Part shown: positions 1-35,765 of the stretch, in pieces | Layout of the letters: the number at the start of each line of letters is the position of its first letter | Position numbering within the stretch: position 1 is the stretch's first letter | NCBI GenBank assembly: GCA_031260485.1 | Contig: JAIRJU010000063.1 | Location: 1 to 35,765 of the forward strand | Length of the DNA stretch: 35,765 nt | Source of the DNA: Pseudomonadales bacterium | GTDB lineage: Bacteria > Pseudomonadota > Gammaproteobacteria > Pseudomonadales > Pseudohongiellaceae | Direction: 5' to 3' | Made by a program: the position numbers and the translations under genes | Notes under the pieces: generated by a model | What the model was told of the DNA's origin: nothing | What the model saw: the letters and a program-made list of their open reading frames with translations, nothing else | The model's database searches: none

Positions 1-2511
1 GATGCGGTCGGTCTGCTCGATCTGATAATAGTCCACGGAGGCCTGCAAGCCACGCACGAAGCTCGGCTGGTAGACGAACCCGGCTGTCCAGGTGTCGGCT
101 TTTTCGGTTTTCAGGTTGGGATTGCCTTCGGTCGAGGTGGTCGTCAGCACGTCTTCCCCGTACTTGCGATCGGTGACGGTGCCGCCGCCGGCGCCGCCGA
201 TCTCGAAACGCTCGTTGAAGCCCGCTTCGCGCATGTCGCGCGAGAGAGTCGAGCGCAGGCGCAGGCCCGGGATGACACCGATCTCGATTCCCGCTTTATA
301 GGAATCGCTGGTGCTGCCTGGCGTGTATTGCGAGCGGCGGTACGCGAGGTTGGTGTGGATGGATTGGCCGCCGCTGGTCTGGAGCAGCGGCGCGTCGATT
401 TCGCCAAAGGCTTCGCGCACGATCACGCTGCCATTCATATAGCCGATTGTGGAATTTTGATTCAAATTTGGCGAGGATTGGTAACTCGCTGGCACACCGC
501 GAATACCCAGCGCAGGCACGTTTTGCGGGCCGCCATAGGCTTCAAGATACAACGGCATCCCGTATTGCAGGATGCTGTCTTGACGCCAGTTTACGCCGAG
601 TGCCATCGCAAACTCGCCGGCGCCCAAACCTTGCCAAATCGGCCCTGAAAACACCGCTTCCGCAAAATTCTGTTTGGCGAGGCTGTAGCGCTCCTTGGGC
701 GTTTCCAAGAGGTAATCCTGCACCGCCTTGCTGGCATTGCCGTGGCCGAAGATATTGATCGGCACACACTTTTCGATCGTGCCATCTTCGTAGCCAATCG
801 GGCCAGGCACAGGCACGACATCGCTGCCGGGCTGCTTGAGCCACCAGGCGCCTTGGCCCCAGCCTACCGTTACATTCGCCACCGACGCCTGCAATTGCGC
901 CACGGTCGGGTTGAAGCGTTTGATGTTGCAGATGATTTCGCCCGTGCCACGGTCGGCCTCGGACACTAGCGTCGTCGTGCCGCGGTACACCTCTACCGCG
1001 TCGATGCCGAGAAAAAGGCGATCCAAACGCAAGCGTTCCGCATAGCCGATGCGCTTCGATTCGCCGGACTGCGCATGTAAACGCAGGTTCCACTTGCCGG
1101 GCAGTTCCTGATCGAGACCTGCCATCAAGGAATAAGTTTGATACTTGTCGCTCTCGGTGATGTGATCGACGATGTTGTCGCCGGTGCCCGCAAGCAGGGC
1201 ATCACGTACCGTGCCGAACTTACGCAAGCCAAACGAATTGAGGTTTGCATCGACCATGGCCTGCCGCACGGACGCGGGCAGGAAGGCATTTTCCCGATAG
1301 ATGGTCGCCTGCGTGGTGGAACCTTCGAGCACCGGCATCCCCAGACTGTTATTGCCGCGGCGGCCACTGAGCGTGCTTTGAATCTCTCCCAACAGGATGT
1401 GCCCAAATACCTTGGTTTGCTCACTCAAGTCGAACTGAAGGCCGAGGAATCCGGTATTTCTCACCACGCCCGCCGACGAAACGCCGGTGTCGAAGGCGCG
1501 GATGCCGATGTTGCTTTCCGGCCCGTCGATGGTGTTCTGGATCGTACAGGTGACACCGGGCGCGGTGTAACAGCCGATCGAGCCCATCTGGAACGGACGG
1601 ATGGAACGGCCATCGGCGGTGAAGGTCTGCCTATCGAGCGGGGTTCCCGGCGCACTGATGAGACCTGCCGCGGTATTGGCGGTGGTCACCGCGTTCGGCT
1701 TGACGATGCGCTGCGGAATGTTGCCCGATGCGCGCTCCGCAGGCGTTGCGCTGGCCCACGCGGGGTTTTGCACATAGGCATAATTTTGGAACCAATCGGC
1801 AAAATCACCATCGGCGCGATTGCGCTCGAATTCCTTGAGATCCTGCCGCTCCAGCGAAAATATCGTGTGCAGCCGTTCGCCAACGCGGAAGCCGCCCGCG
1901 AATGAGGCGGTATAGTTGACCCCATCCCCTTGCTCGGTAACTCCGCTGCGCATATCCACTTTGTAACCTTCAAATTGCCGGTTCAAAATGAAGTTCGTAA
2001 CCCCAGCCAAGGCATCGGCGCCATAGGCCGCGGTGGCACCGCCTGTCACCACATCGACACGCTGCAACAAAGCGGTGGGAAACATATCCGTATTGACCGT
2101 ACTGGTACGATCCGCCGGCACCACGCGCGCGCCATCGAGCAGCACCAGCGTGCGATTCGCGCCCAGGTTACGCATGTTGATGTTACTGGTGCCGGTGAAG
2201 GTGCCCAGCGAGCCGTTCGCATTGCGCGGACTGGTATTGGAAAAAAATTGCGGCAGTGAACTGAGCGATTCGGTGATGGTGCCACTGGGCGCCAGTTGCA
2301 CCAATTGACTCGCTTCAACCGACGTCACCGGCACCGGTGTCGTGAAACCGACATCACGCATAATGCGCGAACCAGTGACGGTGATTTCCTCCAGCGGCGC
2401 GCTTTCGCGGCTCTGATTCTGCTCTTGTGCCATCACCACGCCCGTACTGCCGGACACGATCGCAGCGATAGCGGTGGCCAAAAGCCTGCGTTTTCCCTCG
2501 GATAAAATCAT
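1..2511 (-). CDS. TonB-dependent receptor, 3' end outside window
   Basis: Outer-membrane, TonB-energised uptake receptor; the substrate cannot be told. The minus-strand frame is open from the ATG at 2511 to base 1 (837 codons) and continues beyond the window, so the end of the barrel is missing. Residues 1-28 form a signal peptide ending VMAQ. Residues 40-50 read LEEITVTGSRI, the conserved segment before the plug. The plug follows, with NINMRNLGANRTLVLLDG and GGATAAYGADALAGVTNF. Late barrel strands include NPNLKTEKADTW and ASVDYYQIE. A purine-rich site (AAAGAGGG) precedes the start. It belongs to the same TBDR type as the gene at 35512, sharing TPVPVTS and the TITE motif. Divergent from yqgE, with 15-bp tandem repeats between. 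Family assignment is firm. Confidence 0.93.
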   Translation of the reverse strand, partial: MILSEGKRRLLATAIAAIVSGSTGVVMAQEQNQSRESAPLEEITVTGSRIMRDVGFTTPVPVTSVEASQLVQLAPSGTITESLSSLPQFFSNTSPRNANGSLGTFTGTSNINMRNLGANRTLVLLDGARVVPADRTSTVNTDMFPTALLQRVDVVTGGATAAYGADALAGVTNFILNRQFEGYKVDMRSGVTEQGDGVNYTASFAGGFRVGERLHTIFSLERQDLKEFERNRADGDFADWFQNYAYVQNPAWASATPAERASGNIPQRIVKPNAVTTANTAAGLISAPGTPLDRQTFTADGRSIRPFQMGSIGCYTAPGVTCTIQNTIDGPESNIGIRAFDTGVSSAGVVRNTGFLGLQFDLSEQTKVFGHILLGEIQSTLSGRRGNNSLGMPVLEGSTTQATIYRENAFLPASVRQAMVDANLNSFGLRKFGTVRDALLAGTGDNIVDHITESDKYQTYSLMAGLDQELPGKWNLRLHAQSGESKRIGYAERLRLDRLFLGIDAVEVYRGTTTLVSEADRGTGEIICNIKRFNPTVAQLQASVANVTVGWGQGAWWLKQPGSDVVPVPGPIGYEDGTIEKCVPINIFGHGNASKAVQDYLLETPKERYSLAKQNFAEAVFSGPIWQGLGAGEFAMALGVNWRQDSILQYGMPLYLEAYGGPQNVPALGIRGVPASYQSSPNLNQNSTIGYMNGSVIVREAFGEIDAPLLQTSGGQSIHTNLAYRRSQYTPGSTSDSYKAGIEIGVIPGLRLRSTLSRDMREAGFNERFEIGGAGGGTVTDRKYGEDVLTTTSTEGNPNLKTEKADTWTAGFVYQPSFVRGLQASVDYYQIEQTDRI

Positions 2512-2574
2512 GCGCTCGCCCTCTTTAGTTGTTAATTGTTATTTACTAATTATTATTTACCGTTTTGTCGCTAT

Positions 2575-2619
2575 TGTTGTTACCGCAAATGTTGTTACCA
2601 CAGATGTTGTTACCACAGC
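2575..2619. repeat. Three tandem 15-bp units upstream of the TBDR
   Basis: Three consecutive 15-bp units of the form TGTTGTTACCRCARA lie at 2575-2589, 2590-2604 and 2605-2619. They sit in the 273-bp gap between the divergent TBDR and yqgE genes, about 65 bp upstream of the TBDR start. Phased short units in a promoter region suggest a regulator-binding array, which is inference. The rest of the gap is AT-rich near the TBDR start, and I see no gene in it. Confidence 0.7.
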
Positions 2620-2784
2620 CGGTGGCGCTGGCTCAGCCCTTCACCACGAATCGCCACGAACCGCCTGGTTCCCTCATCAATCTGGACGGACCTCACGACG
2701 CTAACGAATTCACCTAGCTCTTGTCATCACTTTTTTTCATGGCGATCGTGATAGGCTACTCCCACTTCCCAGCCCACTACCGCC

Positions 2785-3375
2785 ATGAACGCCACCGCCA
2801 ACTCCAGCAACTCCAGCTTTACGCCGCTGGTCGATCACCTGCTGATCGCCATGCCGCAGTTACAAGATTCCTACTTCGCTAACACGGTAGTCTATATCTG
2901 GCGCCATGATCCCGGTGAAGGCGCGCTTGGCCTGGTCGTCAATCTGCCCATCCGAATGCAGCTTTGGGAAGTGCTCGACCAACTCAAGCTCGACGACCGC
3001 CGGCCTCGCGCCGCGTCGCAAATCGTGCTCAGCGGCGGCCCGGTGGAAACCGCGAAAGGCTTTGTGCTGCACGATGACAAACCCCGCTGGCCTTCCTCGC
3101 TCGCCATCACCGAATCGCTCACGCTCACCGCCTCGCGCGACATCCTCGCCGACATCGGCACCAACAGCGGCCCGGAGCGTTTCATCGTCGCGCTCGGCTA
3201 CGCCAGTTGGTCGCCTGGGCAGTTAGAGCGCGAACTGCGCGATAACACCTGGTTTACCTGCCGCGCTCAGAGCGACATCATTTTTTCCACCGACTTCGCG
3301 CGCAAACCCGAAATGGCCGCCGCCACGCTCGGCTTTTCCATGAGCCAACTCGCCACCGATGTTGGCTATAGTTGA
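2785..3375 (+). CDS. yqgE: YqgE/AlgH family protein
   Basis: A 196-residue protein of the YqgE/AlgH (DUF179) family, whose exact biochemical role is unsettled. In Pseudomonas it has been linked to alginate regulation. Family features are visible: the N-terminal DHLLIAMPQLQDSYFANTVV, the segment GALGLVVNLPI near residue 50, the glycine turn LSGGPVE near 85, and FIVALGYASWSPGQLE near 135. Length is normal for the family (about 185-190). Its end overlaps or abuts ruvX, and the yqgE-ruvX pair is conserved across many Proteobacteria, so the two are probably co-transcribed. Start ATG 2785 is chosen because homologues begin shortly before the DHLL motif. Confidence 0.95.
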   Translation: MNATANSSNSSFTPLVDHLLIAMPQLQDSYFANTVVYIWRHDPGEGALGLVVNLPIRMQLWEVLDQLKLDDRRPRAASQIVLSGGPVETAKGFVLHDDKPRWPSSLAITESLTLTASRDILADIGTNSGPERFIVALGYASWSPGQLERELRDNTWFTCRAQSDIIFSTDFARKPEMAAATLGFSMSQLATDVGYS

Positions 3376-3394
3376 TGCGTGTCTATCGAACACC

Positions 3395-3820
3395 GTGAGC
3401 ACACATCAAACCTTGCTCGCCCTCGACTATGGCACCCGCAAACTCGGCGTCGCTGTCGGCCAAACTCTTACGCGCACCGCCACCGGCATCGCCGTCTTGC
3501 CGGTGCGCACGCTCGACCCCAACTGGGCGCAACTCGATGCGCTGGTGCAGCGCTGGAAACCCGATGCTTTCGTGGTGGGCCTGCCCCTCAACATGGACGA
3601 CAGCGAAGGCCCAGCAAGCGTGCGCGCGCGCCAGTTCATCACCAAGCTCGACGCGCGCTACGGCAAACCGATCCATGGCGTAGACGAACGCCTCAGCACC
3701 CGCGAAGCCCGCGACATCACCCGTCAAAACGCCGAACGCGCGGGCAAGCGCCCTAATAGCCGCGCCTTGGTCGATGCGCTGGCGGCACAGTTGTTGTTGG
3801 AGAGTTATTTCGAAAATTGA
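3395..3820 (+). CDS. ruvX: Putative pre-16S rRNA nuclease / Holliday-junction resolvase-like RuvX (YqgF)
   Basis: RNase H-fold nuclease of the YqgF family, needed for maturation of the 16S rRNA 5' end and related in fold to RuvC. Visible motifs: LLALDYGTRKLGVAVGQ at the N terminus with the first catalytic Asp, FVVGLPLNMDDSEG in the middle, VDERLSTREA, and a C-terminal SRALVDALAAQLLLESYF with the last acidic residue. I prefer the GTG at 3395, which yields MSTHQTLLALDYG like known homologues. An in-frame ATG at 3359 would add 12 residues and overlap yqgE by 17 bases. Neither start has a strong ribosome site, which suggests coupling to yqgE translation. Confidence 0.93.
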   Translation: MSTHQTLLALDYGTRKLGVAVGQTLTRTATGIAVLPVRTLDPNWAQLDALVQRWKPDAFVVGLPLNMDDSEGPASVRARQFITKLDARYGKPIHGVDERLSTREARDITRQNAERAGKRPNSRALVDALAAQLLLESYFEN

Positions 3821-3864
3821 AACGATTGTTCAATAATATGCTATTTTTAAGATCTGCGTTATAA

Positions 3865-3985
3865 ATTCCCCTCCTGTGGAGGGGTGCCCGCAGGGCGGGG
3901 TGGTGCCGTAGGCAGAGGTGGCACACGGTAAATACCCCAACCACCCCGTCCGCCTACGGCGTCCACCCCTCCACAGGAGGGGAAT
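3865..3985. repeat. REP-like inverted pair, locus A
   Basis: Two copies of a GC-rich element in opposite orientation. Copy one is at 3865-3904 (ATTCCCCTCCTGTGGAGGGG core, ending GGGGTGGT). Copy two is its reverse complement at 3940-3985. Each copy contains an internal hairpin (CCCCTCC...GGAGGGG), and the pair can fold into a long stem. The same element recurs at 9387-9537 and 20455-20618. It lies between the convergent ends of ruvX and pilT, a usual place for REP/BIME-type repeats. The remaining bases from 3821 to 4069 hold no gene I can see. Confidence 0.85.
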
Positions 3986-4069
3986 AGTCCTGTGGCCCCT
4001 AATGCTGGGTTACGCCTACCCAACCATACGAAGGCCATTTTTTATGGAATTACCAATAAAAAACAATCC

Positions 4070-5137
4070 TCACAGCGTTTCCGGCGCGCGCGCCTTGGCG
4101 CGAGCGTCGTCGCGGTTTACGACGCCTTGTTCCACCAAGCGTTTGAGCGCTTGATCCAAGGTCTGCATCCCCAATTGCGCGCCGGTTTGCAGCACCGAGT
4201 ACATCTGCGCCACTTTGTCTTCGCGGATCCGGTTGCGGATGGCGGGGGTACACCAGAGAATTTCGTGCGCCGCGATGCGGCCACCGCCTTCGCGTTTGAG
4301 CAGCACTTGCGCCACCACCGCCTGCAACGATTCCGCCAACAACGTGCGCACCAAGGCTTTTTCCGCGCCGGGGAATACGTCCACGATACGATCCACCGTT
4401 TTTGCCGCAGAACTGGTATGTAAGGTACATAACACCAGATGGCCGGTTTCCGCCGCGGTGAGCGCCAGGCGAATGGTGTCGAGATCGCGCAGTTCACCCA
4501 CCAGGATGACATCCGGATCTTCGCGCAGTGCAGCGCGCAGCGCGCTGGCGAAACTGGGCGTATCGCGCCCCACCTCGCGCTGCGTCACCAGCGACAACTT
4601 GCTCGTATGCACGAACTCCACCGGGTCTTCGATGGTGAGAATGTGCTGGCGCCGCGTCGCATTGAGATGATCGAGCAGCGCCGCCAAGGTGGTGCTCTTG
4701 CCCGAGCCGGTGGGGCCAGTGACACACACCAACCCGCGCGGCAACGCACAAAGGCGTTCAAATACCGCGCCAAGCCCCAGTTGCGCCGGCGTGGGAATGG
4801 CAGAGGGAATGAGCCTGAGCACCGCCGCCGCGCCGCGCCGCTGCATGAACGCGTTGACACGGAAACGCGCGAGAGTGGGGAGAGGGAGCGTACAGGCGAA
4901 ATCCAACTCCAACTCGCGTGCATATGTCTCGCGCTGCGCAGCGCTCATTATCTCGAACAGCAGCGCACGTACCTCTTCGTGCGCAAGCGGCGCGCAATCA
5001 CAGGGCTGTATGTCGCCATCGAGGCGCAACAGCGGCGGCAAGCCTACACTCAGGTGCAGATCGGAGGCGCCTGCGCGCATCGCCTGTTCAAGCAGCGGCT
5101 GTATTGGCATCCGCGTTTTCCCGGTTGAGTTTTCCAT
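4070..5137 (-). CDS. pilT: Type IV pilus retraction ATPase PilT
   Basis: Hexameric secretion-type ATPase that depolymerises type IV pili at the inner membrane and powers twitching motility. Motifs: N-terminal ASDLHLSVGLPP, Walker A GPTGSGKST near residues 141-149, Asp box ILTIEDPVEFVH, Walker B ILVGELRDLDTIRLALTAAETGH, His box TLHTSSAAKTVDR, and the PilT-specific retraction motif AIRNRIRE near the C terminus. Length (about 355) is close to the usual 344. Start candidates are ATG 5137, ATG 5110 (MPIQPLL, closest to known PilT starts) and GTG 5146; I report the 5137 frame. It is divergent from yggS as in Pseudomonas. No pilU follows; downstream are repeats and then ruvX. Confidence 0.96.
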   Translation of the reverse strand: MENSTGKTRMPIQPLLEQAMRAGASDLHLSVGLPPLLRLDGDIQPCDCAPLAHEEVRALLFEIMSAAQRETYARELELDFACTLPLPTLARFRVNAFMQRRGAAAVLRLIPSAIPTPAQLGLGAVFERLCALPRGLVCVTGPTGSGKSTTLAALLDHLNATRRQHILTIEDPVEFVHTSKLSLVTQREVGRDTPSFASALRAALREDPDVILVGELRDLDTIRLALTAAETGHLVLCTLHTSSAAKTVDRIVDVFPGAEKALVRTLLAESLQAVVAQVLLKREGGGRIAAHEILWCTPAIRNRIREDKVAQMYSVLQTGAQLGMQTLDQALKRLVEQGVVNRDDARAKARAPETL

Positions 5138-5217
5138 TACACTCACACACTCTTAGTTCCGCCTTCCGCACGCGCGGAGCAGAAAGTCTCCTGTCATTTT
5201 TTCAGGCCCTTACACGC

Positions 5218-5910
5218 ATGAATTCCACCATCGCCACGCGTCTTGCCGCTCTGCGCCCGCGCATCGCGGCAGCCGAAGCCGCGGCTCAGCGAAGCCTGGG
5301 CACGGTGCAATTGCTCGCCGTCAGCAAGATGCAGGACACCTGCAAACTGCGTGAGGCCATTGCCGCGGGTCAACACGCATTCGCCGAAAACTATCTCCAG
5401 GAAGCGCTCGATAAAATGGACACTCTGCAAGACGCTGGCACACTCACCTGGCACTTCATCGGCCCCATACAATCCAACAAAACCCGTGCGCTGGCCGAGC
5501 GCTTCGATTGGATTCACAGCCTCGATCGCAGCAAGATCGCCCAGCGTCTCAACGAGCAACGCCCGCCTCAGCACCCGCCGCTGAACGTACTGATTCAGGT
5601 GAACGTGAGCGATGAAAACAGCAAATCCGGCATCGCTCCTCGTGACGTTCCCGCCCTCGCCTCCACCGTGGCGGCTTTGCCGCGCCTGTGCCTGCGCGGC
5701 CTCATGTGCATTCCCGCGCCTGAAGCCGAACCCGAACGGCAGCGCCAGCCTTTTCGCCAGTTGCGCCAACTGCGCGATCAGTTGCTCACCGCTGGCTACG
5801 CCGCTTGCACCGAACTTTCCATGGGCATGAGCGCCGATTTCCCTGCCGCGATCTTGGAAGGCGCCACCTTCATCCGTATCGGCACGGATGTGTTTGGAGC
5901 GCGTCAGTAA
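5218..5910 (+). CDS. yggS: PLP homeostasis protein YggS/PLPBP
   Basis: Pyridoxal-phosphate-binding TIM-barrel protein (230 residues) involved in vitamin B6 and amino-acid homeostasis, with no known catalytic reaction. The PLP lysine lies in LLAVSKMQ, where most family members read AVSKTK or AVSKTQ. Other conserved blocks are FAENYLQEA, WHFIGPIQSNKTR, IQVNVSDENSKSGI, LRGLMCIPAP and the C-terminal SMGMSADFPAAI...IRIGTDVFGAR. The start ATG at 5218 follows a weak AGG site. In Pseudomonas yggS is directly followed by proC; here about 10 kb of minus-strand accessory genes separate the two. Confidence 0.96.
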   Translation: MNSTIATRLAALRPRIAAAEAAAQRSLGTVQLLAVSKMQDTCKLREAIAAGQHAFAENYLQEALDKMDTLQDAGTLTWHFIGPIQSNKTRALAERFDWIHSLDRSKIAQRLNEQRPPQHPPLNVLIQVNVSDENSKSGIAPRDVPALASTVAALPRLCLRGLMCIPAPEAEPERQRQPFRQLRQLRDQLLTAGYAACTELSMGMSADFPAAILEGATFIRIGTDVFGARQ

Positions 5911-5947
5911 AGACCATCGCAGGCAAATTCGCCAAAAAACTTTTGCT

Positions 5948-5975
5948 AAAAAAAAGCCCCACACAAGGCGGGGCT
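5948..5975 (-). terminator. Rho-independent terminator of the TBDR at 6073-9081
   Basis: Read on the minus strand, AGCCCC and GGGGCT form a 6-bp stem around a 9-base loop, followed by a run of seven or more T. It lies about 100 bases past the TBDR stop codon and faces yggS from the other side. The T run is only on the minus-strand product, so it serves the TBDR rather than yggS. Confidence 0.8.
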
Positions 5976-6072
5976 GGAGAGAGGGCTCCAAGAAGCAGAG
6001 AAAAACTTGTCTTCGTAGCGGCAACATCTCTGCTGCCGCCACGAAGAAACTACAACCTTAGAAGCTATAGCT

Positions 6073-9000
6073 TTAGAAACTATAGTTGAGCTGCACGCCA
6101 ATGGTGCGCGGGCGCGCCATGCTGCCGTTGATGTAGCCGCCGCTGTCGGCGTTGGCGCTGGTGCCGGGGAGGCGGTACGTCTGCTGATGGTTGGTCAGGT
6201 TGGTGACGTACAGCGCGTAATCGATACCTTGCACGTTGACGCCCGCGCGCATGTTCAGGTTGTAGTTGGACAGCGCCATCCAGGTCCAGGGGTTGTAGGC
6301 GTTGGTCAGACCGGCGTTGTAGCGGTCGAGTTCGGCCTGCGAGCCTTGCACGTAGGAATCCGTGTAGGAGTAATCGCCACGGATATAGGCATCGTTACCG
6401 CCCACCTGGAAATCGTACTGCGGGCTGATCGAGAACGACCAGTCAGGTACGCCACCCAGATTGTCGCCTTTCTTGAACACCACGTTGCTGGCGGGGTTGG
6501 TGGGATTGGATAGGATGTCTTCAGCGTAAGCGGCCTTGTTGTAGCTGACATTGATGCCCAGGCTCAGATCGCCGAAACGGCCCGTGGCCTGCACTTCCGC
6601 GCCCTTGGATACAGCGCTGCCCGCGTTGTTGAGGTAGCTGAAACCGCAGGCGACGTTCTGGCTGTACTGCATCTGGGTCCAGTCGATGTAGAACAGCGCA
6701 GAGTTGAGCTGCACCCGGCCGTCGAGAACCCGCGCCTTGTTACCGATTTCGTAACTGGTCACGGTGTCTTGCTTGTAGGTGAGCGGGCTTTGGGTCAAGC
6801 CCAGGTCAGCCAAAGCCTGTTGGCACTGGCCACTGGCGGGTACCGGCGGGTTCACGCCGCCCGGACGGAAGCCCTTGGAGTAGAGCGCATAGACCATGTT
6901 TCTGTCGTCGATCTGATACGACAAGCCTACCTTCGGCGTGGTGTTCGTCTCTTTCGATGACAAGATGGTGTACTGCACGCCGCAATGCGACGAATCGGGG
7001 CAGCCTGTGAGGTCGGTAGGGAACAGGATGTTCTGTACCGCTGGGTTGGTTAAATCCACCACTGGGTTAGTGGCCGAGTTCGGCTTGGTCGGATCCTGCG
7101 AGACGAACTGCACATCCGCCGCCAGCGGCATGAAGGCATCCTGCTCCATGCCGGGGATGGTGATGCGCGGCGGGAAGCCGGCAACGAGCGCACCGTACTG
7201 TTGGCGGAAATCCTGCTTGTACTTGTTGTAGCGCAGGCCCAGCGTCAGCGTCAGTTTGTCGGTGATGTCGTAGTTGCCTTCGGCGAACACCGCCCAGGTT
7301 TTCTCGCCCATCCACACTTCGCGGTCAGACACATCCTGCTGCCAGGTGTCGAACGCGCCAACGCCCGCGGGCGAATTCACGCCCCACTGCGGCAAGAAGT
7401 ACCCGCCCCCGCGCCAGATGCCGGAAAGGCCGCTCAAGTGCATGGCGACAGCGTTTTCGTTGCTGGTTTCACGGCCGTGCATGTGGATGTCGGAATCGCT
7501 GTAGTAAAGGCCGCCCACCCAAGACAGCGGGCCTCTGCCGTTGGAGGTGAAACGCAATTCCTCGCTCTTGGAGGTGCGCTGGTTTTCGTAGTTGTACCAA
7601 TCGGCATAGCCTGGGAAACCCGGTACGTAGCGGATGCCGCGGTAGCACGCCTGCGGATCGCCTGGGTTGAGGCCAGGGCGCAGCGCGTTGATGCCTTCCA
7701 CGCACTGCGTGGTGCCCCAGATATAGTTGCCAAGGTTACGGGTGCCGCCGCCGGTACCACCGGTGAAGGTGTAACCATGCGTTTCATCATCGACATAGCT
7801 GGTGATCGAACGCACCGAGAAGCCATCGAAGGTGCCGTCGATCGTCAAGGACGGCAGCATCAAACGGGTGTTGCGTGGCGAGGCCACGTACTGAACACCG
7901 CCAGGCTGGGTCGAGCTATACAAGCCGGTGCCAATGGAATCGTAGTTGTACCAGGGCATGGCGTTTTGGGTATGTGCCGGAATTTCCTGGTCGAGGCCCG
8001 CGTAATAGTACGTTACCGGGCTGCCGTTCTTGTCGACGAAATTCAAGCGGCCAACGCCCGCGGTGTAGTTGCCGCCCGCACCCGGACGGTTGCTGTTGGT
8101 GAAGCCCACCACCGGCTGCGAATTCGGGCCGTATTTGCTGTAATCAATCGCTGGGTTGGGAATACCGTTGCGGAACACGGAGCCCGACCAGGTGATCTGT
8201 TCCGAGGGCCCCCAGACGTTATTGCTGTCGTTGGAATAATCACCGCCCCAGTACAAGGCAGGCGTCAGCGACCAGGTGTTATCAATCTCCCACAACACGG
8301 AGGCGCGGACATATTTGGTTTCGTTCCAGTTGTTGTTTTCAGAGAACGTGAGGCCGTCGTAGACGCTCTTGGAATCGACCCAGCCGCCTTGCTTGCGGTA
8401 ATCGCCGCTGACACGGAAACCCAGCGTGTTTTCAACCAACGGGCCGCCGAACGCAAAGCCCACTTCCTTGGAGGGAGCGCCTTGTTCAGTGTTGGCACCA
8501 TCGAAACGCAATCTGCCGGAAAACTCGGTCAAGCTTGGTGTAGGCGTGATGAAACGGATCGTGCCGCCTTCGGAGGAATCGCCATACAAGGTGCCTTGCG
8601 GGCCGCGCAACACTTCGACGCGCTCAACATCATACAAATTGGGGAACGGCGCGCCGTTACCGGTTTGCAGACCGTTGATCATGCGGCGCTGTAGCGCGGT
8701 GTCGTCGAGATAGAAGCCGGTGGTTTGCGAGCCAACAGTGCTGCCGCCGCCAATGCCGCGGATAACGAAGCGCGGGTTACGATCGCCGCCGCTCTCCACG
8801 AATTGCAAGCCGGGCACTACGCGCTGAAGATCAGCACCAACGCGGATGCCCTGATTGGTCATGCTTTCCTGACTGACGGCGCTGATCGACATCGGCACCT
8901 GATTGAGAGCCGCCGACTGGCGCGTCGCCGTTACCGTGATTTCTTCGAGAATGCCGCCCGCGGCGGTAGGGTCCTGCTGCGCGTGAACAGACCCCGCCAT

Positions 9001-9081
9001 GAGGCTGGCCAGCGCCGAGAAACAAAATGGCAGGGCTGGGCGCAGCCCTTTGGATTGGAATCCACGATGTGCATGGAACAT
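6073..9081 (-). CDS. TonB-dependent receptor (paralogue A)
   Basis: A 1002-residue outer-membrane TBDR. Signal peptide to about residue 34 (SVHAQ), then LEEITVTATRQ at 45-55. The plug includes GADLQRVVPGLQF, FVIRGIGGGS, TGFYLDD, VERVEVLRGPQGTLYGD and GGTIRFIT. The long barrel ends in aromatic VQLNYSF, with the C-terminal Phe typical of Bam substrates. There is no STN domain, so no anti-sigma signalling is expected. The length is above the usual 700-900, with long loops. It is closely related to the TBDR at 12525-15548 throughout. A promoter block conserved with that paralogue lies upstream, and a terminator follows. Substrate unknown. Confidence 0.95.
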   Translation of the reverse strand: MFHAHRGFQSKGLRPALPFCFSALASLMAGSVHAQQDPTAAGGILEEITVTATRQSAALNQVPMSISAVSQESMTNQGIRVGADLQRVVPGLQFVESGGDRNPRFVIRGIGGGSTVGSQTTGFYLDDTALQRRMINGLQTGNGAPFPNLYDVERVEVLRGPQGTLYGDSSEGGTIRFITPTPSLTEFSGRLRFDGANTEQGAPSKEVGFAFGGPLVENTLGFRVSGDYRKQGGWVDSKSVYDGLTFSENNNWNETKYVRASVLWEIDNTWSLTPALYWGGDYSNDSNNVWGPSEQITWSGSVFRNGIPNPAIDYSKYGPNSQPVVGFTNSNRPGAGGNYTAGVGRLNFVDKNGSPVTYYYAGLDQEIPAHTQNAMPWYNYDSIGTGLYSSTQPGGVQYVASPRNTRLMLPSLTIDGTFDGFSVRSITSYVDDETHGYTFTGGTGGGTRNLGNYIWGTTQCVEGINALRPGLNPGDPQACYRGIRYVPGFPGYADWYNYENQRTSKSEELRFTSNGRGPLSWVGGLYYSDSDIHMHGRETSNENAVAMHLSGLSGIWRGGGYFLPQWGVNSPAGVGAFDTWQQDVSDREVWMGEKTWAVFAEGNYDITDKLTLTLGLRYNKYKQDFRQQYGALVAGFPPRITIPGMEQDAFMPLAADVQFVSQDPTKPNSATNPVVDLTNPAVQNILFPTDLTGCPDSSHCGVQYTILSSKETNTTPKVGLSYQIDDRNMVYALYSKGFRPGGVNPPVPASGQCQQALADLGLTQSPLTYKQDTVTSYEIGNKARVLDGRVQLNSALFYIDWTQMQYSQNVACGFSYLNNAGSAVSKGAEVQATGRFGDLSLGINVSYNKAAYAEDILSNPTNPASNVVFKKGDNLGGVPDWSFSISPQYDFQVGGNDAYIRGDYSYTDSYVQGSQAELDRYNAGLTNAYNPWTWMALSNYNLNMRAGVNVQGIDYALYVTNLTNHQQTYRLPGTSANADSGGYINGSMARPRTIGVQLNYSF

Positions 9082-9152
9082 GGAAAACTCCCCCCTTGGG
9101 ATTTTTTGTAGAGATCACCACGGCATCAGTCAGATAGAGGACGCCACGGGCG

Positions 9153-9203
9153 CGCGCTTTATAAAGAAATTATTCGCGCGAGGGAATCAGACCAATGGGG
9201 AGT
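9153..9203 (-). promoter_or_regulatory. Promoter block shared by the two TBDR paralogues, copy A
   Basis: Seen on the plus strand as CGCGCTTTATAAAGAAATTATTC, a 7-base variable part, then GGAATCAGACCAATGGGGAGT. The block at 15624-15671 matches it closely and lies at nearly the same distance from its own gene (77 against 79 bases from the TTTATA core to the start codon). On the minus strand it offers a TATAAA-type -10. The -35 (TTCCCT) is weak, so the conserved CCCATTGGTCTGATTC segment may be an activator or operator site. Confidence 0.55.
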
Positions 9204-9386
9204 TGACGAACGGCTTGAGAAAAATCAAGCACGGGGTGAAAACAGCAAAAACCGGTATTTGATTGGCATGATTATGCCCAATGCGGAACAAGCGCCTCCT
9301 TTGGAGTACAAACACCTGTCTTGGCGATCAGCGTAGTGGCTTAGACAAGGGTAGTAACGCGATGCAGATCATCTGCCTACGGCAGT

Positions 9387-9537
9387 ACCACCCGCCCTAC
9401 GGGCACCCCTCCACAGAAGGGGCATTTAGCGCCGGTGGCGATCGGTATGGCGGTGGAAAGGAGAGAAATGATCCCTCGCTTGCCGCAGCACAATTCCCCT
9501 CTGTGGAGGGGTGGCCGCCGTAGGCGGACGGGGTGGT
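9387..9537. repeat. REP-like inverted pair, locus B
   Basis: Copy one at 9387-9426 is in the reverse orientation (ACCACCCGCCC...). Copy two at 9493-9537 is in the forward orientation, ending GGACGGGGTGGT. They are the same element as at 3865 and 20455, but arranged head-to-head rather than tail-to-tail. The surrounding 9204-9544 region has no gene I can support. Confidence 0.8.
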
Positions 9538-9544
9538 GGGGAGT

Positions 9545-9635
9545 CTAAGCGCGGTAGGCTAGGCTGCTAAACCCAGCCTTTCCATCGACCGCCAGCCAGT
9601 TTGTGCTGGGTTTGGCAACCCGGCCTACCTTGCTG
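9545..9635. repeat. 91-bp direct repeat, left copy
   Basis: The first of two 91-bp copies (the other is at 10133-10223) that differ at about five positions. The unit is itself an imperfect inverted repeat, with GGTAGGCYRGG near one end and CCCGGCCTACC near the other, around AAACCCAGC and GCTGGGTTT, so it can fold into a long hairpin. The pair brackets the small membrane-protein gene at 9702-10103. I found no transposase. Confidence 0.85.
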
Positions 9636-9701
9636 AGAAGTATTGCTTGGCTTTTGCAGAGAAGCTGATGGCATAGCCCCACCATGCAAGTAGCAGAGGT
9701 A

Positions 9702-10103
9702 TTAAAATATGCCTAGCAAAGCCACCCCCCCCGCTTGCTGCGCAGCATTGTCGTAGACGGCTGTGTCCGGCCCAAAGATGCTAACTGCGGCAATGCCCAC
9801 CAACACCAATAGACCAAACCAGCGTCCCCACCGTTTTCGCCTGAAAATCCCGACGCAACCCGCCAAGAGCACCCCCACGGAAACGATTTGCAAGCCAATA
9901 ACAGCGGGTATCCCTTCTGGATTAGGAAGCTGACTGATATTTGGCACAACCAAAAGGAGATATTGCACCAAGTTGACAGAAGACATGAAACTGTACAGCA
10001 CAATAACGCCCAGCAGAAACCATATGGAAACTGGACGTGGATTGAGCGACCGAGGCGTTTCTGCATCAGCATTAACAACAGAAGGGCTGTTTGGATTTTT
10101 CAT
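9702..10103 (-). CDS. Small membrane protein, C terminus probably frameshifted at a G8 tract
   Basis: Not recognised by name. The 133-residue product has three membrane segments: about residues 26-52 (IWFLLGVIVLYSF...), 64-87, and 93-110. The minus-strand reading passes through eight consecutive G (plus-strand C run at 9723-9730) and stops nine codons later. One more G would keep the frame open to 9625. That would give a fourth hydrophobic helix, ILIPLLLAWWGYAISFS, and a basic tail, a much more natural end for such a protein. The frame is therefore either truly shifted, phase-variable, or a sequencing error. The extended stop falls inside the left 91-bp repeat. Likely start ATG 10103. Confidence 0.6.
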   Translation of the reverse strand: MKNPNSPSVVNADAETPRSLNPRPVSIWFLLGVIVLYSFMSSVNLVQYLLLVVPNISQLPNPEGIPAVIGLQIVSVGVLLAGCVGIFRRKRWGRWFGLLVLVGIAAVSIFGPDTAVYDNAAQQAGGVALLGIF

Positions 10104-10132
10104 TATGAATACCCAAAATTTAGTTAAAAATA

Positions 10133-10223
10133 CTAAGCGCGGTAGGCTGGGTTGTTAAACCCAGCTTTTCCATCGACCGCCAGCCAGTTTGTGCTGAGTT
10201 TGGCAACCCGGCCTACCTTGCTG
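10133..10223. repeat. 91-bp direct repeat, right copy
   Basis: The second copy of the element at 9545-9635, in the same orientation and about 95% identical by eye. It occupies most of the gap between the membrane-protein gene and the immunity gene. Its arms GGTAGGCTGGGTTGTTAAAC and GGCAACCCGGCCTACC are the inverted-repeat ends. Confidence 0.85.
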
Positions 10224-10236
10224 TGCTCAGCGACAT

Positions 10237-10521
10237 TTATTCAGCCCATATAAGGAATTTTTCAATCATTTCACCAAGATTCATTACTCCGCCAAATGCC
10301 TCAAAAACGTCCCCATTTCTGCGTGCAAAAATCCAATCACTATCTGATCTATCAATTTTAACTTCTTGAAATTTTTCATGCTCCATATTTGTATTTTTTA
10401 GGTCTATTTTTATAGACCACCCAGGATTATCTAAAGTATCAATTTTAACTCCGCAGTCTTCATGCCAACCATCTACACATTGCCGCGAAAACCAGGCGCA
10501 AAGCTTTGTGATGTTATCCAT
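10237..10521 (-). CDS. Imm53-type immunity protein
   Basis: A 94-residue acidic cytoplasmic protein. It matches, from memory, the Imm53 immunity family: an N-terminal LCAWFSRQCVDGWHEDCGVKI, the hallmark TLDNPGWSIKIDL, then DSDWIFARRNGDVFEAFGG and a C-terminal helix. Members neutralise the toxin tip of a neighbouring polymorphic toxin. Its ATG (10521-10519) shares one base with the TGA of the upstream toxin gene, so translation is coupled, the standard toxin-immunity layout. The gene is visibly AT-richer than its neighbours, which fits horizontal acquisition. The partner specificity is inferred from adjacency. Confidence 0.82.
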   Translation of the reverse strand: MDNITKLCAWFSRQCVDGWHEDCGVKIDTLDNPGWSIKIDLKNTNMEHEKFQEVKIDRSDSDWIFARRNGDVFEAFGGVMNLGEMIEKFLIWAE

Positions 10522-12392
10522 CAGTTACCCCTCCTTTCTATGGCTTTCTGTGCAGTCCGAATGTCATCCATCGTCGCTGCTCGAGTTATTCCAGGGCTCA
10601 GACTCGCTTGGCCGTTCGGCGCAACATTAAGGTCTTGAAATTTCACATGTGGAGTTGGAATTTCTTCACCGAGCGATTTCTCAAAATGAGCCTTTCCAGC
10701 GAGGTCAATCTGCATTCGGCCAGATGGAGTCATAACGGAGACGCGGTTCTTTCCAATTTGTTCAGCAAGATTGGCACCAGCCTCCTCAACGGTCAAAACT
10801 TTTGATGAAATACTCTCTGCAACGTCCAAAGCATGAGCCGCATCACCAACCTCATCCACCACCTTCGCAACATCCGCCGCCTCATTCACCACCTTGGTCG
10901 CATCAACCAACTTATCCGCGCCCAGCGCCACCTTGCCCACGATGCCAACGGCTTTGACCACTGACCCAAGCGGTACCACCGCCGACACCAGCGAGCCCGC
11001 CTTCTGCGCCGTGTTATTCAACGTGAACGGCTCGCTAACCAGATTCTTCGTGCGTAACTGGTTGGCCTCTGCCGCCAGCGCGTTGGCTTGTTCAACGTCG
11101 CCGTTGTTGTAGGCGTCCACGGCGCGCGCATCGCGCGCTGATGCTTCTCTCAAGGTGCCTGCAAGGAACTTGCCCGTCGTGATCGCCAGATTCCACGCAT
11201 TCGCGGGCAGATTACCTAGCCCTTTGAGAATGCCAAGGTCCAGGTTAAGCACACTGTCCACGCTGGCGCTGGCTACCTGATTGATGGCTTCGGCGGTACC
11301 GGTAGCGGCATTGACGACTTTCTGCCCGAGCGAGCTTGGGTTTTTGATAAGGTCGATAACGGTTTGAAGCGCGGCATCGCCCAACTCAGCCGCAGTTTCA
11401 ACCACCGTATCTACTGCGGCGCCGACCATTTGCGTGGTGGTATCGGCGACTTTTTCCACAAACGAGCGTGGGTCATTGGCGTCGTCGATGAGCGCTTGCA
11501 GGGCATCGTTGGGCCCAATCCTGTGTGTGGTAATGATGATCTCTTCTATGTCCGAGGGTGCGTCCTCATCATCGTTTTGGGCGAGCGTTGCATCATTTTT
11601 GGAATGATCGTCTAAGGGAGGAGGTTCATCCTCGATCTGGGCGACGTCGTCCGGCGCTTGATCTGAATTGCTGCTGCCTGCACCTGTGTTATCCCAGTCA
11701 AGATCAATGACTGAGGGAGCAAGCGCAGTTAAATTTAAGGGAAGTTCAGGCAATACCGGTTCAGGCTTGTGCCCGTAAATCTGGAGTACCTCTATAGCTT
11801 GGCTGTCTTCTTGGGCGTCGTTATCCGTTTCAGCGCCGCTGCCTGTGTAGTAGGTGGTTTCCTGAGCATCCCCGGTGCCGCTATCGTTCGTAAATAACCA
11901 ACCGATCGTTAAATCAAGGTCTAGTGAGGGCGCTTGCTTGCCGACAATGGTGATTTCTTCTATGGCCGGGTTGGCAGCGGGAAGCGGTGCGTAAACATTG
12001 ATTGCGTTTGGGTTCGGGGCGGGGCCATCGTCCTTGGCTGCTTCGGTGTCGTTCTGAGTGTCGTTAATGATCGTGATGGTGGTGGTGCCATCTGGTTCTT
12101 CGGTGCGGATTAAATTTTCTTCCGGAATTTCGGTCCAGCCTGTGTAGTAAGTGCCTTCATCCCAGTAGCCGCCGTCTCCGCCGCTACTAAATATGGCGCC
12201 CCAGCCTAAGGTGTCTGCGGCGTCGTAGGAGCCGTAAACGTTGAGCACCTCGATGCCCGTAGGCATACCGTAGACGTCAACTTCGATCCATGCCTCGACC
12301 CAATCATTGATTATTCCCCGAAACCAATTACCCGTCACTGGATCAATGCCTTCAACCATGTGATCGACCCACATGCCAATGTACATACCCAT
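10521..12392 (-). CDS. Polymorphic-toxin-like protein with TonB-box-like repeats
   Basis: A 623-residue protein with no signal peptide. Residues 1-290 are acidic and low-complexity. They contain repeated short motifs: IEVLNVYG (47-54), INVYAP (131-136), IEEITIVG (144-151), IEVLQIYG (200-207) and IEEIIITT (282-289). Residues 300-545 are alanine-rich and helical, as in pre-toxin regions. The last 75 residues, after GKNRVSVMTPSG, form a compact tip with DLAGKAHFEKS, EEIPTPHVKF and ATMDDIRTAQK. This recalls toxin tips labelled 'polymorphic toxin type 24', a resemblance I give low weight. Imm53 follows with a 1-base overlap. The ribosome site GAGGG fits the second ATG (12386) better than the first, which it abuts. 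No Rhs, VgrG, PAAR, filamentous-haemagglutinin or LXG domain is seen, so the delivery route is unknown. Confidence 0.75.
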   Translation of the reverse strand: MGMYIGMWVDHMVEGIDPVTGNWFRGIINDWVEAWIEVDVYGMPTGIEVLNVYGSYDAADTLGWGAIFSSGGDGGYWDEGTYYTGWTEIPEENLIRTEEPDGTTTITIINDTQNDTEAAKDDGPAPNPNAINVYAPLPAANPAIEEITIVGKQAPSLDLDLTIGWLFTNDSGTGDAQETTYYTGSGAETDNDAQEDSQAIEVLQIYGHKPEPVLPELPLNLTALAPSVIDLDWDNTGAGSSNSDQAPDDVAQIEDEPPPLDDHSKNDATLAQNDDEDAPSDIEEIIITTHRIGPNDALQALIDDANDPRSFVEKVADTTTQMVGAAVDTVVETAAELGDAALQTVIDLIKNPSSLGQKVVNAATGTAEAINQVASASVDSVLNLDLGILKGLGNLPANAWNLAITTGKFLAGTLREASARDARAVDAYNNGDVEQANALAAEANQLRTKNLVSEPFTLNNTAQKAGSLVSAVVPLGSVVKAVGIVGKVALGADKLVDATKVVNEAADVAKVVDEVGDAAHALDVAESISSKVLTVEEAGANLAEQIGKNRVSVMTPSGRMQIDLAGKAHFEKSLGEEIPTPHVKFQDLNVAPNGQASLSPGITRAATMDDIRTAQKAIERRGN

Positions 12393-12426
12393 CCCTCGCT
12401 TGATTAAAAAGTTTAACTATTTGTTA

Positions 12427-12476
12427 TAAAAAAAGACAAACCCGAACCCCTCACCCATAAAAAGGTGAGGGACCGG
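12427..12476 (-). terminator. Terminator of the TBDR at 12525-15548
   Basis: On the minus strand CCCTCACC and GGTGAGGG (plus-strand arms 12448-12455 and 12464-12471) form an 8-bp stem. It is extended by an outer CCG/CGG pair and followed by GTTTGTC and a run of T. It ends 35 bases before the toxin start, so the toxin gene needs its own promoter in the AT-rich gap 12393-12430. Confidence 0.8.
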
Positions 12477-12524
12477 AAAAGAGAAAAACAAGAACTTTCA
12501 TTCTAATAACTAATTATTCCAGTA

Positions 12525-15500
12525 TTAGAAATCGTAGTTCACCTGCACCCCAATCGTGCGAGGGCGCAACATAATACCGCCCATGTAGTTGCTGTCGCCG
12601 TTGTCAGTAGTGCCGGTGTAACGGTGTACTGCTTCGCGGTTGTTGAGGTTGTTGATGTAAAGCGAGTAGCCGACCCCATTCACGTTGATGCCAGCACGCG
12701 CATTGAGGTTGTAGTTCGGCAGCGTCTTTTCGGTGATCGGGTTATAGGCGTTGGCGATCCCCTGCGCAGCCTTTTCCTTTTCCGCCAACGAGGCATTCTT
12801 GTAAGACGGCGTATACGAATAATCGAAACGTACATAGCCATCGTTGTCGGCCACGCGGAAGTCATATTGCGGGCTGACCGAGAAAGTCCACGGCGCGGTG
12901 TTACCGATATTGTCGCCCTTCATCCGAGTAACGGTGAGCAGGCCGCCCGGCTTGTTCGGGTTTGAATAAATGGTTTCTGCGTATTGCGCTCTGGTGTAAC
13001 CGGCGTTGAAGCCGATACCAAAAGGTCCAAAACGGCCACTGACCTGAAGTTCGCCGCCCTTGGAAACAGCGGAGCCCGCGTTGTTGATATAGCTGAAACC
13101 GCAGGCCACGTTCTGGGTGTACTGCATATTGGTCCAGTCGATATAGAACAGCGCGCTATTGACCTGCACCGTGCCATCGAGTACCCGCAGACGCGCCTTG
13201 TTACCGAGTTCATAGCTGGTCACCTGGTCTTGATTGTAGGTGAGCGGGCTCTGTTCGAGGCCCAGATCGGCCAAAGCCTGCTGACACTGGCCGCTGGCCG
13301 GTACCGGCGGGTTCACGCCACCGGGGCGGAAACCTTTGGTGTAGATGCCGTACACCATGTTGGTGTCGCTGATCTGATAGCCGAGGGCCACCTTCGGCGT
13401 GGTATTGGTTTCAGTCGATGCCAGCCGCGTGTACTGCATGTTGCAATCGGGCGAGTTTGGGCAACCTTCAACGTCGGTGGGGAACATCACCTTGATGATG
13501 TTCGGGTTGAGCAGATCCACGATCGGGTTAGTGGCCGAATTTGGCTTGGTGGGATCGGCCGAAACTGCTTGGACATTCGCCGCCAAGGGGAAGAAGCCAT
13601 CAGCCTCCAGGCCCGGTATGGTGATGCGCTGCGGCAAACCGGCTACCAGCGCGCCATATTGCTGACGGAAGTTCTGCTTGTACTTGTTATAGCGCAAGCC
13701 CAAGGTCAGGGTCAGTTTGTCGGTGATGTCGTAGTTGCCTTCGGCGAATATGGCGGAGGTTTTCTCATCCGTCCACGATTCGCGGTCGGACACGTCTTGC
13801 TGCCAGGTATCGAAGGCGCCGGTGCCGGCCGGCGTGTAGATGCCCCACTGCGGCAGATAGTACCCGCCGCCGCGCCAGATGCTGGAGACGCCGCTCAAGA
13901 ACATGGCGCCCGCGTTTTCGTTACTGGTTTCGCGGCCGTGCATGTGGATCGTGGAATCGCTGAAATACAAGCCTCCTACCCAGCTCAGCCGGCCTTTGCT
14001 ATTGGACGAGAAGCGCAGTTCCTCGCTGGTCATCTTGCGCTGGCTTTCGTAGTTGTACCAATCGGCATATTGCGGGAAGCCTGGCACGTAACGGGTGCTG
14101 CGGTAACAGCCCAAGGGATCGCCGGGGTTGAGGCCAGGGCGCGGGCGGTTGACGTTCGGATCGCAGGCCGTGGTACCCCAGATGTAAGGTGTGCCCAGGT
14201 TACGGGTACCGCCGTTGCCGCCGCTGAAGGAATAACCGTTGGTGCGGTCACTGACATAGCTGGTGACCGACTTGACCGCGAACCAATCGAGATCGACATC
14301 CACCACCAAGGACGGCAGCGTCAAGCGCGTGGTGCGCGGCGAGGGAATGTACACGGCATCGCCGGGAGCGGTCGATTTGTAATAGCCGTTGCCGTTGGAA
14401 TCGAAGTTGTACCAAGGCATGGCATTCTGGGTGAAGGCCGGGACTTCCTGGTCGAGCGCGGCGTAGTAGTAGGTGCGCGAAACGCCGTTGGGATCGTTGT
14501 ACGCGATCTGCCCCACCCCTGCGCGGTAATTGCCGTTGGCGGTAGGGCGGCCCGCCGTGGTGAAGCCCACCACCGGCTTGGAGTTCGGGCCGTATTTGCT
14601 GTAATCGATCGCTGGGTTAGGAATACCGCTGCGGATGATCGAACCCGACCAGGAGATCTGTTCCGAAGGGCTCATGACCGTGCCGTCGTCGTTGGAGTAA
14701 TCCACGCCGCTATAGATAGCAGGCATGATCGACACCCGGTCGTTCACTTGCCACAGCGTTGCCAGGCGCACGTATTTGGATTCGGACCAGTTGATGTTTT
14801 CAGCGAAGGTTTCGCCGTTATACAAGGACTTGGAATCGACATAGCCGCCGGTGCGGGTGTAGTTGCCGCTAACGCGGAAACCCAGAACATCCGGGATCAG
14901 CGGGCCGCCGAAGGCCAGACCGATTTCCTTGGAGGGTGCGCCTTTGTCAGTCTGGGAACCATCGAGACGCATCCTGCCGCTGTATTCGGTCAGGCTGGGC
15001 GTGGGGGTGATGAAACGGATCGTGCCGCCTTCGGAGGAATCGCCGTACAGCGTGCCTTGCGGACCACGCAGCACTTCCACACGCGCCACGTCGTAAAGGT
15101 TGGGGAAGGGCGAGCCGCCGCCGGTCAGAAGGCCCGGCACCGTGCGCCGCTGTAGCGCGGCATCATCGAGATAAAAACCGGTCGTTGCAGAACCGGTGCC
15201 GCTGCTGATGCCGCGGATGGTGAAGTTCGGGTTACGGTCACCGCCGCCTAATGAAAATTGCAAGCCAGGCACCAAACGCTGAAGGTCGGCGCCGCTCTTG
15301 ATGCCTTGCAAGGTCAAACTTTCCTGGCTGAGTGCGCTGATCGACATCGGAATGCTGTTGGCGCTTGCTTCTTGGCGCGTCGCCGTTACCGTGATTTCTT
15401 CGAGCAGTGCGGCGCCTGCCGCGGTATCCCGAACCTGCGCCTGAAGCGTTGAAGCCGCTATGAAGCTTGCCAGCGCCGTAAGGCAGAAGGGTAGCGGCGT

Positions 15501-15548
15501 GAAACGTCTGGATCGAACTGGAACAGATGAGTGATGCGAGTGAAACAT
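12525..15548 (-). CDS. TonB-dependent receptor (paralogue B)
   Basis: A 1007-residue TBDR strongly similar to the one at 6073-9081 along its whole length. Signal peptide to about residue 38 (STLQAQ), LEEITVTATRQ at 49-59, plug motifs GADLQRLVPGLQF, FTIRGISSG, VARVEVLRGPQGTLYGD and GGTIRFITPTPS, and C-terminal VQVNYDF. Shared barrel blocks with the paralogue include QNAMPWYN, GETFAENINW-like strands, KLTLTLGLRYNKYKQ and VYGIYTKGFRPGGVNPP. There is no STN domain. It has its own promoter block (15624-15671) and terminator. The two genes look like a duplication now separated by the toxin-immunity locus. Substrate unknown. Confidence 0.95.
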   Translation of the reverse strand: MFHSHHSSVPVRSRRFTPLPFCLTALASFIAASTLQAQVRDTAAGAALLEEITVTATRQEASANSIPMSISALSQESLTLQGIKSGADLQRLVPGLQFSLGGGDRNPNFTIRGISSGTGSATTGFYLDDAALQRRTVPGLLTGGGSPFPNLYDVARVEVLRGPQGTLYGDSSEGGTIRFITPTPSLTEYSGRMRLDGSQTDKGAPSKEIGLAFGGPLIPDVLGFRVSGNYTRTGGYVDSKSLYNGETFAENINWSESKYVRLATLWQVNDRVSIMPAIYSGVDYSNDDGTVMSPSEQISWSGSIIRSGIPNPAIDYSKYGPNSKPVVGFTTAGRPTANGNYRAGVGQIAYNDPNGVSRTYYYAALDQEVPAFTQNAMPWYNFDSNGNGYYKSTAPGDAVYIPSPRTTRLTLPSLVVDVDLDWFAVKSVTSYVSDRTNGYSFSGGNGGTRNLGTPYIWGTTACDPNVNRPRPGLNPGDPLGCYRSTRYVPGFPQYADWYNYESQRKMTSEELRFSSNSKGRLSWVGGLYFSDSTIHMHGRETSNENAGAMFLSGVSSIWRGGGYYLPQWGIYTPAGTGAFDTWQQDVSDRESWTDEKTSAIFAEGNYDITDKLTLTLGLRYNKYKQNFRQQYGALVAGLPQRITIPGLEADGFFPLAANVQAVSADPTKPNSATNPIVDLLNPNIIKVMFPTDVEGCPNSPDCNMQYTRLASTETNTTPKVALGYQISDTNMVYGIYTKGFRPGGVNPPVPASGQCQQALADLGLEQSPLTYNQDQVTSYELGNKARLRVLDGTVQVNSALFYIDWTNMQYTQNVACGFSYINNAGSAVSKGGELQVSGRFGPFGIGFNAGYTRAQYAETIYSNPNKPGGLLTVTRMKGDNIGNTAPWTFSVSPQYDFRVADNDGYVRFDYSYTPSYKNASLAEKEKAAQGIANAYNPITEKTLPNYNLNARAGINVNGVGYSLYINNLNNREAVHRYTGTTDNGDSNYMGGIMLRPRTIGVQVNYDF

Positions 15549-15623
15549 GAGTATTCCCCTGATTTAGTTAATAGTCATTCTTCGAGAGCAACACGGCCCG
15601 ACTACTCAACAAACGCCGCGCCA

Positions 15624-15671
15624 GCCTTTATAAAAAATTTATTCCAATAAAAGAACCAGGCCGATGGGTAG
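15624..15671 (-). promoter_or_regulatory. Promoter block shared by the two TBDR paralogues, copy B
   Basis: The plus strand shows CCTTTATAAAAAATTTATTC, a 7-base variable stretch, then AGAACCAGGCCGATGGGTAGT. This aligns with 9153-9203. The variable middle differs freely while both ends are kept, which argues for functional constraint rather than simple recent duplication. Confidence 0.55.
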
Positions 15672-15834
15672 TCAAGGTTTGGCCAAGACTTTGTACTATG
15701 AATTATCGGTACTAAATGGCAGAATTATGCAAATCTGGAACGCACTCTTTGTCTGAAGCGACTAGAAACACTATTGATGTATCCAAAGAGGCATAAACCC
15801 TGCGACTCGCACAGAAAGTTGGGGGAGCCCCACC

Positions 15835-16019
15835 CTAGACTAATGGACTACCCTAATAGCTAGATGCCGCCTCACCAATCCCCTAGCCATAACGCCAGTA
15901 GACCAGCCTTAATAGACTAGCCAACCCAAAAATACTACCCCATAGACCTAGACAAATCGCGCCGCATTACACCTACCCCCTAGCCGTTTTACCTAGGAAC
16001 ATTGGCAGGAAAGCCCTAG
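15835..16019. other. CTAG-rich non-coding tract before proC
   Basis: Eight CTAG tetranucleotides occur in 185 bases (15835, 15860, 15883, 15917, 15948, 15980, 15993, 16016), a sequence normally rare in enterobacterial and related genomes. The tract is full of TAG/CTA triplets and short degenerate ACTA and CCCTAG words, and it has stops in all frames. It forms part of the 529-bp gap between the TBDR and proC; I see no gene in the gap. Confidence 0.6.
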
Positions 16020-16065
16020 CCTATGGGCAGGTTCATGGCTGCACAGCAATCGCAGCGCCTTCATG

Positions 16066-16071
16066 TAAAAT
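16066..16071 (+). promoter_or_regulatory. Possible extended -10 of the proC operon
   Basis: TGTAAAAT (16064-16071) matches an extended -10 and ends six bases before the proC ATG. This would give an essentially leaderless transcript. No good -35 is seen. Because yggS no longer adjoins proC here, the proC operon must have a promoter in this gap. Tentative. Confidence 0.3.
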
Positions 16072-16077
16072 GCGGCG

Positions 16078-16902
16078 ATGCTCAATTCAAACCTTACCAT
16101 TGGCTTCATCGGCGCTGGCAACATGGCCACCGCGCTGATCGAAGGTCTCATCCGTACCGGCGTTGCTCCCAGCCGGTTGTACGCCTCCCACCGTCGCAAC
16201 GAGCCGCTGCTTTCGCTCGCCAGCCAGGGAGTGCATACCACTACTGACAATACCGCCGTGGCAGCAGCCTGCGACATCGTGGTACTGGCGGTAAAACCCC
16301 AGGTTTTGGGCGAAGTTTTGCCGGCCTTGCGCGAGGTTTTGGGCGCCAGGCCGCGTCTTTTGATTTCCATCGCCGCGGGTGTTCAGCTTCACACCCTGCA
16401 AGAGTGGAGCGGCCCCGCTCAAGCCATCGTGCGCTGTATGCCCAATACCCCGGCGCTGGTGCAGGCCGGCGCTAGTGGGCTTTACGCCAACGCCGCGGTA
16501 AGCGCCGAGCAAAAACAGCAGGCCACCGCCATCATGGCGGCGGTGGGGCTGGTCTGCTGGCTGGAGCAGGAGCGGCAACTGGATGCCGTCACCGCGCTGT
16601 CTGGCTCTGGCCCCGCGTATTTCTTTTTGATGATGGAAGCCATGGAGGCCGCGGGCACCGCGCTGGGCTTGAGCGCGGCGGTGGCACGTCGCCTGTGTCT
16701 GCAAACCGCCTTCGGTGCCGCCAAACTGGCGCTCGAAAGCAACTTGGAACCCAGCGAACTGCGCCACCGCGTCACCTCCCCCGGCGGCACCACCGCCGCC
16801 GCGCTGCAAACATTTGAGCAAGGTGGCTACCGCGAACTGGTCGCCCGCGCGCTCAGCGCCGCCGCCGCCCGTGCCGCCGAACTCGCGGCGGCGGCCAAGT
16901 GA
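16078..16902 (+). CDS. proC: Pyrroline-5-carboxylate reductase
   Basis: Last step of proline synthesis: NAD(P)H-dependent reduction of 1-pyrroline-5-carboxylate to L-proline in the cytoplasm. A 274-residue protein of normal length. The N-terminal Rossmann motif is IGFIGAGNMATALIEGL. Then come VVLAVKPQ, SIAAGV, RCMPNTPALV and the C-terminal dimer and substrate block LSGSGPAYFFLMMEAM, followed by HRVTSPGGTTAAAL. The tail is alanine-rich. It heads the run proC-yggT-metX-metW and is separated from its usual partner yggS by the TBDR/toxin block. Confidence 0.97.
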   Translation: MLNSNLTIGFIGAGNMATALIEGLIRTGVAPSRLYASHRRNEPLLSLASQGVHTTTDNTAVAAACDIVVLAVKPQVLGEVLPALREVLGARPRLLISIAAGVQLHTLQEWSGPAQAIVRCMPNTPALVQAGASGLYANAAVSAEQKQQATAIMAAVGLVCWLEQERQLDAVTALSGSGPAYFFLMMEAMEAAGTALGLSAAVARRLCLQTAFGAAKLALESNLEPSELRHRVTSPGGTTAAALQTFEQGGYRELVARALSAAAARAAELAAAAK

Positions 16903-16948
16903 CCCCTCTACTCAACACGAGCCTGCTTTTTATGCGTGGAACCTTCTT

Positions 16949-17539
16949 ATGAGCGGAACCTTCGGACAAGTCCTGTCTTTGCTGATTACTAGCCTCGGAA
17001 GTCTCTACATTCTGATCGTGCTGCTGCGCTTCTTGCTGCAAGCGGCGCGTGCCGACTTTTACAACCCGGTGAGCCAGGCCATCGTCAAGCTCACCACGCC
17101 GTTGGTGGTGCCGCTGCGCCGTTTGATTCCTGGCTGGCACGGGCTGGATTTCGCCACGCTGGTGCTAGCCTTGGTGCTCAATTGCGTCGCCACGGCGCTC
17201 TTGATCCTGGCGGCGGGTTACCAGTTGCCTGCGCTCAGCCTGATCCTGAGTTGGTCAGCAATAGGGCTCGTGGCGTTCATTCTCAACATTTATTACTACA
17301 TGGTGCTGCTGTCGGTGGTGGCCAGCTTTATCGCGCCGTTCAGCGCGCACCCGGCGCTCTTGGTGGTGCATCAGTTGCTCGAGCCGCTGTACCGGCGCAT
17401 TCACCGCGTGATTCCGCCCATGGGAGGCTTGGATTTTTCGCCGCTCTTCATTTTTTTGGGCATTCAAGTGGTCGAAATTCTGGTGAATCGCGTGGCGGCA
17501 CACCTGGGGCTCGCGCCGCAATTCGTGCTTGGCATCTGA
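16949..17539 (+). CDS. yggT: YggT family integral membrane protein
   Basis: A 196-residue inner-membrane protein with two YGGT repeats. Each repeat has two hydrophobic helices and the motif NPVSQ...[13 protein letters not shown] (residues about 41-60) or [19 protein letters not shown] (about 145-165). The function is not settled; it has been linked to osmotic tolerance and cell-envelope tasks. Start ATG 16949, 47 bases after proC, gives [12 protein letters not shown], the expected beginning. The proC-yggT order is conserved. Confidence 0.94.
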
Positions 17540-17540
17540 T

Positions 17541-18743
17541 ATGAACGCTGCCAAGCTCATCCCCGCCGATTCCGTCGGGCTGGTGCAGCCGCAAAAACTG
17601 CACTTCGACACGCCCTTGCCCTTGCGCAGCGGGCGCGTGATCGAGCGTTACGACCTGATGGTGGAAACCTACGGCACGCTCAACCGCAATGCCTCCAACG
17701 CGAGTTTGATCTGCCACGCCCTCAGCGGCGATCACCACGCCGCAGGTTATTACGACGCCAACAACCCCAAGGAAAAACCCGGCTGGTGGGAGTGCTGCAT
17801 CGGCCCCGGCAAACCCTTCGACACCAATCACTTCTTCGTGGTGTGCCTGAACAATCTCGGCGGCTGCGCGGGCAGCACCGGCCCCTCGTCGCTCAACCCG
17901 GATACCGGCAAGCCCTTCGGCCCCGATTTCCCCATCATCACCGTGCGCGATTGGGTCAAAAGCCAGGCCCATCTGGCCGACCGCCTCGGCATCCAGCAAT
18001 GGGCCGCAATTATCGGCGGCAGCCTGGGCGGAATGCAGGCGATGCGCTGGGCCATCAGTTACCCTGAACGTCTGCGCCATGCGCTGATCATCGCCGCGGC
18101 GCCCAAACTGTCGGCGCAGAACATCGCCTTCAATGAAGTAGCGCGGCAATCCATCATGAGCGATCCTGATTTTCACGCGGGCCGCTACTACGACTACAAC
18201 ACCTATCCGCAAAAAGGCGTGATGCTGGCGCGCATGGTGGGCCATATCACCTATGTGTCGGACGCACTGATGCGCGATAAATTCGGCAAGGACGCGCGCG
18301 CCGGCAGCTTTGGCCGCGATCTGCGCAGTGGCAAACTCAGCTTTGGCTTCGACGTGGATTTTCAGGTGCAAAGCTACCTGCAATACAAAGGCGAAACCTT
18401 CTCCAAGAATTTTGATGCCAATACCTATCTCTTGGTGACCAAGACGCTCGACTATTTTGACCCTTCGGTAGATTACGAAGGCGATCTCAGCCGCGCCTTT
18501 GCCCAGAGCCAGTGCAAGTTTCTGGTCATGTCGTTCAGCAGCGATTGGCGTTTTGCACCGGAGCGCTCGCGCGAGATTGTCGATGCGCTGCTCAAGGCGA
18601 AGAAGGACGTAAGCTATCTCGAAATCGACGCCGACGAAGGTCACGATGCCTTTCTGCTGCCGATTCCGCGTTACATGCGCGCGCTGCACGCCTATATGAA
18701 GCGCGTGGCGGCGGAATGTGACGCAGGCGAAGGAGCACTCTGA
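17541..18743 (+). CDS. metX: Homoserine O-acyltransferase MetX
   Basis: Alpha/beta-hydrolase-fold enzyme that acylates L-homoserine, the first committed step of methionine synthesis. Family members use acetyl-CoA or, in many gammaproteobacteria, succinyl-CoA, and I cannot decide which here. About 400 residues, normal length. Motifs: [13 protein letters not shown], the oxyanion area [15 protein letters not shown], nucleophile elbow [13 protein letters not shown] (Ser near 161), an aspartate in SFSSDWRF, and a histidine in [12 protein letters not shown] 17541 begins one base after the yggT stop. The TGA overlaps the metW ATG, so the pair is coupled. Confidence 0.96.
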
Positions 18744-19333
18744 TGCGTGCCGATTTTCTGCTGATTCAGGATTGGATCGCGCCCCACTCGCGCGTGCTCG
18801 ACCTCGGCTGCGGCAACGGTGCGTTTCTTGCGTATCTCAAGCAAACCAAGCACATCCACGACTGCGGCCTGGAAATTGATGCTGCCAACATTGAAAAATG
18901 CCTCGATGCTGGCGTGAATGTAATCGAGCAAAACATGGAGCAAGGTCTAGGCAATTTCGAGAGCCAGAGCTTCGACACCGTGGTGCTGGCGCAAACCTTA
19001 CAGGCGTTGCAGCGGCCCGACATGATTCTCGATGAGATGCTGCGCGTCGGCAAAAACTGCATTCTGACTTTTCCGAATTTCGCTTACTGGCGGCACCGCG
19101 TCTATCTTGCGCGGCTGGGCCGGATGCCGAAATCCGAACTCTTGCCCTATGAATGGTACGACACACCGAACGTGCATCTGTGCACCATTCACGATTTCGA
19201 CGCGCTATGCCGCGAAAAACGCATCCGCGTGCTCAACCGCAGCGTGGTCGATGAGCAGCAGCGCAGCAAGGTGCTGATGCGCGCGCTGCCCAATCTGTTC
19301 GGCATCAATGCCATTTATCACATCACGCGATAA
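18743..19333 (+). CDS. metW: Methionine biosynthesis protein MetW
   Basis: A 196-residue SAM-methyltransferase-fold protein that works with MetX in methionine synthesis, reported to modulate MetX. Motif I is VLDLGCGNGAFLAYL. The characteristic MetW strand is SFDTVVLAQTLQAL, followed by MLRVGKNCILTFPNFAYWRHR, MPKSELLPYEWYDTPNVHLCT and a C-terminal block with SKVLMRALPNLFG. Its ATG overlaps the metX stop (TGATG). Length and motifs are typical. Confidence 0.96.
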   Translation: MRADFLLIQDWIAPHSRVLDLGCGNGAFLAYLKQTKHIHDCGLEIDAANIEKCLDAGVNVIEQNMEQGLGNFESQSFDTVVLAQTLQALQRPDMILDEMLRVGKNCILTFPNFAYWRHRVYLARLGRMPKSELLPYEWYDTPNVHLCTIHDFDALCREKRIRVLNRSVVDEQQRSKVLMRALPNLFGINAIYHITR

Positions 19334-19353
19334 CACGCGATAAAGAAGGGCCT

Positions 19354-19794
19354 ATGTTCAGCGTTCGCGCCTTTGCCATATTTTTGCTCACCCTAAGTTG
19401 CGCCCTGCTCGCGCGCGCCGACAGCACCGACATCGGCGGCTACACCGTGCATTATCTCGCGGTGAACAGCACCTTTCTCGACCCAGGCATCGCCGCGCAA
19501 TATGGCATCGTGCGCGGTGCGCGCCAGGCGTTCATCAACGTGGCCGTGCTGCGCCAGGATGGCAGCAGCGCCGGCACGCCGGTAACGGCCAGCATCAGCG
19601 GCGGAAAATTCAACCTGATGCAGCAAAGCACGCCGCTGCAATTCAAGGAAGTGCGCGAAGGCCAGGCCATCTATTACCTCGCGCAGTTCGATTTCTCCAA
19701 CGCGGAAACGCTGCGTTTTGAAATCACCGTACAAATTGAAGGCCAGAACGACGCGCATAAAATTACCTGGAGCACGCAACTTTATGCGGATTGA
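19354..19794 (+). CDS. DUF4426 domain-containing periplasmic protein
   Basis: A 146-residue exported protein of unknown role. The signal peptide is about residues 1-22 (FLLTLSCALLARA). The mature part is beta-rich, with YTVHYLAVNSTFLDPGIAAQYGI and SRG-like GARQAFINVAVL early on. This is the family pattern of DUF4426 proteins, which sit between metW and rdgB in Pseudomonas and relatives. Its position in the same run supports the assignment. No cysteine pair or catalytic motif is seen in the mature part. Confidence 0.9.
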   Translation: MFSVRAFAIFLLTLSCALLARADSTDIGGYTVHYLAVNSTFLDPGIAAQYGIVRGARQAFINVAVLRQDGSSAGTPVTASISGGKFNLMQQSTPLQFKEVREGQAIYYLAQFDFSNAETLRFEITVQIEGQNDAHKITWSTQLYAD

Positions 19795-19801
19795 CCTTGA
19801 C

Positions 19802-19834
19802 GCCCTCTCCCCAACCCCTACCCAGGGAGAGGGC
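19802..19834 (+). promoter_or_regulatory. Perfect 10-bp hairpin covering the rdgB ribosome-binding site
   Basis: GCCCTCTCCC (19802-19811) pairs perfectly with GGGAGAGGGC (19825-19834) around a 13-base loop. It lies seven bases after the DUF4426 stop and five bases before the rdgB ATG. The only Shine-Dalgarno-like purine run (GGGAGAGGG) is inside the 3' arm. The hairpin may mask rdgB translation, or it may be a small dispersed repeat that happens to donate the site. Confidence 0.65.
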
Positions 19835-19839
19835 ACCAT

Positions 19840-20454
19840 ATGACCACCATCGTTCTCGCCAGCGGCAACCGCAAAAAACTGGATGAACTGCAACGCATCC
19901 TGGCCGCCAAGGCCGTGAACTTTGTGCCGCAGAGCACCTTCGATGTCCGCGACGCCGACGAAACCGGCCTCAGCTTCGTCGAAAATGCGCTGATCAAGGC
20001 GCGTCACGCCAGCGCGCTCACGCAACTGCCCGCGCTGGCCGACGATTCCGGCATCGAAGTGGATGCGCTCGAAGGCGAGCCTGGCATTTATTCCGCGCGC
20101 TTCGCCGCGATGCACGGCAAGGGCAACGGCGATGACGCCAACAACGCGCTACTGCTCGACTTGCTCAAGCACACTCCCGAAGCACAACGCCGCGCACGTT
20201 ACCACTGCGCCATCGTGCTGCTGCGCCACGCGCGTGATCCAATGCCTTTGATTTGCCTCGGCAGTTGGGAAGGCAGCATTCTCACCACGCCGCGCGGCGC
20301 GCAGGGTTTTGGTTACGACCCGCTGTTCTATGTGCCCACGCATCACTGTAGCGCCGCCGAGCTTGCGCCTGAAATCAAGAACGCGATCAGCCATCGCGCC
20401 ATCGCGCTGCGGCAACTGTTGCAGCAATGGCCACACTTAAGTGGCGATAAATAA
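19840..20454 (+). CDS. rdgB: dITP/XTP pyrophosphatase RdgB
   Basis: Ham1/RdgB-family house-cleaning enzyme hydrolysing dITP, dXTP and ITP to monophosphates, which prevents their incorporation into DNA. A 204-residue protein of usual length. Motifs: N-terminal IVLASGNRKKLDEL, ETGLSFVENALIKARHAS, ALADDSGIEVDAL, GIYSARFA, the GFGYDPLF block, and C-terminal KNAISHRAIAL. The GYDPLF and ISHR motifs are diagnostic. A stable hairpin overlaps its ribosome site. A REP-like repeat begins on the very base after its TAA and leads into hemW. Confidence 0.97.
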   Translation: MTTIVLASGNRKKLDELQRILAAKAVNFVPQSTFDVRDADETGLSFVENALIKARHASALTQLPALADDSGIEVDALEGEPGIYSARFAAMHGKGNGDDANNALLLDLLKHTPEAQRRARYHCAIVLLRHARDPMPLICLGSWEGSILTTPRGAQGFGYDPLFYVPTHHCSAAELAPEIKNAISHRAIALRQLLQQWPHLSGDK

Positions 20455-20618
20455 ATTCCCCTCCTGTGGAGGGGTGGCCGCCGCAGGCGGACGGGGTGGT
20501 AGCCGGACTGTGGCACGAGCTTTTGTTATGGAACCAGATCAACAGAAAATGATGCAAGGTGTTGGCGTTGTTGCAGGACCACCCCGCCCTGACGGGCACC
20601 CCTCCACAGGAGGGGAAT
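20455..20618. repeat. REP-like inverted pair, locus C, inside the start region of hemW
   Basis: The forward copy is at 20455-20500 (starting directly after the rdgB stop) and the reverse copy at 20578-20618. About 77 unique bases lie between them, containing the likely hemW start ATG (20528). It is the same element as at 3865 and 9387. Here it is read through in frame by hemW (CGGVAAAGG and GPPRPDGHPSTGGES are its translations). Confidence 0.85.
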
Positions 20619-21823
20619 CCGCACAAGCCACACCCAGCGAAATTGAAAATGCTGCTGACGAATCTGCACGCGCGCGGGAAGGCGCCGCCAAGCTGCCACC
20701 GCTCAGCCTCTATGTGCATGTGCCGTGGTGTCTGCGCAAATGTCCGTATTGTGATTTCAATTCACATCAACGCCCCGAAGTATTGCCCGAAACCGACTAC
20801 ATCGCGGCACTACTCGATGATCTGCGCACCGATCTGCCTTATGCGCAAGGCCGCGAATTGGTCAGCATTTTCTTCGGCGGCGGCACACCCTCACTGTTCA
20901 GCGCGGCAAGTTTCACCACATTTTTGGACGAAGTACATAAAATCATCCCCTGCGCCGCCGACATCGAGATCACGCTGGAAGCCAACCCCGGCACCTTCGA
21001 GCAGGAACGCTTCAACGCCTACCGCCGCGCTGGCATCAATCGTCTTTCCATCGGCATTCAAAGTTTCGAGCCTGCGCAACTCTTACGCCTTGGCCGTGTG
21101 CATGATCGTAGCGAAGCGCTACGCGCCGCTGACATCGCGCGCCGCGCTGGTTTCGACAACTTCAATCTCGATTTGATGTTTGGTCTGCCTGGGCAAAATC
21201 TCGACGCGGCGCTTGCCGATCTCCGCCAGGCCCTTGCCTGCGCACCGACGCATGTGTCGTGGTATCAACTCACCATCGAACCCAACACCGAATTCTACCG
21301 CCGCCCGCCCACCCTGCCTGGCGACGAAAACGTGGCCGACATGCAGGAAGCCGGTATCACCCTTTTGGCAGAACACGGCTTTGTCCGCTACGAAATTTCC
21401 GCCTACGCACAAGCGAACCGTCATAGCCGGCACAACCGCAATTATTGGGAATTCGGCGACTATCTCGGCATCGGCGCTGGCGCGCATGGCAAGTTCACCG
21501 GCGCCGATGGCGCGATTCACCGCACCCGCAAAACACTCATGCCGTCGCATTATCTGCGCGGTGCAGACGGCAGGCTCGCGCAAACGCGAATGATTCCCGT
21601 GGAGGAGTTGCCGTTTGAATTTCTGCTCAATGCGCTGCGCCTGCGTGAAGGCGTGCCCGCCGCGCTCTTTAGCGCACGTACCGGCCTCGATCTCGATGCC
21701 GCCTTGGGCCCGGCGCTTACCCGCCTGCGCCGCGATGGTTTGCTCGTGCCCGGCTCAACGCGGCTTTGCACCACACCGCGCGGGTACAACCACCTCAACA
21801 CGGTGCTGGAAAGACTGTTGTGA
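20528..21823 (+). CDS. hemW: Radical SAM haem chaperone HemW
   Basis: HemW, related to coproporphyrinogen oxidase HemN, binds haem and a 4Fe-4S cluster and is thought to deliver haem to respiratory enzymes. The conserved part begins KLPPLSLYVHVPWCLRKCPY with the CxxxCxxC cluster motif. It continues with FFGGGTPSLF, EANPGTF, GINRLSIGIQSF, LDLMFGLPGQ, WYQLTIEPNTEF and a C-terminal HemW domain (YWEFGDYLGIGAGAHGKF). Homologues start just before KLPPLSLY. Here no in-frame ATG or GTG exists there, so translation must begin upstream in repeat-derived sequence. ATG 20528 adds about 56 residues; GTG 20441, which overlaps rdgB, is an alternative. No start has a convincing ribosome site. Confidence 0.9.
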   Translation: MEPDQQKMMQGVGVVAGPPRPDGHPSTGGESAQATPSEIENAADESARAREGAAKLPPLSLYVHVPWCLRKCPYCDFNSHQRPEVLPETDYIAALLDDLRTDLPYAQGRELVSIFFGGGTPSLFSAASFTTFLDEVHKIIPCAADIEITLEANPGTFEQERFNAYRRAGINRLSIGIQSFEPAQLLRLGRVHDRSEALRAADIARRAGFDNFNLDLMFGLPGQNLDAALADLRQALACAPTHVSWYQLTIEPNTEFYRRPPTLPGDENVADMQEAGITLLAEHGFVRYEISAYAQANRHSRHNRNYWEFGDYLGIGAGAHGKFTGADGAIHRTRKTLMPSHYLRGADGRLAQTRMIPVEELPFEFLLNALRLREGVPAALFSARTGLDLDAALGPALTRLRRDGLLVPGSTRLCTTPRGYNHLNTVLERLL

Positions 21824-21834
21824 CGGAATCCATT

Positions 21835-22629
21835 ATGAAATTACCGTTCTATATCGTCGATGCCTTCACCTCGCGCGTATTCCACGGCAACCCCGCCGCC
21901 GTTTGCCCGCTCGACGCCTGGCCCAGCGACGCCCTCATGCAGCGCATCGCCGCCGAAAACAACCTGCCTGAAACGGCGTTTCTCGTACCCGAAGGCACAC
22001 ACTGGCACCTGCGCTGGTTCACGCCACTGGTCGAAATCGAACTCTGCGGCCACGCCACCTTGGCGAGCGCACTGGTACTGGCCTTGCGCAACCCTACGCT
22101 CAACCAATTTCGTTTCCATACCTTGAGCGGTGAATTGACTGTCACACGCGAAGGCGACCTTTATACCCTTGACTTCCCTGTGCGTGAGTTGACGCCACTC
22201 GCCACGCATCCCGCACTCGGCGCCGCGCTTGGCTGCCACGTGCTGCACCTCACCCAATCCGGCCACAAGCACGCCATCGCCGAACTTGAGAACGAAACCG
22301 CCGTACGCACCTGCCGCCCCGACTTCGCTGCGCTCAAAGCGCTACCCTGGTCCGGCATCAACATCACCGCGCGCGGCAGCGATTGCGATTTCGTCTCACG
22401 CTTTTTCGCCCCCAAAGTTGGCGTCGATGAAGATCCTGTCACCGGCTCCGCGCACTGCGGCCTCACGCCTTATTGGGCCGCCACGCTCGGTAAAACCCGC
22501 CTTAACGCCCGCCAGCTTTCTGCACGCGGCGGCGAGCTTACTTGCGAACTGCGCGGCGCGCGCGTACTGATGAGCGGCAGCGGCGTGCTGTATAGCCAGG
22601 GTACGCTGTGCCTTGATGTGGCGTCATAA
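21835..22629 (+). CDS. PhzF family isomerase/epimerase-like protein
   Basis: A 264-residue protein of the PhzF (diaminopimelate-epimerase fold) family. Some members isomerise small metabolites, but most, like this one, have no known substrate. Motifs: FYIVDAFTSRVFHGNPAAVCP at the start, ENNLPETAFL with the conserved Glu near residue 45, LRWFTPLVEIELCGHATLA, FVSRFFAPKVGVDEDPVTGSAHC, and a C-terminal strand with SGSGVLYSQGTL. The start ATG 21835 lies 11 bases past hemW, so co-transcription is likely. It is not phenazine-specific, since no phz genes are nearby. Confidence 0.93.
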   Translation: MKLPFYIVDAFTSRVFHGNPAAVCPLDAWPSDALMQRIAAENNLPETAFLVPEGTHWHLRWFTPLVEIELCGHATLASALVLALRNPTLNQFRFHTLSGELTVTREGDLYTLDFPVRELTPLATHPALGAALGCHVLHLTQSGHKHAIAELENETAVRTCRPDFAALKALPWSGINITARGSDCDFVSRFFAPKVGVDEDPVTGSAHCGLTPYWAATLGKTRLNARQLSARGGELTCELRGARVLMSGSGVLYSQGTLCLDVAS

Positions 22630-22719
22630 GCACACAAATCAGTCAACTATCCCTTTATTAACGCGCTTTAACCGTTCTATAACTGTTAATTGCCGCCCTC
22701 TCTCGCGTTAAGCGCCTAG

Positions 22720-22851
22720 CATCACCGGCTGTCGTTACCTGTGCAGGGTAAAGCCCATGCGTTCGCGCCTTCTTATGTTTGCGGTACCTACTTGGTGGAT
22801 AACCTCGGCATGAGGCGCACGCCGCACGCCAGTTATGCCTATCGCTTCTGA
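22720..22851 (+). pseudogene. Possible C-terminal remnant of an outer-membrane receptor
   Basis: Between phzF and the PepSY gene, one plus-strand frame is open for 43 codons before a TGA at 22849. It has no good start. It ends DNLGMRRTPHASYAYRF, which resembles the last strand of a TBDR or other Bam-assembled barrel (RTP-x-ASY, terminal Phe). PepSY membrane proteins often follow TBDR genes, so a decayed receptor fits here. Weak evidence; the similarity is by eye only. Confidence 0.35.
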
Positions 22852-22873
22852 GACATACGGGAGTTTTTGACCC

Positions 22874-24409
22874 ATGCGTTATATTTTGTTGCTGCACCGT
22901 TATCTGGCCGTGGCGGTCGGCCTATTGATGGTGCTGTGGTGTTTGTCCGGTTTCGTGATGATGTACCAGAGTTACCCGAGCTTGAGCCCGCAGCAACAAC
23001 TGGCGGGCCTGGCGCCGCTCGACTTGCGCGACTGCTGCACGCTGGGCGATACCCGCTTCAATCCCACAGCGCCGTTGCCCGCCTTGCGTGTAGAAATGCT
23101 GTTGGGCGATCCGGTGCTGCGTTTCTCTGGCTTTTCCTTGCGCACTGCCGAGGGCGGCACCAGCAGCGTGCTCAACCTGCGCACGGGGCAGGCGCTACAA
23201 ACCTTGAACCCGGAACAGGTGCTGGAGGTGGCGCGGCAATACGGGCGCGGCAATGCAATTGTGGGGGAACCGCACTCGCTTGGCATCATCGACATCGACC
23301 AGTGGACCCTCCAGAGCGCACGACGCAATCGCCCTACCTGGCACTTCGCGTTCGACGACACCGCCGCCACGGAAATCTATGTATCCGGCGCGAGCGGCGA
23401 AGTGTTCCAAAAAACCACACGCCGCGAGCGTGTGCTCGCTTGGCTGGGTGCAATTCCGCATTGGTTGTACCCCACCGCGCTGCGGCAAAACGGCGCGTTA
23501 TGGAACGAAATTGTTATTTGGAGCGCCGTGGCGGGCAGTTTTCTGGCCGCCACCGGCCTCTACGTAGGCATCGCGCGGCTGCGCCGCAACCGCGCGGGGC
23601 AATGGAGTTCGCCCTTTCGCGGTTGGTGGTATTGGCATCATGTCAGCGGCTTGGTATTCGGCATCTTGACGCTCACCTGGGTGTTCAGTGGCTTACTCAC
23701 CATGAACCCCTGGGGCGCGCTCAGCGGCGGTGGTGGCACGCCATACCGTCAGGAAATCCAAGGCAGGGCGACCTGGAGCGAATTCAGCACCTTTCTCTCG
23801 TTCATTGTGGAACGTGTGAATGCTAATAAATACCAACGCTTGGAAACCGCACCTTTCAATGGCCGCTTTTACGCGCTGGCCTCGCAAGCGCGTGAGCCTA
23901 ACGTGCGCTTGGATGTGGAAGGCCGCCTCGCGCTGCTCACCGAAAACGAGGTACGCGCGGCGCTGACGCCGTTGTCAGCACCCGTTCTAGCGCTGGATCT
24001 GCTGCTGCAGGAAGACAGCTACTACTACGGCGGCAAAGGCGGCGATCGCGGTGGCGAGGTGAACTTGCCGGTGTATCGCGTGTCGCTGGCGGACGCCGAA
24101 AACACACGGCTCTACATCGACAAAGATAGCGGCGCGGTGCGCACGCTCAACGCCGATGGACGCTGGTCGCGCTGGCTCCGCACGGGCTTGCACGATCTGG
24201 ATTTCGCGGTGCTGCGACAGCAGCCGGTGTGGGACATCGTTGTGATGCTGCTGCTAGCCGGCGTAACACTGCTCTGCCTGATCGGTACCTGGCTCGCCAT
24301 CGCGCGCGTGCGCTTGGACTGGCGCATCCTGCGTGGCCGCTGGCGCCGCCGCGCGAGCACTGCAAAGCTCAACCCACACTCACGCCACACTGACATAAGG
24401 ACACCATGA
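22874..24409 (+). CDS. PepSY-associated transmembrane protein
   Basis: A 511-residue inner-membrane protein of the PepSY-TM type, often next to siderophore or haem receptors and proposed to act in iron reduction or release. Membrane segments are near residues 8-30 (LAVAVGLLMVLWCLSGFVMMY), 214-235, 258-282 (WHHVSGLVFGILTLTWVFSGLL) and 462-485. Conserved histidines occur in LLHRYLAV and WYWHHVSG. The PepSY segments include TEIYVSGASGEVFQ and RLYIDKDSGAVR. The GGGAG ribosome site is before ATG 22874. The stop is one base before the truncated kinase-like fragment, so an operon once existed. Confidence 0.88.
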   Translation: MRYILLLHRYLAVAVGLLMVLWCLSGFVMMYQSYPSLSPQQQLAGLAPLDLRDCCTLGDTRFNPTAPLPALRVEMLLGDPVLRFSGFSLRTAEGGTSSVLNLRTGQALQTLNPEQVLEVARQYGRGNAIVGEPHSLGIIDIDQWTLQSARRNRPTWHFAFDDTAATEIYVSGASGEVFQKTTRRERVLAWLGAIPHWLYPTALRQNGALWNEIVIWSAVAGSFLAATGLYVGIARLRRNRAGQWSSPFRGWWYWHHVSGLVFGILTLTWVFSGLLTMNPWGALSGGGGTPYRQEIQGRATWSEFSTFLSFIVERVNANKYQRLETAPFNGRFYALASQAREPNVRLDVEGRLALLTENEVRAALTPLSAPVLALDLLLQEDSYYYGGKGGDRGGEVNLPVYRVSLADAENTRLYIDKDSGAVRTLNADGRWSRWLRTGLHDLDFAVLRQQPVWDIVVMLLLAGVTLLCLIGTWLAIARVRLDWRILRGRWRRRASTAKLNPHSRHTDIRTP

Positions 24410-24410
24410 C

Positions 24411-24548
24411 ATGCGCAAATTCACCAAACGCTTCCTCAAGCAGGAAAGCGATCTGCTACGCAATCCTCAGGATGATCTGAACGCACAAATCTTCACCAAC
24501 ACGGTGTACCGCACTACGGATCGCTTCGTGCTGCTGTTCGGCAAATAG
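24411..24548 (+). pseudogene. N-terminal fragment, probably of a sensor kinase
   Basis: A 45-codon frame starting one base after the PepSY stop (ATG 24411, TAG 24546). The text TNTVYRTTDRFVLL resembles the cytoplasmic lead-in to the first membrane helix of hybrid sensor kinases (VYRRTDRMFA...). The expected hydrophobic helix is then missing and the frame ends at once. I read it as the surviving 5' end of a deleted gene. The next 130 bases hold nothing I recognise. Confidence 0.4.
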
Positions 24549-24682
24549 TACAGCGCGGCGTTATCCAGGCAGCAATTGCAGGAAAGCATTTCGATCCATT
24601 CCAACTGAGATTGCATCACCACAAATAGTGGCGCCCAGCGCAAACCTCGACTACCTTGATGCTTGGAAGTCATTTCTATAGG

Positions 24683-24925
24683 ATGGATGCGCCTGTGACC
24701 ACCAAGCACCGTTTTCGTGGCAAATACCGATTGGAAGTCCGTGAGGACGATCACCCGCCAATGCACGCTCACTTGGCGGGCGCGGACGTAGACTTGGTGA
24801 TTTCACTGGAGACCCTGGAAATCACTCACGGCCAAGCGCCTAGAGCATTGCTGGATGAGGTGCTGGAATGGGTTTACAAACACCAGGCTGAGCTGATTGA
24901 GGAATGGAAGAAATGGAACGATTAA
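24683..24925 (+). CDS. DUF4160 domain-containing protein
   Basis: A small (80-residue) protein of the DUF4160 family. It shows KHRFRGKYRLEVREDDHPPMHAHL, with the family's D-H-x-P-x-H-x-H pattern, and a helical tail WVYKHQAELIEEWKKW. DUF4160 genes are nearly always followed by a DUF2442 gene, as here, and the pair behaves like a toxin-antitoxin or defence-type module, though its mechanism is not established. ATG 24683 is chosen; ATG 24659 and GTG 24695 are possible. It overlaps the next gene by up to 22 bases. Confidence 0.82.
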   Translation: MDAPVTTKHRFRGKYRLEVREDDHPPMHAHLAGADVDLVISLETLEITHGQAPRALLDEVLEWVYKHQAELIEEWKKWND

Positions 24926-25380
24926 CCAATACCAAAATGACTCGCCCTCGCCTCAAAGCCGTGAAAGCTTTGCCTGGATACAGGTTGCGCATGACCTTTA
25001 TCGACGACACGGTACTAACCTTGAACAAGCGTGAAACCGTCTTCAGCAAGCGTGGTCTTGTTCCTTTACGCGATGAAGCCAATTTCGCCAAAGCCTGCAT
25101 CGGCGAAGACGCCGGCTGGACCGTGGAATGGCCAGAATTCGATATTCAAATCGGTGCCGACACGCTGTGGCTGGATGCGCAAGCGCAGAACGCACCCGAT
25201 GAAAACACCCGCATCTTCGCGCAATGGCGCGCTCGCTACGGGTTGACATTGGCGCAAGCCGCCGAGGCGTTGGGTATGACCACGCGCACGATGAGCGCCT
25301 ACGGCACTGGCGCACGGCCTGTGCCGCGCTACATCGCGCTGGCGGTCAAGGGCTGGGAATCTGAGCATTCCTTGCGTTAG
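24904..25380 (+). CDS. DUF2442 and helix-turn-helix protein
   Basis: A 158-residue protein. The N-terminal DUF2442 domain (about residues 15-90: LKAVKALPGYRLRMTFIDDT, then GWTVEWPEFDIQIGADTLWLDA) is followed by an HTH (about 105-150: RARYGLTLAQAAEALGMTTRTMSAYGTGARPVPRYIALAVKGWE). It is the partner of the overlapping DUF4160 gene and probably the DNA-binding, antitoxin-like member. ATG 24937 (MTRPRLKAVK) is an alternative start nearer the domain edge. Its TAG touches the broken toxin fragment that follows. Confidence 0.85.
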   Translation: MEEMERLTNTKMTRPRLKAVKALPGYRLRMTFIDDTVLTLNKRETVFSKRGLVPLRDEANFAKACIGEDAGWTVEWPEFDIQIGADTLWLDAQAQNAPDENTRIFAQWRARYGLTLAQAAEALGMTTRTMSAYGTGARPVPRYIALAVKGWESEHSLR

Positions 25381-25526
25381 TGGCTGGCGGTCAATTTCAT
25401 CCCGAACAGATACACCGGCACGCCTCGGACGAGGGTGTGCCCTACAAGTTCAAGGACGCCCAGCAATTGCTGGAAAATTTTTTCGCGGATGTGGATCGTG
25501 TCCTGCTGGAGATAAGTAAGCCATGA
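25380..25526 (+). pseudogene. 3' fragment of a DUF6516-like toxin gene
   Basis: The open frame 25380-25526 ends four bases into the next gene (ATGA overlap). It encodes IHRHASDEGVPYKFKDAQQL followed by FFADVDRVLLEI. This is the C-terminal half of DUF6516-type proteins, the usual partners of the HTH protein encoded next. The N-terminal half is absent: an in-frame TGA at 25362 lies within the preceding gene. The toxin therefore looks 5'-truncated and probably inactive. Confidence 0.6.
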
Positions 25527-25873
25527 AATCTATCGTCGTCGGCATCATGCCCCAAGACCAAATTCGCAAGCGTGTGCTAGCCATCGCGCGCGGCGACCAC
25601 AAGCCAAAGCCGAGTGAGCCAAAAATTTGGTTCACCTCGATGAAGTCATTGGCCGAAGTGTTGAGCGACGACAACCGTGCATTGCTGCGCGTCATCGCCG
25701 AGACTGAGCCCGAATCCATTTCGGCGCTGGCCCAGACCACAGGCCGCGCGCCTGGCAACCTGTCACGCACGCTCAAAACCATGTCCAACTATGGCATCGT
25801 CGATCTCAAACGCGAACGCAATCTCGTGCGCCCCATCGCCAAAGCTACTGCATTCCGTATCGTTGCTGCGTAG
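25523..25873 (+). CDS. Winged-helix antitoxin-like regulator (HVO_A0114 type)
   Basis: A 116-residue DNA-binding protein. After a short N-terminal arm (KPKPSEPKIWFTSMKSLAEVLS), a MarR-like winged helix is visible: NRALLRVIAETEPESISALA, then TTGRAPGNLSRTLKTMSNYG and a wing with IVDLKRERNLVRP. This is the pattern of the HVO_A0114 family of putative antitoxins. It is the intact half of a pair whose toxin gene (25380-25526) is truncated. Its stop is one base before the btuF-like ATG. Confidence 0.82.
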   Translation: MKSIVVGIMPQDQIRKRVLAIARGDHKPKPSEPKIWFTSMKSLAEVLSDDNRALLRVIAETEPESISALAQTTGRAPGNLSRTLKTMSNYGIVDLKRERNLVRPIAKATAFRIVAA

Positions 25874-25874
25874 A

Positions 25875-26702
25875 ATGCCGCACCGCTTGTTGTTCTTCTC
25901 ATTCCTGTTCTTGAGCACGATCGTCACGGCTCAAGACACCCCCTCCCGCATCGTCAGCATGAACGTCTGTACCGATCAGTTACTGCTACAACTGGTGGAA
26001 CCACAGCGCATCGTGTCTCTGAGCTATCTCGCCGCCGATCCGCGTTATTCGCCTTACGCCGAAGAAGCGCGGCGCTTTACGCTCAACCATGGCCGCGCCG
26101 AGGAAGTGCTTGCGCTCGCGCCCGACTTGGTGCTCACCAGCCAATTCAGCGCTACGTTTACTGCGTCACTGCTGGAGCGCCGTGGTTATCGGGTGCAGCG
26201 TTTCGGCTTTGCCGCTGATTTGCATGAAGTGGCCGCACAAGTGACAAGGCTCGGCGCCTTGACTGGCAGAACCACACAAGCCAACGCTTTGCTGAACAGT
26301 TTGCAAAACGCAGTGGCCGTCAGCCGTGCGCGGCTCTGGCCCTTGCTCGAAGGCAAGCGTGCGGTGTTCCTGAGCAACAATGGCTTCGTCTATGGCAGCG
26401 AAACATTACAAGACAGTTTTCTGCAAAGTCTGGGCTTGGTGAACGTGGCCAGCGACGCCGGGCTTCATGGCCCCGCGCCAATGACGCTCGAAGCCTTGCT
26501 TGCCGCGCAGCCCACGCTGGTGTTCATGCCGAGCGCGAGCGCTATTGATGCGCAACTCGCGCATCCGCTGCTGCGGCATCCGGTGTGGCAGCGACTGGCG
26601 GGGCAGGTGCGGCGCATCGCGCTGGAAGAGCGTTGGTTCGATTGCGCAGGGCCTGAACTGCTGCACGCCTATACCGTATTGGAACGAGAATTCTTGCCAT
26701 GA
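25875..26702 (+). CDS. ABC importer substrate-binding protein, BtuF/FhuD type
   Basis: A 275-residue periplasmic helical-backbone metal-receptor protein that delivers cobalamin, haem or ferric siderophore to the permease encoded next. Signal peptide about residues 1-20 (LLFFSFLFLSTIVTAQ). Family segments: PSRIVSMNVCTDQLLLQL, RIVSLSYLAADPRYSP, EEVLALAPDLVLTSQF, LGALTGR and the closing HPVWQRLAGQVRRI. Which substrate it binds cannot be told. No cobalamin riboswitch or intact receptor gene precedes the operon in this window. The start ATG follows the antitoxin gene by one base. Confidence 0.88.
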   Translation: MPHRLLFFSFLFLSTIVTAQDTPSRIVSMNVCTDQLLLQLVEPQRIVSLSYLAADPRYSPYAEEARRFTLNHGRAEEVLALAPDLVLTSQFSATFTASLLERRGYRVQRFGFAADLHEVAAQVTRLGALTGRTTQANALLNSLQNAVAVSRARLWPLLEGKRAVFLSNNGFVYGSETLQDSFLQSLGLVNVASDAGLHGPAPMTLEALLAAQPTLVFMPSASAIDAQLAHPLLRHPVWQRLAGQVRRIALEERWFDCAGPELLHAYTVLEREFLP

Positions 26703-26721
26703 GCCCCATCGAGCTTGCCAT

Positions 26722-26756
26722 CCTCACCTTCCCCTGCTTGCGGGGAAAGGAGCAGG
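26722..26756 (+). promoter_or_regulatory. Hairpin between btuF-like and btuC-like genes
   Basis: Within ACCTTCCCCTGCTTGCGGGG and the following AAAGG, TTCCCC pairs with GGGGAA around TGCTTGC. It lies between the btuF-like stop and the GGAG ribosome site of the permease gene. There is no T run, so it is unlikely to be a terminator. It may be a small dispersed repeat or an mRNA-stabilising stem. Confidence 0.4.
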
Positions 26757-26774
26757 AATGAAGGAGCAAGAATC

Positions 26775-27761
26775 ATGAAGCCTGCACACGCTGCGATTCT
26801 GTGCGGCGCCATCGTCGCTTTGTTCCTGGTGGAATTGAGCAGTGGGCCGAGCGGGGTATCGCTTTTCGCCGCGCTTGGGGAACTCTGGCGCGGTGATACC
26901 GGCGTGGCGAGTGTGATTCTGTGGGAACTGCGTTTACCGCGCGCATTGCTGGCGCTCACCTGCGGTGCGTGCCTGGGCATGAGCGGCGCAGCACTGCATG
27001 GCTTGTTGCGCAATCCACTGGCGAGCCCCGACATTCTCGGCGTGTCGCAATTGGCGGCGCTGGCCGCGGTACTGGCGCTGTATTACGGGCTCAGCGCGCG
27101 CGCTTGGTTCGTATTGCCGCTATGCGCCGTGGGCGGCGCGGCGGCAGCCGTGGCCTTGATGTTCGGCCTCAATCGCCGCCGCGGCGATGGCGCTACGCTT
27201 ATTTTGTCTGGCATCGCCATCAGCGCGTTGGCAGGCTCGCTGATTTCGCTGGCACTGAACTTCGCGCCCAACCCTTACGCCTTACAGGAAATTTATTACT
27301 GGCTGCTCGGCTCGGTGGCGAATCGCAGCCTCGATGAACTTGGATTCGCGTTGCCGTTCATGGCCTGCGGCGTGGCCTTGCTGTGGCGGCAGCGGCGTTT
27401 TCTCGATGCGCTGACGCTCGGCGACGACACCGCGCGCACGCTTGGCTTTGATGTGACGAATTCCAGCCGCTGGGTGATTCTGGGCGCCGCGTGTTGCGTG
27501 GGTGCGGTGGTGGCGGTGAGCGGCAACATCGGTTTCGTGGGTCTGGTGGTGCCGCATGTGCTGCGGCCTCTGGTGCGCGCGCGGCCTTCGCAAGTGCTGT
27601 TATGGAGCATGGCGGGCGGCGGCGCGCTGGTACTGTGCGCCGATGCGCTGGTGCAAACCTTGCCCGGCGCGCAGGAATTGCAGTTGGGTGTGTTGACTTC
27701 CGCGCTCGGCGGCCCTTTCTTTCTTTACCTATTGTTCACAAAACGCGATTGGTTCCGATGA
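26775..27761 (+). CDS. FecCD/BtuC family ABC permease
   Basis: A 328-residue inner-membrane permease of the BtuC/FecD/FhuB class with about ten hydrophobic helices. Landmarks: LWELRLPRALLALTCGACLG, SGAALHGLLRNPLASPDILG, DGATLILSGIAISALAGSL, YYWLLGSVANRSLDE, GNIGFVGLVVPHVLRPLV and the C-terminal LGVLTSALGGPFFLYLL. All are typical of metal-chelate importers. ATG 26775 has a good GGAG site. An upstream frame extension to 26715 would encode an unrelated polar stretch and is not used. The last four bases overlap the ATPase gene (ATGA). Confidence 0.93.
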   Translation: MKPAHAAILCGAIVALFLVELSSGPSGVSLFAALGELWRGDTGVASVILWELRLPRALLALTCGACLGMSGAALHGLLRNPLASPDILGVSQLAALAAVLALYYGLSARAWFVLPLCAVGGAAAAVALMFGLNRRRGDGATLILSGIAISALAGSLISLALNFAPNPYALQEIYYWLLGSVANRSLDELGFALPFMACGVALLWRQRRFLDALTLGDDTARTLGFDVTNSSRWVILGAACCVGAVVAVSGNIGFVGLVVPHVLRPLVRARPSQVLLWSMAGGGALVLCADALVQTLPGAQELQLGVLTSALGGPFFLYLLFTKRDWFR

Positions 27762-28519
27762 ACACGCCCTTGCTCGATGTCCGCGCGCTCACGCTTACCG
27801 CAGCAGGCCACACATTGCTACAGCCATGCAGCTTCACTCTCGCCCATGGCGAGCTTCTGGGCGTGATCGGCCCCAACGGCGCAGGCAAAAGCAGTTTGCT
27901 GAAAGCCCTCGCTGGCCTGTTACCCCCACAGGCGGGGGAGATCTGGCTCGATGGCGCGCCGCTCGCCAGCCTTCAAGCGCCAGAAATCGCGCGGCGCCTG
28001 GCCTATCTCGAACAACAACCGCAAGCCTCCTGGCCGCTGTCCGCGCGGGAAATCGTCGCCCTGGGCCTGCTCAATCGTGGCGTGAACGGCAGCGATGCCG
28101 AACAGCGTATTACCGCCGCCATGGCCGCCAGCGGCTCTGCGGCGCTGGCGCAGCGACGCTTCCCTACCCTATCGACCGGCGAGCGTATGCAGGTGCATCT
28201 GGCGCGCGTTTTCGCTGGCGACACGCCGCTGATCCTGGCCGACGAACCCACCGCGGCGCTTGATCTGTGGCATCAGCATCACCTGCTGCGCACGCTGCGT
28301 GCGCACTGCGCCAACGGCAAGGGCATGGTGGGAGTGCTGCACGATCTCGCGCTCGCCGCGCGTTATTGTTCGCGGCTCTTGCTGTTCGATCACGGCGAAC
28401 TGGTTCGCGATGGCAGCGCCGCCGAGGTGCTGCAACCCGGCCTGTTGGCGCGCTGCTATCGCGTGCGCGCGCATTTCGATGCGCACAGCGGTATGTTGTT
28501 TCATCACGATAATCTTTAG
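27758..28519 (+). CDS. Metal-chelate ABC importer ATPase, BtuD/FhuC/HmuV type
   Basis: A 253-residue nucleotide-binding subunit that powers the importer. Walker A is GPNGAGKSS (38-46), the Q-loop is in AYLEQQPQASW (near 86), the signature is LSTGERMQ (138-145), Walker B is LILADEPTAALD (158-169), and the H-loop is VLHDLALA (His near 195). The signature departs from LSGGE by Gly to Thr, a variant that occurs in this subfamily (LSGGE or LSTGE). The ATG overlaps the permease stop by four bases, so subunit synthesis is coupled. Confidence 0.94.
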   Translation: MNTPLLDVRALTLTAAGHTLLQPCSFTLAHGELLGVIGPNGAGKSSLLKALAGLLPPQAGEIWLDGAPLASLQAPEIARRLAYLEQQPQASWPLSAREIVALGLLNRGVNGSDAEQRITAAMAASGSAALAQRRFPTLSTGERMQVHLARVFAGDTPLILADEPTAALDLWHQHHLLRTLRAHCANGKGMVGVLHDLALAARYCSRLLLFDHGELVRDGSAAEVLQPGLLARCYRVRAHFDAHSGMLFHHDNL

Positions 28520-28599
28520 GGCAACTCTCTAACTCTCTTTAGAATAATTTTCTTCAGGAAAACTCTGCTAGACTGCCCGTTCCACTTCAAGGACGCCCC

Positions 28600-29022
28600 A
28601 TGAGCATTTGGAAACGCGACATCACCCTCAGCGAAGCAAACCGCCTGATGGCTGGCACTATGTGCGAGCACCTCGGCATGGCGCTCACCGAAATCGGCGC
28701 CGATTACCTGGTGGGTAGGCTGCCCGTGGATGAACGCACGCGCCAGTACATGGGCATCATCCACGGCGGTGCGTCAGTGGTGCTGGCGGAAACGCTCGGC
28801 AGTATCGGCGCGCTGCTATGTTGCCCGCCGGGCTTGCATGTCGTGGGGCTCGACATCAACGCCAACCACCTTCGCGCCGGACACCCGCCTTACGTCATCG
28901 GCACCGCGCGGCCTCTGCATCTCGGCGCCTCCACGATGGTGTGGGACATCCGCATCACCGATGCGGAAGGCAAATTGGTGTGCGTCTCGCGGCTCACCTG
29001 CGCGGTATTGGAGGATCGGTGA
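28600..29022 (+). CDS. Hotdog-fold acyl-CoA thioesterase (MenI/YdiI/PaaI-like)
   Basis: A 140-residue cytoplasmic thioesterase. It has LMAGTMCEHLGMALTEIG at the start, the catalytic HGGASVVLAETLGSIGA segment with a Glu after HGG, VVGLDINANHLRA, and a closing strand ITDAEGKLVCVSRLTCAVL. This is the pattern of enzymes that hydrolyse 1,4-dihydroxy-2-naphthoyl-CoA or aryl/enoyl-CoA esters; the precise substrate is uncertain. Length is normal. It stands alone between the ABC operon and the toxin-antitoxin cluster. Confidence 0.92.
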   Translation: MSIWKRDITLSEANRLMAGTMCEHLGMALTEIGADYLVGRLPVDERTRQYMGIIHGGASVVLAETLGSIGALLCCPPGLHVVGLDINANHLRAGHPPYVIGTARPLHLGASTMVWDIRITDAEGKLVCVSRLTCAVLEDR

Positions 29023-29056
29023 GCAGCACTAACACTGCATTGAGTTCGCTAGGTTA

Positions 29057-29068
29057 AGGAAATTTCCT
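29057..29068. promoter_or_regulatory. 12-bp palindrome upstream of the second DUF4160 locus
   Basis: AGGAAATTTCCT is a perfect palindrome 28 bases before the DUF4160 ATG (29096). A TATAGT box (29085-29090) lies just after it and would place the palindrome over the -35 area, the usual position for an autorepressor site in a toxin-antitoxin operon. Confidence 0.45.
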
Positions 29069-29095
29069 AAGCGCTTGGGTTTTGATATAGTACAC

Positions 29096-29286
29096 ATGCC
29101 TACCGTTTACCGTCTTGATAGCCTGCGCGTGGTCATCTACCCCAACGACCACCGCAATTACGCGAGAGCTATGGCTTTGATCGACCCACGCTGGGGCGCA
29201 TCCGAGGCGTCTTGATGGCGGCGCTGGTTACTTTGTGCACCGAATGGAGCAAGATTCATGACCATAACAGAAACATCATTCCATAA
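29096..29286 (+). pseudogene. DUF4160 gene with an internal deletion
   Basis: The 5' part from ATG 29096 reads MPTVYRLDSLRVVIYPNDHR, the DUF4160 start. The 3' part, in another frame, reads ESYGFDRPTLGRIRGVLMAA then LCTEWSKIHDHNR to the TAA at 29284. The middle, which should carry the His motif, is missing and the frame is lost. The 3' end overlaps the intact DUF2442 gene. It is therefore a dead partner of a second DUF4160/DUF2442 pair. Confidence 0.75.
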
Positions 29287-29671
29287 TGCCGAAGCCCGGA
29301 TGCAAACGCTACGCGAAGCCGGATATGCTGTAACCGCCCGCTATGACCGGCGCAGTTCGCGTATAGTCGTAAGCCTGAATACCGGCGTGCAAATCGCCTT
29401 TCCACCCCACTTGGCACAAGGGCTGGGTGACGCCTCAGCCGACGAGCTGGCCAACATTGAAATCAGCCCAACCGGGCTTGGCCTACATTGGCCGCGTCTC
29501 GATGCAGACGTTTATGTACCCGCGCTCCTGCAAGGAGTGTTCGGCACGAAAAACTGGATGGCCCGCCAACTCGGCGCAGCAGGTGGCCAAGCGCGCAGCG
29601 CATCCAAGGCAAACGCCTCGCGCGAAAATGGCCGCAAAGGCGGCCGCCCGCGCAAGACGGTGAATGGCTAA
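29258..29671 (+). CDS. DUF2442 domain-containing protein
   Basis: A 137-residue protein of the DUF2442 family. It shows YDRRSSRIVVSLNTGVQIAF, LADASADELA-like GDASADELANIEISPTGLGL, WPRLDADVYVPALLQGVFG and a basic tail with SRENGRKGGRPRK. The KGGRPRK tail suggests DNA binding. It begins inside the 3' end of the broken DUF4160 gene, the normal overlap for this pair. It is unlike the DUF2442 protein at 24904 outside the core fold, so the two loci are not a recent duplication. Confidence 0.85.
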   Translation: MTITETSFHNAEARMQTLREAGYAVTARYDRRSSRIVVSLNTGVQIAFPPHLAQGLGDASADELANIEISPTGLGLHWPRLDADVYVPALLQGVFGTKNWMARQLGAAGGQARSASKANASRENGRKGGRPRKTVNG

Positions 29672-29742
29672 GCACCACCAAAGAATTGTGGTCGTGCTGC
29701 CACACACTGGAATGCGTGCAAAACGACACAGGAATATACCCG

Positions 29743-29937
29743 ATGCGAACCAACATAGTGATTGACGACAAACTCATGCAGGATACTCTGCGGGCAACAG
29801 GTCTAACGACCAAGCGGGAGGCCGTGGAGTTAGGGCTGCGCACGCTGTTGCGCTTACGCCAACAGGAAGGATTACGACGCCTGCGCGGCAAGCTGAACTG
29901 GCGAGGCAACCTCGAGGCGATGAGGACTGACAAGTGA
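29743..29937 (+). CDS. vapB: VapB-type antitoxin
   Basis: A 64-residue antitoxin of the DUF2191 class. The N-terminal ribbon-helix-helix-like part is MRTNIVIDDKLMQDTLRATG, followed by TTKREAVELGLRTLLRLR and a C-terminal toxin-binding tail ending LNWRGNLEAMRTDK. The stop overlaps the GTG start of vapC by four bases (GTGA). The DDKL and KREAVE segments are typical. Confidence 0.92.
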   Translation: MRTNIVIDDKLMQDTLRATGLTTKREAVELGLRTLLRLRQQEGLRRLRGKLNWRGNLEAMRTDK

Positions 29938-30326
29938 TTCTGATCGATTCCAGTGTGTGGATCGACTACTTCCGAGGTAAGGCCACTGCTGAAGCCAACA
30001 AGCTCGACATGCTTCTTGGCACACAACCGCTTGCCATAGGCGACCTCATTTTGACTGAAGTACTGCAAGGTTTTGGCAGCGACAAGGAATTCAACGAGGC
30101 AAAGAAGCTGCTGCTTACATTGGAAGTCGTAGATCTGGGTGGCCGCGACCTGGCGATTCAAGCGGCAAAGCACTACCGCGCACTGAGAAAACTCGGCATC
30201 ACTGTACGTAAAACTATCGACACGATAATTGCAACACGGTGTATTGAGAATCGTTTTTCTCTGCTCTACAGCGATCGGGACTTCGATCCGTTTGTTACAC
30301 ACCTCGGCCTGCAATCGGCACTTTGA
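29934..30326 (+). CDS. vapC: VapC-type PIN-domain ribonuclease toxin
   Basis: A 130-residue PIN-domain Mg2+-dependent RNase of a type II toxin-antitoxin module. Catalytic acids are in place: Asp5 (ILIDSSVWIDYF), Glu42 (LILTEVLQGF), Asp96 (VRKTIDTIIAT) and Asp114/Asp116 (LLYSDRDFDPF). The start is GTG 29934, coupled to vapB. The toxin appears intact. Convergent with the esterase gene, 30 bases away. Confidence 0.94.
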   Translation: MILIDSSVWIDYFRGKATAEANKLDMLLGTQPLAIGDLILTEVLQGFGSDKEFNEAKKLLLTLEVVDLGGRDLAIQAAKHYRALRKLGITVRKTIDTIIATRCIENRFSLLYSDRDFDPFVTHLGLQSAL

Positions 30327-30356
30327 AGCTATTATTGAAATTATATTCCAGTTCCC

Positions 30357-31304
30357 TCACTCTCCACTCACCTTCCGAATGAAATCCACCATCATGCTGG
30401 TGTAACGGTCATCCGCGGAATTGATGTGCTGGTTGATGGAAATATGGTTGTGATCGCGCGCCTGGGCAAAGCGCGGGCAATCGTTGTATTTTTCACACAG
30501 TTGCAGATAAAGCCGCGCTGTACCTTGCGCGATGGCGGGCGGATCGTATTCGGCGCTCAGCAGAAACAGTGGAACGCGCGGTCCGCTATAGGCGTTGGCC
30601 AGCGCATAGGTGCTGCGCTGTTCGCGTAGCGCGGCATCGTTGCCAAAGTAAGCGACATTGGCAGCGTCATAGGCGCCAGAGAGCATGATGGCGCCTGCGA
30701 TGTCGGGGTTGCCGTTCTGCATCACTTCAGGATTGAACAGCAGCGCGGAAACGTGAGTGCAGCCGGCGGAAGAGCAGAGGAAAAAAATCTTGTCCGGGTC
30801 GATGCCATACTGATCCGCGTTGCTGCGAATCCACTGCACGATGGCCTGCATGTCTTGCGCGCCCTGTGGGTAGGTGATGTTGGGCACCAGGCGATACGTC
30901 GCATTGATGCCCACCATGTCGTGGCGGCCAAAATAGGTGGCAACATTGGCGTTCATCAGATCGGAGAGCGGATTGATCTTGTCGCCGCCCGTCAGCCCGC
31001 CGCCGTGAATGAACACCACCACAGGCCGCTTGCCGCTCGCGCCGTTCGGCGTGTAGACATCCATCACCTGTTTGGCATCAGCGCCGTAATGCACATCGCG
31101 CGTCACGCTGAGGTTGCCTTTGTCTGTGGTTTTGTGGATTTCGGCGTAAAGCCTGCCGGTGCCGTCGATCACCTCTGGCGTCAGGTTCGGCCCCATGGCG
31201 CGAATCTTCGCGTAGGCGTCGAGCAGTTGCGGATCGGTGACAGTCTGCGCCTGCACGGCGGCGGCGCCGAGGCAAAGCAAGGTAGTGAGGGCGATGTTTT
31301 TCAT
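30357..31304 (-). CDS. Secreted alpha/beta-hydrolase, carboxylesterase-like
   Basis: A 315-residue exported esterase of the hormone-sensitive-lipase/carboxylesterase group. Signal peptide residues 1-20 (LCLGAAAVQAQ). The oxyanion motif is FIHGGGLTGGDK (His100-Gly103). The nucleophile elbow reads CSSAG (177-181) instead of G-x-S-x-G, with Ser179 as likely nucleophile. The acid is probably in SAEYDPP and the histidine in DHNHIS. ATG 31304 has an AGAGGA site; a longer upstream frame lacks a ribosome site and would bury the signal peptide. It is the only minus-strand gene between 16 and 34 kb. Substrate unknown. Confidence 0.87.
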   Translation of the reverse strand: MKNIALTTLLCLGAAAVQAQTVTDPQLLDAYAKIRAMGPNLTPEVIDGTGRLYAEIHKTTDKGNLSVTRDVHYGADAKQVMDVYTPNGASGKRPVVVFIHGGGLTGGDKINPLSDLMNANVATYFGRHDMVGINATYRLVPNITYPQGAQDMQAIVQWIRSNADQYGIDPDKIFFLCSSAGCTHVSALLFNPEVMQNGNPDIAGAIMLSGAYDAANVAYFGNDAALREQRSTYALANAYSGPRVPLFLLSAEYDPPAIAQGTARLYLQLCEKYNDCPRFAQARDHNHISINQHINSADDRYTSMMVDFIRKVSGE

Positions 31305-31325
31305 GGGAAGATCCTCTGCTGAAGA

Positions 31326-31517
31326 GTGGTTGATTCTATCCATTGTGTTGAACATTGGAACAGAGCATACCCCAGTGGCAAACTTCGCATCAGCGGCAGC
31401 CATCACATCCTGTCCAATGGTCAGCGCAAAGTGACGGTCCCAGTTCATGGCGCTTCCGACGTGAAGATTGGCACACTCAAGAGCATCGAGACGCAAGCTG
31501 GAGTGAAACTGAAATGA
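31326..31517 (+). pseudogene. hicA: HicA-like toxin, N terminus lost or altered
   Basis: From about 31380 the frame encodes LRISGSHHILSNGQRKVTVP then VHGASDVKIGTLKSIETQAG, clearly the C-terminal two-thirds of a HicA mRNA interferase with its catalytic His in GSHH. The codons before it (from GTG 31326) do not look like a HicA N terminus. A one-base deletion near 31380 would join the motif to QW in another frame, but the first helix is still missing. The stop overlaps hicB (ATGA). Probably inactive. Confidence 0.65.
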
Positions 31518-31939
31518 CCACCAACATTCGCTATGCCGCCGTGCTGGAACCCCAACCGGAAGGCGGTTTTACTGTGACCTTCCCGGATATTCCCGAGGCA
31601 ATTACCGAAGGCGACGACAAAGATGCAGCATTGTTCAACGCAGTAGAAGTGTTGACCCTATGCTTGGAGCAACGCATGGAGGATGGAGAAACCATCCCCG
31701 CAGCGACGAAGGTGAAGGGCGCGGAGTGGGTGGAGCCTGCCGCAGCCATACAGGCAGCGCTGCTCATGCGTCAGGCGCGCGAAACCCAGGGCAAGTCCGT
31801 AGCCGACATGGCACGAGCGCTGAATACGTCTTGGCCCGCCGCGCAACGCCTGGAACAGCCAAGCAGCAATCCGACGCTCAAGCAACTGGAGCGAGCGGCG
31901 GCGACGCTTGGTAAGCGGCTCGTGCTTGGCCTGAGTTAG
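31514..31939 (+). CDS. hicB: HicB-family antitoxin
   Basis: A 141-residue HicB. The partial RNase-H-like N-terminal domain is YAAVLEPQPEGGFTVTFPDI then PEAITEGDDKDAALFNAVEV. An HTH region follows in the C-terminal half (SVADMARALNTSWPAAQRLE, LKQLERAAATLGKRL), which binds the operon promoter. It is coupled by four bases to the damaged hicA and appears intact. The following gene, 25 bases on, is a HigA-type antitoxin without its own toxin. Confidence 0.92.
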   Translation: MTTNIRYAAVLEPQPEGGFTVTFPDIPEAITEGDDKDAALFNAVEVLTLCLEQRMEDGETIPAATKVKGAEWVEPAAAIQAALLMRQARETQGKSVADMARALNTSWPAAQRLEQPSSNPTLKQLERAAATLGKRLVLGLS

Positions 31940-31964
31940 CCAAAAATTCAAACCGGAGCGCATC

Positions 31965-32261
31965 ATGACGATGAAAAACCCTACTCATCCCGGCGACGTA
32001 CTACGCGAGGATGTTATTGCAGCGCTAGGGCTGACCGTAACAGACGCGGCTGAACGCTTGCACATGTCGCGGACAGCCTTGTCCCGCGTATTGAATTGCC
32101 GGGCTGCGCTCAGCCCCGATCTGGCCCTGCGCCTGGAACAGGCACAGGTCGGCACCGCCGATATGTGGCTTACGTTGCAGCTCAATTACGATCTGGCGCA
32201 GGCACGCCAGTCTCCACAACCTGCCGTCCGTGCCCTTGGCGCCGTCGCTGTTCACACGTGA
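31965..32261 (+). CDS. higA: HigA-family addiction-module antitoxin (orphan)
   Basis: A 98-residue HTH protein with the HigA opening NPTHPGDVLREDVIAALGLT, the HTH VTDAAERLHMSRTALSRVLN, and the closing ALRLEQAQVGTADMWLTLQL with the following NYDLAQAR. HigA normally follows a higB toxin gene; here the upstream gene is hicB and no HigB is seen. It may be a solitary regulator or a remnant. ATG 31965; ATG 31971 is also possible. It ends 20 bases before argE. Confidence 0.92.
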   Translation: MTMKNPTHPGDVLREDVIAALGLTVTDAAERLHMSRTALSRVLNCRAALSPDLALRLEQAQVGTADMWLTLQLNYDLAQARQSPQPAVRALGAVAVHT

Positions 32262-32280
32262 GCCAGTGCACGCATCCCTC

Positions 32281-33426
32281 ATGGCCTCCACCTTTTTACA
32301 GTTGTTCGACGCCCTGATCCGCCTGCCCTCCGTCAGCTCCGCCCAGGCAGCGCTCGACATGGGCAACCGCCCCGTCATTGATCTTTTGGCCGAGCGTTTC
32401 AGCGCGCTGGGCTTCACCTGCGAAATTCTGCCGCTCGCCACGCATCCGCAGAAAGCCAACCTCATCGCCACGCTGGGGCGCCGGCCGGGCGGGCTGGTGC
32501 TCTCGGGCCATACTGACACCGTGCCCTTCGATGCGGCGCTGTGGGCCAGCGATCCCTTGCGCCTCACCGAGCGCGACAACCGCCTCTACGGCCTCGGCAG
32601 CACCGACATGAAGGGCTTTTTCGCCCTGGTGCACGACGCCGTGCAAGGGCTCGATGCCGCCACCCTGCGCCAGCCGCTGATCGTTCTCGCCACCGCCGAC
32701 GAAGAAAGCTCGATGGACGGCGCGCGCGCCCTGGTGCAGGCGCAGCGCCAGCTTGGGCGCAAGGCGGTGATCGGCGAGCCTACTGGCCTCAAACCCATCA
32801 ACCGCCATAAAGGCGTGATGATGGAACGCCTGCGCGTGCAAGGGCAAAGCGGGCATTCCTCCAACCCGACGCTGGGCCGCAGCGCGCTCGACGCCATGCA
32901 CGAGATGATTGGCGCGCTGCTGAATTTCCGCACCGCTCTCAAGCACAAGTACCGCAATCCGCATTTTGTCATCGACGTGCCTACTCTGAATCTCGGCGTG
33001 ATTCACGGCGGCGATAATCCCAACCGCATCTGCGGCCACTGCGAATTGGAATTCGATGTGCGCCTCTTGCCCGGCATGGGCAGCGATAGTTTGCGCGCCG
33101 ACATCCGCCACCTGCTCACCCCGATCGCGCACCGCCATGGCGTGGAATTTACGTTCACGCCGCTCTTTCCTGGTGTCGAACCGTTTGCGAACGAACATTC
33201 CGAATTGGTCGCCCTATGCGAAAAACTCACTGGCGCCACCGCGCAGAGCGTGGCCTTCGGCACCGAAGCACCGTTCTTGCAACAGCTTGGCCTCGATACC
33301 GTAGTGCTCGGCCCCGGCAGCATCGACGTAGCCCACCAGCCCAATGAATATCTGGCGCTGGAGCAGATACAGCCTTGCATTGATCTCTTGCGTAAGCTGA
33401 TTACTCGCTATTGTTTGATGGCCTGA
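32281..33426 (+). CDS. argE: Acetylornithine deacetylase
   Basis: M20-family zinc hydrolase removing the acetyl group from N2-acetylornithine to give ornithine for arginine synthesis. A 381-residue protein of usual length. Metal and catalytic motifs: LSGHTDTVPFD (His, Asp), YGLGSTDMKGF (Asp), TADEESSMDGA (Glu-Glu), VIGEPTGLKPI, and a C-terminal VAHQPNEYLAL (His). The dimer-domain motif GQSGHSSNP is present. ATG 32281 is taken from alignment to homologues, with no strong ribosome site. It stands alone among toxin-antitoxin modules. Confidence 0.93.
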   Translation: MASTFLQLFDALIRLPSVSSAQAALDMGNRPVIDLLAERFSALGFTCEILPLATHPQKANLIATLGRRPGGLVLSGHTDTVPFDAALWASDPLRLTERDNRLYGLGSTDMKGFFALVHDAVQGLDAATLRQPLIVLATADEESSMDGARALVQAQRQLGRKAVIGEPTGLKPINRHKGVMMERLRVQGQSGHSSNPTLGRSALDAMHEMIGALLNFRTALKHKYRNPHFVIDVPTLNLGVIHGGDNPNRICGHCELEFDVRLLPGMGSDSLRADIRHLLTPIAHRHGVEFTFTPLFPGVEPFANEHSELVALCEKLTGATAQSVAFGTEAPFLQQLGLDTVVLGPGSIDVAHQPNEYLALEQIQPCIDLLRKLITRYCLMA

Positions 33427-33526
33427 GACGCCTCCGCACGAGCACGGCGCTCGCTTCCTCCTGCGCCAGAGTCTGAGATACAGATCCCCCATTTTTCCTA
33501 AAGTAAGTACAAAGGATCAACCCAAT

Positions 33527-33556
33527 TTGACAAGTTTGTATCCCATGAGATACGTT
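33527..33556 (+). promoter_or_regulatory. Promoter with internal palindrome for the RelE/HTH pair
   Basis: A perfect -35 TTGACA (33527-33532) is followed at 18 bases by TACGTT (33551-33556), a weak -10. Between and over the -10 lies the inverted repeat GTATCCCATGAGATAC (33538-33553), a likely operator for the encoded antitoxin. If this -10 is used, transcription would start at or next to the toxin ATG (33563). Confidence 0.5.
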
Positions 33557-33562
33557 AGCGTC

Positions 33563-33850
33563 ATGAAAATCGAGACGACTCCCGAATACGACTCTTGGCT
33601 CGACAGCCTGCATGACTTGATTGGTCGCGCCCGGATTCAGGCCCGCACCGAAAGGCTAGCGGAAGGCAATCCAGGCCAATTCCGTAACCTGGACGGCGCT
33701 CTCTCTGAACTCAAGATCGACGTTGGCCCCGGCTATCGGGTGTATTACACGCAGCGCGGCAATGTGCTGATTCTGCTGTTGTGTGGCGGTAATAAAAGCA
33801 CCCAGCAAAAGGACATCCGGCTCGCGCGCAAACTGCTCAAAGGGTTATGA
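33563..33850 (+). CDS. RelE/ParE-type addiction-module toxin (COG3657 type)
   Basis: A 95-residue toxin of the putative addiction module killer group. It begins MKIETTPEYDSWLDSLHD, then IGRARIQARTERLAEGNPGQ, LSELKIDVGPGYRVYYTQRG, and the closing LLCGGNKSTQQKDIRLARKL. These are the hallmarks of this RelE-fold subgroup, where Arg and Tyr of GYRVYY probably contact mRNA. ATG 33563 is preferred over an upstream start at 33527, which would lie in the promoter. The antitoxin gene follows after three bases. Confidence 0.92.
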   Translation: MKIETTPEYDSWLDSLHDLIGRARIQARTERLAEGNPGQFRNLDGALSELKIDVGPGYRVYYTQRGNVLILLLCGGNKSTQQKDIRLARKLLKGL

Positions 33851-33853
33851 ACC

Positions 33854-34186
33854 ATGACTACCACCCAGACCAAACCGCCCCACAAGACCAAACCCGCCAA
33901 GACCCTTACACGTCCCTACGATGTGGCTGAGCATCTGCGCACACCAGAAGAAATGGCACTGTATTTGGATGCCTGCATCATCGAAAGCGACAGCGATCCA
34001 AGTTTTGTCGCCAAAGCCCTGGGCGACATTGCCCGCGCCAAGGGCATGACAGCCCTCGCCAAGGAAACCGGGCTGGGGCGCGAGAGCCTTTACAAGGCGC
34101 TTTCCAGTGAGGGCAACCCTGAGCTTGGCACGGTGCTGAAAGTGACACGCGCGCTTGGTGTGCGGCTGGCTGTGGTTCCAGTGTAA
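33854..34186 (+). CDS. HTH antitoxin (COG3636-type addiction antidote)
   Basis: A 110-residue antitoxin with a Thr/Lys/Pro-rich arm of about 20 residues. It continues with PYDVAEHLRTPEEMALYLDA, SDPSFVAKALGDIARAKGMT, and the HTH ALAKETGLGRESLYKALSSE followed by NPELGTVLKVTRALGV. This is the known partner of the COG3657 toxin encoded just upstream, and together they form a complete toxin-antitoxin operon. The 132 bases after it contain an inverted repeat (CCACCCGCC against GGCGGGGGTGG) without a T run, and no gene. Confidence 0.93.
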   Translation: MTTTQTKPPHKTKPAKTLTRPYDVAEHLRTPEEMALYLDACIIESDSDPSFVAKALGDIARAKGMTALAKETGLGRESLYKALSSEGNPELGTVLKVTRALGVRLAVVPV

Positions 34187-34318
34187 AAACACGCCCACCC
34201 GCCCTTTCTTTATCCCCATCAAACTTTTGCTAAGGCGGGGGTGGTATTTCACGCCAAGGCGCGTTAACACTACCGTACCGCCTCTGCGATCAGCGCGACA
34301 GTAAAAAACTTGCCACGC

Positions 34319-34645
34319 TCAAAGCACAGCCTCAATTCCTTTGCGGTCAAGAATATCGAGCAGGCGCCGCGAAGGGCCGCTAGGGTGTTTGTCGCCTGCT
34401 TCCCACTTGCGCACAGTGGAGGTACTCGCACCCAACACATCAGCCAGCGCAGCTTGGCTTAAATGTAAGCGATCGCGCAGCGCTCGAACTCTCCCGGCGT
34501 CGTAATCTTGCGGCGCCAGACACGCCATGTCGTAGTGCGCCATGCGGCGCTTGTCGATGAAACCTAGGCGATATAGATCCCTTGCGCCTTCATGCACCGC
34601 TTCAAAAATGCGGCTCTTGGCTTTACGTTGGGGTTGGATGCCCAT
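34319..34645 (-). CDS. XRE-family HTH antitoxin/regulator
   Basis: A 108-residue DNA-binding protein in the group of antitoxins that follow COG4737-type RelE toxins. The N-terminal RKAKSRIFEAVHEGARDLYR region is followed by an HTH: VRALRDRLHLSQAALADVLG then ASTSTVRKWEAGDKHPSGPS and RRLLDILDRKGIEAV. ATG 34645 (MGIQPQRKAK) is the best start and overlaps the toxin gene end by 23 bases. It probably represses its own operon through the palindrome at 35017-35030. Confidence 0.92.
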   Translation of the reverse strand: MGIQPQRKAKSRIFEAVHEGARDLYRLGFIDKRRMAHYDMACLAPQDYDAGRVRALRDRLHLSQAALADVLGASTSTVRKWEAGDKHPSGPSRRLLDILDRKGIEAVL

Positions 34646-35021
34646 GTTTACAAATCTCCTGCAAAATGCCGTCATCAACTGCGTCGTCCAGTTGCTCAGG
34701 CGTGTGTTTCAACCAGTCTGCGGCATAGTCTTTGAGCGCCCGCAACTCCTGATCGCTGATGTTATCGCGCTCATTCTTTTCAAAACCAAACACGAAGAAC
34801 CACCGGGTATCTTTGTTGGTGGCAAGCAGCGTTCTCACGCCGCCGCTTTTACCCCGGCTTGGCAGAGCAACACGCTTCTTTACCACGCCACCACCCAAGT
34901 CGGCATCAATCAGCCCAACCGACATTTCGACAACGGCTTTGCACAACGCTGTATCGGTCAGATCGGTTTTACGCATCCATCGCTGGAAGCCATGAGTCTT
35001 GAACACGCGCGTCATAGGCAT
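34623..35021 (-). CDS. RelE-type toxin (COG4737 type)
   Basis: A 132-residue protein of the RelE/HigB-like group: TRVFKTHGFQRWMRKTDLTD, then VGLIDADLGGGVVKKRVALP, SRGKSGGVRTLLATNKDTRW and FFVFGFEKNERDNIS. The K-R-V and G-x-R-T residues are those expected for ribosome-dependent mRNA cleavage. The first gene of its operon, with the HTH gene overlapping downstream. Start ATG 35021 or, six bases in, ATG 35015; the first lies inside a palindrome. The C-terminal 45 residues are longer than in many relatives. Confidence 0.92.
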   Translation of the reverse strand: MPMTRVFKTHGFQRWMRKTDLTDTALCKAVVEMSVGLIDADLGGGVVKKRVALPSRGKSGGVRTLLATNKDTRWFFVFGFEKNERDNISDQELRALKDYAADWLKHTPEQLDDAVDDGILQEICKHGHPTPT

Positions 35022-35030
35022 AAGTATGCC
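35017..35030. promoter_or_regulatory. Palindromic operator over the RelE-type toxin start
   Basis: GGCATAAGTATGCC has perfect 6-bp arms around AG and covers the first possible start codon (35019-35021). It is a plausible autoregulatory site for the HTH antitoxin and favours ATG 35015 as the real start, leaving the palindrome in the leader. Confidence 0.5.
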
Positions 35031-35257
35031 ACCAAGTGCTACGTCATTCAGCCATGAACATGGCCAATGAGGTCAAAGCGCCTTGCCCCCCCTCCTCTTC
35101 CTTTCCCCACCAAGCCTTCGCTAGCCGAAAAAACGTTCAAAAAGTGTGCCGAAGGTGTTGACACGCCCGCGCTTAACAGGTTTATTTGGCCGGCAGGGGA
35201 GAGAAGCAGTTCGGCCAGGGTGGAACCCGCTCAGCAAACTGAACGGTCAATTCCAAT

Positions 35258-35293
35258 AGATCAGACGGTAGATCAAACAACAGATCAGACGTT
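35258..35293. repeat. Three tandem 12-bp units upstream of the right-end TBDR
   Basis: Units AGATCAGACGGT (35258-35269), AGATCAAACAAC (35270-35281) and AGATCAGACGTT (35282-35293) follow each other without gap, about 220 bases before the TBDR start. A further TTGATCAGAAG lies near 35345. Possible regulator-binding array. The rest of 35031-35511 shows no gene I can support. Confidence 0.65.
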
Positions 35294-35511
35294 CCTCCAT
35301 GTACCAAAACCTAGCATTACCCGGCCTAAAGTTAGAAGAAGAAAGTTGATCAGAAGAAAAAAGCCAGCCAATGCGCATCCCGCGTGTTGGGGCGTAATGA
35401 GTAGTCTCTTTTCACTCTCAAGCAGTCTCTCCTCCTCCCGCGGTCGTGTAGGGGCCTCGCGGCTGCGGACTACAACAATCGAAAACAATCCAAGCAGAGA
35501 GAGAAAAAATC

Positions 35512-35765
35512 ATGAGACATACGCACCCCCCCTCCCCCAGCAGAAACACGCTTGCCTGCTCCATCACCACCATTACCGCCGCGCTGGCCTTCGCGCCCTG
35601 GGCTTTCGCGGCGGATTCATCCACCCAGCTTGAAGAAATCCAGGTTACCGGTTCACGTATTCGCCTTACCGATGGCATGGCCACGCCCACGCCGGTCACC
35701 TCGATAACCCCTGCCGAACTGCAACTCTACGAGCCGGGCGCCACCATCACCGAACAGCTCGATAT
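35512..35765 (+). CDS. TonB-dependent receptor, 5' end only
   Basis: 84 codons are present before the window ends. The signal peptide is about residues 1-33 (TITAALAFAPWAFA). Then come LEEIQVTGSRI at 40-50 and TPTPVTSITPAELQLYEPGA, TITEQLD. The segment matches the start of the TBDR at 1-2511 (GSRI, TPVPVTS, TITESL), so the two window ends carry receptors of the same class. An AGAGAG purine run lies before ATG 35512. The plug and barrel are outside the window. Confidence 0.9.
   Translation, partial: MRHTHPPSPSRNTLACSITTITAALAFAPWAFAADSSTQLEEIQVTGSRIRLTDGMATPTPVTSITPAELQLYEPGATITEQLD

Follow-up and report, generated by a model that had tools for sequence, protein, structure and literature searches.

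Two nearly identical 91-bp repeats stand on either side of one small gene in a toxin-immunity locus of a Pseudohongiellaceae bacterium, and the question that they raise is whether they mark the ends of a cassette that can be gained or lost as a unit, or are two copies of a mobile element lacking its own transposase. The window, by which we mean the whole stretch of DNA that was analysed (35,765 nucleotides), carries both copies, and the genome from which it comes is called the source genome below. We consider that both repeats are REPINs, i.e., doublets of GTAG-tagged REP sequences copied by a RAYT transposase and inserted into extragenic DNA, two of which flank one small gene, and we put the probability of this reading at roughly 0.9.

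The repeat pair and the toxin-immunity locus

Read on the minus strand, the locus consists of a toxin-like gene (12392-10521), an Imm53 gene (10521-10237), repeat copy 2, a membrane-protein ORF, repeat copy 1, a palindrome of another family (~9537-9387), and a TonB-dependent receptor gene. The features are as follows.

9387-9537 (about), no strand assigned: diverged palindromic repeat of a second family with CCYCCTGTGGAGGGGTGSC arms, ~7 bp from copy 1 and not part of the REPIN
9545-9635, plus strand: REPIN copy 1, a head-to-head pair of GTAG REPs with a 27-nt spacer, abutting the 3' end of the membrane-protein frame
9553-9577, plus strand: GGTAGGCTAGGCTGCTAAACCCAGC, the left REP arm of copy 1, with 2 mismatches against the family pattern
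9605-9629, minus strand: right REP arm of copy 1, GGTAGGCCGGGTTGCCAAACCCAGC, whose GTAG gives the TAG stop (9625-9627) to the continuing frame of the membrane gene
9702-10103, minus strand: hydrophobic (membrane) ORF of 133 aa, of no known family
9725-9732, no strand assigned: tract of eight C, read as G8 in the gene, site of the probable frame change
10133-10223, plus strand: REPIN copy 2, between the Imm53 gene (end 10237) and the start codon of the membrane ORF (10103)
10141-10165, plus strand: left REP arm of copy 2, GGTAGGCTGGGTTGTTAAACCCAGC
10193-10217, minus strand: right REP arm of copy 2, GGTAGGCCGGGTTGCCAAACTCAGC, 1 mismatch
10237-10521, minus strand: Imm53 immunity protein gene (PF15580, E 6e-27)
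10521-12392, minus strand: polymorphic-toxin-like protein of 623 aa

An earlier note on this DNA had described two near-identical 91-bp direct repeats, each able to form a long hairpin, with exactly one gene between them and within a toxin locus, and this description was confirmed. Both copies are 91 nt long, lie in direct orientation 588 bp apart (start to start), and are 95% identical, with mismatches at positions 17, 20, 23, 34, and 65 and a longest mismatch-free stretch of 30 nt. Beyond the 91 bp the identity of their flanks is at chance level (13/50 on either side), so that the two copies are not what is left of a larger segmental duplication. The predicted folding energies are -46.1 kcal/mol for one copy and -47.3 kcal/mol for the other as plus-strand RNA, and -48.0 and -42.0 kcal/mol as minus-strand RNA; compared with shuffled sequence these folds have z values of -4.5 to -6.6 over both strands (-5 to -6.6 for the plus strand), and 0 shuffles folded equally well. 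The only listed ORF between the copies is the membrane-protein ORF at 9702-10103, which is probably truncated as listed, and the site lies next to the Imm53 gene and the polymorphic-toxin-like gene.

The body of the toxin-like protein is shared by paralogues at several other loci of the source genome, one of which ends in a colicin E5 RNase domain, while no homologue was found in 10 congeners and the paralogues occur within the source genome only. Two TonB-dependent receptor genes (6073-9081 and 12525-15548), transcribed from the same strand, enclose the toxin locus, the surroundings of which include a pilT-like gene and, on the opposite side, a proC-like gene.

Anatomy of the repeats

Each repeat is composed of two GTAG-tagged palindromes (GGTAGGCYGGGTTGnnAAACCCRGC) set head-to-head around the 27-nt spacer. 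The arm itself consists of GTAG and a short palindrome, GCTGGGTT-n4-AACCCAGC, which is present in the left arm of copy 2 and altered in the left arm of copy 1; the two arms are mutually inverted, and the whole doublet folds as one hairpin with 29 consensus pairs. Among the five full copies of the source genome (described below), GTAG is found at the arm base, with the tags pointing outward, in 8 of the 10 arms, including all four arms in the window, while the copy on contig C150 has degenerate arms on both sides and has lost intact GTAG. C89 and T90 are invariant in 5/5 copies and match, as far as sequence goes, the CT dinucleotide at which TnpA-REP reportedly cleaves (PMC8266576). No two-sided compensatory changes were seen among the five copies. 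An Rfam search with the repeat returned no family, the best hit being a chance match to a miRNA (E 0.62).

REPINs were described as REP doublets that form hairpins (Bertels and Rainey 2011, PMC3116915), and the window repeats resemble them in being inverted REP pairs with a short spacer and a hairpin fold, in their extragenic position, in occurring mostly as doublets, and in their linkage to RAYT genes in other genomes; they differ in that there are five full copies here and that the cognate RAYT was not seen in the incomplete source assembly. They are also like the GTAG-tagged head-to-head REP dimers (PMC3733652, 2013), which have outer GTAGs, a spacer conserved within a genome, and the dimer as the main form. 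With the REPtron of TnpA-REP (PMC8266576) they share the CT beside the element and, in Methylobacter luteus, a RAYT gene with REPINs of the same arms on both sides, but the window locus has REPINs and no RAYT. The arm sequence is as in Methylobacter, whereas the spacer is particular to the source genome. The repeats thus add a further member to the known REPIN class, and their identity is settled.

Copies, relatives, and RAYT genes

Scanning the source assembly (357 contigs, 88.8% complete) for the arm with up to 3 mismatches gave 11 arms, which make up five doublets (two on C43 and one each on C150, C28, and C269) and one half-copy (C328) in unrelated contexts; the reversed pattern, scanned as a control in the same genome, gave 0 matches. 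Five full copies are few for a REPIN family, which counts against the REPIN explanation. Within the 81-bp core, copy 2 has 5 differences from copy 1 and 6 from the copy on C28. The two window copies are therefore hardly more similar to one another than to one at another site, and judging from these sequences, separate insertions would fit as well as local copying. The covariance model built from the five copies also matched related but different GTAG doublets in the source genome and one congener.

The contigs with the other copies deserve description. On C28 (L004 2320-2440), a decayed REPIN arm adjoins a doublet of a different GTAG class between two paralogous genes, and on C269 (L005 860-1010), the REPIN lies between two ~28 bp copies of the 3' end of a neighbouring gene, which have two differences. 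On C150 (L003/L032), the REPIN is found between two DUF6572 genes of an array that also encodes a toxin with a colicin E5 domain and an ImmE5-like protein, and downstream the body of this toxin recurs as a degraded fragment. Two of the five REPIN loci of the source genome are toxin-immunity arrays, as against ~0.7% of the assembly (p ~5e-4), a post hoc value that depends on a rough 22 kb estimate of the extent of toxin loci and that we do not claim as a finding.

The earlier note had proposed a search of the genome and its relatives for the 91-bp element. This search yielded the five full copies and the half-copy in its own genome and 0 matches to the 91-mer in 95 relatives. Of 392 genomes of the order, just three others matched the arm when up to 2 mismatches were allowed, once each. 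The exact arm pattern was found in 44 stretches in a scan of GTDB species genomes, the contigs of which may omit the source genome, and the bearers are M. luteus, M. marinus, Methylobacter sp. BlB1, Methylolobus aquaticus, one betaproteobacterial MAG, and one gammaproteobacterial MAG; viral contigs had no arm match. Nearly all of these stretches are doublets that share the arms of the window repeats but have different spacers, and 45 of the 50 doublets of the wider arm family in other genomes are outside ORFs of ≥150 aa. REPIN pairs ≤1.5 kb apart in these genomes bracket two ABC-transporter ATPases, a RAYT, a small membrane protein, and a Tse2-like gene, and such brackets around unrelated genes are to be expected from the insertion of REPINs into extragenic gaps.

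When REPs surround a RAYT gene, the two are usually cognate (PMC3116915, PMC3733652). In M. luteus, the RAYT gene (L129:1115-1651, minus strand; protein P0006) has two REPINs of the same arms downstream and one upstream, and in the gammaproteobacterial MAG a REPIN of the same arms lies 94 bp upstream of the start codon of a RAYT (NF047646, 211 bits; cut-off 80). A RAYT of the associated type was not found in the source assembly, and this absence is weak evidence because the assembly is incomplete and in many contigs. The only RAYT-like gene of the source assembly, at the edge of C182, is cut by the contig end; it was considered as the mobiliser and rejected, as the same contig has no such REP.

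It is the head-to-head GTAG palindromes, the strong fold, the dispersed copies, and the RAYT genes beside the same arms elsewhere that together identify the repeats as REPINs. The suggestion of the earlier note that they might be copies of a transposase-less mobile element is thus well supported, with copies at unrelated sites and, in other genomes, genes of a transposase family next to these arms. By analogy with TnpA-REP, a RAYT (TnpA-REP, a Y1/HUH transposase) would recognise the single-stranded arm, cut at the conserved CT beside the element (positions 89-90), copy the REPIN as a single-stranded hairpin, and place it in extragenic DNA. The window pair would then have arisen by two independent insertions, and not by co-duplication, on either side of a small gene at the 3' end of the toxin-immunity operon. 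As a likely by-effect, the transcribed hairpins at the gene ends would influence how the mRNA decays, or how far transcription reads through, in the region from Imm53 to the membrane gene. What this analysis provides is the identification of the repeats, with an arm family that is common to distant proteobacteria and RAYT genes that adjoin the same arms in two genomes.

The bracketed gene and other explanations

No homologue of the membrane-protein ORF was found in 137 family genomes; 369 genomes of the class gave a single partial match, a marginal one, and plasmids and viral contigs gave none. A REPIN-bracketed membrane protein of M. luteus was considered as its relative and dropped (BLASTP E 25). 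The listed ORF stops shortly past the G8 run, while another frame runs on, still hydrophobic, to the TAG that is provided by the GTAG of the right arm of copy 1. The membrane gene is therefore probably frame-broken at the G8 homopolymer, so that the listed ORF is truncated, and the break could be due to an indel, a length-variable tract, or an assembly error. The reading frame as it was before the break would then have its 3' end at copy 1, in whose GTAG the continuing frame ends.

Two other origins for the hairpins themselves have to be weighed against the REPIN reading. Palindromic, multicopy, and non-coding as they are, the repeats might be taken for ordinary MITEs of a DDE transposase, with terminal inverted repeats and a target-site duplication, and the C269 copy, lying as it does between ~28 bp repeats with two differences, fits such an origin; but the window copies have no flanking direct repeats or matching target-site duplications, and the arms are made of GTAG and a small palindrome, the same arms adjoining RAYT genes in other genomes, and we regard this origin as highly improbable. 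The idea that the hairpins have been retained for a function as RNA in the operon, as attenuators or stabilisers of 3' ends between the Imm53 and membrane genes, and are not passive insertions, draws on the position of copy 2, 13 nt past the Imm53 stop codon and 29 nt ahead of the next start codon, on the nearly identical placement of the C150 copy, which lies 9 nt and 30 nt from its two neighbouring genes in a second immunity array, and on the strong fold of the transcribed strand. We nevertheless find it unlikely, since intrinsic terminators, like promoters, were at chance level only, the five copies lack compensatory changes, the element is not conserved in relatives, and REPINs are generally intergenic anyway.

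The cassette idea holds that the repeats delimit an optional gene, which could be deleted together with one repeat (588 bp) by homologous recombination or slippage, or could move as a REPIN-bounded segment. The direct orientation, the 95% identity, and the identical 30-nt run of the copies speak for it, and the bracketed gene has no counterpart in the 137 family genomes. A further point in its favour comes from Methylobacter sp. BlB1 (L043 6272-7803 and L071 1-2708), in which a RAYT locus has several REPINs and, between them, a Tse2/Tsi2-like pair and an OLD-family gene (best PADLOC match AriA), while the syntenic locus of M. luteus (L076), with a backbone 92.5% identical over 4.5 kb, has only a REPIN, a REPIN, and a RAYT. 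Against the idea, REPIN pairs of Methylobacter bracket ordinary genes too, e.g., those of ABC-transporter ATPases, as would be expected if REPINs simply fill extragenic gaps. The earlier note had named, as evidence against a cassette, single copies at unrelated intergenic sites together with a want of alleles lacking the gene; the dispersed copies in the source genome are of the former kind, and as to the latter, no gene-less allele was found, but the toxin protein is missing from the 10 congeners and so there is no locus to compare. Taken together, we judge it rather doubtful that the repeats delimit a cassette, and see the two-REPIN arrangement around the gene as largely ordinary.

A wider proposal can be made from two hints, namely that 2/5 of the source REPIN loci are toxin-immunity arrays and that the toxin and defence genes between the REPINs of BlB1 are missing from the syntenic M. 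luteus locus: REPINs of this arm family might serve as cassette boundaries in toxin-immunity and defence loci, as small integration platforms that work via recombination or RAYT-driven transfer. We found no paper that makes a link between REPs and polymorphic toxins, or between REPINs and toxin or defence genes, and we hold the proposal to be quite improbable. The Methylobacter comparison offers a specific instance, open to testing, in which the toxin and defence genes between REPINs vary, and if REPIN arrays do bound cassettes, these abundant repeats would share in the turnover of toxin and defence genes.

Other palindromic repeats were noted in passing. Further GTAG doublets with longer stems are found in the source genome (L181-L189) and in a congener (L190-L193, G002), and some of them sit within a common flanking sequence, CATGACATTCGTATGATC...CGTTATCGTGTCGTG. 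The second palindromic family, AATTCCCCTCCTGTGGAGGGGTGCCCGC...GGCCACCCCTCCACAGGAGGGGAATT, is roughly 120-165 bp long and has 0 matches in 10 congeners and 135 arm matches in the source genome; its copies in the window are at 3866-3984, about 9387-9537, and 20456-20620.
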